Notes under the pieces: generated by a model
What the model was told of the DNA's origin: nothing
The model's database searches: none
Seen by the model: only the letters and a program-made list of their open reading frames with translations
In this document: positions 1 to 48,291 of the stretch, one piece after another
Numbering within the stretch: position 1 is the first letter of the stretch
Layout of the letters: each line of letters opens with the position of its first letter
DNA from: Alcaligenaceae bacterium
GTDB taxonomy: Bacteria; Pseudomonadota; Gammaproteobacteria; Burkholderiales; Burkholderiaceae_B
Length of the DNA stretch: 48,291 nucleotides
Direction: 5' to 3'
NCBI GenBank assembly: GCA_947378965.1
Contig: CANCMG010000023.1
Location: 1-48,291 of the forward strand
Made by a program: the position numbers and the translations under genes

Positions 1-1473
1 CGCGTCGATGCCATGGTGGCCGCCTTACGCGCACTGGGTCTGAAAAAAGGCGACCGCATCCTACTGCAGTCGCGCAACAATTTGCAGACCTTTGAAAATT
101 GCTGGACAGCTTTCAAGCTAGGGTGCGTCTGGGTACCGACTAATTTTCGTCTGACGCCGCCCGAAGTCGCGTACCTCGGGGCGTCAAGTGGCGCCGTGGC
201 AATGATTGTTGAAGACATCTTTGCCGGGCACACTGACGCCGTCAAGGCCGAGTCTAAAACGCTTAAGCACATCATTGTGATCGGGCAGCCACGTGCAGGC
301 GAGTTGTCGTATGAAGCCATGATCGAGCAACACTTAGGCGTGGTCAGCGAAGAAGAAACCGTTCACTACGACGACCCGCTTTGGTTTTTTTATACCTCAG
401 GCACGACTGGCAAACCAAAGGCGGGCATCCTCACCCATGGGCAAATGGCCTTTGTGGTCACCAATCACCTAGCCGAGATCATCCCGGGTACCACAGAACG
501 CGATTGCTCAATTGTTGTTGCACCGCTGTCACACGGCGCAGGTATTCACGCGCTGCTCAACGTAGCGCGAGGCGCTGCAGCCATTCTCATGTCAAGTGAG
601 AAGTTTGATCCAGAATTGTTTTGGCAATTGGTTGAGCGCCATCGTGTCACCAATCTGTTTACGGTACCGACGATCGTCAAGATGCTGGTTGAGCACCCTG
701 CGGTCGATCAGTATGATCACAGTTCGTTGCGCTTCATGCTCTACGCTGGTGCTCCGATGTACCGCGCCGATCAAAAGCGAGCCCTCGAAAAACTGGGCAA
801 TGTCCTTGTGCAATATTTTGGTTTAGGTGAAGTGACGGGCAATATCACCGTGTTGCCCCCTGACATGCATAGCGCCGACGATCAAGATCCAAACGCCAAT
901 ATTGGATCCTGCGGTCGCCCGCGTGTTGGCATGGAAGTCGCCATTCTGAACGACAAATTTGAACGTGTTGCCACCGGTGAAATTGGTGAGATTTGTTGTC
1001 GTGGCCCAGGGGTCTTTGCCGGCTATCACGGCAATCCTGAAGCAACTGAAAAGGCTCTGCGCGGCGGTTGGTTTCATACCGGCGACTTAGGCAAACTAGA
1101 CGCCCGTGGCTTGCTCTACATCACGGGTCGCGAGTCAGATATGTATATCTCGGGCGGCTCAAACGTCTACCCGCGCGAAGTTGAAGAAGTGCTACTCACC
1201 CACCCTGCCGTTGCTGAAATTGCGATTGTGGGCATGCCTGACCCCAAATGGGGCGAGATCGGCGTCGCAGTGATTGTGAAACGGCCCGAGCATCAAGCCG
1301 TTGAGGCCACCGAACTGCTGGGATACCTTGAAGGACGTTGCGCGAAATACCGCTGGCCGCGTCAGATCTTTTTTTGGGATGTCATGCCAAAATCTGGGTA
1401 CGGAAAAATTGTTAAAAAAGATATCAAGGTACTGTTAGTTGAGCGCGGCGAAGTTCAGAGCGTCGCTCAATAA
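1..1473 (+). CDS. Acyl-CoA synthetase (AMP-binding), 5' end cut by window edge
   Basis: Activates a carboxylic acid to its acyl-CoA through an acyl-adenylate, in the cytoplasm. The frame is open to base 1, and the first visible residues (RVDAMVAALRALGLKKGDR) match the inside of the family N-terminus, so a few dozen residues lie outside the window; the ATG at 13 is not the true start. Counting from that ATG, the adenylate P-loop YTSGTTGKPKAG is near residue 127, the GLGEVTG segment (A5) near 272, the hinge FHTGDLG near 354 and the catalytic lysine region GYGKIVKKD near 463. The rest is family-like in length. Downstream genes encode a hydroxyacid dehydrogenase, an aldolase, an amidohydrolase and a Bug receptor, which suggests catabolism of a small organic or aromatic acid. 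The substrate cannot be read from the sequence. Confidence 0.9.
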   Translation, partial: RVDAMVAALRALGLKKGDRILLQSRNNLQTFENCWTAFKLGCVWVPTNFRLTPPEVAYLGASSGAVAMIVEDIFAGHTDAVKAESKTLKHIIVIGQPRAGELSYEAMIEQHLGVVSEEETVHYDDPLWFFYTSGTTGKPKAGILTHGQMAFVVTNHLAEIIPGTTERDCSIVVAPLSHGAGIHALLNVARGAAAILMSSEKFDPELFWQLVERHRVTNLFTVPTIVKMLVEHPAVDQYDHSSLRFMLYAGAPMYRADQKRALEKLGNVLVQYFGLGEVTGNITVLPPDMHSADDQDPNANIGSCGRPRVGMEVAILNDKFERVATGEIGEICCRGPGVFAGYHGNPEATEKALRGGWFHTGDLGKLDARGLLYITGRESDMYISGGSNVYPREVEEVLLTHPAVAEIAIVGMPDPKWGEIGVAVIVKRPEHQAVEATELLGYLEGRCAKYRWPRQIFFWDVMPKSGYGKIVKKDIKVLLVERGEVQSVAQ

Positions 1474-1547
1474 CACCACTTCAGGCGCGGCTTAGTCACA
1501 CCATTCAAGGCGTGGCTTAGTCAAATCATTTAGGGCATCGCTTCGTA
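1474..1547. repeat. Three imperfect 24-25 bp tandem units between two genes
   Basis: Units start near 1474, 1499 and 1523. Each reads roughly CA(C)CAtTCAgGGCGtGGCTTaGTc, with the third most diverged. They fill nearly the whole gap between the synthetase stop and the dehydrogenase ATG. No function is visible. Confidence 0.6.
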
Positions 1548-1555
1548 TACTCAAC

Positions 1556-2551
1556 ATGACGACAGACCAATTAAAGCCTTTACATATTGCGTTTTTAACG
1601 CCGATGGCGCAGGTCACACTTGAGGCTATACGCAATCTACTGCCCGCGGGATGCACCATCACCTTTGCGCAAACCTCAAGCAAAGCAGAGCAAAGCAAAC
1701 TCTTAGCTGACGCTGATGTTGTCATGATAGTCGGCACCTTTCTCGAAGGCGACGTGATTCGCCAGGCCCCGCGGCTCAAAATGATTCAGAAATGGGGCAT
1801 CGGGGTCGACAAAATTGACTTGGTTGCCGCCAAAGAATGCAACGTGCTTGTATCAATCACCTCGGGCGCGACCTCGATTCCGGTCTCTGAACACACACTG
1901 CTGCTGATGCTTGCGGTGTCACGACGTCTGCCTTTGGCACACCGCAGCTTGGGTCAAGGTCAATGGATCGCCGCTGACCTGCGCACCGTGTGCAGCAAAC
2001 TCGATGGCAAAACAGTTGGGCTGTTTGGTTTTGGTGGCATTGCCCAACAGGTGGCTAAGCGCTTAAAAGGGTTTGATGTTGACGTGATATATCACACACG
2101 AAATCGCGTAGCGCCTGAAATCGAAAACAAGCTGCAAGCGCGTTACGTCGACTTTGACACCCTCGTGGCAAACAGCGACATCTTGAGCTTGCATGCGCCA
2201 CTCACTCCTCAAACCCATCATCGCTTTAACGCCGATACCTTCGCCAACATGAAACGCGGTGCGATCCTGATCAACACTGCGCGTGGTGAGTTAATTGATG
2301 AACCCGCTTTGATACAAGCCCTGCAACAAGGCCAGCTTTCGGGGGCCGGCTTAGATACCTTTGAGGCAGAACCTCCAAAGGTAGACAATCCGTTATTTCA
2401 AATGGATCAAGTGGTGGTCACCCCGCACTCAGCGGGCGGGGTGTATGACAACCTACCCAATCTTGTCGGTCACATGTTTCGCAATATCCAGCTTTTTCAG
2501 CGCGGGCTGCCGATCCCAGAGGCAGACCTTGTAGTAGCGTCGCAACCCTAG
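1556..2551 (+). CDS. D-isomer-specific 2-hydroxyacid dehydrogenase (NAD-dependent)
   Basis: Cytosolic oxidoreductase that interconverts a 2-keto acid and a D-2-hydroxy acid using NAD(P)H. The 331 residues match the family length. The Rossmann loop GLFGFGGIAQQVAKRL lies in the middle, and the catalytic triad is visible: R243 in NTARGELIDEP, E272 in FEAEPP and H291 in TPHSAGG. The ATG at 1556 is the natural start; no strong Shine-Dalgarno precedes it. It sits 82 bp after the acyl-CoA synthetase on the same strand and probably belongs to the same catabolic unit. Phosphoglycerate dehydrogenase, glyoxylate reductase and similar activities cannot be told apart here; there is no ACT domain, which argues against a regulated SerA. 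Confidence 0.88.
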   Translation: MTTDQLKPLHIAFLTPMAQVTLEAIRNLLPAGCTITFAQTSSKAEQSKLLADADVVMIVGTFLEGDVIRQAPRLKMIQKWGIGVDKIDLVAAKECNVLVSITSGATSIPVSEHTLLLMLAVSRRLPLAHRSLGQGQWIAADLRTVCSKLDGKTVGLFGFGGIAQQVAKRLKGFDVDVIYHTRNRVAPEIENKLQARYVDFDTLVANSDILSLHAPLTPQTHHRFNADTFANMKRGAILINTARGELIDEPALIQALQQGQLSGAGLDTFEAEPPKVDNPLFQMDQVVVTPHSAGGVYDNLPNLVGHMFRNIQLFQRGLPIPEADLVVASQP

Positions 2552-2681
2552 AAAATGGTCTATTTCTCGCCTACGCTCACCCGGCCACGCGTTCACGATA
2601 GGCGCGAAGATCCGGGCGAAAGGTAGGTAGGGTAACGACAGAACGCGGGCTCGCTGCGGTGCTGCCCTGAGACTAGCTTCT

Positions 2682-2708
2682 TATAGCGATCGTGAGACGG
2701 TCGCTATA
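2682..2708. promoter_or_regulatory. 11-bp inverted repeat (hairpin or operator) before the aldolase gene
   Basis: The arms 2682-2692 and 2698-2708 pair over 11 positions with one G-T wobble around a 5-nt loop. No T-run follows, so it is not a classical terminator. Its place 67 bp before the aldolase ATG fits an operator or an RNA hairpin in the leader. Seen in sequence; role inferred. Confidence 0.45.
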
Positions 2709-2774
2709 TAGCAGTACAGCATGACGTTAGCGCCGCCTACTGATAATATCGACAACATCGCTTAGGAGACCAGC

Positions 2775-3563
2775 ATGAGCCAGAAATTTTCAACCCAATT
2801 CGAGCCCTTAAAAGGCAAAGTCAGCCCCGAAGAATGGGAGACCCGTGTCACACTCGCCGCCTGCTATCGCTTGATGGATAAGTACGGCATGACTGACATG
2901 ATCTATAACCACATCACGGCGCGCATCCCCGGCACCGAAGATCTGCTCATCAATCTCTATGGCCTGCTCTACAAAGAAATCACCGCCTCAAGTTTGGTGC
3001 GCATCACCGTTGAAGGTGAGATCGTGCGCAAACCGGACACCGACTATGGCATCAACGTATCAGGCTACGTGATTCACGGCTGTATCCACACGGCTCGGCC
3101 TGACGTCGCCGCCGTGATTCACACGCATACGCGCGCGGGCATGGCAGTATCCTCAATGAGTTGTGGCCTCTTGCCCATGACCCAAACTGCAAGCCGGTTC
3201 AACAATCATTTGGCGTATCACGACTTTGAAGGCCCCGCAGTGGATCTGGCCGAGCGCGAATTGCTGGTGCGTGATTTAGGCGATCACAATGCCATGATTT
3301 TGCGCAACCACGGCTTACTGACTAGCGGTGCATCGGTGCAGCAAGCGTTTAACCTGATGTATCAACTTGAGATGTCTTGCCGTGCGCAGGTTGATGCCAT
3401 GGCTGCAGGCACTGCACTGAGCCTGCCCAGCAAAGAGGTACTTGAAAAATCTGCCCATCTTTATCAACCAAATGTTCGTCGCCCTTATGGCGAGCTTGAA
3501 TGGCATGCCATGCTGCGCTTACTTGAAGCCGAGCCAGGCGGCTTTCCGCACTACGCGTCGTAA
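2775..3563 (+). CDS. Class II aldolase/adducin-family protein
   Basis: Zinc-dependent aldolase-type enzyme of the fuculose-phosphate aldolase/adducin fold, 262 residues. Metal ligands are evident: H116 and H118 in VIHTHTRAG, and H179 in LRNHGLLT. A good Shine-Dalgarno (AGGAG near 2765) precedes the ATG. The N-terminal part, with MYNHITAR-like sequence (MIYNHITARIPG), is typical of the bacterial group often found beside Bug receptors and amidohydrolases. It may act as an aldolase, decarboxylase or dehydratase on a small hydroxy-keto acid made by the neighbouring enzymes. The substrate is unknown. Confidence 0.85.
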   Translation: MSQKFSTQFEPLKGKVSPEEWETRVTLAACYRLMDKYGMTDMIYNHITARIPGTEDLLINLYGLLYKEITASSLVRITVEGEIVRKPDTDYGINVSGYVIHGCIHTARPDVAAVIHTHTRAGMAVSSMSCGLLPMTQTASRFNNHLAYHDFEGPAVDLAERELLVRDLGDHNAMILRNHGLLTSGASVQQAFNLMYQLEMSCRAQVDAMAAGTALSLPSKEVLEKSAHLYQPNVRRPYGELEWHAMLRLLEAEPGGFPHYAS

Positions 3564-3633
3564 CACGTTTGACGTGAGACATACACGTTAGGCGCGAGAG
3601 TTATGCCTTGCTGTACGATGACTTATCTTGGTA

Positions 3634-4533
3634 ATGGATCTAATGAGCACAACGCTTCAAACAAACCCAACTGCACCCTTCGGCTTATCTGGCATTTGCG
3701 ACTGCCACACCCATGTGTTTCCGCCGCAAGCGAAATTTCCGTTCTCACCCACGCGGCACTACACGCCCGCTGAAGCTTCAATCGAAGAGCTGCACGCTTT
3801 GCATCGCTCAATCGGTGTCGAACGTGTTGTGATTGTGCACCCAAGCCCTTATGCTGCCGACAACAGTTGCTTGCTTTGGGCCTTGCGCACCATCGGTGCA
3901 AGCGCGCGCGGCGTGGCCGTGATCGATGACCAGACCTCAACCGCAGCACTTACCGATATGCATCAGGCGGGCGTGCGCGGCACGCGCTTAAATCTTGAAA
4001 CCGTTGGGCAAAACGACCCACGCGTCGGTCAACAACAGTTGCTGCGCACTGCTAAACAGGTGGCGCCCTTTGGTTGGCATATTCAGATGTACACCAACTT
4101 AGGCGTCATTGACGGTATGCACGACACCATCATGCAAGCAGCCACCACTGTGGTCATCGATCACTTTGGTCGCCTCAATGCCGCGGCAGGTCTCAAGCAA
4201 CCCGGCTTTGACGCCCTACTTTCTCTAGTGCGTTCTGGCAAAGTCTATGTGAAAATTTCGGCAGCCTATCGCGTATCAGAAGCCGTCGCTTACGCTGATT
4301 TAGATCCCTTTGCACAAGCGCTCATTGAAGCGAATCCTGATCGCATCGTTTGGGGCACTGATTGGCCCCATCCGTTTCCGCCCAAGGGCCAGGTTCGCAA
4401 ACCCGAAGTCATTGAGCACTTTCATCACGAAGACAATCAAGCCGCCATCCAGCGCGTCGTGCGCTGGGCGGGCAGTGTTGAACGCGCAAAAAAGATTCTT
4501 GTTGATAACCCAGCGCGACTCTACGACTTTTAA
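3634..4533 (+). CDS. Amidohydrolase-2 family TIM-barrel hydrolase (PDC-lactonase-like)
   Basis: Metal-dependent hydrolase or decarboxylase of the family that includes 2-pyrone-4,6-dicarboxylate lactonase (LigI). The N-terminal metal motif CDCHTHVFPP has H25 and H27. VIDHFGRL lies in the middle and the C-terminal WGTDWPHPF carries the conserved aspartate. In-frame starts are TTG 3628, ATG 3634 and ATG 3643; ATG 3634 is chosen, without a convincing Shine-Dalgarno for any. It follows the class II aldolase by about 70 bp. The pairing with a lactonase-like enzyme hints at aromatic-acid ring-fission products, but this is inference. Confidence 0.82.
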   Translation: MDLMSTTLQTNPTAPFGLSGICDCHTHVFPPQAKFPFSPTRHYTPAEASIEELHALHRSIGVERVVIVHPSPYAADNSCLLWALRTIGASARGVAVIDDQTSTAALTDMHQAGVRGTRLNLETVGQNDPRVGQQQLLRTAKQVAPFGWHIQMYTNLGVIDGMHDTIMQAATTVVIDHFGRLNAAAGLKQPGFDALLSLVRSGKVYVKISAAYRVSEAVAYADLDPFAQALIEANPDRIVWGTDWPHPFPPKGQVRKPEVIEHFHHEDNQAAIQRVVRWAGSVERAKKILVDNPARLYDF

Positions 4534-4692
4534 TTTTTATATAACCTAGTACGCTTAGACAGTTTTCAAACATCCGACGGATGCTAAGGCTTAGCGCAAT
4601 CACTGAGGCAGGCGATAGAATAACGCCCGGTGCTGAACCTATGTGCAAACCGTTTGCTAAAGTTTTGCAAGACACTCACAGAGACACTCAAG

Positions 4693-5691
4693 ATGACACC
4701 CGTTCGATCTTATTGCAGATACCTCAGCGCTGTACTAGCAGTACTCGTTTTATCGGCACCCCTCGCGACACAAGCGCAAGACGCAGCAAACTACCCAAGT
4801 CGGCCAATCAAAATTATCGTGCCGGTCGCACCGGGCGGTACGGTCGATATGGTTGCACGCTCGATTGCCGAGGGTTTAACCAAAGCCCTAGGGCAGCAAG
4901 TCATCGTAGAAAACAAACCTGGCGCAAGCAGCTTATTGGGTACGAATTTTGTCGCCAAGTCGGCCCCTGACGGCTACACCCTGCTGGCGCACTCAACAAC
5001 TTTTGTCACGGCACCCGTCTTATTAAAAAATGCCGGCTACGATCCATTCAAAGACTTCATCCCGATCACGGTCACTTGTCAGATCCCAATGGTCTTAGTG
5101 GTGAACCCTGACAAAATCGCAGCGCGTAATGTCAAAGACTTTATCGCCTTAGCCAAAGCACAACCAAAATTTTATGCTTACGCCTCGTCAGGCAATGGTT
5201 CAACCGGGCATATCGCTGCCGAGCTGTTTAGCAGTGCGGCAGGCGTGTCGTACCTGCATGTGCCCTATAAAGGCAACGCACAATCAATGGTCGACCTATT
5301 GGGCGGACAAATTCCGTTTATGTTTGATCAGGTGAGTACGTCAGCGCAATATATCTTGACCGGAAAAATCGCTGCGATTGGTGTCACTAGCAAAACGCGC
5401 TCTGCCATTTTGCCCAATGTGCCCACGCTCGATGAGTCGGGCTTAACAGGTTTTGAAGATACAACCTTTAACGGGCTGTTTGCGCCGGCTGGGACCCCTG
5501 CCCCCATCATCGTGCGCCTGCACACTGAACTGACCAAAATTTTGCAGTCACCCGACTTGGTCAAACAGTTTATTGCCAAGGGGGTTGAGCTTGGTGCAAG
5601 CCCCACCCCTGAGCAGTTCAAACAATACTTAATTCAGCAAACTTCGCGTTATCAAGAGCTAGCCCGAAGCGCAAACATTACAGCCGACTAA
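4693..5691 (+). CDS. Bug-family tripartite tricarboxylate transporter solute-binding protein
   Basis: Periplasmic receptor that binds a carboxylate for import by a TctAB-type permease, or acts as an orphan sensor. ATG 4693 is preferred over the frame opening at 4630 because it gives a clean Sec signal peptide, with basic residues then SAVLAVLVLSAPLATQAQ and cleavage near residue 29. The mature N-terminus YPSRPIKIIVPVAPGG and the segment VIVENKPGASSLLGTNFV are diagnostic of the family, whose expansion is typical of Alcaligenaceae. No permease genes are in the window. It closes the catabolic block and probably binds that pathway's substrate. Confidence 0.92.
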   Translation: MTPVRSYCRYLSAVLAVLVLSAPLATQAQDAANYPSRPIKIIVPVAPGGTVDMVARSIAEGLTKALGQQVIVENKPGASSLLGTNFVAKSAPDGYTLLAHSTTFVTAPVLLKNAGYDPFKDFIPITVTCQIPMVLVVNPDKIAARNVKDFIALAKAQPKFYAYASSGNGSTGHIAAELFSSAAGVSYLHVPYKGNAQSMVDLLGGQIPFMFDQVSTSAQYILTGKIAAIGVTSKTRSAILPNVPTLDESGLTGFEDTTFNGLFAPAGTPAPIIVRLHTELTKILQSPDLVKQFIAKGVELGASPTPEQFKQYLIQQTSRYQELARSANITAD

Positions 5692-5705
5692 GCTCACTTA
5701 GGCTG
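5681..5705. terminator. Hairpin overlapping both stop codons of convergent genes
   Basis: CAGCC..TAAG (5681-5692, with a 3-nt bulge) pairs with CTTAGGCTG (5697-5705). It covers the stop of the Bug gene and that of the - strand DUF697 gene, which end 6 nt apart. No strong T-run follows, so the terminator role is only possible. Confidence 0.35.
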
Positions 5706-6270
5706 CACGAGGAGTTTCAGTGGGGGGGATAATAGCCTCTACCGTTTCTGCAGTCGCCTTTTTGTGCGAAAACTTGCTTTTACCGGCTTCGTAGTATTGG
5801 TTGAACTGTGTCTTAACATCGCGCGTCTCGATGTCAAGAATTGTGCCGCCCTGTTCAAAGTGCTGCGCAAACACATGCCCTACGGCATAGGTCGAAGCGC
5901 CCGAGAGCAGCATCATCGCTGAACCGCCCAAGACAGAACCCACCCCAGGGATGAATTTTAACCAGCTAGCCAAGGTGCTAGAACCGAGGGCAGGAACCGC
6001 GCCGCCGATCAAAGCGCTGATCGTGCGCTTGGTGGCACTAGACGTATATTCAACACCATAGAGCGAGCTTAATTGCTTGACGAGGGCTAACTGAATTGCA
6101 GTGACACCAACAAAATCAACTAACGGAATCGGCACGATGCCAACGCCACCCGACAGCAACATACTGTAATTAATGGCAGACTCAACTTTAGCGCGTCGCA
6201 GTTCATCCATAGGCTTAGGCGCCACTTCAATCGCGCTGACTTCAATCTCAATCGGTTCGTTCGTAGGCAT
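5698..6270 (-). CDS. DUF697-like membrane-associated protein
   Basis: 190 residues from ATG at 6270-6268, chosen over an upstream in-frame ATG because AGGAT lies 7-8 nt before it. The core ESAINYSMLLSGGVGIVPIP and the glycine- and alanine-rich hydrophobic stretches (ALIGGAVPALGSSTLASWL, FIPGVGSVLGGSAMMLLSGA) match the DUF697/YcjF-C type domain, which is often linked to small GTPases or found alone. Two to three hydrophobic segments suggest inner-membrane association. A short charged tail ends the protein. Function is unknown. Confidence 0.7.
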   Translation of the reverse strand: MPTNEPIEIEVSAIEVAPKPMDELRRAKVESAINYSMLLSGGVGIVPIPLVDFVGVTAIQLALVKQLSSLYGVEYTSSATKRTISALIGGAVPALGSSTLASWLKFIPGVGSVLGGSAMMLLSGASTYAVGHVFAQHFEQGGTILDIETRDVKTQFNQYYEAGKSKFSHKKATAETVEAIIPPTETPRAA

Positions 6271-6681
6271 ACATATCCTGTTCAAAGATTGCGACGCTCT
6301 TCGTAATGCGGGCTTGCCACTCGACGCGAAACGTTTGCAGTTTTCAAACAAACTATTCGCTAAATGGCGTAGACGTGAACGTAAACGTAGACGATAACAT
6401 CAAACGCCGAGTACTAACATTAAGTCACAAAAATTTAATCAAAGCGAAATTTTATCGAAGAGAAATTAAATCAAAGAGGACACGTCTCTTCAATTAAATA
6501 AGTGAAGCCGATCAGGTCGATTCTGCTGTCAAAGACACCAAAATCACCATTAACTCAGCTAAGTGAACAAGCTCTGAAGACAAGCCCTTAAATCAAGCCT
6601 TTCTTAGCTACTATGCCCGATGCTGCAAAAAACTTAGCTGAGTATTACTGGCTGATCACTTAATCACTAATCACGGATTAA
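6271..6681. other. Gene-free AT-rich spacer with a long-range inverted repeat
   Basis: No credible gene is seen in these 411 bases. A perfect 11-bp inverted repeat, ACTCAGCTAAG at 6553-6563 and CTTAGCTGAGT at 6633-6643, is separated by 69 nt. The stretch around 6420-6480 has purine-rich AAATCAAAG/GAAATTAAATC echoes. The promoter of the leftward DUF697 gene must lie in this spacer. Confidence 0.5.
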
Positions 6682-7206
6682 TCACCGCTGGTCGTGTGAG
6701 TGGATCTGCAAAGCCTCTAAAAAGCGCGACACCATGTTGTAAGCCCCGACAGTTGCGGTCAACTCAACGAGTAACCGGTCTGTCAGTACGGCTTTTACTG
6801 CTGCAAACACCTCGGGCGACACATGGACATCTTTGGTCATCGCATCGGTATAGGCCAAGACAGCGCGCTGCGTGGCATCGTAGCTGTTGGATTGTTGCCA
6901 TTCAGCTAACTCATCTAGTTGTACTTGCGAAACGCCCTCGCGCAACGCGATCGGGGCATGCTGCTCTGCCTCGTAGGGCGCGCCGTTTAGTATGGCAATA
7001 CGCATGATGACCAGCTCGCGCAAGCCGCCTGGCAGGCTGCTTTGCTGACGAATCGCAGTCAGGTAATTTAACCAGCCGCTAGCAACCGGCGGGCTATGCA
7101 ACAACATTTGATACAAGTGTAAGACGCCACCGCGCTCAGCGACGATACGATCGACTAGCGGCTTAGCTTCGGGATTTGTTAAGTCTGCGTACGGAATACG
7201 TGCCAT
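6682..7206 (-). CDS. Carboxymuconolactone decarboxylase (CMD/AhpD-like) family protein
   Basis: 174 residues from the ATG giving MARIPYADL; a longer start at 7242 exists but adds an unrelated 12-residue leader. The pattern (YQMLLHSPPVASGWLNYLTA, then LRELVIMRIAILNGAPYEAEQH, then A.LAYTDAMTKD) is that of single-domain CMD-fold proteins related to 4-carboxymuconolactone decarboxylase. The redox CxxC of AhpD is absent (NGAPYEAEQH), so a peroxidase-reductase role is unlikely. Many such proteins accompany aromatic-acid pathways, in line with the catabolic genes at the left end, although this one is on the opposite strand and separated from them. Confidence 0.8.
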   Translation of the reverse strand: MARIPYADLTNPEAKPLVDRIVAERGGVLHLYQMLLHSPPVASGWLNYLTAIRQQSSLPGGLRELVIMRIAILNGAPYEAEQHAPIALREGVSQVQLDELAEWQQSNSYDATQRAVLAYTDAMTKDVHVSPEVFAAVKAVLTDRLLVELTATVGAYNMVSRFLEALQIHSHDQR

Positions 7207-7378
7207 TTTTTGGTCTCTTTTAGTCAGTGAAGTGATCGTCAAGCGATGAACTGGTGCACCGCTGAACCCCTTGCCTGATTGTAGCGGGGGTTTCGCCTGC
7301 TGCAGCGCAACACGGCACGAGCGCTATCAAGCGCAGATTCTTGCCATTTTGACAAAAAAAACAAAATAATAATTTTCA

Positions 7379-7397
7379 GTCTCACTTGGTGAGTAAC
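7379..7397. promoter_or_regulatory. Candidate operator, copy 1 (CTCAC-TTG-GTGAG)
   Basis: Perfect 5-bp palindromic arms at 7381-7393 inside the first promoter copy, preceded by GT and followed by TAACC. The same motif recurs at 7627 and 8842. It is a likely binding site for the adjacent WYL regulator; inferred from position and repetition. Confidence 0.5.
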
Positions 7398-7624
7398 CGC
7401 CAAGTGCAAAATGAAATTCAGCATGAGTAATACAACAAATTGCAAGTGGGTGCGATTGGTTTGCGACCTGTGGTGAAAAAGAATGAATGGTACCGAACGC
7501 TTTTACAGCCTTAAACCCTCGCCTCATTGTAGCGGGGTTTTTCCTGCGGCTTCGCAACACGACACGGGCGACTCTGGTTCTAGCACTTGCCACTTGCGTA
7601 AAAAAATGAAAAAAATTTATTTAA

Positions 7625-7643
7625 GTCTCACCTGACGAGTAAC
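7625..7643. promoter_or_regulatory. Candidate operator, copy 2
   Basis: GTCTCACCTGACGAGTAAC in the second promoter copy, about 90 bp before the regulator start. The right arm is degraded (GACGAG) relative to copy 1. Confidence 0.45.
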
Positions 7644-7729
7644 CTCAAAGTACAAAATGAAATTCAAAATGACAACTACAAAAAATTGTGCTGTCGGTGC
7701 AATGGGTTGGCAACTTAGATTAAACAAAA

Positions 7730-8704
7730 ATGAACCGTACCGAACGTTTTTACAAGCTTAAATCCTTGTTGTTGACTCGGCCCTCTGTCAACTTGCTCGA
7801 AATGCAAGAGGCACTCGAGGTGTCTCGTGCAACCTTGTACCGCGACTTAAACTACATGCGCGACCGTCTTGGTATGCCCTTTGACTATCACCCGGCGCTG
7901 CGCGGCTATGCCATGACCCTGAAGGGTACAGACTTTAAAAGGTATGAGTTGCCAGGCCTCTGGTTCAGCCAGCCAGAACTCTACTCTTTGCTCACAATTA
8001 TCGAAGTGATCTCAAAGCTTGAGCAGAGTGGATCATTACTTGCTCATGTCATGCCGTTGAGGTCTCGTCTTGAAGGCTTGCTTGATGACGGTACGGCTTA
8101 CCGCATGGCAGTTCGGCAACGAATCTCAATCGTGCCCAGCGCTCAACGACAAATTTCAAGCGAACACTTTCAAATCACCACGATTGCCTTAACTGAACGC
8201 AGGCGTCTCAACATAAAGTATTTGTCACCTCGAACCGGCCACTCGACCGAACGCATCGTATCGCCTCAACGCTTGGTCTATTACCGAGGCAATTGGTGTC
8301 TAGACTCCTATTGCCATTGGCGCCAAGGTTTGCGCAGATTCGCGCTATATGCCGTCACAAGCTTGAGCTTAAGCGAGCAAACGGCACACGATATTTCTGC
8401 CGAAGAGTGGCAAGACATGCCGGCAACAAATTACAACACGCTTCCGGGTGCAGAACGGCACACCGCAAAGTTAAAGTTCATGCCCTCCAAAGCCCAGTGG
8501 GTATCACGTGAGCTATGGCATTGCTGGCAGTCGGGGAGTCTATCTTCAGATGGTAGCTACGTGCTTGAAGTTCCGTACGAAAACGATACAGAACTGATTC
8601 AAGACATTCTGGCGCACGGACCAGACGTACAAGTGTTGTGCCCACTCGCTTTAAGGCAGAAGGTCGCAGACACGATCAAGAACATGATGAGCGTTTATGC
8701 CTAA
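7730..8704 (+). CDS. WYL-domain transcriptional regulator (HTH + WYL)
   Basis: A 324-residue DNA-binding regulator. The N-terminal winged HTH is seen at about residues 5-50 (LEMQEALEVSRATLYRDLNY), the class of YafY/PafC-type proteins. The WYL domain follows at about 140-225, with RRLNIKYLSPRTG and then NWCLDSYCHWRQGLRRFALY; the name-giving W-Y-L is W-C-L here. WYL domains bind ligands or nucleic acid and control DNA-binding activity. The gene starts in copy 2 of a tandemly duplicated promoter and lies directly upstream of the capsule export operon, with a shared palindrome ahead of both. It may therefore regulate itself and the capsule. That is inference; the family also controls stress and defence genes. 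Confidence 0.85.
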   Translation: MNRTERFYKLKSLLLTRPSVNLLEMQEALEVSRATLYRDLNYMRDRLGMPFDYHPALRGYAMTLKGTDFKRYELPGLWFSQPELYSLLTIIEVISKLEQSGSLLAHVMPLRSRLEGLLDDGTAYRMAVRQRISIVPSAQRQISSEHFQITTIALTERRRLNIKYLSPRTGHSTERIVSPQRLVYYRGNWCLDSYCHWRQGLRRFALYAVTSLSLSEQTAHDISAEEWQDMPATNYNTLPGAERHTAKLKFMPSKAQWVSRELWHCWQSGSLSSDGSYVLEVPYENDTELIQDILAHGPDVQVLCPLALRQKVADTIKNMMSVYA

Positions 8705-8839
8705 CAGTTGCGCTGAGTGATCGATCGTAACAAGAGGCTTTTAGTCAGCATGAATGTATGACAACAAAAGAGGCTATGAAGACTTCTTAGTCTCGGAATA
8801 GTACTTTTTACTTAACAAATTTCAAAATAAATCTGACAA

Positions 8840-8854
8840 GTCTCACCTAGTGAC
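8840..8854. promoter_or_regulatory. Candidate operator upstream of kpsE, copy 3
   Basis: GTCTCACCTAGTGAC (core TCAC-CTA-GTGA) lies 73 bp before the kpsE start and repeats the palindrome of the regulator promoter. The flanks also echo it: A-rich AACAAATTTCAAAATAA lies just upstream, as in copy 1. The remainder of the 222-bp gap has no gene. Confidence 0.5.
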
Positions 8855-8926
8855 AAAGCACGACTCGCATACTAGATGTTCAGTGATTGACCCGCGGGCC
8901 GCAAGCCCTGCGACACAGGCAGCAAA

Positions 8927-9841
8927 GTGAATCAAAGCAGAAAAAAGCGGCAGCTTTGGAAAAGTGCACTGTTTATGGCTACCGTCGTGATACCAACGGT
9001 AGTGGCGGTAGCATACTTCGGCCTAATGGCTTCTGACATTTATGTCACCGAATCCAAGTTTGTGATCCGCAGCCCTCAAAAGATGGGCGGGGCTTCGTTT
9101 ATGGATGTTTTCAGCAAAATTGGCATGGCCAAATCTGACGAAGATTCGTTTGCCGTCAAAGAATATATTTTGTCGCGCGACGCCATGAACATCTTGAATC
9201 AAGACCTAAACATTAAAGAGGCCTATTCTGACCAAGCGATAGATTTGCTTGAGCGGTTTCCGGGTGTGCGCTATTGGGATACAAGCCTTGAAGCGTTTTA
9301 TCGCTACTATCAAAAACATGTTGGCGTTGAGGTTGACCCCAACTCATCGATTGCCACCTTAAACGTTAAAGCGTTTACTCCAGAACAAGCGTTTAGCCTG
9401 AATCAAAAGCTCATTGAAATGAGCGAAGCCTTTGTCAACAAACTCAACGAACGCGCCCGACAAGACTTATTAAAAAGCGCAACCGAAGAAGTCAACATTG
9501 CCAAAGCCAAAGTCGAGTCAACCACACTTGCTCTGATGCAAGTACGCACCCAAAAACCGGATCAGCAGCCTGACAAACAAGTCATGGCCCAGCAACGATT
9601 GGCCCTAGAAAAAACCTTTGCCGAACAACAGTTGGCCACTGCCATGACCGCCATGGAGCAGTCGCGTATCGAGGCCCTGCGCAAGCAGGTATATATCGAA
9701 CGCATCACGCAGCCGGCTAAGCCTGATTACGCGGTGCTGCCCGAGCGCTTGAAAGGCATTGTGACAACCCTAGTCCTGGGCTTTGTCTTTTGGGGCATCT
9801 TAATGCTGCTGATTGCCGGCGTGAAGGAGCATCACGTTTGA
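8927..9841 (+). CDS. kpsE: KpsE/CtrB/WcbD-type capsule export inner-membrane protein
   Basis: Polysaccharide co-polymerase-like adaptor that links the capsule ABC transporter to the outer-membrane channel across the periplasm. The start is GTG 8927. A first transmembrane helix lies at about residues 15-35, then ESKFVIRSP, typical of the family, a helical periplasmic part rich in Q, E and K, and a C-terminal helix at about 280-298 (IVTTLVLGFVFWGILMLLIAG). At 304 residues it is shorter than E. coli KpsE (about 380), so part of the periplasmic coiled coil appears to be missing. It overlaps kpsM by 4 nt, which indicates one operon. Confidence 0.88.
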   Translation: MNQSRKKRQLWKSALFMATVVIPTVVAVAYFGLMASDIYVTESKFVIRSPQKMGGASFMDVFSKIGMAKSDEDSFAVKEYILSRDAMNILNQDLNIKEAYSDQAIDLLERFPGVRYWDTSLEAFYRYYQKHVGVEVDPNSSIATLNVKAFTPEQAFSLNQKLIEMSEAFVNKLNERARQDLLKSATEEVNIAKAKVESTTLALMQVRTQKPDQQPDKQVMAQQRLALEKTFAEQQLATAMTAMEQSRIEALRKQVYIERITQPAKPDYAVLPERLKGIVTTLVLGFVFWGILMLLIAGVKEHHV

Positions 9842-10665
9842 GCACAGCACAATCCGTCGCCCCTAAGCGTCGTCGACAAGACTCCTTTATTGAGTCTTTA
9901 AAAATACAAGGTCGAGTGATCGGTGCACTATTTTTACGTGAAATTATCACTAGGTACGGCCGGCACGGACTAGGTTTTTTATGGTTTTTTCTTGAACCGA
10001 TGATGTTTTCGGTGGGGGTGACGGCACTGTGGACTGTCGCTGGCATGGCTCATGGGCAAGGGAACACCATGCCGATAGCAGGCTTTGCCTTGACCGGGTA
10101 TTCGGCCATCGTTTTATGGCGCAATATGGTCAATCGGCTAACAAACACTACCTCTGCGAACAAAGGGTTGCTCTATCACCCCAACGTCAGGGTCGTTGAT
10201 CTGATTTACGCACGTGCCTTGCTAGAGTTTGCAGCCTGCACCATGTCTTTGGTCTTTTTAACCTTTGTGTTTTGGGGGCTGGGCCTGATGGCTTTACCCG
10301 TAGACCCACTGAAAGCATTTTTTGCTTGGCTGTTATTTGCCTGGTTTGTGATTGGTGCCGGTATGTTGGCGGCTTTTATGGGCGAATCTTCAGAAATATT
10401 TGATCGCATCGTACACATTATTCTTTACCTGGCCCTACCCTTAACCGGTGCCTTCACAATGGTGTCTTGGATGCCACCGGCCATCCAAAATGTCTTGCTC
10501 TACTCGCCACTTGTACATGGCGTTGAAATGCTAAGAGAAGGCTATTTTGGTGCAGGTATAGACGCTCGTTATTCAGTCGCCTATCTCTTTCAAGTGAATT
10601 TAGTCCTCACACTCTTAGGCTTGATCTTGATCCGCAACATCCGCCGAAAGCTGATCGATGATTAG
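9838..10665 (+). CDS. kpsM: KpsM-type ABC-2 permease for capsule export
   Basis: Membrane subunit of the capsule ABC transporter. TTG 9838 is the chosen start: AAGGAG at 9824-9829 lies 8 nt before it, it overlaps the kpsE stop, and it removes an implausible leader. The 276 residues contain about six hydrophobic helices, and the amphipathic N-terminal segment LFLREIITRYGRHGLGFLW is highly typical of Wzm/KpsM/CtrC permeases. The C-terminal YSPLVHGVEMLREGYFG is also family-conserved. It works with the downstream ATPase. Confidence 0.95.
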   Translation: MSTAQSVAPKRRRQDSFIESLKIQGRVIGALFLREIITRYGRHGLGFLWFFLEPMMFSVGVTALWTVAGMAHGQGNTMPIAGFALTGYSAIVLWRNMVNRLTNTTSANKGLLYHPNVRVVDLIYARALLEFAACTMSLVFLTFVFWGLGLMALPVDPLKAFFAWLLFAWFVIGAGMLAAFMGESSEIFDRIVHIILYLALPLTGAFTMVSWMPPAIQNVLLYSPLVHGVEMLREGYFGAGIDARYSVAYLFQVNLVLTLLGLILIRNIRRKLIDD

Positions 10666-10689
10666 GCACCGCTGCGCTCGGGGTACTCA

Positions 10690-11337
10690 ATGATTACGCT
10701 TGAAGGGATCTGCAAGCACTATCCCTATGCTCAGGGCCAACGCCAAGTACTCAACCAGATTAACTTGCAAATTCACCCAGGTGAAAAGGTTGGGATTTTG
10801 GGGCGTAATGGTTCTGGCAAATCGACACTGATACGCATCATGGGCGGGGTCACGGTACCCGATGCTGGGCAAATCACTAAAGAGATGTCAATTTCGTGGC
10901 CACTTGCGTTTGATAGCGGTATGCAGGGCAGCCTGACAGGCTATGACAACGTTAATTTTATTTGCAGAATTTACAACACCGACATCACTGAAGTGTTGCC
11001 CTTTGTACAAGACTTTTCAGAACTAGGTCGCTATCTGTACGAACCCACTCGGTCATATTCGTCAGGGATGAAAGCCCGACTAAATTTTGCGATCTCGATG
11101 GCGATTGATTTTGACTGTATGTTGATCGACGAAGTTTTAGCCGTTGGCGATGCCCGTTTTAAAGAACGCTGCCACGAAGAACTACTTGTTAAACGTAAAG
11201 AGCGGGCCATCGTGTTGGTGTCACACGAACACGGGATGATCCGTGAAATTTGTGACACGGCGTATGTATTAAAAGAGGGACACCTTCACCATTTTGAGGA
11301 TGTCGAATCTGCGTACAGTTTTTATGCGTCTGGTTAA
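10690..11337 (+). CDS. kpsT: KpsT-type ABC transporter ATPase for capsule export
   Basis: Cytoplasmic ATPase that powers capsule export with KpsM. At 215 residues it is a short KpsT/CtrD type, without the carbohydrate-binding C-terminus of Wzt. Visible motifs are Walker A GRNGSGKST (38-46), the signature YSSGMKARL near 123, Walker B CMLIDEVLAVGD near 145 and the H-loop LVSHEHG near 176. It lies 24 bp after kpsM. Confidence 0.96.
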   Translation: MITLEGICKHYPYAQGQRQVLNQINLQIHPGEKVGILGRNGSGKSTLIRIMGGVTVPDAGQITKEMSISWPLAFDSGMQGSLTGYDNVNFICRIYNTDITEVLPFVQDFSELGRYLYEPTRSYSSGMKARLNFAISMAIDFDCMLIDEVLAVGDARFKERCHEELLVKRKERAIVLVSHEHGMIREICDTAYVLKEGHLHHFEDVESAYSFYASG

Positions 11338-11342
11338 ACACG

Positions 11343-11388
11343 CATTGAACACGCATGATGAGTTTCATTGAACAAGCATGCTGAGTCT
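11343..11388. repeat. Two 23-bp direct repeats after kpsT
   Basis: CATTGAACacGCATGaTGAGT(TT) at 11343-11365 is repeated at 11366-11388 with a few changes. It lies in the leader of the next gene. Confidence 0.65.
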
Positions 11389-11424
11389 AATCCAACACGT
11401 AACACGTTGCATAAAGTTATAACA

Positions 11425-12291
11425 ATGCCTTTTAAAAATCGCTCAAAAACAAACACTACCAAATTTAAAGAGATCATTGCGGGTTACGCCACGCCTAAAG
11501 TGATTGACTGGGTGTTAAAAAATAAAGTTGATCAAGGGGCCGCCGCAAGTTTTGCTTGGTCGGCGCAGGATAAGCAGCTGTTAAAAAAGATCTTGTTAGA
11601 TCCCACGGTTGTGCCGTCCGAGGTTCCTCTCTCTAATTTAAGATACAAGAAGTTTTTTCAAAGTGTGATTGATAATGGCTTAAATGCAGATGACGTGCGC
11701 TTATTTCAACGGCACAAAAATAAATTACCGTTAAGAGCCTTAGGCTTAGCTTATGACTTAGCAGATTTTGAAGCTGAGGATGAGGCGCTCGTTTCGAATA
11801 AAAAAATTGAAGCAGGCTTTTATATGCTTGAGGTGACGATCTCACCAAAATCCTATAGCTCACACTTACCCTTCATTTTGACTGAAGCACCTCGTAAAGG
11901 TACAGAGCTGACAAGTTTTCCGCTTTATGTAAAGGCCGAAAAAATAACAAAACGACTGATTAAACTTGATGAGGATACAGCGCTGGTGATTAAGCCAGAC
12001 CCTAGCTGGGCTCAAAAAGACCTTAAGCATTTCAAATTGGCAAAATTAACCAGAAATTTCTTTTTAAGTCGCCTTTATAAAAAGCTAGGCAATAACTTTA
12101 GTCTGCAAGCCGGTGCTGCGGTTAGCGATGCACAGCTTTTAAAAGCCTGGAAGCAATACGAGCACATTTTTACTCGCCAACTTAACCATCAACGGGTTGG
12201 CTACCATGTTGCGATTACCACGGAAGAAAAGAAAGTCATCCCTAGTGCCGCCGAGCAGATGCGCAATTTAATCCGCTCTTTGCTCAAGTGA
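11425..12291 (+). CDS. Hypothetical protein in capsule operon
   Basis: 288 residues from ATG 11425; a longer TTG start at 11368 lies inside the 23-bp repeat and is less likely. I do not recognise the family. The protein is basic, with no signal peptide and no membrane segment, so it is probably cytosolic. The N-terminal third (ATPKVIDWVLKNKVDQGAAA) looks helical; the middle (AGFYMLEVTISPKSYSSHLPF) looks strand-rich, and the end is again helical. It sits between the export ATPase and a GT2 glycosyltransferase, 36 bp from the latter, and may assist polymer synthesis. Confidence 0.6.
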   Translation: MPFKNRSKTNTTKFKEIIAGYATPKVIDWVLKNKVDQGAAASFAWSAQDKQLLKKILLDPTVVPSEVPLSNLRYKKFFQSVIDNGLNADDVRLFQRHKNKLPLRALGLAYDLADFEAEDEALVSNKKIEAGFYMLEVTISPKSYSSHLPFILTEAPRKGTELTSFPLYVKAEKITKRLIKLDEDTALVIKPDPSWAQKDLKHFKLAKLTRNFFLSRLYKKLGNNFSLQAGAAVSDAQLLKAWKQYEHIFTRQLNHQRVGYHVAITTEEKKVIPSAAEQMRNLIRSLLK

Positions 12292-12327
12292 GTTTAACAA
12301 TATCTGTGATCTCACAAGCACTTTTCA

Positions 12328-14112
12328 ATGATGGTTTCTAATTTAAAAACCTTGTTAAAGATACCCGACGCGAAAAAAATATCCTACGTTTTTTTTGTGT
12401 CTCAAGAGAAGCTTTCATCAGCCGCTCAACAACGGCAGACAACGCTGACGATTACCTCGATCTTGGAGCAAAGCGTACCGCTTTGCGATTTATTAATCGT
12501 GACGCCTGGGCAAACAGTTCACCAGCTTAAACGATTAATTGAACAGTGTATTCACCAATGCCAAGAGAAATACCTTAGTAGTTCTGGCGTTGCCTCGCCA
12601 CTTAACGGTAAAAAAATAGCTGCCAAATCTAAACAAAAGATTTCAAAAGGTGCCCCCTCGATTCGACTCTATGAGTTGCCACCTTGGCATACAGGCAGCA
12701 TTACCAGCGTAGTAACACTAGTGAAAGCGCAAATTCAAACTGAGTGGGCGATTTTTTTGGATAATGCCACACAGGTCACCCCGTCAGCCACCTATCAGTT
12801 CACCCAGGTGATCATCCAACACCCAAACTCAGAAGTGATCTACGCCGATCACGATGTCATCACTAGCCGTGGGGCTAGATCACACCCCTCTTTTAAACCG
12901 GTATTTTCACTCGACTTGCTTTACAGTCAAAATTATATCGGCTCATTTTTTGCAATCAAAACTAAATACCTTAGCCAGTTTGTTTCATCAAATAATAATT
13001 ATAGTTTTGCAAATTACACTTTTTATTTGCTTCTGTCATGTATTCAAGCCTTGGTAAAGTCATCGCCATCTAATTTAACGCGACTGACTCGAAAAATTAT
13101 TCATCTGCCTCATATTTTGCATTCAGAGCATAAACAAAAGCTCACAGCAAGTCGCGCGCGAGAAAGCACTTCTCAGCAACTTGAGCTTTTAAAAAATCAC
13201 TTGGCTAATTGTTATGCCAAGGTAACTTGTTCGCAAATTAAGCCCTTTATTTTTCGTCATAAGTGGCCGATTACCGCAACCGAGCCCTTAGTCAGTTTGA
13301 TTATCCCTACAAAAAACGGCTATGACATTTTAAAGACATGCATTAGTTCAATCATTAATAAAACAACCTACAAAAATTACGAAATTCTAATTGTTGACAA
13401 TCAAACGACAGATGTAAAAACACTTAAGTATTTGAACAAACTGACCTCTAGCTATCGCCACATCAAAACCCTTGAGTACGACCAGCCATTTAATTATTCA
13501 GACATCAACAACATCGCAGTAAAGCACGCTAAAGGGCAAATCCTGGGCTTTTTAAACAATGACCTTGAAGTCATTACCCCAACTTGGTTAACAGAAATGG
13601 TCAGCCACGCGTTACGGCCCGATATCGGCTGTGTCGGGGCGATGCACTACTACCCCGATAAGCGTATTCAACACGCAGGCGTGATTGTTGGCATGAATGG
13701 TGTGGCTGGCCACGCTTTTAACGGTCAAAAAAAAACGAGTCGCACAGATGCCTTCAATTATCTCGACTCACTCAGAAATCCCGACGCCGTCACTGCAGCA
13801 ACGCTGGTGGTGAGAAGAGAGCTATTTGATTTAGTCGGTGGCTTTGATAACAAGCATCTAAAAATTGCTTTTAACGATGTTGATCTTTGTCTAAAAATAG
13901 CAGCGCAAGGGTATCGCTGCCTCTGGACACCCTATGCCGAGCTATTTCACCATGAGTCTAAAACCCGAAATCTCGAGCGTATAGACAATGACTCACAACA
14001 GACCGAGTTATATGAACATCAGGTCATGAAAGAAAGATGGCTGACCAACCTTTACCCAAAACGCGATTTGCTGCGTTCGCTTAGCTTATTAGGTGCACCT
14101 TTTTATGAATAG
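12328..14112 (+). CDS. Two-domain GT2 glycosyltransferase
   Basis: Cytosolic nucleotide-sugar glycosyltransferase of 594 residues with tandem GT-A domains. The N-terminal domain (about 15-215) keeps the frame VIYADHDVITSRGARSHPSF and then YSQNYIGSFFAIK, which matches the IYSDEDxI...FKPxW...SQNY pattern of dual GT2 proteins, but the acidic motif is changed (DHD), so it may be weak or inactive. The C-terminal domain begins at PLVSLIIPTKNGYDIL (about 318), has FLNNDLEV (about 408, the DxD-like site) and AFNDVDLCLKI (about 514). It overlaps the next gene by 8 nt. It probably extends the capsule polymer; donor and linkage are unknown. Confidence 0.88.
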   Translation: MMVSNLKTLLKIPDAKKISYVFFVSQEKLSSAAQQRQTTLTITSILEQSVPLCDLLIVTPGQTVHQLKRLIEQCIHQCQEKYLSSSGVASPLNGKKIAAKSKQKISKGAPSIRLYELPPWHTGSITSVVTLVKAQIQTEWAIFLDNATQVTPSATYQFTQVIIQHPNSEVIYADHDVITSRGARSHPSFKPVFSLDLLYSQNYIGSFFAIKTKYLSQFVSSNNNYSFANYTFYLLLSCIQALVKSSPSNLTRLTRKIIHLPHILHSEHKQKLTASRARESTSQQLELLKNHLANCYAKVTCSQIKPFIFRHKWPITATEPLVSLIIPTKNGYDILKTCISSIINKTTYKNYEILIVDNQTTDVKTLKYLNKLTSSYRHIKTLEYDQPFNYSDINNIAVKHAKGQILGFLNNDLEVITPTWLTEMVSHALRPDIGCVGAMHYYPDKRIQHAGVIVGMNGVAGHAFNGQKKTSRTDAFNYLDSLRNPDAVTAATLVVRRELFDLVGGFDNKHLKIAFNDVDLCLKIAAQGYRCLWTPYAELFHHESKTRNLERIDNDSQQTELYEHQVMKERWLTNLYPKRDLLRSLSLLGAPFYE

Positions 14113-16843
14113 TGTCTGTATTACGGGTTATCTTCCAACAGACCTGAGTTTGGTCGAAGACATTCTCAACCAGGCCGGTATGCAAGCTGCGCTTCCGGCG
14201 CAGAGAGATACCTCAATGTCAATCAGCGTTTGGCATCAGCAGGTAGCAGAATTGTTAGCTAAAGAGAACAACGACGACCAAGATGAGCTTGGGTCCGCCG
14301 CTAACCTTGGCCGACTCTGGGAGCAGCTTGCGAGCGATATCTTTATCTCAAATCTTCACAGTCCGACCTGGGGCTGGGCAGATACCCGCAGCGCCCCGTT
14401 GCTATCATTTTGGAAGAATTTCGACCCGCAGCTAAGGTTTGTATTGGTAGTGTGTTCGCCCGAGCGTTTGCTTGCGCACGCAATAGAAAGCGCAAGCGAC
14501 ACCCCTAACGTCGAGCATACTCTGAATCAGTGGCAGTCTTATACTGAAACCTTACTGGCCTTTTATAAAGCGAACCCTAAACGAAGCATCATTGTTAACG
14601 TACAAGATTGCATCGACCAGCCAGCCGTATTTTTGCAGACCTTAAATAAAAAATGGGGCTTGCAACTTAATAAAGTGCACTTCCCTAATATTGCGGCGGT
14701 GGGCTTTTCTGACCTTACCAAGTATCTGGCAGCAGGCCTTGTCAGTGCATCACCGGCACATCAAGACTTGGGCATTAAACTTCATAAAAGTTCGAGTTTA
14801 AATTCTACTGAAATACGTCACAATGCCATTCCCTCATACGCTGACTTAATTCAGTGGTATCGCAAAGTGCGGGGCGACGTTTTGCAAAGAGAGCAAGATC
14901 AACTCGCCTTTCAAACAAAACACAATAAACTGCTCGAACGCTTTGAGCAAGAGCGCGCATTTAGTGCACAACTAGCAGCACAAAATGTTGCGCTTGAACG
15001 TAAACAAAAAGAATTAGCGCTTGAAATTGATAGCTTGCGTGCAGAATTTTTGAATTTACAACATTCAACTGTCAACCTTCAAGAAGAGTCAAACAAGCTC
15101 AAAGATATCAACGCACAATTTGACAAAGCTCTAGAAGAGCATGATCTACAAAAAGCTCAACTTACGGAAACACGAATTCAACTCGCTGCTGTTCAAAACG
15201 CGCACGAAGAATCAAAAGCAGCCCTTGCTGCTGCTAAAAATGAACAAGACAAACAAACGACAATTACCGATGATTTAATCGCCAAGCTGCGTGCGGCAAA
15301 CTCCCAGCTAGAAGCCTCAACCTCGGCAGAAAAAACTTTAACAGAAGAAAGTGAGCTTCTGTTACTACAATTGCACCAAGTGCAAGAAGAGTTAGAGAGC
15401 TATTTTCTCCAATACCAAGAGCTAAAAAAAGAAGTCGAGAGCACTCAAGCGCAACTGACTGAGACACAAGCTCAACTTGCAGCAGCTCAAAGCGCGCGAG
15501 AAGATTCAGACGCTACCCTGATTGCAGCTAGAAATGAACGCGACGGCCAAAGCGAAATTGCCAATGATTTGGCAGCCAAACTCCATGCAGCGAACTCGCA
15601 GCTGCAAGAGTCAAAGGCGGCACTAGCCTCTGCCAGAGATGAATATGACAAACAAACTGTCATTGCCAATGACTTAACCGCCAAGCTCAGTGCGGCAAAC
15701 GCCAAGCACGAAGCGTCAGCCTCAGCCGAAAAAGATTTAAAAGAAGAAAGTGAGCTTCTGTTACTGCAATTGCACCAAGTGCAAGAAGAGTTAGAAGTCT
15801 ATTTTCTAAAATATCAAGAAACCACAAAAGAAGTCGAGACCTGCCAAGCACGTTGGCGACGCATGCTTGTCCGTAACCCCGATTATTGCGATGTTGAATC
15901 CATCGCAATCGAGCCTGTCGCACAGGACAAAACGCACCGAACCATTTGGACAATAAAAGGATTAGATGCAGGTGGCAGGCATATCCCAGAAATGTCTTTT
16001 GCCACCTTTATCGAAAAAGGTATCGCAGGTTTTGAGTTTTCTCGTGCAGATAACGGGTCAGCGGGCTTACTTCGGTGGCCAACCACGCTGGCAGAAGACA
16101 CAACATTGACAATAGCGATGAACGGGGATATTAAAGCGAGCGAAAAACGCGCTTTAGCCATCATTGGGCTGACAACAAGTGATTGGTCTTTAATCAGCAT
16201 CTTGCTCAACCTACTGCGTAAGTCTTTGTTATCGCCAAGTTTGTTAAAAGCCCCTCAAAACTTTGACGCTGCAGCTTTAATCAAGGCGCTCGACAAACTA
16301 GAAATAAATCTAAAAGCCCTACCCGAGGTACTGCGCTACGACAAGGTCAAGCTTAAGCGCGAGCAAGTTAACCCAGATTACGAACACCTTTGGTTTTCGT
16401 TCGAAAATATGAAAGCCTCTGGCCAACTGATCGGCGATTTTGAATACCGAATCTCTTGCACCAACGTGCGTCCTAAAAAGTTTGGCGATCATCCTAAACT
16501 AGAGTTTCCTGACACTTGTAAAACTGTAATTCAAAGCTGGTTTGAAGAATCTTACGACGACTACGGCGCAAAACTCGAGCTACGTTTCGCGATGCCAGAA
16601 TCTATGGACATGGAAGTATGGGGCAAGCTCACCCCTCATGACCAACTGTTTATTCGCGATTTAGTCAGACAACTCCCTTTCATGATCGAAGATTTGCGAC
16701 TAAGCGGCCAAACCCCAAAGCGCGACTGGGACGACTGGAAATTCATGATCGGTGAAACTCAGCGAGTATTAACAATGAGAGCTGAGCCGGCCAAACCCAC
16801 GCCAAAAATACGTAAAACTAGTCCTCGTCAGTCAGCTGTTTGA
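14105..16843 (+). CDS. Sulfotransferase-like / long coiled-coil protein with C-terminal unknown domain
   Basis: 912 residues from ATG 14105, with AGGTG nearby upstream; the GTG at 14093 is an alternative. N-terminal residues 1-230 resemble sulfotransferase folds (WGWADTRSAPLLSFWKNF, then LRFVLVVCSPERLLAHAIES), but the glycine-rich PAPS loop near the N-terminus (ITGYLPTDLS) is degenerate, so catalysis is doubtful. Residues about 270-585 are continuous coiled coil and contain two copies of SELLLLQLHQVQEELE, 133 residues apart. Residues 585-912 form a globular domain (RWRRMLVRNPDYCDVESIAI...) that I know only as a partner of this coiled-coil motif in polysaccharide loci. It may scaffold glycosyltransferases, which is inference. 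Confidence 0.7.
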   Translation: MNSVCITGYLPTDLSLVEDILNQAGMQAALPAQRDTSMSISVWHQQVAELLAKENNDDQDELGSAANLGRLWEQLASDIFISNLHSPTWGWADTRSAPLLSFWKNFDPQLRFVLVVCSPERLLAHAIESASDTPNVEHTLNQWQSYTETLLAFYKANPKRSIIVNVQDCIDQPAVFLQTLNKKWGLQLNKVHFPNIAAVGFSDLTKYLAAGLVSASPAHQDLGIKLHKSSSLNSTEIRHNAIPSYADLIQWYRKVRGDVLQREQDQLAFQTKHNKLLERFEQERAFSAQLAAQNVALERKQKELALEIDSLRAEFLNLQHSTVNLQEESNKLKDINAQFDKALEEHDLQKAQLTETRIQLAAVQNAHEESKAALAAAKNEQDKQTTITDDLIAKLRAANSQLEASTSAEKTLTEESELLLLQLHQVQEELESYFLQYQELKKEVESTQAQLTETQAQLAAAQSAREDSDATLIAARNERDGQSEIANDLAAKLHAANSQLQESKAALASARDEYDKQTVIANDLTAKLSAANAKHEASASAEKDLKEESELLLLQLHQVQEELEVYFLKYQETTKEVETCQARWRRMLVRNPDYCDVESIAIEPVAQDKTHRTIWTIKGLDAGGRHIPEMSFATFIEKGIAGFEFSRADNGSAGLLRWPTTLAEDTTLTIAMNGDIKASEKRALAIIGLTTSDWSLISILLNLLRKSLLSPSLLKAPQNFDAAALIKALDKLEINLKALPEVLRYDKVKLKREQVNPDYEHLWFSFENMKASGQLIGDFEYRISCTNVRPKKFGDHPKLEFPDTCKTVIQSWFEESYDDYGAKLELRFAMPESMDMEVWGKLTPHDQLFIRDLVRQLPFMIEDLRLSGQTPKRDWDDWKFMIGETQRVLTMRAEPAKPTPKIRKTSPRQSAV
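15280..15835 (+). repeat. 399-bp (133-residue) internal duplication in the coiled-coil gene
   Basis: GCCAAGCTgcGTGCGGCAAAC... to CAAGAAGAGTTAGA(G) recurs 399 bp later with few changes. The string from 15344 to about 15420 matches that from 15743 nearly base for base. A third, partial echo (GCCAAACTCCATGCAGCGAAC) lies between them near 15580. Confidence 0.8.
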
Positions 16844-16857
16844 AATAAGGTTCTGTA

Positions 16858-17823
16858 ATGATTCGTGAAGAGGACGTAGTGTATGCCTATCGCTTTATGT
16901 TTGGCCGAGAGCCAGAAAGCCGTGAAACAGTTGCGCAGTATGCCAGCCAGGTCAATAGCCTAAGAGAATTAAGAGACTTATTTTTAAACTCAACCGAGTT
17001 TAAAGAGTTACTAGATAGAAATCTCCCCCCCCGTGCGCCCAAGCCAGGCTTTCAGGGCCCGCCAATGCACGTTGAGTTAACGGATGATCCCGCGATATTA
17101 GATGCACTGTTTGCCAAGACCGTTGCCCAATGGCAGCACTTAGGCCAAACCGAACCTTATTGGTCTGTATTAACAAGCGACCGCTATTTTATAGAGACCT
17201 TTCATCAAAACCGTGATGCCTTTTTTGCTACCGGCGAAGTTGAGGTACAGGCTTTTGAATCAACTGTTGCTCGAGCAGGATTATCGTTTCCAAGCAACGC
17301 TCGCTGCCTAGAATTAGGCTGTGGGGTTGGCAGAGTTACCGCCGCCCTTGCGAAACGGTTTACCGAAGTAGTGGCTGTCGATGTATCACAACCTCATTTA
17401 AATATCGCAAAAAACGAGCTTGCAAGACTGCAACCTACAAACAAAATAGATTATCAGCAACTGAATCAACTCAGTCAGATGCAAAATTTAGGCAGTTTTG
17501 ATGTTGTTTATACAAAAATTGTCTTACAACATAATCCACCACCCGTTATTAATTATCTACTGAAATCGATGCTAAACAGCCTTAACCCAGGTGGGATCGC
17601 GTTGTTTCAATTGCCTGTTTATAAAGCTGGCTATATTTTTGATATTTCTAAATATCTCAATAAAGAGCACAGTGAGTTAATGGATATGCATTATTTTCCT
17701 CAGACATATTTAATTAAATTGTTATTAAACGCAAATTGTTCGATTCAAGAGTTACGCGAGGATGATGCAATAGGCATTTCTATGACGAGTATATCTAACA
17801 GTATTCTTGTATTTAAAAATTAA
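16858..17823 (+). CDS. SAM-dependent methyltransferase with N-terminal DUF4214-like segment
   Basis: 321 residues. The first about 56 residues (EDVVYAYRFMFGREPESRET... FLNSTEFKELL) resemble the DUF4214/phycobilisome-linker-like helical module found in surface-polysaccharide enzymes. A class I methyltransferase core follows, with motif I CLELGCGVGRVTAAL at about 150, an acidic D in VVAVDVSQPHL, VVYTKIVLQH, and LNPGGIALFQL after it. It probably methylates a sugar or terminates a chain in capsule assembly. It lies 14 bp after the coiled-coil gene and is the last gene before the AT-rich block. Confidence 0.82.
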   Translation: MIREEDVVYAYRFMFGREPESRETVAQYASQVNSLRELRDLFLNSTEFKELLDRNLPPRAPKPGFQGPPMHVELTDDPAILDALFAKTVAQWQHLGQTEPYWSVLTSDRYFIETFHQNRDAFFATGEVEVQAFESTVARAGLSFPSNARCLELGCGVGRVTAALAKRFTEVVAVDVSQPHLNIAKNELARLQPTNKIDYQQLNQLSQMQNLGSFDVVYTKIVLQHNPPPVINYLLKSMLNSLNPGGIALFQLPVYKAGYIFDISKYLNKEHSELMDMHYFPQTYLIKLLLNANCSIQELREDDAIGISMTSISNSILVFKN

Positions 17824-18256
17824 TATTATCAAATATATCAAACCAAAAAATTCAAATAAATAATTAACATTCAACAAGTTTTATTTAATATTAATTTTTA
17901 CGACTTACAATCTCTTTCAGAATCAAACTTATCTTTTAATATAAGAATCTAGTTGCTTTTTTTGTTTTACGATTTGACCCAAATTACTATAAAAATAATA
18001 AAGTAGATATTTTTCAAATTGAATAATATATTTACAAGTACTGTAACGTTACAACCACTTACGATCAAACATAAAGCTCACTTTGAGTTTTTTGACAGGC
18101 GACTGACTGTTATCCCATCTAGAAATCACGATCACCACCAATACTTTAGCTATTATACCTAGGACCTACTCGCTTTTCCGAAGGAGTAAATAAGCCTGAA
18201 ATTTAATATTCAATTGACGCTAGCACACCAAACATTAATCCTGTGAGTCATCTCAG
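17824..18256. other. 433-bp AT-rich gene-free spacer at the left edge of the variable block
   Basis: No coding region is supported on either strand. The composition is strikingly AT-rich (runs such as AATATATTTACAAG and AAATAATTAACATT) compared with both flanks. No clear IS end or terminator was seen. It probably marks a recombination junction between conserved export genes and the acquired sugar genes, and may hold the promoter for the block. Confidence 0.5.
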
Positions 18257-18493
18257 ATGAGAATTGTAATTATAAGCAATAATTATCCGCCAAGAATAAT
18301 TGGTGGGGCTGTGGTAGTGGCGTCGGCGTATGCCGAAAAGTTTCAAAGTCTTGGAAATGAAGTGGTGGTCTTTGCCGCGGATGGCACTGGGTACATTCCG
18401 ACACTAGAAATCCACAAAGAGTTTTACAACAATGTATGGGTCTGGCGTGTTGGGATTAACGAAGCGATCGCTTCAATGGAGATGTACGCATGA
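18257..18493 (+). pseudogene. N-terminal remnant of a GT4 glycosyltransferase
   Basis: 78 codons that begin exactly like a GT4 family glycosyltransferase (MRIVIISNNYPPRIIGGAVV, then LGNEVVVFAADG and NVWVWRVGI) but stop after the first Rossmann strands; the family needs about 350-400 residues. The last codons overlap the next gene as ATGA (18490-18493). It is probably the 5' stump left by a deletion that joined it to the epimerase gene. It could still serve as a translated leader for that gene. No remainder of the GT4 is present downstream. Confidence 0.7.
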
Positions 18494-19473
18494 GTAAAAA
18501 TATATTAATTACCGGTGGTGCCGGGTTTGTAGGTCGACATTTCATCAAGCGATTTCTTGATGCTGGCGATAATGTTCACTGCGTCGATAGCATAGTTCCT
18601 CTAACAGGTGGCATTGAGCCAATTGATTGGCCACTCTTTATCCCACAAGACTATAGCAACTTCAAATTTTATAAGCAGGACTGTCGCGAGTATTTTAAAC
18701 AGCACAAATGCGAATATTTTGACTATGTATTTCATTTGGCCGCCATTGTTGGCGGACGTGAGATGATTGAATTTAACCCACTTGCTGTTGCTGAAGATTT
18801 ATCTATTGATGCCGAATTTTGGAATTGGGCGAAAGAGGCGAAACCGGGAAAAGTGATCTGCTTTAGTTCATCTGCAGCCTACCCCATCAAATTACAAAGG
18901 AGTTTAGGGTATGTCCTTCTGAAAGAAGATATGATTTCCTTTGAACATGATATCGGCATGCCTGACATGAGCTATGGCTGGGCTAAACTCACACATGAAT
19001 ATATCGGGAGGCTTGCTTATGAAAAACATGGGATTAAATCTGTTACATACCGACCGTTTTCTGGTTATGGTGAGGATCAGGATTTAGCATATCCTTTTCC
19101 CAGCATTTGTCGTCGTGTAATCAAAGAGAACGGCGCTAGGGAGATTACTGTATGGGGTACTGGCGATCAAATGCGAGATTTTATACACATTGAGGATTGT
19201 GTAGATGGTGTTTTACTAACCATGAACAAAATTGATAATGGTGATGCGTTGAACCTTTCGACGGGAGTTCTCACCAGTTTCAAGAGCTTTGCACTTAGTG
19301 CTGCTGAGATTTACGGATACTCACCGTATGTAATTGGAACTGCAACTAAACCAGAGGGGGTCTTCGCGCGTGGTGGAGATACAACAAAACAGAAAGACTT
19401 TGGCTTTACTTATTCAGTAAGCTTCGAAGAAGGAATAAAACGAGCTTTATCATACTTTGAAAAAAATAAATGA
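18490..19473 (+). CDS. NAD-dependent epimerase/dehydratase (extended SDR, nucleotide sugar)
   Basis: Cytosolic nucleotide-sugar-modifying enzyme of 327 residues. The Rossmann loop TGGAGFVG is at about residues 7-14, HLAAIVGGREM in the middle, FSSSAAYP carries the catalytic serine region, and the catalytic pair is Y162 and K166 in SYGWAK. The C-terminal pattern (VTYRPFSGYGEDQD, QMRDFIHIEDCVDGV) resembles GDP-mannose 3,5-epimerase and GDP-fucose synthase relatives. With manC in the locus, a GDP-sugar substrate is plausible but not proven. The start overlaps the stop of the truncated GT4 (ATGA), so translation is probably coupled. Confidence 0.85.
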   Translation: MSKNILITGGAGFVGRHFIKRFLDAGDNVHCVDSIVPLTGGIEPIDWPLFIPQDYSNFKFYKQDCREYFKQHKCEYFDYVFHLAAIVGGREMIEFNPLAVAEDLSIDAEFWNWAKEAKPGKVICFSSSAAYPIKLQRSLGYVLLKEDMISFEHDIGMPDMSYGWAKLTHEYIGRLAYEKHGIKSVTYRPFSGYGEDQDLAYPFPSICRRVIKENGAREITVWGTGDQMRDFIHIEDCVDGVLLTMNKIDNGDALNLSTGVLTSFKSFALSAAEIYGYSPYVIGTATKPEGVFARGGDTTKQKDFGFTYSVSFEEGIKRALSYFEKNK

Positions 19474-19509
19474 AATTTACCAACAAACAGTGATTATCTG
19501 AGAAGAGAT

Positions 19510-19779
19510 ATGGAACTAAACCTCAAAAAAATTCATCAGCTACTTGACGACGGAAATCTTATCGCAGCCCAAGACGTTTTTAGAAAAATGATTACGTCTT
19601 TGCCGAACAACAAAGTAATGTCACAAGTCATCATTCTCAAAGCTTATGAATTAGATAATGTTAAAAAACACCCATTTGATGGCCTTAATGTCAGGCAAGT
19701 CGAAGCACATAGCCTCTTAATTCGTCAACTATTAATTGAAAATCATGAAGAATTTGATCGTAGGGTTTCAAGACTGTGA
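19510..19779 (+). CDS. Small hypothetical protein coupled to the following glycosyltransferase
   Basis: 89 residues, no signal peptide, mostly predicted helix (LKKIHQLLDDGNLIAAQDVFRKMI is TPR-like), ending in a basic tail. I do not recognise the family. A purine-rich AGAAGAGAT precedes the ATG, and its stop overlaps the next start as TGATG (19777-19781), so the two are probably made together. It may be a helical helper of the glycosyltransferase. Confidence 0.6.
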   Translation: MELNLKKIHQLLDDGNLIAAQDVFRKMITSLPNNKVMSQVIILKAYELDNVKKHPFDGLNVRQVEAHSLLIRQLLIENHEEFDRRVSRL

Positions 19780-21992
19780 TGCATAATATTAATAGACCTA
19801 AGCTTCACATTAATGATTTTGCGCGTCACGTTACTTCTGATGTGGGAGATACGTTGTGCCCAATAATTTTGGTTACGAGGCGACCCGATGGAACTGGCCT
19901 ATATCAGCTCTACAAAGGTGTTGTAAGCGCGCTAGAAGGCTCCGTTCCAATAAAGACACTTTTTTTGGGCGATAACGCGAATATAGACAACATCCGTAGT
20001 CTTGCGTGGGAGATTGGGGCTTCTAGTGTAATATTTTGTGAAGCTTTTTATCACCTTATTTCACCCTCAGAACTGAAACAACTTAAAGATGAGGTTTTTC
20101 TCAAAGTGGGGCTGATACACGCTTGGGATTCAACGGAACTCGATCCTCGGGATGTGAATTGCATTGAAGAAAGCGTTGATGTTTTATTTTCTATATGTGC
20201 AGAATTTACTGGAATCTGGCGAAGTCAACTTTCGCCCAAAATCCTTTTGCGGGATCTTCGAGTGCCGCTTTCTCACGGTGCTCATGAGACATTGGCACCT
20301 TTAAGGCGGCGCATATTCAAGGACAATGACAATTATTCAGTAAGCATTTTAAGTGTGGCCAGTTATCACCCAAGAAAAAATCACGATCTAGCTATTCATG
20401 CGGTAAAACAATTGTTGGATAGTGGTGTAAGTTGTACCCTGAGAATTCATAGTAATCTTGACCAAGGCGAATTCTTAAAAATAAAATCGATTGGTGAAAA
20501 TCTTTTAGGCAGTAACTTTCTTGCTACTCTTGGTGAACTTACAAGTAATGAGTTAATAAATTTGTATCATAAAAGCGATTTGTACTTATCTTGCTCTCAA
20601 GGCGAAGGATGCAACATAGGGCTTCGAGCGGCAATGTCAAGTGGTATGCCTGTTGTGTTTACAAACATACCCGGCCATAGAGATCTGCTGGATTTCAAAA
20701 TCGGCACATTCCCAGTAGATGCTAACCAGAAAGTTCCGGGAATCTATCCTGAGCGCTCTAAGCAGTTGTTTGGATACCAGATGAAGGCCACCTCGCAGGA
20801 TGTAGCGAGCGCACTCATCGATGCTAACAATTATGCTGCATCCGATAATTACAGGCCTTTGGGTATATCTGAGCAGATCTTCAGTCAGGACGAGCGGCGT
20901 TCAAAATTATATCTGTGGGATCTGTTAGCATCCAGCAATATTTTGAGCACTCATCAGAGACTTGGCGCAGGCCGATCTAGACAACTTGATAGTTTTAGTG
21001 ATGTGCTGGTTGTGCCATCTCTGGATGCAGGTTTCTTCAGTATTGTTAATACCTATATTTCCCATAAGCTTTTCTGGGAATACCCTTGTTTATACGACAA
21101 AGTAGTCCCATTTTGGTCACCAGAAATGGTCTCTTTGGCTACGGGTAAACCATTTGATAAATTCACATCTTACTGTTATTCAAGACTGGAAGATGGCAAT
21201 GCATTTGAACATCTATTTGGTAATCGTAATGCGGCTAATATAGAGAATCTTGATTATGCAAAATGTACCTTCGCTGGAACTTCTGCAAACGCAAAGGTCG
21301 ATCCTAATTTAACTTACACTCACTCCGAAAAACTGTACAAGTCCGCACTGTTTATGGCTTGGCGACATGAGATGAGCCGGATCTGTTGGGATAATTTCCG
21401 CTTTCAGCCAAATATAGTTCTTGAGGCGACGGACATTCTTCACCAAGTACGTCAATATGATCACACCATGGCAATGCATGTTCGCCACCCTAGTCATGCG
21501 ATGGAGCAGCGTGACAAATCTATTGCATTGGTTGAGGATTACATTAGTGTTGCGCAGGGATGGATTGCCAACAGTCCTTGTGGTGAGTCATGTGCTATTG
21601 TTCTGGCAACAGATCAAGAGGAGGTTGTATTCGAATTTGAAAAGAACTTTCCGGGTCAGGTTATTTATCGCCAAGATGTATCGCGCGTTTCCATAGACAA
21701 CTCAAAAAATGAAAAGACGGTAGCCGGCGACGACAAACTGAAGGAAGGTAGGCAAATTCAACACCTGATGGCTAGCAATTTGGCAGGCTGGAACCTTAAA
21801 AATGCATCTGATGTGATTGCTGATGTTTTACTACTTTCTATGGCTGATTCTCTAGTACATGTTAATAGTAATATTGCCACAATAGTTTCAGTTTTCAATC
21901 CTAGTATTGCTATGCATCATATTAAGAGTGGAGACAATTTTCAGAAACTGATTGCTAGGACAAGGCTCTTAAAAGCTTTCCCAGCCTATTAA
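19779..21992 (+). CDS. GT4 glycosyltransferase fused to a fucosyltransferase-like (GT-B) domain
   Basis: 737 residues from ATG 19779 (a GTG 3 nt earlier is possible). Residues about 180-330 carry a GT4 C-terminal half: SVASYHPRKNHDLAIHAVKQ, then CSQGEGCNIGLRAAMSSGMPVV near 275. The second half (about 400-737) has the hallmarks of the alpha-1,6-fucosyltransferase/NodZ superfamily: MAMHVRHPSH at about 565 (H567, R569), the strand CAIVLATDQEEVV, and VLLLSMADSLVHVNSNIATIV near the end. It probably adds two successive sugars, one possibly fucose-like, to the capsule repeat unit. An IS inserted 12 bp after its stop. Confidence 0.75.
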   Translation: MHNINRPKLHINDFARHVTSDVGDTLCPIILVTRRPDGTGLYQLYKGVVSALEGSVPIKTLFLGDNANIDNIRSLAWEIGASSVIFCEAFYHLISPSELKQLKDEVFLKVGLIHAWDSTELDPRDVNCIEESVDVLFSICAEFTGIWRSQLSPKILLRDLRVPLSHGAHETLAPLRRRIFKDNDNYSVSILSVASYHPRKNHDLAIHAVKQLLDSGVSCTLRIHSNLDQGEFLKIKSIGENLLGSNFLATLGELTSNELINLYHKSDLYLSCSQGEGCNIGLRAAMSSGMPVVFTNIPGHRDLLDFKIGTFPVDANQKVPGIYPERSKQLFGYQMKATSQDVASALIDANNYAASDNYRPLGISEQIFSQDERRSKLYLWDLLASSNILSTHQRLGAGRSRQLDSFSDVLVVPSLDAGFFSIVNTYISHKLFWEYPCLYDKVVPFWSPEMVSLATGKPFDKFTSYCYSRLEDGNAFEHLFGNRNAANIENLDYAKCTFAGTSANAKVDPNLTYTHSEKLYKSALFMAWRHEMSRICWDNFRFQPNIVLEATDILHQVRQYDHTMAMHVRHPSHAMEQRDKSIALVEDYISVAQGWIANSPCGESCAIVLATDQEEVVFEFEKNFPGQVIYRQDVSRVSIDNSKNEKTVAGDDKLKEGRQIQHLMASNLAGWNLKNASDVIADVLLLSMADSLVHVNSNIATIVSVFNPSIAMHHIKSGDNFQKLIARTRLLKAFPAY

Positions 21993-21995
21993 TAT

Positions 21996-22004
21996 AAAAA
22001 TTAT
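21996..22004. repeat. 9-bp target site duplication, left copy
   Basis: AAAAATTAT directly abuts the left terminal inverted repeat and recurs at 23355-23363. Confidence 0.9.
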
Positions 22005-22023
22005 CACTAGTGTCCCAACGTTT
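22005..22023 (+). repeat. IS left terminal inverted repeat
   Basis: 19 bp, exact inverse of 23336-23354. Confidence 0.93.
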
Positions 22024-22146
22024 CACAATGAAAGCGCGGTAAATAATTGATTTTCATGAATAAATCCGATTTTTTCTGTGTCCACGATTTGAATTTGATT
22101 TCGTGGATAGGTCATCATTCGCAGATGTTATCTGACGAGGGTGATC

Positions 22147-23352
22147 ATGCATTCGGGACAATTGGTATTCGCTCAAGTGATGGCCTATTTGCCACTCAAA
22201 GCCTTCAGTCGGATGGTCGCCGCACGACGTGCTCAACACAAAGTTCAAGATTTCAGTTGTCTGGATCAATTCTTGGTACTGGCCTTTGCTGAACTGACGG
22301 CTCGCGAATCGCTGCGCGATATCGACATAAATTTGCGAACTCAGGGCAAACATTTTTATCACATAGGTTTGCGCTGCAAGACGGTTTCTCGCAACACGCT
22401 GGCCAACGCAAATTGTGTCAGGCCGTGGGAAGTTTTTGCAGACCTGGCTCATCATTTGATCAAAACGGCGCGCGTACTTTACGCCGACGAACCGACGAAC
22501 TCGGAACTGAAGTCGTTGATGGGCGCTACGGTGTACGCACTCGACTCGACGACGATAGATTTGTGTTTGAGCCTGTTCAACTGGGATACTTTTCGAACGG
22601 CTAAAGCGGCAGTCAAGCTTCACACGTTGATAGATTGGAAGGGCTCTATTCCAAGCTTTATTCATATCAGCGACGGCAAAATGCACGACGTCAAAATACT
22701 CGACCTGCTCTGCGAGCAAGGCTACATCGAGGCTGGCGCGTTTTATGTCATGGACAAAGCCTACGTTGACTTCGCACGATCCTACAAATTGCACACGGCG
22801 AGAGCCTTCTTTGTGACGCGTGCGAAAGGCAATATACATACAGACTTGATTCAAACGTTTCCCGTTGGAAAGGTCATTGGGTTCGTCAGCGATCATCACG
22901 TTCGATTGGCCGACGTTCTGTCCAAGGTTCGCTACCCCGAACCACTCAGGTGTGTAACGTTCATAGATGTCGAGACTGGCAAGACGTTCGAGTTTTTGAC
23001 CAACAACTTTGCACTGCCCGCCATCACGATTTGCGCTCTTTACAAGCAACGATGGCAAGTAGAGTTGTTTTTTAAATGGATCAAACAGCACCTTCGCATC
23101 AAGGCTTTTTACGGCAACACAGAGAACGCCGTCAAGACCCGGATATGGGTCGCCATCGCGACCTACGTCTCGATTGCAATCATGAAGAAGCGGTTGAATC
23201 TGAAACATTCTCTCTACGAAATTCTCCGCGTACTGGATCTGAACATGTTTGAAATGACCTCTATCGAAACGTTACTCGGGCGGCCCGTTGAACCTACCGA
23301 ACTATCGGATTATCCTATTCAACAAGACCTGTTCCAAACGTTGGGACACTAG
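22147..23352 (+). CDS. IS4-family transposase (DUF4372 N-terminus)
   Basis: 401 residues from ATG 22147, preferred over GTG 22141. The N-terminal domain (QLVFAQVMAYLPLKAFSRMV, then RESLRDIDINLRTQG) is the DUF4372 type common in this IS4 subgroup. The DDE catalytic residues are visible: the first D in YALDSTTIDL, the second in YVMDKAYVDF, and the glutamate in the Y-x2-R-x3-E-x6-K signature YKQRWQVELFFKWIKQ. The stop codon TAG lies inside the right inverted repeat, so the element wastes no sequence. The frame is undamaged. Confidence 0.95.
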   Translation: MHSGQLVFAQVMAYLPLKAFSRMVAARRAQHKVQDFSCLDQFLVLAFAELTARESLRDIDINLRTQGKHFYHIGLRCKTVSRNTLANANCVRPWEVFADLAHHLIKTARVLYADEPTNSELKSLMGATVYALDSTTIDLCLSLFNWDTFRTAKAAVKLHTLIDWKGSIPSFIHISDGKMHDVKILDLLCEQGYIEAGAFYVMDKAYVDFARSYKLHTARAFFVTRAKGNIHTDLIQTFPVGKVIGFVSDHHVRLADVLSKVRYPEPLRCVTFIDVETGKTFEFLTNNFALPAITICALYKQRWQVELFFKWIKQHLRIKAFYGNTENAVKTRIWVAIATYVSIAIMKKRLNLKHSLYEILRVLDLNMFEMTSIETLLGRPVEPTELSDYPIQQDLFQTLGH

Positions 23353-23354
23353 TG
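23336..23354 (-). repeat. IS right terminal inverted repeat
   Basis: 19 bp, exact inverse of 22005-22023; contains the transposase stop codon. Confidence 0.93.
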
Positions 23355-23363
23355 AAAAATTAT
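23355..23363. repeat. 9-bp target site duplication, right copy
   Basis: AAAAATTAT, identical to 21996-22004. Confidence 0.9.
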
Positions 23364-23515
23364 CAGTAATGTTCGGTTAAGCTGGGTTGTTTTTCAGTAA
23401 ACGCCAATACCGTCTTAGTCTACATGCCGATTTTACTTGATGTCGATTTGAATTAAGATCCTTCATTTTTTGTGAAAATTCCAAAGAGTTAACCTCTTGA
23501 AATATCTCACGTGCT
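23361..23515 (+). mobile_element. Decayed left end of an IS4-type element (copy A)
   Basis: About 150 bp align with 24804-24950, an IS left end, at an offset near 1442. Shared strings include GGTTAAgCtGGGT, CCGATTTTAcTTgATG, CGATTTGAATT and CTTCATTTTT. No transposase frame remains. It begins right where the intact IS inserted. The following 140 bp up to the FkbM start contain no gene. Confidence 0.7.
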
Positions 23516-23657
23516 ACTGAGATTATCGATGTCAGTATTTGAGAAAACCGAGCTTTTAAATCTCTTCTAATACAATGGATTCGCTTCTGATCTACTCGAA
23601 TCAGCTAACCATATGGATCTATAAGTAAATTAATCGGACATAAAGTGAAATTATACA

Positions 23658-24812
23658 ATGATAAATATTCCAAATAAAAGTACAGAGCTAGTTATTATGG
23701 ATGCTTTGTTTATATTAACTCGTGATTATAATTTTCCAAAAATAATAATTGATGTCGGGGCTAACTCTAACGCAACAATATCAACTCCGTTTATCGCGGA
23801 GGGGTGGAGTGCCTTACTTATCGAGCCACAGAAAAGTTGCATTGAACTCTTATTGAACAGATTCGATGCTAATTCATCCGTTGATATTTTGCGCTGTGGC
23901 TGCTCGGATGAAGAGACGACACTTCGTCTGTACTATGCAAAAGAGGGTGAGGGATCGGAACTGGCGACATTTAGTCAATCAGATGATCCATGGATGTCGA
24001 TGGTTAGAAATAAAAATCACTACGAAGATATTGCAGTACGTCGATTATCTGACATCATAGACTCTAAGCCGAATTTTGAGAATATTGGGATACTAAAAGT
24101 TGACACAGAAAGCTTCGATTACAAGGTCATACTCGGAGTTGATTTCAATAGGCATCACCCAAAAATTATCATAACCGAGGAGTATCTTTGGAATGTAGAT
24201 GATGTTACTGCAAAACATAAGTTACTAGAATATTCTGGGTATGTATGCCTTGGCTGGAGTGGATATAATACTATTTGGATATGCCGACAGTTCTTCAAAA
24301 TATCATGGACTGATATTGGACTATGGCCGTGGCTGAAGAGAATAAATCGCTCACATCCAATAATAGCTTTATTGCCTGAACTTCATAATATCGACGAATT
24401 GATTGACTGCAGCCGATATTGGGACAATTGTCTATCTGAGTTGGATATATTAATCTCAGCAAGAGATATCAAATCAACTCCAAGTGCCCATTTTACAATT
24501 CCTATCGCTATCTCAAACTTCGGTTTAAGACTAATACCGTCTTTACCTAATCTAAATTCCAATGAGCTTATACAAATTAGTTATCACATCAAAGAAGGGA
24601 ATGATTATGTACTGTGGGATGGAATTAAGACGAATTTAGGTTCAGATATTAAGCCAAGTGACTCGGTTATTTTAGATATGAATTTTGTAGCCCCGAGCAA
24701 TCCGGGTAAATACTTGATTGAAATTGACTTGGTTGTTGAGGGAGTTGCTTGGTATTCTTCAAAAGTAAATAGTTCTCCTTGTTGTATTTCATTAACTATA
24801 AATAATCACTAG
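23658..24812 (+). CDS. FkbM-family methyltransferase with C-terminal sugar-binding-like beta-sandwich
   Basis: 384 residues. The N-terminal FkbM core has IIIDVGANSNATIS (about 30), LLIEPQKSCIELL, and GILKVDTESFDYKVILGVDF, typical of O-methyltransferases that modify sugars. Residues about 275-384 form a beta-rich domain with YVLWDGIKTNLGSDIKPSD and YLIEIDLVVEGVAWYSSK, a pattern seen in domains attached to polysaccharide enzymes. Its base composition is AT-rich like the rest of the block. The TAG stop (24810-24812) lies within the CACTAGTGTCC terminus of the downstream IS relic, so the last residues may have been replaced by the insertion. It is flanked on both sides by copies of the same IS end. 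Confidence 0.83.
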   Translation: MINIPNKSTELVIMDALFILTRDYNFPKIIIDVGANSNATISTPFIAEGWSALLIEPQKSCIELLLNRFDANSSVDILRCGCSDEETTLRLYYAKEGEGSELATFSQSDDPWMSMVRNKNHYEDIAVRRLSDIIDSKPNFENIGILKVDTESFDYKVILGVDFNRHHPKIIITEEYLWNVDDVTAKHKLLEYSGYVCLGWSGYNTIWICRQFFKISWTDIGLWPWLKRINRSHPIIALLPELHNIDELIDCSRYWDNCLSELDILISARDIKSTPSAHFTIPIAISNFGLRLIPSLPNLNSNELIQISYHIKEGNDYVLWDGIKTNLGSDIKPSDSVILDMNFVAPSNPGKYLIEIDLVVEGVAWYSSKVNSSPCCISLTINNH

Positions 24813-25076
24813 TGTCCGTTAAACCGGGTAAATTTTGAGTAAGAGCCAGTATTTGCGCGGCTTAGCGGCCGATTTTATTTAATGCCGATTTGAATTCAAA
24901 TTCTTCATTTTTGTGTAATTTCCTAGGGATTAGCCTCTGGGGGATTTTGCATGAATGTCGGCAAGACGTTGTTTGCGCAGATTATGGAGTTCGTGCCGTG
25001 GACGAGCTTTGGTCGGATCGTCGATCGTTACGGCGACAACTCGGGCGTTCGCCGCTTCCCCCCGCTGTCAGCATAG
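24806..25076 (+). mobile_element. Truncated IS4-type element, left end with transposase start (copy B)
   Basis: The terminus CACTAGTGTCCGTTAAACCG opens the relic and shares its first 11 bases with the intact IS. A 145-bp leader and then a recognisable transposase N-terminus follow. The right end and most of the gene are gone; no matching right terminus is seen before manC. Confidence 0.78.
24951..25076 (+). pseudogene. IS4-family transposase, first 41 codons only
   Basis: MNVGKTLFAQIMEFVPWTSF and GRIVDRYGDNSGVRRF are the classic start of IS4/DUF4372 transposases (about 380 residues when whole). After that the frame leaves the family and ends at TAG 25074-25076. Confidence 0.82.
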
Positions 25077-25361
25077 TTGGTAACTTTCCGCTTTAGGTAC
25101 CTTAACCAACTTGGAGGTCTAGACCAAACTATGCGATAACCGCGTACCGTTTGATGAGCAGCGATATTTTTTGTATCTGATCAAGCAGACGAACGAGCGA
25201 ACGCTTCAAGTTTTCGGCGAATAACTTTCCAGCGGTGTGGCGTCTAGTTAACCATTTGTAGCGATTCGCTGCACCACGATTATTTCTTAAATTATGCAGT
25301 AGAACCTCTAAGGTATTGATACGCGTTAAGTAACACTAATTGAACAGGATTGACGATTTCC
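25077..25361. other. Gene-free junction between IS relic and manC
   Basis: No gene recognised. CATAGTTGGT near 25072 and ACCAAACTATG near 25124 form a loose inverted pair. Composition returns to that of the conserved capsule genes towards manC, so the right edge of the variable block lies here. The manC promoter is expected in this stretch. Confidence 0.45.
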
Positions 25362-26777
25362 ATGCAACTCATCCCCGTGATTTTATCTGGCGGTGCTGGC
25401 ACAAGACTATGGCCGGTTTCACGCGAGCAGCACCCCAAGCCCTTTATCCGCTTAGCTGATGGCCAAAGCCTGTTGCAAAAGTCGTTTTTGCGCGCAAAAG
25501 GTTTACCAGATGTGGTTGAGGTACTGACTGTTACCAACCGTGATCTGTTTTTTAAAACCGCAGACGAGTACCGTGAGACGGGTGACATCCCCATGTCGCT
25601 GGGCTTTATTCTTGAGTCTGAAGGCCGCAACACGACACCGGCAATTGCTGCAGCCGCGATTACCATCCATCAAACCTATGGCTCTAAAGCCGTGATGTTG
25701 TTTTTAACGGCCGACCACCTTATCGCTGATGTGCCAGCTTTTACCGAGGCTGTGCAAACAGCCGTGAAGCTGGCTGAAACGGGCAAAGTCACGACGTTCG
25801 GCATTCAACCCGAAGGCCCCGAAACCGGCTACGGCTACATCGAATCCGAAGGCCACACGGTTAAACGCTTTGTCGAAAAGCCAGATCTCAAAACAGCAAA
25901 AGAATATGTCGCCAGCGGTAAATACCTCTGGAACTCGGGCATGTTTTGCATGACCACCGAAACCGCCATGACCGAGCTTAAGCGTTACGCGCCTGCGGTG
26001 TTAGACGCGGTTGAAAAAAGCCTGCAGGCTTCGCGTCGCGTAGAAGGTGTGGGCCATTATCAGATTGAGCTGGATGCTGCGACATTTAAAAAGGCTGACA
26101 GCATTTCGATTGATTACGCCTTAATGGAAAAGACCACGCATGCGGCAATCGTCGCCTGCGACATCGGCTGGAGCGATATCGGATCGTGGAACGCCTTGGG
26201 TGACTTGATCCCCAAAGATGCCAACGGCAATAGCCTTGAAGGCGAAACCTATTTGCACGACGTCAGTCACACTTTTATTCAAACCTCAGGCCGCTTAATC
26301 GCTGCGGTGGGCGTTGATAATCTGATCATTATCGATACGCCTGACGCTTTACTAGTAGCGCATAAAGAGCGCTCGCAAGACGTGAAACAAATCGCCGGTC
26401 AACTTAAGAAGCTTGGCCACGAGGCCTATAAGCTACACCGCACGGTGCACCGCCCTTGGGGCACGTATACCGTGCTTGAAGAAGGCGCAAGCTTCAAAAT
26501 GAAGCGCATCGTGGTCAAGCCTGGTGCGTCACTGTCGTTGCAAATGCATCATCACCGCAGCGAACACTGGATTGTGGTCGATGGTATGGCCAAGGTCGTG
26601 AATGGTGAACAAAACCTCTTGATCGCGACCAACGAATCCACCTTCATTCCGGCAGGTCATAAGCATCGCCTAGAAAACCCCGGCAAAATTGATCTGGTCT
26701 TGATCGAAGTACAAAGCGGTAATTATTTGGGCGAAGACGATATTGTGCGCTTTGAAGATCACTACGGCCGCGAGTGA
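25362..26777 (+). CDS. manC: Mannose-1-phosphate guanylyltransferase / mannose-6-phosphate isomerase
   Basis: Bifunctional ManC/AlgA/CpsB-type enzyme of 471 residues that supplies GDP-mannose. Start ATG 25362, with AGGA upstream, gives MQLIPVILSGGAGTRLWPVS, the nucleotidyltransferase signature. KRFVEKPDL and YLWNSGMF follow in the middle. The C-terminal cupin isomerase domain shows HRPWGTYTVLEEG, then LQMHHHRSEHW near 394 with metal-binding histidines. It lies at the right edge of the variable block, followed by the lipid-synthesis genes, as in Burkholderia wcb loci. Its product probably feeds the epimerase or glycosyltransferases of this capsule. Confidence 0.95.
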   Translation: MQLIPVILSGGAGTRLWPVSREQHPKPFIRLADGQSLLQKSFLRAKGLPDVVEVLTVTNRDLFFKTADEYRETGDIPMSLGFILESEGRNTTPAIAAAAITIHQTYGSKAVMLFLTADHLIADVPAFTEAVQTAVKLAETGKVTTFGIQPEGPETGYGYIESEGHTVKRFVEKPDLKTAKEYVASGKYLWNSGMFCMTTETAMTELKRYAPAVLDAVEKSLQASRRVEGVGHYQIELDAATFKKADSISIDYALMEKTTHAAIVACDIGWSDIGSWNALGDLIPKDANGNSLEGETYLHDVSHTFIQTSGRLIAAVGVDNLIIIDTPDALLVAHKERSQDVKQIAGQLKKLGHEAYKLHRTVHRPWGTYTVLEEGASFKMKRIVVKPGASLSLQMHHHRSEHWIVVDGMAKVVNGEQNLLIATNESTFIPAGHKHRLENPGKIDLVLIEVQSGNYLGEDDIVRFEDHYGRE

Positions 26778-26855
26778 GGCTGATATACGGCTTTACTTAA
26801 AAATTGGGTGATATAGCCGAGGGTTCTTTGCCAAAGCTTGCGCTCATATTGCGAT

Positions 26856-26986
26856 TGCCTGCTGTCGCCAATGTGAAACTGGTTTGCGTGTACTTCAAAC
26901 TGTTTCGCCAATTCCGCGACGGTCTTATCACTTCGCAGCGCAGCTAACCCTATCCCGGCCTTGAAATCGGCCGTTTCATTTCTTCT
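26856..26986 (-). pseudogene. IS3-family OrfA (HTH transposase) remnant
   Basis: Read leftward from 26986 the frame gives RRNETADFKAGIGLAALRSD, then KTVAELAKQFEVHANQ, which is the start of IS3-type OrfA proteins (RRxFTxEFKxxVALEALRGDKTxxELAxxxxVHPNQ). The match fades after VHANQ. No inverted repeats or OrfB remain. The relic ends 15 bp before the start of the polyketide synthase gene. Confidence 0.72.
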
Positions 26987-27000
26987 GAGGCAACTCGTGA

Positions 27001-30000
27001 TTGCCTTTGAACAGTGACCCTTTCCTAGAAAACCCCTTGCCTAAATCCGTCGCCATCCTAGGTTCTTCTTACCTCTTGCCCTCTACACCTGCGGGCCAAT
27101 TTGGGCGGTATTTGCTCGAGGGTAAGAATCTAATTTCTACCGTACAACAAGACCGCTGGTCACAAGCAGGTTTTGTTCACCCTCAAAAATCTCATCCCGG
27201 TACCGCCTACACCTTTAGCTCTGGCTCGGTCGGCGATGTCAGTCAGTTTGATGCCGCATTTTTTGGGATTTCGCCCAGAGAAGCCGCACAAATTGATCCC
27301 CAGCAAAGAGTGTTGCTAGAGCTTAGTTGGCAGGCCTTTGAAGATGCGGGGCTTAAGCCTTCGTCGATGCGTGGCAGTGCCTGTGGTGTGTATATAGGTA
27401 TAGCGAGTGCTGATTATTCATATCGGCTCGCTGAAGATTTGGCCTCGATCGACTCTGCAGTAGCAACGGGCAATACGGCGAGTATCGCTGCCAACCGTCT
27501 GTCGTACTTCTTTGATTTACGTGGCCCGAGCATGGCGATTGATACGGCCTGCTCGTCGTCTTTAGTGGCGTTTCATCAGGCGTGTCAGGCGATTCGGGCG
27601 GGCGAAATCACGCATGCGCTGACGGGCGGGATTAGTCTGCATTTGCATCCCTATGGCTTTATCATTTTCTCAAAGGCCAGCATGTTGTCGCCCATTGGCA
27701 ACTGCAACGTCTTTGACGAAGCGGGTGAGGGTTATGTAAGGTCTGAAGGTGGTGGGATCTTTGTGCTCAAGGATTACGATTTGGCCGTGGCAGACGGCGA
27801 TCGGATCCTGGCTGTGGTTGCCCAGACTGCTGTCAATACAGATGGTAAAAAAGCTGGCCTAACGATACCCAAGCCTGAAGCGCAGGCTGAATTACTTTCG
27901 TCAGCCTACGCGTCAGCGGGCATCACGCCCGACGAGATTTCTTATATTGAAGCGCATGGCACAGGGACTGCAGTTGGGGATCCGATTGAGACGCTAGCGC
28001 TTGGGATCTCGCTAGGGCAACAACGCCCTGCAGCTCAGCCACTGCCAATTGGTTCAGTCAAAAGTAATCTGGGGCACTTAGAAGCAGCCTCGGGTGTCGC
28101 GGGGTTGGCCAAGGCGCTGTTTGTGATTGAGCAGCGCAAAATCCCGCCAACTATTGGTATCACTACACTCAACCCTCGTATTGATTTCAAAGGTTTAAAC
28201 CTAGAGGTAGTGACACAGACGCGCCTGCTGCCTGACGATAAACCTGTAGTGGTGGGTGTGAACTCATTTGGCTTTGGTGGCGCCAATGCACATGTGATTT
28301 TACGCAGCCCTAAGGTGATGCAAGATATTGAGCGGCGCAAGGTACAGCAGGTCACGCAAAATGGTGTGCGACATGATCTGTCGCATTCTGAAAAAAATGT
28401 AGCTTCGGCGTTTTTGCAAAATAATGCAGCGTGCGAAGACTTAGCGCAAGATGTTGCAAATGCTAAAACATACATCCCCTTTTTGCTCTCAGCTGCAACG
28501 CCTTTGGCCCTGCAGGCTGCAGCTGCACAGCTTTCGCTAGCGCTCACTGAACACGTAAAAAATGGCGTAGTCGAGCCTGATTATTTGTACGAAGCGGCCT
28601 ATCAATTGGCGTTTCGGCGCGAGGCGTTTGAACATCGCGCGGTGGTGTTTGCCTCTATTGCGACGCCTACTAATTACGTTGATGTCGCTGCTCACAGTCA
28701 CTTTGAGCACAGTCTCGTTCAGCACAGTCTCGCTGTTCACAGTCTCGCTGATCACAATCTCGCTAATCACAATATTGAAGCCCTGAGCCAGCAACTTACG
28801 TCCTATGCAGCAGGCGTAGATAACCTTGGGGTAATTGACGGTATCAGCCTGGTGCCCAGCATCATGGCTCACGGCTCGGCTGTTTACGCGCAAGGCCCTG
28901 CTTTCTTTTACTCGGGTAATGGCGCGCAGTGGCTTGGCATGGGTCGCAAGTTGCTCGCCGTTCCCATATTTAAACAAGCGCTTGAAGATATCGATCAAAC
29001 CTTTGTGGGGCTGGCTGGGTTTTCAATTACAGAGCAGTTGCAGGGCTTATTGCCCGAACTCAGTTACGAAAATACCGACATCGCACAGCCTGCTTTGTTT
29101 GCGCTACAGGTTGGTGTCACCAAGCTGCTGGCTGCGATGGGTGTCAGGCCGCAAGCAGTCGCCGGGCATAGCGTTGGTGAGGTTGCTGCAGCTTGGGCCG
29201 CAGGCATACTCGATTTGAAGTCTACCGTTCAAGTGATTTACCACCGCAGTCGTTTACAGCAAACAACCAAAGGGCGTGGCAACATGACTGCCGTTGCCGT
29301 GGGCGTAGATACCGCGACGCGCTGGCTTGCCGAAGAAGGTTTGTCGGCTACTGTCTTTATCGCCGGCGTTAACAGCTTTTGCGGCGTCACGCTTGCCGGC
29401 ACGGCTAAAGCCCTGACTGCTTTTGAAGCACGCCTCACGCAAGAACGGGTCGGCTTCAAAAGGCTTGAGCTAGATTACGCCTTTCATAGCCCGGTCATGG
29501 ACGGCATCCAAAGTGAACTTGAACAAGCCCTAAGTCACCTGGCCCCAACCGCAGGCGCAATCCCTTTTTACTCTGCAGTAACGGGCGCTTTACTTGATGG
29601 CACTGCCCTCACCGCGGATTACTGGTGGCAAAACATCCGGCAGCCTGTGCTGTTTGAACGTGCGGCACAGCAAGTGTTACGGGCAGGGCATGAAGTTTTA
29701 GTTGAGATCGGACCACACCCTGTACTGAGGGGCTATTTGAACGATTGCGTTAAGCAGCAAGAACAGCACGCCAAGCAATCACAACAAACTAACGCCACAA
29801 CTCGATCAGCCCTTGTATTACCGTCGCTGAGTCGTCAACAGGATGACAGCGAAGCTGTGCAGGCGATCGCTGCGCGCACGTGGATCGCGGGTGCTGAGCT
29901 TGATCTGTCGGTGTTGTTTCCGGTGGTGGGTCACCCAATCGCGCTACCGTCATACCCTTGGCAAAAAGAGCGTCACTGGCATAGCGTAAGTGCAGAGTCA

Positions 30001-33000
30001 CCCAATACCTTAAATCGGGTCTTTGAGCATCCGTTACTGGGCTATCGCTTGCCGCAGCACGAGCTGCTTTGGGAAAACCAGCTTGACCTTTACCGCCAAC
30101 CTTTTTTGGCTGACCACGTGGTGGGCGAGGCGGTGGTGTTTCCGGGTACGGGCTATGTTGAACTTGCTTTGGCTGCGGCACACGCGTGGCACGCTGAGGG
30201 CGTCAAGCAACTTGAAGATTTAGAGATTTTGTCGCCCATCACGTTTAACTCTAGTCACGGCAAGGTGCTGCGCGTGGGGATCGATGCTGCCGACGGCCGA
30301 GTCACGATTCAAACACGCGACTTGCTAAGCGCGCAGGGCTGGACGTTAAATGCGCGGGCCCGAATTATTTTAGAAGCGCGGTTTCCGTTGCTGGTCAAAG
30401 AGAGCAGACTAGTGGTAGAAAACGACTTACAGCTTCAGTCACTAAAGCAGTTAGCGCTGCGTAGCCCAGATTTTGACGCAGCTTCGCATCTGCGACTGAC
30501 GCGCCAGGTAGGCTTGCAATACGGCAAGGCGTTTCAGGCGCTTAAGCACGGTTGGTTAGGTAAAACTTCAACGGCAAGCGGCGCTGACACTGAGTGCGCC
30601 ACGGCGCTTTTTGAGATCCCTGAATCTCTGCTTGACTCACTTGAGCGTTTTAAGCTGCACCCTGCTCTGCTTGACTGTTCGTTGCAACTGATTATTCAGT
30701 TGCTGCGCGATAAGGTTGATTTAAGTGAGGGGATTGCTTTTGTACCCATTCAGGTCAGGCGAATCTCATTACAGCCAGGGTTAGGCGCCCCGCATCATGT
30801 CACCGCCCACTTACTGCGCAAACTGACGCACTCGCTTCTGGCAGAATTTACAGTATTCGATGCTGAAGGTCGTGCGATCGCGCGGCTTGAAGGGGCGCGC
30901 TTTAGGCGCGTACGCCTGCAAAAGGCTGCGGTGAGCGGTATCGCAAGCGGTCATGATCTTACGACTGGCACCGCACGCGGCTCACCTCTTGTAAACACAA
31001 GCGCAATCCAACATATTCACACGCGCTATATCCCCCTGCCCTTGCAACCGGGCATGCACCCTTCTGTCGTCAGTTATCAACTGATGCTCGAGGCTGCCAA
31101 TGCTGCGGCACGTCGCAACGTGCTCGATCGCAATTACCGCACATATGTGGACGAGCTTGATCCCCTACTTGATACGCTGTGCAACACCTTTGCGGTTGAA
31201 GCCTTAGCCAAATTAGGCTTCAACGAAATCATCGATCACAACAATACCCTTCTGCAAAATTTAATTCAGCAATCACCAGACACTGCCCCACTGCTGCAAC
31301 ACCTGCTTCACCTGGCGGTTGAAGAAGGCAGGCTCATTGAAGATGCTGAAGGCGTAAGATTCTTTCAAACTGAACTCGATCCGCAGGGTCAGTCAAACGC
31401 CGATAAGATTGACGCCTTAAATATCTGGAATACGCTGCTGGCAGACTACCCAGACTATTTTGCTGTCGTGCATACGGTCGGCAAAGTTGGTCAGCATTTG
31501 TCTCGGCTTGTCAGGGGTGAACAATCGCTGACTCAGGTGCTAGGGGCAGCAAACGGTGTCGCTGCGCTCACAGACGAATTAGTGGGTCATGCGGTCAAAG
31601 CCAGGCTGCTTGAAGCGGTAAAAGGGGTGCTCAACGCGGCACGTCAACAGCTTACGCCTGCGGGCCGTCTTGGCTTTCTTGAGGTTGCGGCGATAAAACC
31701 TGCACTCGCCTGCGAACTCGATTTGCACGAAGACATCAACCAAAGTGAGGTAATTTTTGCCTGCCCTGAACTGTCAGAGCTTGCCACAAGGCATCAGCTC
31801 GTTGAGGATTTTCCCAGGTTACGTTTGGCTGGCTTTGCCGAACGAGCCGAGGGTGCTGAAGCAGCTTCTCAACAAGCCTCTGGGACAGAGTATCGCGTTG
31901 ATCTGGCGATTGTCTGGCTGCAGTTCGACACCGCAGCGCTGAATACTCTGGCACTCGATTATGCCCTCAGGCACTTAAAGCCTGGTGGCACTTTACTCGT
32001 GGCGGGGCAGCACCGCACGCGTTGGTTAGACTTTACCTTTGGTGGTCGGGCTGACTGGTGGCTAGTGAACGCCGACCAAAAAACAATCTCGATGCAGCGT
32101 GACCGCTCGCTCTGGGAGTCACGCTTGGCAAGCCTTGGGCTTGAACATATTCAGCATATAGACACCACCCAAGAGGCAGCAGACGGCGCATTTTTGTTAG
32201 TTGCACACCACCCGCTTTCGGCAACCACTCAAGCCCACCGACACGAGTTGCCGCGTAGCTGGTTACTGGTTGCTGACGACGCGGCTTTACACCAACCACT
32301 GCGTGATGCGCTCTGCGCGGGCTTGCAAGGCCAGGGCGATATTGTGTCGGTCTGTATTCAAACCGAAACGTCTGACGAAATTGACTACATCGCCGAGCAC
32401 TTGAACGCCATGCATGCTGACTTCGGTGAACTCGACGGGATCATTCATCTGAAGGGCCTTGGGGCCGCCTACCAAGCCAGCACACCCGCAAGTGGGGTTA
32501 GCCGCTCTATCAGCGCTGCAAATTTGCTTAAAGCTTGCCAACGCACGAACACGCGTGCACCTGTATGGTTTATCACTCAAGGGGCGCATACTGAAAGCAC
32601 CTGTGGCTCGCAAGTTCAACGCCAAGCCTTTGGTCAAGTCACAGACTCTGCACAAAAAAACGCTGAACGCCTCGCAGACATCACACTAAGCGCTGACGTC
32701 ATGCTAAGTGGTTTTATCCGTACGCTAGGTAATGAAGTCACCACAAACCGCGTGCAACAGCTTGATTTAAACGCCACCGACATTGATCAAGATTTAGTTG
32801 AAGCCTTAATCAACGAACTCGCGCTTGGCAGTGACGAAACCGAAGTCGTCTTAACCAAAGAACACGGCCGCTTTGTACCGCGCCTGACACTTGGTCACCC
32901 CCAGGTATTGTCTGACGGCCTTGAAGTGGACGCTCAAGACCAGACGCTACAGCTTAACTTTAGCCAACCGGGTCAACTGCGTAATCTGCAATGGCAATGG

Positions 33001-35325
33001 GTGAAGCGGCCGACGTTGGGTGCCGACGAGGTTGAAATCAAAGTCGAGGCCACTGGCCTGAATTTTAGGGATGTGATGTATGCCTTGGGATTGCTGTCTG
33101 ATGAAGCGATCGAAAATGGCTTTGCCGGGGCAACCATCGGCCTAGAGTGCTCAGGAGAAATTCTTCACGTAGGCAAAAACGTGACCCAATTTGCGGTGGG
33201 CGACCGTGTGGTGGGGTTTGGCCCCGCTTGTTTTGCCGAACACGTGGTCACAAAAGCCGCAGCGATTTCTCATATCCCACGCGCGCTGTCTTCAGAGGCT
33301 GCGGCGACTATTCCCAGTACCTTTTTAACCAGTTATTACGCGTTGGTGCATTTAGGGCGGCTCGAGCCCGGTGAAAAAATCCTGATTCATGGTGGCGCCG
33401 GTGGTGTGGGCCTTGCTGCAATTCAAATCGCACGTTGCTGCGGTGCCGAGATTTTTGCCACCGCCGGCTCAGACGAAAAACGCGAACTGTTGCGCATGAT
33501 GGGGGTAGATCATGTGTTGGATTCGCGCTCGTTGGGTTTTGCCGAAGACATTATGACCCTCACAAATGGGGTCGGCATCGACATGGTGTTGAATTCGCTG
33601 GCCGGTGAGGCGATCAACCGTAATCTCAGCATTCTTAAACCTTTTGGCCGTTTCTTAGAGCTAGGCAAACGTGACTTTTATGACAACACGCGCATCGGCT
33701 TACGCCCCTTCAGAAACAACATCACCTACTTTGGCATCGATGCCGATCAGTTGATGAATGAGCGACCCGAGTTGACGGCTAAGTTGTTTGGTGAGGTGAT
33801 GGACTTGTTTGAAAAAGGGGTGTTACACGCCCTGCCCTACACACGTTTTGAGGCAAGAGAGGTCGTTGAGGCGTTTCGTTTTATGCAGCAATCTCAACAA
33901 ATTGGCAAAATTGTTGTGACCTATCGCAATGGGATCCCAGCCGGTCACGCGCGAGTTGCTGAACTGACTCAACCGCGACTCAACGAGACACCTGAGTGTG
34001 CATCCGCAAGACTCGCAGCAGCGGCTCTGCAAACGCCTACGCTTCAAGCAACAAGCTTCAAGCTTGATCCGCAGGCGATCTATTTAGTCACCGGTGGGCT
34101 GGGTGGTTTTGGTTTAAGAAGCGCACTTTGGCTGGCAGAGAAAGGTGCGCGACAGCTACTTTTGCTGGGTCGTCGCGGGCCAGACACGGCCGAAGCACGC
34201 GAGGGCCTTGAAACGCTAGCCAAGCTGGGGGTCACAGTCTGCGCCCATGCGTGCGACATTACCGATGAAGCGGCGCTGTCTGCGGTTCTTGGGCCAAGCT
34301 TGCCTCAGTTAAAAGGGGTGATCCATGCTGCCGCAGTCATCGAAGACAGCCTGATCGAGAATCTATCGCCCGAGCAATTTGCACGCGTCCTGAGCCCAAA
34401 GCTCACGGGCGCGCTGAACTTGCATCGTCTCACGCAACAGCAACCACTCGACTTTTTTGTGCTGTATTCCTCAGCCACCACTCTTTTTGGTAACCCGGGC
34501 CAGGCGGCCTATATCGCTGTCAACTGCGGTCTTGAAGCACTGGCGCTGCAGCGACGCGCTCAGGGGCTTACGGCCACTTGTATGCTGTGGGGTGCGCTGG
34601 ATGATACGGGTTTTCTGGCGCGTCACAAGCAAGTTAAAGAGGCGCTGCAGCACCGCATGGGTGGGCGGGCGCTATCGTCTGCTCAGGCGCTTGAGCGACT
34701 TGAACAAGCTCTGAGTCATAACCACAATCACGAAGGCGTTCTAGAGCTAGATTTTTCGGCGTTAGCCAAGTTTTTGCCAACGGCACAAACACCCAGGTTC
34801 AGTGAGCTGGCGCGGCTTGGTACCCAGCGCGAGCAAAACGAGCAAAAAACTGACGATATCCCGCGACTGCTTCAAGAGCTTGATGATACAGCGCTCGCAG
34901 TTGTCTTCATGGCGATGGTAAAGCAAGAGCTATCTCAGATTTTGCGCCTCGCACCCGACAAAATTCAGACGACTCAATCAATCTATGACATAGGGCTGGA
35001 TTCGTTGATGGGTGTCGAACTCGTCGTGGCACTTGAAGCGCGCTTTGGGGTGCGTCTGTCTGTGATGGCGATCTCTGAACACCCCACGATTGAGAAACTG
35101 ACGCAACGTTTGCTTGGCACCTTGCGCGCCCAGGCAAACCAGCCTGAACCGACTGACCAAGCGCTTGCGCCTGGTTCTTTAAGCACTGCCAAGGCAAACA
35201 GCTACGCAGCCCAGGTGGCTGACTTAGTCAAGATACATGGTTCTGACTCAAGCGAGCAAGAGATTGCCGCACTGGCAGAAAGTCTTGGCGCGCAAACGCA
35301 TCAAGCCGGAAGATTTTTACAATGA
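27001..35325 (+). CDS. wcbR: FAS-like type I polyketide synthase for capsule lipid (RkpA/WcbR-like)
   Basis: 2774-residue iterative, fully reducing synthase. Domains: KS 1-430 (C184 in DTACSSS, H319 in EAHGTGT, H359 in KSNLGHLE); AT about 630-930 (S724 in GHSVGE); DH about 1005-1310 (H1039 in DHVVGEAVVFPG, D1225 in HPALLDC); a methyltransferase-like region about 1340-1720 whose SAM loop is lost (LGFLEVAAIKPAL near 1556); ER about 1980-2300 (HGGAGGVGLAAIQ near 2131); KR about 2360-2540 (VTGGLGGFG, Y2504 and N2508 in AAYIAVN); ACP with S2668 in GLDSLMG. There is no thioesterase, so release probably depends on the next gene's enzyme. In-frame TGA at 26998 forces the start to TTG 27001 (GAGG 10 nt upstream). 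Family role: acyl chain for a capsule lipid, as proposed for S. meliloti rkpA and B. pseudomallei wcbR; symbol given by analogy. Confidence 0.92.
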   Translation: MPLNSDPFLENPLPKSVAILGSSYLLPSTPAGQFGRYLLEGKNLISTVQQDRWSQAGFVHPQKSHPGTAYTFSSGSVGDVSQFDAAFFGISPREAAQIDPQQRVLLELSWQAFEDAGLKPSSMRGSACGVYIGIASADYSYRLAEDLASIDSAVATGNTASIAANRLSYFFDLRGPSMAIDTACSSSLVAFHQACQAIRAGEITHALTGGISLHLHPYGFIIFSKASMLSPIGNCNVFDEAGEGYVRSEGGGIFVLKDYDLAVADGDRILAVVAQTAVNTDGKKAGLTIPKPEAQAELLSSAYASAGITPDEISYIEAHGTGTAVGDPIETLALGISLGQQRPAAQPLPIGSVKSNLGHLEAASGVAGLAKALFVIEQRKIPPTIGITTLNPRIDFKGLNLEVVTQTRLLPDDKPVVVGVNSFGFGGANAHVILRSPKVMQDIERRKVQQVTQNGVRHDLSHSEKNVASAFLQNNAACEDLAQDVANAKTYIPFLLSAATPLALQAAAAQLSLALTEHVKNGVVEPDYLYEAAYQLAFRREAFEHRAVVFASIATPTNYVDVAAHSHFEHSLVQHSLAVHSLADHNLANHNIEALSQQLTSYAAGVDNLGVIDGISLVPSIMAHGSAVYAQGPAFFYSGNGAQWLGMGRKLLAVPIFKQALEDIDQTFVGLAGFSITEQLQGLLPELSYENTDIAQPALFALQVGVTKLLAAMGVRPQAVAGHSVGEVAAAWAAGILDLKSTVQVIYHRSRLQQTTKGRGNMTAVAVGVDTATRWLAEEGLSATVFIAGVNSFCGVTLAGTAKALTAFEARLTQERVGFKRLELDYAFHSPVMDGIQSELEQALSHLAPTAGAIPFYSAVTGALLDGTALTADYWWQNIRQPVLFERAAQQVLRAGHEVLVEIGPHPVLRGYLNDCVKQQEQHAKQSQQTNATTRSALVLPSLSRQQDDSEAVQAIAARTWIAGAELDLSVLFPVVGHPIALPSYPWQKERHWHSVSAESPNTLNRVFEHPLLGYRLPQHELLWENQLDLYRQPFLADHVVGEAVVFPGTGYVELALAAAHAWHAEGVKQLEDLEILSPITFNSSHGKVLRVGIDAADGRVTIQTRDLLSAQGWTLNARARIILEARFPLLVKESRLVVENDLQLQSLKQLALRSPDFDAASHLRLTRQVGLQYGKAFQALKHGWLGKTSTASGADTECATALFEIPESLLDSLERFKLHPALLDCSLQLIIQLLRDKVDLSEGIAFVPIQVRRISLQPGLGAPHHVTAHLLRKLTHSLLAEFTVFDAEGRAIARLEGARFRRVRLQKAAVSGIASGHDLTTGTARGSPLVNTSAIQHIHTRYIPLPLQPGMHPSVVSYQLMLEAANAAARRNVLDRNYRTYVDELDPLLDTLCNTFAVEALAKLGFNEIIDHNNTLLQNLIQQSPDTAPLLQHLLHLAVEEGRLIEDAEGVRFFQTELDPQGQSNADKIDALNIWNTLLADYPDYFAVVHTVGKVGQHLSRLVRGEQSLTQVLGAANGVAALTDELVGHAVKARLLEAVKGVLNAARQQLTPAGRLGFLEVAAIKPALACELDLHEDINQSEVIFACPELSELATRHQLVEDFPRLRLAGFAERAEGAEAASQQASGTEYRVDLAIVWLQFDTAALNTLALDYALRHLKPGGTLLVAGQHRTRWLDFTFGGRADWWLVNADQKTISMQRDRSLWESRLASLGLEHIQHIDTTQEAADGAFLLVAHHPLSATTQAHRHELPRSWLLVADDAALHQPLRDALCAGLQGQGDIVSVCIQTETSDEIDYIAEHLNAMHADFGELDGIIHLKGLGAAYQASTPASGVSRSISAANLLKACQRTNTRAPVWFITQGAHTESTCGSQVQRQAFGQVTDSAQKNAERLADITLSADVMLSGFIRTLGNEVTTNRVQQLDLNATDIDQDLVEALINELALGSDETEVVLTKEHGRFVPRLTLGHPQVLSDGLEVDAQDQTLQLNFSQPGQLRNLQWQWVKRPTLGADEVEIKVEATGLNFRDVMYALGLLSDEAIENGFAGATIGLECSGEILHVGKNVTQFAVGDRVVGFGPACFAEHVVTKAAAISHIPRALSSEAAATIPSTFLTSYYALVHLGRLEPGEKILIHGGAGGVGLAAIQIARCCGAEIFATAGSDEKRELLRMMGVDHVLDSRSLGFAEDIMTLTNGVGIDMVLNSLAGEAINRNLSILKPFGRFLELGKRDFYDNTRIGLRPFRNNITYFGIDADQLMNERPELTAKLFGEVMDLFEKGVLHALPYTRFEAREVVEAFRFMQQSQQIGKIVVTYRNGIPAGHARVAELTQPRLNETPECASARLAAAALQTPTLQATSFKLDPQAIYLVTGGLGGFGLRSALWLAEKGARQLLLLGRRGPDTAEAREGLETLAKLGVTVCAHACDITDEAALSAVLGPSLPQLKGVIHAAAVIEDSLIENLSPEQFARVLSPKLTGALNLHRLTQQQPLDFFVLYSSATTLFGNPGQAAYIAVNCGLEALALQRRAQGLTATCMLWGALDDTGFLARHKQVKEALQHRMGGRALSSAQALERLEQALSHNHNHEGVLELDFSALAKFLPTAQTPRFSELARLGTQREQNEQKTDDIPRLLQELDDTALAVVFMAMVKQELSQILRLAPDKIQTTQSIYDIGLDSLMGVELVVALEARFGVRLSVMAISEHPTIEKLTQRLLGTLRAQANQPEPTDQALAPGSLSTAKANSYAAQVADLVKIHGSDSSEQEIAALAESLGAQTHQAGRFLQ
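28693..28782 (+). repeat. 15-bp minisatellite, six units, inside the PKS gene
   Basis: CACAGTCTCGCTGTT-type units start at 28693, 28708, 28723, 28738, 28753 and 28768. In frame they encode the pentads HSHFE, HSLVQ, HSLAV, HSLAD, HNLAN and HNIEA in the KS-AT linker, near residues 565-594. Confidence 0.9.
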
Positions 35326-36761
35326 GCGTCTTGAAAGTGGGGCTCATGGGTGTAAGCGCTCAAATTAAAGATAAGCTGATTCAACAGTCGCTTGAACGAC
35401 GGCTTAAACAAGCCGGACTCGAGCAGGCCTCTCACGCTCAAGCGCCCGCCACTGCCTTCACCGACCAAGGGCTAACGACTCAAGGCGCTGCCCAACAGCC
35501 GCCACGCACCGCGGTTACGAACGCAAGGGGTGAGCGCGATCGCGCGGTTGCAATCTCAGAAGAGTTTTATCGGTTTGACCGGATGCCTGGTTACAAGCAA
35601 ATCCAGATTATTCATAGCGGTGCAAAAAGAATGGGACTAATGAATCCCTTTTTTAAGCAGCACGAGGGGCTGGCGAGTGCGCATACTCAGATTGCAGGCC
35701 AAGACCTGATTAATTTTTCAAGCTACAACTATCTGAATTTTTCGGGTGATCCACGCATCAACGCGGCTGCCGTCGCTGCCATCGAACAATACGGCACGTC
35801 GGTCTCGGCCAGCCGGCTGGTGTCGGGCGAAAGACCGATTCATCGCGAACTCGAAACTACTCTAGCAACACTCTATGGGGCTGAAGATGCAATCGTCTTT
35901 GTCAGTGGACACGCCACCAATGTCACAACCATCGGGTATCTGTTTGGGCCGCGTGATCTGGTGGTGCACGACGAATTCATCCATAACAGTGCGCTTGAGG
36001 GCATCAAGTTATCGGGTGCTAAACGGTTTTCGTTTCCGCATAATGACTGGCAGGCTTTAGATCATTTGTTAACACAGCATCGCGCTCATTATGAAAGAGT
36101 GCTGGTGGTGGTCGAAGGCATCTACAGCATGGATGGCGATTATCCCGACCTGCCTAAGTTCGTCGAGCTGCGCAATCGCCATAAAGTGTTTTTGATGGTC
36201 GATGAGGCGCATTCGCTAGGTGTCATGGGCGCGCGCGGCCACGGGATTCGTGAGCATTTTGGTCTGCAAGCTGGGGATGTCGATCTTTGGATGGGCACAC
36301 TCAGCAAGAGCCTGGCGGGTTGCGGTGGCTACATTGCGGGCGAAGCCGCCTTAATCGAACACTTAAAGTTTTTAGCACCAGGCTTTTTGTATAGCGTGGG
36401 GATGTCGCCGCCTTTGGCTGCGGCTTCGCTGGCTGCCTTGCAGTGTCTGACGATTGAGCAGCCTCGGGTCGAAAGTTTACAAAAACGCGGAAAGTATTTT
36501 TTACAACTCGCACAGGCTGCGGGCATCAACACCGGCACCAGTACCGGCCTGGCAGTGGTGCCGGCCATTATTGGTAGCTCAATCCGGGCGACCAGGCTCT
36601 CGAGCGCCATGCTTGCCAGAGGGGTCAATGTGCAACCAATCCTGTACCCTGCAGTGCCAGAAAAATCTGCACGTTTGAGGTTTTTTATGTCTTGCCAACA
36701 TACCGAACAAGAAATCGAGTACGCGGTGTCGGCGCTGGCAGAAGAAATCAAAAACTTGTAG
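35322..36761 (+). CDS. wcbT: Alpha-oxoamine synthase (AONS/KBL-like PLP enzyme), RkpG/WcbT-like
   Basis: 479-residue PLP-dependent enzyme that condenses an acyl thioester with an amino acid, losing CO2. The start overlaps the synthase stop as ATGA, which couples translation. Motifs: FVSGHATN, MVDEAHSLGVMGARGHGI and TLSKSLAGCGGYIAG with the PLP lysine at K329. The N-terminal about 90 residues are an extension rich in Q and A that BioF and Kbl lack. Position after the ACP of an enzyme with no thioesterase suggests that it takes the acyl chain from the ACP and makes an amino-ketone lipid, like serine palmitoyltransferase. This is not a biotin gene by context. The symbol follows the Burkholderia locus by analogy and is uncertain. 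Confidence 0.85.
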   Translation: MSVLKVGLMGVSAQIKDKLIQQSLERRLKQAGLEQASHAQAPATAFTDQGLTTQGAAQQPPRTAVTNARGERDRAVAISEEFYRFDRMPGYKQIQIIHSGAKRMGLMNPFFKQHEGLASAHTQIAGQDLINFSSYNYLNFSGDPRINAAAVAAIEQYGTSVSASRLVSGERPIHRELETTLATLYGAEDAIVFVSGHATNVTTIGYLFGPRDLVVHDEFIHNSALEGIKLSGAKRFSFPHNDWQALDHLLTQHRAHYERVLVVVEGIYSMDGDYPDLPKFVELRNRHKVFLMVDEAHSLGVMGARGHGIREHFGLQAGDVDLWMGTLSKSLAGCGGYIAGEAALIEHLKFLAPGFLYSVGMSPPLAAASLAALQCLTIEQPRVESLQKRGKYFLQLAQAAGINTGTSTGLAVVPAIIGSSIRATRLSSAMLARGVNVQPILYPAVPEKSARLRFFMSCQHTEQEIEYAVSALAEEIKNL

Positions 36762-36826
36762 CCCGCTAAGCGACAAAACGGCCGCCCACCCAAGTGTTTT
36801 GGCTGACGGACAAGCCGTTTTGGTTT

Positions 36827-37008
36827 GAATATCTTTTTTTAATCTGAATGTATCTTTTTGTCAGAACGTATTTTTTTGGTGTGAATGTATTTTTTTAGTT
36901 TGAATCTCCTTTTTTAGTTTGAACATGTTTTTTCTTTGAACGTGTTTTTTCTTTTAACGTGTTTTTTGATTTGAGCGTGTATTTTTTGCTTTAAACGTAT
37001 TTTTTATG
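36827..37008 (+). repeat. About ten T-tract repeats (16-21 bp period) upstream of kpsD
   Basis: Units like TTTGAACGTGTTTTTT recur, with T5-T7 tracts at about 36834, 36855, 36871, 36890, 36910, 36928, 36945, 36962, 36982 and 37000. The array ends just before the start of the outer-membrane exporter gene. Phased T-tracts of about two helical turns can bend DNA; on RNA they would be U-tracts. Confidence 0.85.
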
Positions 37009-37019
37009 AGCATGACATT

Positions 37020-38234
37020 GTGACTTCACTTATTTTGCGCCGCACCAGCAACGGTATCAGCCGCCGTGTCATAAAAGCGCTGGCGCCACTATCGCTGGTG
37101 TTGCTTTCCGGTTGCGCCAGCAACTGGTTACCAACCTCAGGGCCAAGCGTCAAAGGCTTAGAAGCTGCCGTTGCCACAACGCCAGACGCCTCTTTGATTG
37201 AACTCATTGATATCAATTCAAGCGTCACACGCAGGTTGGCTGATAACGAAAAAAAGCAGTATTTTTCAAACGGCTTTTCAGCCAGCCTGGATGCCACCTA
37301 TGTGGTTAATCCCGGTGATGTGATCGAAATCAGTGTCTGGGAGGCCAGCCCTGCACTGTTATTTGGTACAGCACCCTCGTTTGCGGGTTTAAGTGCGGTG
37401 TCAGGTGGTACTAAAAATACGAGCCTGCCAGAGCAAATGATTGCCAAAGATGGCTACATTACGATGCCGTTTGCTGGCCGGATCAAAGTCGCTGGCAAAA
37501 CCCTTGCCACGATCGAAGCCGAGATTGTTGACGCGCTAAGAGGCAAAGCAAATTACCCACAGGTGATCGCGCGCTTAACCAGAAACTCAACCACAAATGT
37601 CACGGTGGTGGGTGAGGTCAGCAAAAGTATTGTGCTGCCGCTAACACCGCGTGGCGAACGCTTGCTAGATGCTATTGCCGAAGCGGGTGGCGTGAAACAA
37701 CCCATCGAAAAAACCACGGTACAGCTATCGCGCAATTCAGTGGTCAGAACCATGCCACTCGAAAAAATCATCCAAGATCCCAAACAAAACATTCGTCTGA
37801 GCCCAGGTGATGTGATTACAACGTTTTTTCAGCCGTATAGTTTTACTGCCCTGGGTGCCACCGGCAAAAACGACGAAATCAATTTCGTCGCACAAGGGAT
37901 TTCTTTGACGCAGGCGATCGCCAGAGTGGGTGGGGTGCAAGATCAGCGTGCTGACGTCAAAGGGGTGTTTATTTTTAGGTTTGAAGAGCCTGGAGCCTTA
38001 ACGCTTGCGCAAGCCCCAAAAGCAACAAATGAAGACGGCAAAATCCCTGTTGTCTATCGACTAGATCTGAGTGACCCCAGTGCTTTTTTTGTAGCGCAAA
38101 ATTTCAAAGTCAAAGACAAAGATGTTCTTTACGTGGCCAATGCGTCGTCGGTTGAGTTCAATAAATTCTTGAACATCCTGGTGTCGGTCATCTACCCCTT
38201 GGTCAATGCTGGCACGATCGCCAAAACTTACTAA
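37020..38234 (+). CDS. kpsD: Capsule export outer-membrane lipoprotein (Wza/KpsD/WcbC family)
   Basis: 404-residue polysaccharide export protein forming the outer-membrane channel. Start GTG 37020; nearby ATGs at 37006 and 37012 are out of frame and hit the TGA at 37021. A lipoprotein signal ends in the lipobox LLSGC with C32. The poly_export domain (ATYVVNPGDVIEISVWEA, then ITMPFAGRIKVAGKTL) and SLBB-like beta-grasp regions (VTVVGEVSKSIVLPL, LTQAIARVGG) follow. The lipid anchor and size are closer to Wza/WcbC/CtrA than to the longer E. coli KpsD. It functions with the KpsE/M/T system encoded 26 kb upstream. Confidence 0.92.
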   Translation: MTSLILRRTSNGISRRVIKALAPLSLVLLSGCASNWLPTSGPSVKGLEAAVATTPDASLIELIDINSSVTRRLADNEKKQYFSNGFSASLDATYVVNPGDVIEISVWEASPALLFGTAPSFAGLSAVSGGTKNTSLPEQMIAKDGYITMPFAGRIKVAGKTLATIEAEIVDALRGKANYPQVIARLTRNSTTNVTVVGEVSKSIVLPLTPRGERLLDAIAEAGGVKQPIEKTTVQLSRNSVVRTMPLEKIIQDPKQNIRLSPGDVITTFFQPYSFTALGATGKNDEINFVAQGISLTQAIARVGGVQDQRADVKGVFIFRFEEPGALTLAQAPKATNEDGKIPVVYRLDLSDPSAFFVAQNFKVKDKDVLYVANASSVEFNKFLNILVSVIYPLVNAGTIAKTY

Positions 38235-38263
38235 GTTAGTGTGCTAGCCGCCGAAGGGTCGTC

Positions 38264-38428
38264 AGGCAGCAGGCTACCCAGCTTAACGTTATTGAGCGGT
38301 CGTAATGAAACAGACCACGCAGCTTAACGTTATTGAGCAGTCGTGATGCAGCAGACCCTGCAGCTTAATTTTATTGAGCAGTCGTGATGCAGCAGACCAT
38401 GCAGCTTAACTTTATTGAGCGGTCGTGA
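38264..38428 (+). repeat. 41-bp tandem repeat, four copies, ending in the kpsS start codon
   Basis: Units begin at 38264 (degenerate), 38305, 38346 and 38387, with an exact 41-bp period. The consensus is ATGCAGCAGACC, CAGCTTAACTTTATTGAG and CRGTCGTG. The array occupies most of the gap between the kpsD and kpsS genes. Confidence 0.93.
38305..38428 (+). other. Chain of three overlapping 13-codon micro-ORFs leading into kpsS
   Basis: Micro-ORFs 38305-38346, 38346-38387 and 38387-38428 encode MKQTTQLNVIEQS, MQQTLQLNFIEQS and MQQTMQLNFIERS. Each stop shares one base with the next start (TGATG). The last stop overlaps the kpsS start as GTGA. A fourth, earlier copy (38264) has AGG in place of ATG and joins by TAATG. 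Whether any is translated is unknown. Confidence 0.4.
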
Positions 38429-39690
38429 AGCGCCATTTTCTTTTTTTGCAGGGCGTCAGCTCACCATTTTTTAAGCAGTTAGCCAGGCGCTTGCAGGCAG
38501 ACGGGCATCGCGTCACAAAAATCAGTTTCAACATGGGGGATGTTGCGTATTGGGCGCCCGCCCGGTCGATCTGGTTTAATCAGACGACGTCAGAGCTGGG
38601 GGGGTTTCTAGAGCAACTTTACCGGCGTGAGGGCATCACCGACCAAGTGCTGTTTGGTGACCGGCGCTCCGTGCATCGTCAGGCCGTGCAACAGGCCCGC
38701 GAGCAAGGCCTCCGTAATCATGTCTTTGAAGAGGGGTATTTTCGGCCGCACTGGGTGACGCTTGAGCGCGAGGGTGTCAACAGCCGCTCGCCATTACCCA
38801 GCGAGCCAGACTGGCTTCGCGCGGCAGCCCAGCAACTCAGGGCGAGCGGCGTGAGCCCGCCAGTCAGCAACACCTTTGACTCACCCTTCTGGCGTCGCGC
38901 GGCTCATGACGTGGCCTATCACTTGGCCTCTGGGCTCAACCCTTTGGTGTTTTCTAAATACCGTACCCATTCTTCGGTACTGGCCCCGGTTGAGTACGCA
39001 GGATTTGTGAGGCGTCACCTTAAAAATAAATTTCGTCTTCAGCCAGAACGCTTGCGGCTTGAGGGGCTTTTGCGTGCCGCAGGGGACTTTTATTTTTTAC
39101 CTTTACAGCTTGATAGTGATTTTCAAGTGCGGGATCAGCCGGTCTTGAACACCATGCGCGCCTTGCTTGATCATGTAATCGGCTCATTTGCCCGGCACGC
39201 TCCTACTCATACGCGTTTAGTCATCAAAAATCATCCGCTTGATTTTGCTCAAACCAACTATCACTCGCTCAGCGCTTTGCTTGCTCAGCAGTATGGTGTG
39301 CCAGAGCGCGTTGAGTATTTTGAGACGGGTGATCTCGCTGCCTTATTGAAAAACGCCTTAGGCACCATTACCCTGAATAGTACGGTTGGCACGTTGGCCC
39401 TAGAACAGGGTTGCCCGACGCTCTGTTTGGCACCGGCCTTGTACAACGTTAAGGGGTTAACAGCACAGTGTGGGCTAGACGATTTCTGGGATAGCCTGCC
39501 TCAGCCAGATCCAGAGTTATTTTCGCTTTTTAAAACTGTGGTGATGCACACGACACAAGTGAACGGTGGTTTTTATTGCCCCCAAGGTATTGAACTTGCC
39601 GCGCGGGCCAGCGCCACGCGCCTCGCTGCCGAGGCATCCCCGCTAGAGTGCTTGCAGCAACAGCTTTCATCAGGCTCTCGTGCTCACTGA
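38425..39690 (+). CDS. kpsS: KpsS-type capsule Kdo transferase
   Basis: 421 residues from GTG 38425, which gives MKRHFLFLQGVSSPFFKQLA, the standard KpsS opening. Known role of the family: adds the first beta-Kdo of the linker to the lyso-phosphatidylglycerol acceptor at the inner membrane face. VFEEGYFRPHWVTLEREGVN, VIKNHPLDF and TLNSTVGTLALEQGCPTLCL are typical capsule_synth (PF05159) motifs. Its start codon lies in the last copy of the 41-bp repeat. It overlaps the following membrane enzyme by 11 nt. Confidence 0.92.
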   Translation: MKRHFLFLQGVSSPFFKQLARRLQADGHRVTKISFNMGDVAYWAPARSIWFNQTTSELGGFLEQLYRREGITDQVLFGDRRSVHRQAVQQAREQGLRNHVFEEGYFRPHWVTLEREGVNSRSPLPSEPDWLRAAAQQLRASGVSPPVSNTFDSPFWRRAAHDVAYHLASGLNPLVFSKYRTHSSVLAPVEYAGFVRRHLKNKFRLQPERLRLEGLLRAAGDFYFLPLQLDSDFQVRDQPVLNTMRALLDHVIGSFARHAPTHTRLVIKNHPLDFAQTNYHSLSALLAQQYGVPERVEYFETGDLAALLKNALGTITLNSTVGTLALEQGCPTLCLAPALYNVKGLTAQCGLDDFWDSLPQPDPELFSLFKTVVMHTTQVNGGFYCPQGIELAARASATRLAAEASPLECLQQQLSSGSRAH

Positions 39691-41260
39691 CGTGCTCATC
39701 GCGCTGCTGACTCCAGCCTTGAGCGGATTGGCGTTTTCTTTTGTACTCGAGCAAGTGCACACACCACGGCCGCGGCTGCCATGGCAGCGTGACCCTGCTG
39801 ATCTGCTGCTTCACAGTGGGTTATGGCTTGTGCTGTATTTGCTTGAGTTGGTTCAGTTTGGCAGGCCGTGGCTGGCCATGGGCCTAACCTGCAGTATTTT
39901 TTATGTGCTGCTCTTGGTCAATCGGGCAAAGTTTGACGCGTTGCAAGAGCCCTTTCTTTACCAAGACTTTGAGTATTTTGTCGCTGCGCTTAAGCACCCC
40001 AGGCTATATCTGCCTTTTTTTGGTTTTTTCAAAATCATTGGATGCCTGAGTACGGTGGGCTTGGCTCTATGGCTTGGCATCACACTTGAAAGCGCACTTG
40101 CGCGATCGTTTGCGCATGAGCAGATTTGGCAAGCAGGCTTAGTTATTTTATTGCTTGCAGCGGCGATGCTCTATGCCGCGCAAGGCCACCACCCACTGTT
40201 AAGTTTTAAGCCAAACGCTGATTTTAAACAGCGGGGTTTATTGGCGCTGTTTTGGCACTATGCCTGGGCAGAGCGCCACAAGCCAGTGTTGGCCGACCTT
40301 AGCACGCACTCAACACTAGGTCGTGTGTCGTTAGCTAGCGCTGAGCAAAACTTGTATGACACGGTTGTCGTACAAAGCGAATCCTTTTTTGATCCAAGGC
40401 GAGCGTTTGGCCTGATCAAGCCCGGCATTTTGTCTGAGTTTGACCGCGCCTGCCGTGCGTCGGTATGTTTTGGCCCCTTGGCCGTCACAGCGTGGGGCGC
40501 CAATACCGTTCGAACAGAGTTTTCTTTTTTAACCGGCATCGACCCAAGCTTGTTAGGGATTGACCAATTCAATCCGTACCGCCGTGTGGTGTCGGCTTGG
40601 TTGCCGTCGCTTGCGCGTGAGTTTAAAAAAAAAGGTTACCGAACGGTTTGCCTGCATCCGTATCCAGCAAGCTTTTATCAGCGCGATAAAATTTTTAGCT
40701 TACTTGGTTTTGATGAATTTATTGACCTCAAGAGCTTTACCCAACCCGAGCAACAACAAGGCCCGGGCCCTTACGTGAGCGATCAAGTGCTCACAGAGAA
40801 AATTCTTGACATGTTCGCTCAGCCACGGCAACAGCCGCTCTTTCTCTTTGCCATCACCATGGAAAATCACGGCCCTCTTCACCTTGAGCACCTGGCAAAG
40901 TCAGAAGAGCAACAATGGCTAAACGAGCCCTTACCAAAAAACTGTCAAGAGCTTTCAATTTATCTGAGGCATTTAGCCAATGCAGATCAAATGATCTCGA
41001 AGTTGCTGCAACGCTTTTCTGCGGCCCCGTCGAGCGCGCGACCAATCCAGTTACTCTGGTACGGCGATCATGTACCTGTGTTGGCCAAGGTGTATGCACA
41101 ACTTGGATTGCCTGACGGGCATACCGAATATTTTTTATGGCGTTCGGATGAGTGCAGGCGCTTGGCTGCTGTCAGGTCAAGTGTTGACACGGTGACGCGA
41201 CAGACGCCAGCGCCACAACCCTTGGGTGTGCACCAACTCGCCGCTGAGTTGTTGAGGTGA
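39680..41260 (+). CDS. LTA-synthase/sulfatase-family membrane enzyme
   Basis: 526 residues. Five hydrophobic helices lie in the first about 170 residues, followed by an extracytoplasmic alkaline-phosphatase-like domain. Visible motifs: DTVVVQSESFFDPR (E234 region), AWGANTVRTEFSFLTGID with the likely nucleophile threonine, MENHGPL, and LLWYGDHVPVL near 460. The family contains phosphoglycerol and phosphoethanolamine transferases (LtaS, OpgB). Its place between kpsS and glycosyltransferases suggests it decorates or builds a phosphodiester part of the capsule. GTG 39680 overlaps kpsS; GTG 39692 is an alternative start. Confidence 0.82.
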   Translation: MLTDVLIALLTPALSGLAFSFVLEQVHTPRPRLPWQRDPADLLLHSGLWLVLYLLELVQFGRPWLAMGLTCSIFYVLLLVNRAKFDALQEPFLYQDFEYFVAALKHPRLYLPFFGFFKIIGCLSTVGLALWLGITLESALARSFAHEQIWQAGLVILLLAAAMLYAAQGHHPLLSFKPNADFKQRGLLALFWHYAWAERHKPVLADLSTHSTLGRVSLASAEQNLYDTVVVQSESFFDPRRAFGLIKPGILSEFDRACRASVCFGPLAVTAWGANTVRTEFSFLTGIDPSLLGIDQFNPYRRVVSAWLPSLAREFKKKGYRTVCLHPYPASFYQRDKIFSLLGFDEFIDLKSFTQPEQQQGPGPYVSDQVLTEKILDMFAQPRQQPLFLFAITMENHGPLHLEHLAKSEEQQWLNEPLPKNCQELSIYLRHLANADQMISKLLQRFSAAPSSARPIQLLWYGDHVPVLAKVYAQLGLPDGHTEYFLWRSDECRRLAAVRSSVDTVTRQTPAPQPLGVHQLAAELLR

Positions 41261-41409
41261 TGCGGCGCCAGGGCCAGCGTTGGCTGTCGATACTGTACGC
41301 GCGTCAGGGGATTGTACGCAAAGCGTCGAGCGTGACATTGAACAAAAATAACAACAAAGTCTTGAGATCTTTAGCCCTTGTCGCACTCTAAAAAGCAACT
41401 TTGTATACG

Positions 41410-43017
41410 ATGAACGTTGATCTCGCTCAACTCGTTCTGACGCTGCGCCCTGATTTGCAAAAGCTCTTTGCAACAGCAACAAAGCGGGGGTCAGAGGCTT
41501 TCAATGCCTGGCTGATAACCTCTGGCAAAAAAGAGTATCGCGCTGTCAGTGAAGACACAGGTTTTTTGCAAACTCTAGTAACGCCTCAACGCAATACTGC
41601 TGCGCCGCTCACGCGTGTGCAAAAGCTCATTCTTATCGCGCGCCCGGATGTGCAAGAGGCCTTTGCGCTGCGTGGTGGTGTGCAAGCGTTCAAAGAGTGG
41701 TTTTATACCTACGGCCTTGAAGAGCATGATTACTGGGATTTTTTGACCTCAACAGAAAAAAACCTGGTGCTTGCGCTGCCCGACCCTTGGGCAACGCGCC
41801 TCAAGCCCCTGACGCAACGAGTCTTACCGCGCCCCCTGCCCCGCCTAGCTTTTAAGAAACGAAGCTACGGGGTAAATTTAATTGGCTATGCCTTTGGTCG
41901 TTTGGGTATCGGCGAAGATTTGCGCATGGCAGGCAAGGCTTTATTGAAGGCCAAGGTGCCGATGACGATGCTTGATTTTCCGCCAGGTGACAATATCGAC
42001 ACCAACGAACGGAGTATGGCTCGCTATGTGTCAAAGGTTGGTGATTTCGCGTTTAATATTTTTTGCCTCACGGCTGAAGAGACAGGTCGCTTTTATGCCG
42101 AGCGCGGTAAAAGTCAATTTGTCGATCGCTACAACATAGGGTATTGGCCCTGGGAGCTCGGCGCTTGGCCCAAAGAGTGGAAACTCATGCTCGAGCTTGT
42201 GGACGAGGTCTGGGTATCGACGCAGCACACGTTTGCTTCGCTCAAGTCAGTCTGCAAAAAGCCCTTAAAGCTTATGCCAATGGCCGTAGAGCTTGGCCCT
42301 GTTCAAACATTCAAAGCAGCCAACGAGGCCAGAAAGACCTTCAAGCTCAACACCCATGCCACTCTGTTTTGTTTTGCGTTTGATTTAAATTCGTACATCG
42401 AACGAAAAAACCCCATGGCTTGCGTACAGGCCTTTTTAAAAGCGTTTCCGAAGACCGACTACACCGCCAAGCAGGTTGGCTTGGTGGTCAAGGTGCAAAA
42501 GCCACGTTCGGATAACGCCGCCTGGCTAGAGTTAAAGACGATCGCCCGAAACGACCGGCGTATTACTATCATTGAACAAACACTCGAACGGCCAGCTTTG
42601 CTGGCGCTGTACCGAGCCTGCGATTGTTATCTGTCTCTGCATCGTGCCGAGGGTTTTGGTAGGGGGATGGCAGAGGCGCTGCAACTTGGTTTGCACGTGA
42701 TCTGTACAGGGTACTCAGGCAACGTCGATTTTTGCCAGCCACCACATGCAGATTTAGTGAAATATCGTTTGACGCGTGTCAAAGCAGGCCAATACCCACG
42801 TGCCAGTGGTCAGGTCTGGGCTGAGCCTAATGTTAGCCACGCTGGGCAGTTAATGCGAGAGTTTTACGAAAACACTGAGGCGGTGGTTGAGCCGTTGGAT
42901 GCCAGTATCTTTGCGCCTGCAGTAGTGGGTGAGCGCTACAAAAACCGTTTAAACGAAATCTGGGCCAAACGAAATGCCACCCAGGAAGCTAAAAAAATTC
43001 ACTTAAGCTTTAAGTAA
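41410..43017 (+). CDS. GT4 glycosyltransferase with duplicated N-terminal helical module
   Basis: 535 residues from ATG 41410; a TTG at 41401 is less likely. The first about 125 residues hold two related modules (TLRPDLQKLFATATKRGSEA, then IARPDVQEAFALRGGVQAF), each ending in a W and an acidic G-x-x-E-H/Y. The GT4 part begins at NLIGYAFGRLGIGEDLRMAG. YNIGYWPWELGAWP lies in the middle, and the E-x7-E donor site is HRAEGFGRGMAE (E414 and E422). It probably adds a capsule sugar at the cytoplasmic face. The 150 bp before it show no clear promoter. Confidence 0.88.
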   Translation: MNVDLAQLVLTLRPDLQKLFATATKRGSEAFNAWLITSGKKEYRAVSEDTGFLQTLVTPQRNTAAPLTRVQKLILIARPDVQEAFALRGGVQAFKEWFYTYGLEEHDYWDFLTSTEKNLVLALPDPWATRLKPLTQRVLPRPLPRLAFKKRSYGVNLIGYAFGRLGIGEDLRMAGKALLKAKVPMTMLDFPPGDNIDTNERSMARYVSKVGDFAFNIFCLTAEETGRFYAERGKSQFVDRYNIGYWPWELGAWPKEWKLMLELVDEVWVSTQHTFASLKSVCKKPLKLMPMAVELGPVQTFKAANEARKTFKLNTHATLFCFAFDLNSYIERKNPMACVQAFLKAFPKTDYTAKQVGLVVKVQKPRSDNAAWLELKTIARNDRRITIIEQTLERPALLALYRACDCYLSLHRAEGFGRGMAEALQLGLHVICTGYSGNVDFCQPPHADLVKYRLTRVKAGQYPRASGQVWAEPNVSHAGQLMREFYENTEAVVEPLDASIFAPAVVGERYKNRLNEIWAKRNATQEAKKIHLSFK

Positions 43018-43042
43018 AAAAACTTAAGCTTTAAGTAAAAAA
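43001..43042 (+). repeat. 21-bp duplication over the stop codon of the GT4 gene
   Basis: ACTTAAGCTTTAAGTAAAAAA occurs twice in tandem (43001 and 43022); the first copy contains the TAA stop. Each unit can fold into CTTAA-GCT-TTAAG. Confidence 0.8.
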
Positions 43043-43114
43043 ATTCATGTTCACTGGCCTTAACTCTCTGGGCATCCTCCATCGTTCTGCGCTACCCAGC
43101 AAGGCTTATCCAAT

Positions 43115-44122
43115 ATGACCGCACAAACAATCCTTTCTGGCGTTCCTCTGATTGAGTCTCCATTTTTTAAAGAGCTTGCCTCGTCAAACTATTTTGACGA
43201 GCACGAAGCTCAAATTGCTGCTGAGTTGAATGTATATGGCTTTGCGGTGCTACCAGGATTTTTCTCTGACATCGCGCAACAAGCTCAGCAACTACGCCAA
43301 GACCTTGAACCCATCTTTAACGGCGAGCAAAGTAGCGGTCGTTCACACCCGCTGGGGACACCAGTCGATCGCCTTCAAGATGCCTTCAAGTTCAGTCACA
43401 CCGTCAAACAAATCGCCTGTGAGCCACAACTCATCGCCTTACTCAGCAAGCTCTATGGTCGTCAGGCCTTTGCCTTTCAAACGCTAAACTTTAAGCAAGG
43501 CAGCCAACAGGCGGCTCACAGCGATTCGGTGCATTTTCATTCGGCGCCTGAACGTTTTATGTGTGGTGTGTGGGTTGCCCTTGAAGATGTTGAACTAGAT
43601 GCGGGCCCGCTTTGCTATTACCCCGGCAGCCACACGCTGCCTGTCTACGACTGCCGGCAAATTGGTTTTACCCCATCAGACACGATCAACCAGACGGTGT
43701 ACGAACCCACCTGGAACAAACTGATTGAAGCACACGGTTTACATAAAAAGGTGTTTGTGGCCCGTGCGGGTGACGCCTTGATTTGGGCGGCTAATTTATT
43801 ACACGGTGGCGAGCCAATCATGCGACCGGGCGCCACACGCTGGTCGCAAGTGACGCATTATTACTTTGAGGGTTGCGAGTACTACACACCCATGCAATCC
43901 GATTTATTTGCCGCAAAAATTGCCAAACGTGATCCGGTAAATATTGCAACAGGCTTGCCAATATCGAAAGGGCTTGAAGCTAAACAAGCGGCCGCTCAAA
44001 CCGACGGTACAGGCGTAAGCAGGGGGGGATTGCGCGGCTTTGGCAACAGGCTGATCAAAGTCTTTAACCTTATTGCAAAAGACCTCCCTGTCAAAGTCTC
44101 TAAATATTTATCGCGTTCGTGA
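43115..44122 (+). CDS. Phytanoyl-CoA dioxygenase (PhyH) family protein
   Basis: 335-residue Fe(II)/2-oxoglutarate-dependent oxygenase. The metal triad is visible: H135 and D137 in AAHSDSVHFHS, and H230 in ANLLHGGEP. VYGFAVLPGFF and AGPLCYYPGSHTLPVY are standard PhyH segments. The last about 60 residues are a basic tail. In a capsule locus it probably hydroxylates a sugar, an acyl chain or the PKS-made lipid. The next gene starts 3 bp after the stop. Confidence 0.87.
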   Translation: MTAQTILSGVPLIESPFFKELASSNYFDEHEAQIAAELNVYGFAVLPGFFSDIAQQAQQLRQDLEPIFNGEQSSGRSHPLGTPVDRLQDAFKFSHTVKQIACEPQLIALLSKLYGRQAFAFQTLNFKQGSQQAAHSDSVHFHSAPERFMCGVWVALEDVELDAGPLCYYPGSHTLPVYDCRQIGFTPSDTINQTVYEPTWNKLIEAHGLHKKVFVARAGDALIWAANLLHGGEPIMRPGATRWSQVTHYYFEGCEYYTPMQSDLFAAKIAKRDPVNIATGLPISKGLEAKQAAAQTDGTGVSRGGLRGFGNRLIKVFNLIAKDLPVKVSKYLSRS

Positions 44123-44125
44123 GCG

Positions 44126-45205
44126 ATGGCTCAAATCTTAATAGGTTCAACCACCCGCGCTATTTACCTTGTAGAAGAAGGGCCGAACCCCTCGACTGAT
44201 TATTTTCTGTTGCCCGCGCTCAGGGGGCTCTCACTACCCGTTGTTCGGTGTAGTTGGTCAGGCCGCTTGCCCGACGCTCAAGAGCTCACAAACGCCACCG
44301 TGATTTTTGTGCGTTACATACCCAGCGGCTGGAAACGCCTGATCAGCCAGACACGACACAACTTGACTGAGCTTGTCTATTTTATGGACGATGATTTATG
44401 GGATGTTGGGGCCGCTGCAGGCTTGTCTTGGAAGTATCGCTTTAAGCTCGCGCGCTATGCGACGCGACATCAACGCTGGTTAAAAGCGATGCAAACAACA
44501 CTTTGGGTTTCGACCAAGTGGCTGGCCGACAAATATGCCTCTCAGCAACCGAGGCTCTTGAGGCCTGCCATGCTTGAGCCCACAACTTCTGTGGCCGTCA
44601 TGCCCGAACCGGCAACTTCTAAAGCTGCCATGCTCGAACCACCAACCTCTTTGGCTGCCATTCTTAAACCGGTAACTTCTGTGGGTGCCAGTTCGACCAG
44701 CGCGGCGCCACCAGCTCTTCAACTTTTTTATCATGGCAGCGCCTCGCATCGGGCAGACATTGAATGGTTGTATCCGGTGATCAAAACCGTACTTGCCCGC
44801 AATACCCGCTTACACTTTGAAATCATTGGTGACGCCCGTACACGGGCGCTCTATGGCAGCCTCGAGCGCTGCACCGTGCTCGCCCCCCTCAAATGGCCTG
44901 CATATCGCAAGCTCTTAGAGACCCCCGGGCGGCACATCGGCCTGGCCCCTGCTGTGCCGCACCCCTTTAACCGGGCGCGTTCGCACACCAAGTTTTTTGA
45001 CATCACCTCGACCGGTGCCGTTGGTATTTATGCCGCGCAAGGGCCCTGTCAGGGCGTACTGGCTGATCACAAACATGGCTTGTTAATCGAGATGACACCA
45101 GCGGCTTGGGTCGAAGCGATATTGCTGCTTGCTGACGACTCGGCTTTACGTCAGGCATTTTATGCTCACGCGGTGGCGCATGCCCATGCTTTATCCAACC
45201 CTTAG
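44126..45205 (+). CDS. Glycosyltransferase-like protein with repeat linker
   Basis: 359 residues. The N-terminal part (TDYFLLPALRGLSLPVVRC, VIFVRYIPSGW, LVYFMDDDLWDV) and the C-terminal part (LQLFYHGSASHRADIEWLYP, FEIIGD, KFFDITSTGAVGIYA) look like the two Rossmann halves of a GT-B glycosyltransferase related to GT4 and DUF-type capsule proteins. They are separated by a proline-rich linker made of four 10-residue repeats (148-187). The stop overlaps kpsC by 20 nt. The exact sugar transferred is unknown. Confidence 0.75.
   Translation: MAQILIGSTTRAIYLVEEGPNPSTDYFLLPALRGLSLPVVRCSWSGRLPDAQELTNATVIFVRYIPSGWKRLISQTRHNLTELVYFMDDDLWDVGAAAGLSWKYRFKLARYATRHQRWLKAMQTTLWVSTKWLADKYASQQPRLLRPAMLEPTTSVAVMPEPATSKAAMLEPPTSLAAILKPVTSVGASSTSAAPPALQLFYHGSASHRADIEWLYPVIKTVLARNTRLHFEIIGDARTRALYGSLERCTVLAPLKWPAYRKLLETPGRHIGLAPAVPHPFNRARSHTKFFDITSTGAVGIYAAQGPCQGVLADHKHGLLIEMTPAAWVEAILLLADDSALRQAFYAHAVAHAHALSNP
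44567..44690 (+). repeat. 30-bp minisatellite, four units, inside a glycosyltransferase gene
   Basis: Exact 30-bp period at 44567, 44597, 44627, 44657 and a partial unit at 44687. The units encode AMLEPTTSVA, VMPEPATSKA, AMLEPPTSLA and AILKPVTSVG. Confidence 0.92.
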
Positions 45206-47264
45206 TTTGCCTGCCCCGAGCGAGGTCGGTGTCCTGTCGCGCGGCGTGAGCAACATCCCCCATTTATCGCGCTTGCTGGGGCACCCGGTTGTGCTGGCAC
45301 GCCACAAAGGTTGGCTCACGTTCTTGCTAAGCAAACGCTGGTGCCAGCACACCTTAACCGCAAGCTTTGAACAGTGGTTGTATTTCAAGCGCCCTGTAGC
45401 AGCCATCGCCGGTTGGGGGCATAAAGCCACGGCTGCGCCTGCCCGTCAGTACGCCGCACGTCACCGCCTTCGTTACCTGGCTCTTGAAGACGGCTTCTTG
45501 CGCTCGCTTGGCTTGGGTCACGACAGCCCGCCGCAAAGCCTTGTGATCGATGATCTGGGGATCTATTACAATGCCTCAGCTCCGTCTCGCCTTGAGCAAC
45601 TGATTGCGCAAACATTAACGCCTGCCCAACACGCACGCGCCACGTCACTGATCGCGCGCTGGCGCGACGCAGCCGTGTCAAAGTACAACCATCTGCGCGA
45701 ATACGAGGCAGACTTACCGGCGCAGTACGTACTACTTGCCGATCAAACGTTGGGCGATGCGTCGGTGACACTGGGTGGCGCAAACAGCCAAAGCTTCACC
45801 GCCATGATCGACGCCGCCTTGCGTCTGTATCCTGAGGCAACTCTTTTACTCAAAACGCACCCCGAAGTGATGGCCGGCAAAAAGCGCGGTTATCTTGAAC
45901 CGGGTCGGTACGCCACGCACCCACGCATTCAGGTACTCAGCCAAGCGGTGCATCCTGTGCGACTCATCAAAGAGGCGCAGGCAGTCTTTACGGTAACCTC
46001 GCAGCTCGGCTTTGAAGGCCTGCTCTGGGGCAAACCGGTGCACACCTTCGGCATGCCTTTTTATGCAGGCTGGGGCTTGACCCTTGATGCGTTAAACGCA
46101 CCCGCACGACGCTCGCGCGTTTCGCTTGAGCAACTCACCCATGCCGCCCTAATCGATTACGCCCGCTACCTGCACCCAGACACCGAGCAAGGCTGCGAGG
46201 TTGAAGAACTGCTCGCGTGGTTGCAACACCAACGCAACTTACGCACAGCGTTTGCGCCACGCATTTATGGGCTTGGGTTTTCGTTGAACAAGCAAGTCAG
46301 TATTAAAAAATTTCTGGCTGGTAGCGAGGTAATTTTTATTCAAGATTTGAACCACGTCGAGCCCAACAGTACCGTTGCTGTTTGGGGTAGCACCCAAGTC
46401 GCACGCCCTGATCTGAAAGTGCTGCGCCTTGAAGATGGGTTTTTACGCTCTGCGGGTTTGGGCGCTGATCTGGTTAGACCACTATCATATGTGGTCGACG
46501 CTCTTGGCATCTATTACGATGCCACGCGCTGCTCAGCCCTTGAGCAATGCATACAAAGCAGACGCTATTCACCCGAGGTGCTTGAGCGCGCTCGGGCGTT
46601 ACAACAACGCATCATCAGTGCAGGTATTTCAAAATATAACTTGGCTGGGACCAGTTGGGTGCGCCCCGAGCGGGCCACTCAGGTCTTGTTGGTGGCGGGC
46701 CAAGTTGAATCAGACGCCTCAATCGCACTCGGTGCGCCACAAGTCAAACACAACATCGCCTTGCTGCGTGCTGTTCGCCAAGCCCACCCAACGGCCTATA
46801 TTTTGTATAAACCTCATCCAGATGTCGCGGCTAAACTACGCCGGGCGGGCTTACACGAGCAACAGGCCACCCAATACTGCGATGAACTTGTCTCGGGCGT
46901 GTCGATTACACAGTTGTTCAGCCAAGTCGATGAGGTTCATGTGATGACCTCGTTAACGGGTTTTGAAGCGTTGCTGCATGGCTGCACAGTCGTCACCTAT
47001 GGCCTGCCCTTTTATGCTGGCTGGGGGCTCACCACCGATCACTGCTCAATCGCTAGGCGCACGGCACGCCCGACCTTAACCGAGTTGGTCGCAGCCACAC
47101 TGATTCTTTATCCACGCTACGTGTTGCCACACCAAACGGGCTTCGCTAGCCCCGAGGCTGTACTAGCCTGGCTTGAAGCACAGGCCAAACAGCACGTTGC
47201 TTTCAAACCGCTTCGCCAGGCGCTACGCCGCGCCATTGCGCGCTTGACGACTCAGCGACATTAA
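45186..47264 (+). CDS. kpsC: KpsC-type dual Kdo transferase
   Basis: 692 residues from ATG 45186, chosen because the usual KpsC opening (GVLSRGVSNIPHLSRLLG) follows closely. Two homologous GT modules are evident: LEDGFLRSLGLGHDSPPQSL with PFYAGWGLTLD, and LEDGFLRSAGLGADLVRPLS with PFYAGWGLTTD. Known role of the family: it alternates beta-2,4 and beta-2,7 Kdo linkages to build the oligo-Kdo linker after KpsS. It lies at the end of the capsule locus and its stop overlaps the next start (TAATG). Confidence 0.94.
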   Translation: MLYPTLSLPAPSEVGVLSRGVSNIPHLSRLLGHPVVLARHKGWLTFLLSKRWCQHTLTASFEQWLYFKRPVAAIAGWGHKATAAPARQYAARHRLRYLALEDGFLRSLGLGHDSPPQSLVIDDLGIYYNASAPSRLEQLIAQTLTPAQHARATSLIARWRDAAVSKYNHLREYEADLPAQYVLLADQTLGDASVTLGGANSQSFTAMIDAALRLYPEATLLLKTHPEVMAGKKRGYLEPGRYATHPRIQVLSQAVHPVRLIKEAQAVFTVTSQLGFEGLLWGKPVHTFGMPFYAGWGLTLDALNAPARRSRVSLEQLTHAALIDYARYLHPDTEQGCEVEELLAWLQHQRNLRTAFAPRIYGLGFSLNKQVSIKKFLAGSEVIFIQDLNHVEPNSTVAVWGSTQVARPDLKVLRLEDGFLRSAGLGADLVRPLSYVVDALGIYYDATRCSALEQCIQSRRYSPEVLERARALQQRIISAGISKYNLAGTSWVRPERATQVLLVAGQVESDASIALGAPQVKHNIALLRAVRQAHPTAYILYKPHPDVAAKLRRAGLHEQQATQYCDELVSGVSITQLFSQVDEVHVMTSLTGFEALLHGCTVVTYGLPFYAGWGLTTDHCSIARRTARPTLTELVAATLILYPRYVLPHQTGFASPEAVLAWLEAQAKQHVAFKPLRQALRRAIARLTTQRH

Positions 47265-48291
47265 TGACCTCGCCTCCCACAAAACAGCGGGTTCAACAAC
47301 GCTGCGTGTTTTACCTCAGTGGTTTTGATCCGCGCGGTGGTCGGTATTACCACTCTCTGTATCAAAAAGAAGCGCTGCTGCGCCCGGCCGAAGCCATTTC
47401 GCACCTTGAAGCCGGCCGACGGACTTTTTCCGATGGCACGCTGTGTTGGGCTGTCACCTCAACCCAAAAAAAGAGCACTCACCACGAACACCAAAACCAA
47501 GCGCCCACCACTCAGACCGAGTCTTGTACTGCCCGCACTGGGTCCAGCGTCGCCCAAATCGAATCGTCTACTACCCACATCAAGCCTTGCGTCACCCAAA
47601 CCGAATTGTCCACCACCAACACTGAATTTAATTTTTTGTCTTGGGATGACATTGTTCGAAAACACTGGCCAACGGGCAGGCTCAAACATTGGCTGGCTTA
47701 CTTGCAGCAAACCACTACTTATCTGCTTGGTGGATTTTTTGGAAAACCCTGGCTGTTTGGCCCGCAAAGCAAAGACGCACTGTTGCCCGCCGCGGGGTTA
47801 TTGTTTTTTCCGAATATTCTCATCGTTGGCACGTTGCTGGCGATGGTGTTGAGTGCCTGTTTAACCTTTGGCCTGATGCTTCAAGCGGCACAACCCGCTT
47901 GGCTGGCTGGGCTGGTGAGCCTGCTTCCTGCCTGGGGGTTCTGGAGCTGGGCACAATGGTACGAGGCAAGCCACGACTTAGGCTGGATCATGCGCAGCTA
48001 TGCCTTTACCGCCAGACAGTCAAAGGGCGAAGTGCCCGAACTAGAAGCACGGTTGACCGACTTTGCCCAGCAACTGATCGCCCGCGCGCGGCAAAATCGC
48101 GATGACGAAATACTGGTGATTGGGCATAGCTCGGGGGCTGTAATGGCCGTCGCGGTCATGGCACGCGCCCTGGCACTTTGCCCTGAATTACCGAGTTTGA
48201 AGGCCAAGCTTGGGCTCCTGACACTTGGGCAGTGCCTGCCAATGCTGGGGTGGTTGCCGGGTGCAAATACATTTCGCGCCGAATTACGCAC
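47264..48291 (+). CDS. Alpha/beta-hydrolase-like membrane protein, 3' end beyond window
   Basis: The ATG at 47264 overlaps the kpsC stop (TAATG), and the frame stays open to the window end (342 codons seen). The opening RCVFYLSGFDPRGGRYYHSL contains an oxyanion-like GFDPRGG. Two hydrophobic segments lie at about 177-228. The nucleophile elbow GHSSGAV is at G287-V293 with S289 as the probable catalytic serine. Between residues about 80 and 125 sits a threonine-rich repeat linker of 14-residue units. The catalytic histidine lies outside the window. It is probably an inner-membrane hydrolase acting on a capsule lipid or precursor, which is inference. Overlapping frames here are repeat-driven shadows. 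Confidence 0.75.
   Translation, partial: MTSPPTKQRVQQRCVFYLSGFDPRGGRYYHSLYQKEALLRPAEAISHLEAGRRTFSDGTLCWAVTSTQKKSTHHEHQNQAPTTQTESCTARTGSSVAQIESSTTHIKPCVTQTELSTTNTEFNFLSWDDIVRKHWPTGRLKHWLAYLQQTTTYLLGGFFGKPWLFGPQSKDALLPAAGLLFFPNILIVGTLLAMVLSACLTFGLMLQAAQPAWLAGLVSLLPAWGFWSWAQWYEASHDLGWIMRSYAFTARQSKGEVPELEARLTDFAQQLIARARQNRDDEILVIGHSSGAVMAVAVMARALALCPELPSLKAKLGLLTLGQCLPMLGWLPGANTFRAELR
47505..47632 (+). repeat. 42-bp imperfect minisatellite, about three units, inside the hydrolase gene
   Basis: Units at about 47505, 47547 and 47589 (GCGTCRCCCAAAYCGAATYGTC...). They encode 14-residue repeats such as VAQIESSTTHIKPC and VTQTELSTTNTEFN. Confidence 0.75.

Follow-up and report, generated by a model that had tools for sequence, protein, structure and literature searches.

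The array of 41-bp repeats located between an outer-membrane polysaccharide exporter gene and a kpsS-like capsule polysaccharide gene of a Zwartia-like bacterium arose, with a probability that we put at roughly 0.7, when the translation-initiation region of the kpsS-like gene itself was duplicated in tandem. It is one of many intergenic tandem duplications of unrelated sequences in this genome, and the relay of overlapping micro-ORFs formed by the repeats would be its unselected geometric by-product. The unit carries GTGA(TG) at the start codon, and at a length of 41 bp (i.e., 3n+2), the frame of each copy closes on the start of the next copy unless an in-frame stop intervenes. From such a start and such a length, a relay follows geometrically and would thus be a by-product and not a selected device. 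We expect no more than a single ordinary coupled step, in which ribosomes that began at the last micro-ORF would stop at GTGA and reinitiate at kpsS as a modest supplement to the weak de novo initiation of this gene, with the farther copies giving ever less. We infer this translation of the micro-ORFs, as well as its possible effect on kpsS, from the sequence. An earlier note on this DNA regarded the repeats either as a stop-restart relay that tunes kpsS translation by repeat number or as a duplicated ribosome-binding region, and it is the latter that fits better.

Organization of the locus and of the repeat array

The window, i.e., the whole analysed stretch of 48,291 bases, corresponds to contig 23 of a draft genome that comprises 4.50 Mb and 189 contigs. 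The product of the exporter gene (Table 1) scored above the cut-offs for PF02563 (65.6 bits) and PF22461 (71.8 bits) and below the cut-off of 333 for NCBIfam NF011658 (134.9 bits); the name kpsD for this gene is that of the earlier note. Its stop is separated by 190 nt from the start of the KpsS-like gene, the product of which gave 227 bits with PF05159 (cut-off 20) and 235 bits, below the cut-off of 600, with NF050054 KpsS. An in-frame TGA is present three codons upstream of the GTG at 38425 with no start codon in between, which leaves no other start ahead of the conserved N-terminus; the start is fixed also by the alignment of the protein from residue 1 with a relative of 73% identity. The adjacency of the exporter and kpsS genes was not found in the three congeners that have both of them, where the two lie 14–20 kb apart on the same contig.

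Table 1. Features of the exporter–kpsS-like region (positions in the window)
Feature	Position	Strand	Basis or remark
Exporter gene (Poly_export + SLBB; outer-membrane polysaccharide exporter)	37020..38234	+	ORF call, PF02563, PF22461
Copy 1 of the 41-bp unit, outermost	38258..38298	+	AGG at 38264; SD-like stretch for micro-ORF 1
Copy 2 of the 41-bp unit	38299..38339	+	Repeat finder and copy alignment
Copy 3 of the 41-bp unit	38340..38380	+	Repeat finder and copy alignment
Copy 4 of the 41-bp unit	38381..38421	+	3' half is the probable kpsS ribosome-binding region and resembles the leader of two congeners
Micro-ORF 1, MKQTTQLNVIEQS (putative)	38305..38346	+	TGA overlaps the next ATG as TGATG
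Micro-ORF 2, MQQTLQLNFIEQS (putative)	38346..38387	+	TGATG overlap; alternative GTG start at 38343
Micro-ORF 3, MQQTMQLNFIERS (putative)	38387..38428	+	TGA overlaps the kpsS-like GTG as GTGA; alternative GTG start at 38384
KpsS-like capsule polysaccharide protein, 421 aa, GTG start	38425..39690	+	PF05159

Four 41-bp repeats between both genes, as reported in the earlier note, were recovered at 38258-38421, with 31–38 of 41 positions identical between pairs of copies. Tandem Repeats Finder delimited the array at 38258-38428 (period 41, 4.2 copies, score 230), which indicates that it is not a product of chance; the 41 bases directly 5' of it match the copies at 9–11 of 41 positions, and the 41 bases directly 3' at 13–16 of 41. 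With its head-to-tail, imperfect copies of a unit within the range of about 10–100 bp (period 41, 4.2 copies), the array is similar to bacterial VNTR or minisatellite loci, also in its presence in one lineage only.

Three open frames of 13 codons joined by TGATG are indeed present in copies 2–4, with the overlaps at 38344-38348 and 38385-38389, and the stop of the last one overlaps the kpsS GTG as GTGA (38425-38428), in agreement with the earlier description. The remaining copy, thought to be disabled, does have AGG in place of ATG at 38264; it proved to be the outermost one, and it still provides the SD-like stretch of micro-ORF 1. The frame of this copy closes with TAA, overlapping the following ATG as TAATG. 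Copies 3 and 4 each have an in-frame GTG immediately 5' of the ATG, and their micro-ORFs could thus also begin at the codon that corresponds exactly to the kpsS GTG. Stop/start overlaps of 1 nt and of 4 nt, which are the geometry of coupled gene pairs, both occur in the array. The predicted micropeptides lack the run of one regulatory amino acid that characterizes leader-peptide attenuators, as their longest residue run is of two (TT in the first micropeptide, QQ in the second and third). A terminator-like match lies inside the array (38347-38362); it is one of six in the region, vs. 4.2 in shuffled sequences.

Three other features of the window were observed. About ten T-rich repeats of 17–20 bp (TTTGAACGTRTTTTTT-like) are located just 5' of the exporter gene, at 36818-37005. 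A 21-bp sequence, the core of which is palindromic (ACTTAAGCTTTAAGT), is perfectly duplicated at 43001-43043, across the end of the ORF 41401-43017. An ORF of 2774 aa (27001-35325) is followed directly by a BioF/serine-palmitoyltransferase-like gene (35322-36761).

Origin of the unit and its possible coupling to kpsS

The last 60 nt preceding the kpsS-like gene were compared with sequences of three relatives. A match of CAG-TTAACTTT-TTGA was found in genome G031 (locus L034), the KpsS of which is 73% identical (P 0.0125), and a match of ACTTGATTGAGCG in genome G026 (locus L005), the KpsS of which is 58% identical (P 0.0025); there was no similarity in the case of Zwartia hollandica (locus L035, P 0.92), the cultured congener among the relatives compared. 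With the whole 190-nt leader as a query, the P values for L034, L005, and L035 were 0.21, 0.069, and 0.94, respectively. The correction for six comparisons (three relatives, two queries) brings the two low values obtained with the shorter query to about 0.075 and 0.015, and the leader similarity is short. Both congener matches lie within the 3' half of the copy nearest to kpsS, the place expected for a native ribosome-binding region. We take this position as modest support for an origin of the 41-bp unit in the native initiation region of kpsS.

The array has no second match in its own genome at E<=0.001, and its best match in 31 other genomes of the genus is of 29 bases (E 0.011). A dispersed repeat or a mobile element was rejected as its source on the basis of this lack of a second genomic match and of the only short, weak matches in the 31 congeners. 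A plasmid search with the region 38140-38600 gave no match, and no exact match to the unit pattern was found among viral contigs. The nearest kpsS gene, which encodes the 73% identical protein, is not preceded by an array, and the copy number of the unit is known from one genome of the species.

The SD-like GAG/GGU stretch that precedes the kpsS start lies inside the 3' end of the last micro-ORF and, at -1.9 kcal/mol, is weak; among 714 long ORFs, each considered from its longest ATG start, 72% carry a stronger SD. Equally weak SD-like sites belong to micro-ORFs 2 and 3. According to the accessible text of PMC10666635, translational coupling is efficient at a 4- or 1-nt overlap and nearly gone at a distance of about 20 nt, and synthetic-operon studies cited there saw coupling across longer gaps. 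Leader ORFs with an internal SD and an adjoining stop can raise expression in laboratory constructs, as stated in the available parts of PMC13255528 and PMC5995908. With coupling nearly lost already at some 20 nt, direct coupling of kpsS to the exporter stop over 190 nt is hardly to be expected. This distance, taken together with the weak kpsS SD and the GTGA overlap, makes a single coupled step reasonable, and it is plausible that ribosomes would pass from the last micro-ORF through GTGA to kpsS.

The position of KpsS-like genes in other genomes is relevant here. In 36 of 42 homologous loci, many of which are from Salinicola or Halomonas and hence are non-independent, an ORF of at least 60 aa ends ahead of the KpsS-like gene, with its stop within 35 nt of the match start; the six exceptions include L034 and L005. 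This count omits L003, L004, L006–L010, L013, and L014, the first eight of which are, by their length, the same contigs as L034–L040 and L070.

The possible contribution of the outer copies was considered with a saturation model, in which k is the initiation rate of each copy and p the fraction that it passes on, so that the output equals k(1+p+p2+p3). This sum levels off quickly, and the copy number would therefore tune little.

Tandem arrays and micro-ORF chains in the genome

Significant differences between this genome and its congeners concern the number of tandem arrays. The first sample of the genome (1,239,467 bases in 61 stretches, comprising the window, L073–L092, and L097–L136) contained 123 arrays with a period of at least 15, of which 82 lie mostly outside ORFs of at least 100 aa (6.6 per 100 kb), and the second sample (L177–L216; 758,669 bases in 40 stretches) contained 43 intergenic arrays (5.7 per 100 kb). 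In 800,000 bases of 13 congeners, five intergenic arrays were found (one in G005, two in G031, and two in G002), which corresponds to 0.6 per 100 kb. Thus, intergenic tandem arrays of unrelated units are in roughly tenfold excess over the 13 congeners (two-sided P 8e-13 for the first sample vs. congeners). The G+C content of the sampled sequences is 52% in this genome and 48.5–62.1% in the congener stretches.

The periods of intergenic arrays are unbiased with respect to the reading frame, with remainders of 1, 2, and 0 upon division by 3 in 30, 28, and 24 arrays of the first sample and in 13, 16, and 14 of the second. The period of coding arrays is a multiple of 3 in 31 of 41 cases (first sample) and 17 of 23 (second sample), as selection for the frame predicts. 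An excess of 3n+2 periods among intergenic arrays with a period of at least 30 (23 of 50, one-sided P 0.042) did not recur in the second sample (7 of 20, P 0.52) and was rejected (combined 30 of 70, P 0.061). Arrays positioned between -30 and +25 nt relative to an ORF stop were more numerous than expected in the first sample, for which a null was computed (35 of 82, null 15.6, 95% range 9–22), and amounted to 16 of 43 in the second. An enrichment near starts was considered and dropped (22 of 82 vs. a null mean of 16.9, 95% range 9–25, in the first sample; 6 of 43 in the second). The same concerns a shared 6-mer that would drive array formation, as the top 6-mer, at about fivefold, occurs in 7 of 82 units and is unconvincing, and the loss of mutS or recJ as a cause of the burst, as both of these genes, the two repair genes searched for, are present and score above the cut-off.

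To assess the micro-ORF relay itself, chains were defined as at least three overlapping micro-ORFs (8–30 codons, ATG or GTG start) leading into the first, second, or third candidate start of an ORF of at least 150 aa, and three first-order resamplings of the upstream regions served as the null. Such chains precede 6 of 972 genes in the first sample (5, 5, and 4 of 972 in the shuffled sets) and 1 of 565 in the second (1, 1, and 4 of 565 when shuffled), as well as 1 of 650 genes in 40 stretches of the 13 congeners. The single case of the second sample, found on the minus strand of L182 (start 15175), is a chain of three overlapping micro-ORFs into a 669-aa ORF and contains no tandem repeat, its units being identical at only 11 and 6 of 35 positions. 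It is a chance relay, and it indicates that chains of this kind arise without duplication. The 669-aa ORF presumably encodes DnaX.

Relay-like array-strands are likewise not enriched among the 82 intergenic arrays. With ATG, GTG, and TTG starts, there are 13 of them (from 11 of the 82 arrays) vs. a shuffled-unit mean of 15.05 and a maximum of 23; with ATG and GTG there are 7 vs. 10.6, and with ATG alone 4 vs. 6.5. In these controls, the units were repeated without mismatches after shuffling, and this somewhat raises the expected count and so leans against a relay. A random unit bounded by GTGA yields a relay with a frequency of 0.20 for lengths of 20–60 and of 0.55 for the length of 41. Differences among copies 2–4 comprise 2 synonymous and 9 non-synonymous changes in the micro-ORF frame (a synonymous fraction of 0.21 is obtained for random changes) and 3 and 10, and 3 and 9, respectively, in the two other frames, and hence give no sign of selection on the micro-ORF peptides. 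The three internal frames stayed intact under neutral change in 22% of simulations, a result that speaks neither for nor against the by-product reading. The overlapping arrangement is thus no commoner than chance and shows no sign of being kept by selection, and the frequency of chains in shuffled controls, the lack of a synonymous bias, and the neutral survival of the frames indicate together that a relay needs no selection.

A second tandem-repeat relay was found on contig 13 (L085:12949-13090). It is a complete, three-step ATGA relay of 16-codon frames with a 47-bp unit, bridging a HAD-type phosphatase gene, which ends with ATGA, and a transaldolase-like gene opened by the last ATGA. Anatomically, this putative relay is cleaner than that of kpsS. 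The case alone leaves the chain statistics unmoved; it counts against the by-product reading, as a selected role retains some plausibility with two tandem-repeat relays that run into genes.

Alternative explanations and relation to known systems

A functional stop-restart relay, in which the outer copies would load ribosomes and pass them via the three micro-ORFs to kpsS and in which the repeat number would set the output, is unlikely, although the anatomy of the array is right for it, with three open frames, TGATG and GTGA overlaps, and an SD-like stretch in each micro-ORF. The overlaps of -1 and -4 nt are those which published coupling needs (PMC10666635, available text), the kpsS SD is weaker than that of most long ORFs, and the location of the KpsS-like gene just after an ORF stop in the majority of the non-independent homologous loci may suggest that coupling is its natural state. 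However, the frequency of chains equals that of the shuffled control, relay arrays are not enriched, the 3n+2 excess is not repeatable, and the peptides are not conserved, so the proposal of the earlier note that the relay tunes kpsS by repeat number finds no support. Moreover, micro-ORFs 2 and 3 have SD-like sites no stronger than that of kpsS, and the gain per copy would saturate geometrically. The duplication of a ribosome-binding region, mentioned in the same note as the simpler option, is supported by the modest, half-unit likeness to the leaders of two congeners and by the many unrelated arrays. A broader version of the relay, in which 3n+2 duplications falling on start codons during a burst of intergenic duplication would become coupled micro-ORF chains, with at least two genes (the kpsS-like one and the transaldolase-like one at L085:13090) fed by copy-number-variable relays that would preserve translational coupling over an enlarged gap, seems to us quite unlikely.

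It is very unlikely that the array acts as a tandem RNA element, in which a hairpin of each copy (GCUUAA/UUGAGC arms) would hide the SD-like stretch and regulate initiation. Every copy is predicted to fold into the same stem of six pairs (seven in copy 3) with two outer pairs, at -4.8 to -6.0 kcal/mol, and the differences between copies are mostly outside the stem (8 of 14 columns vs. 4 of 27, Fisher P 0.0097). However, this clustering has a P of 0.12 once the choice of the region is allowed for, and the argument from a conserved half of the unit, for a ribosome-binding site as well as for a hairpin, was dropped for this reason. Additionally, the arms are invariant, and so there is no covariation, and the whole leader folds no better than its shuffles (z -0.12), which led to the rejection of the leader as a structured RNA. 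An array of DNA-binding sites or a kpsS promoter inside the leader is hardly probable. Near-identical blocks repeated 5' of a gene, and the presence of the second, T-rich array 5' of the exporter gene (36818-37005), would be in line with binding sites, but an AACGTT dyad occurs in just 2 of the 4 copies, and the array is without a second genomic match. The search for an independent promoter inside the array, limited to the sigma-70 type by consensus, revealed none, with 0 sites in the region 36700-39800 vs. 1.9 in shuffles.

The preferred reading, i.e., the duplication of an initiation region with a relay as its by-product, can be related to several known systems. In overlapping gene pairs with termination-reinitiation (ATGA or TGATG; PMC6728339 and PMC10666635), the two commonest geometries given in the accessible text of PMC10666635, TGATG (-1) and GTGA (-4), are also those of the array. 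However, the partners in the known coupled pairs are real genes, whereas those in the array are 13-codon repeat frames without a sign of peptide selection and with a putative coupling. Bicistronic design (BCD) leaders and upstream nonsense ORFs, as described in the parts of PMC5995908 and PMC13255528 available, resemble the array in having a short frame with the SD of the target (in the array, a weak SD-like stretch) in its 3' end and a stop that overlaps or adjoins the target start. Unlike BCD leaders, the array is natural, threefold repeated, and has a weak SD and a putative effect.

A likeness of another kind concerns a genome of the Beggiatoaceae, where, as in this genome, many intergenic tandem arrays occur. 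In the portion of PMC4679880 available, arrays of the TAACTGA heptamer are described as located mostly just 5' of starts, over the ribosome-binding site, and a translational role is proposed for them. In contrast to those arrays, which share one 7-nt unit, each array of this genome has its own unit, and the 41-bp one carries a start codon; moreover, the heptamer arrays lie mostly at starts in that genome (PMC4679880), and those found here are not significantly enriched there. Among the matches listed in a search of titles and abstract openings of the open-access literature, there was no paper on tandem micro-ORF relays before a gene.

Results of our analysis indicate that simple tandem duplication, when it involves a start codon, easily gives rise to a designed-looking micro-ORF relay, and the controls applied here separate the two. 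The kpsS locus alone is ordinary, and the burst of arrays in the genome is the more interesting fact and the wider surprise. The genus Zwartia belongs to the freshwater GKS98 cluster (PMC10535154, accessible text), and the tenfold excess of arrays in a freshwater Zwartia-like genome raises a testable question of what drives or tolerates such duplication. The arrays themselves are natural copy-number experiments on ribosome-binding sites.
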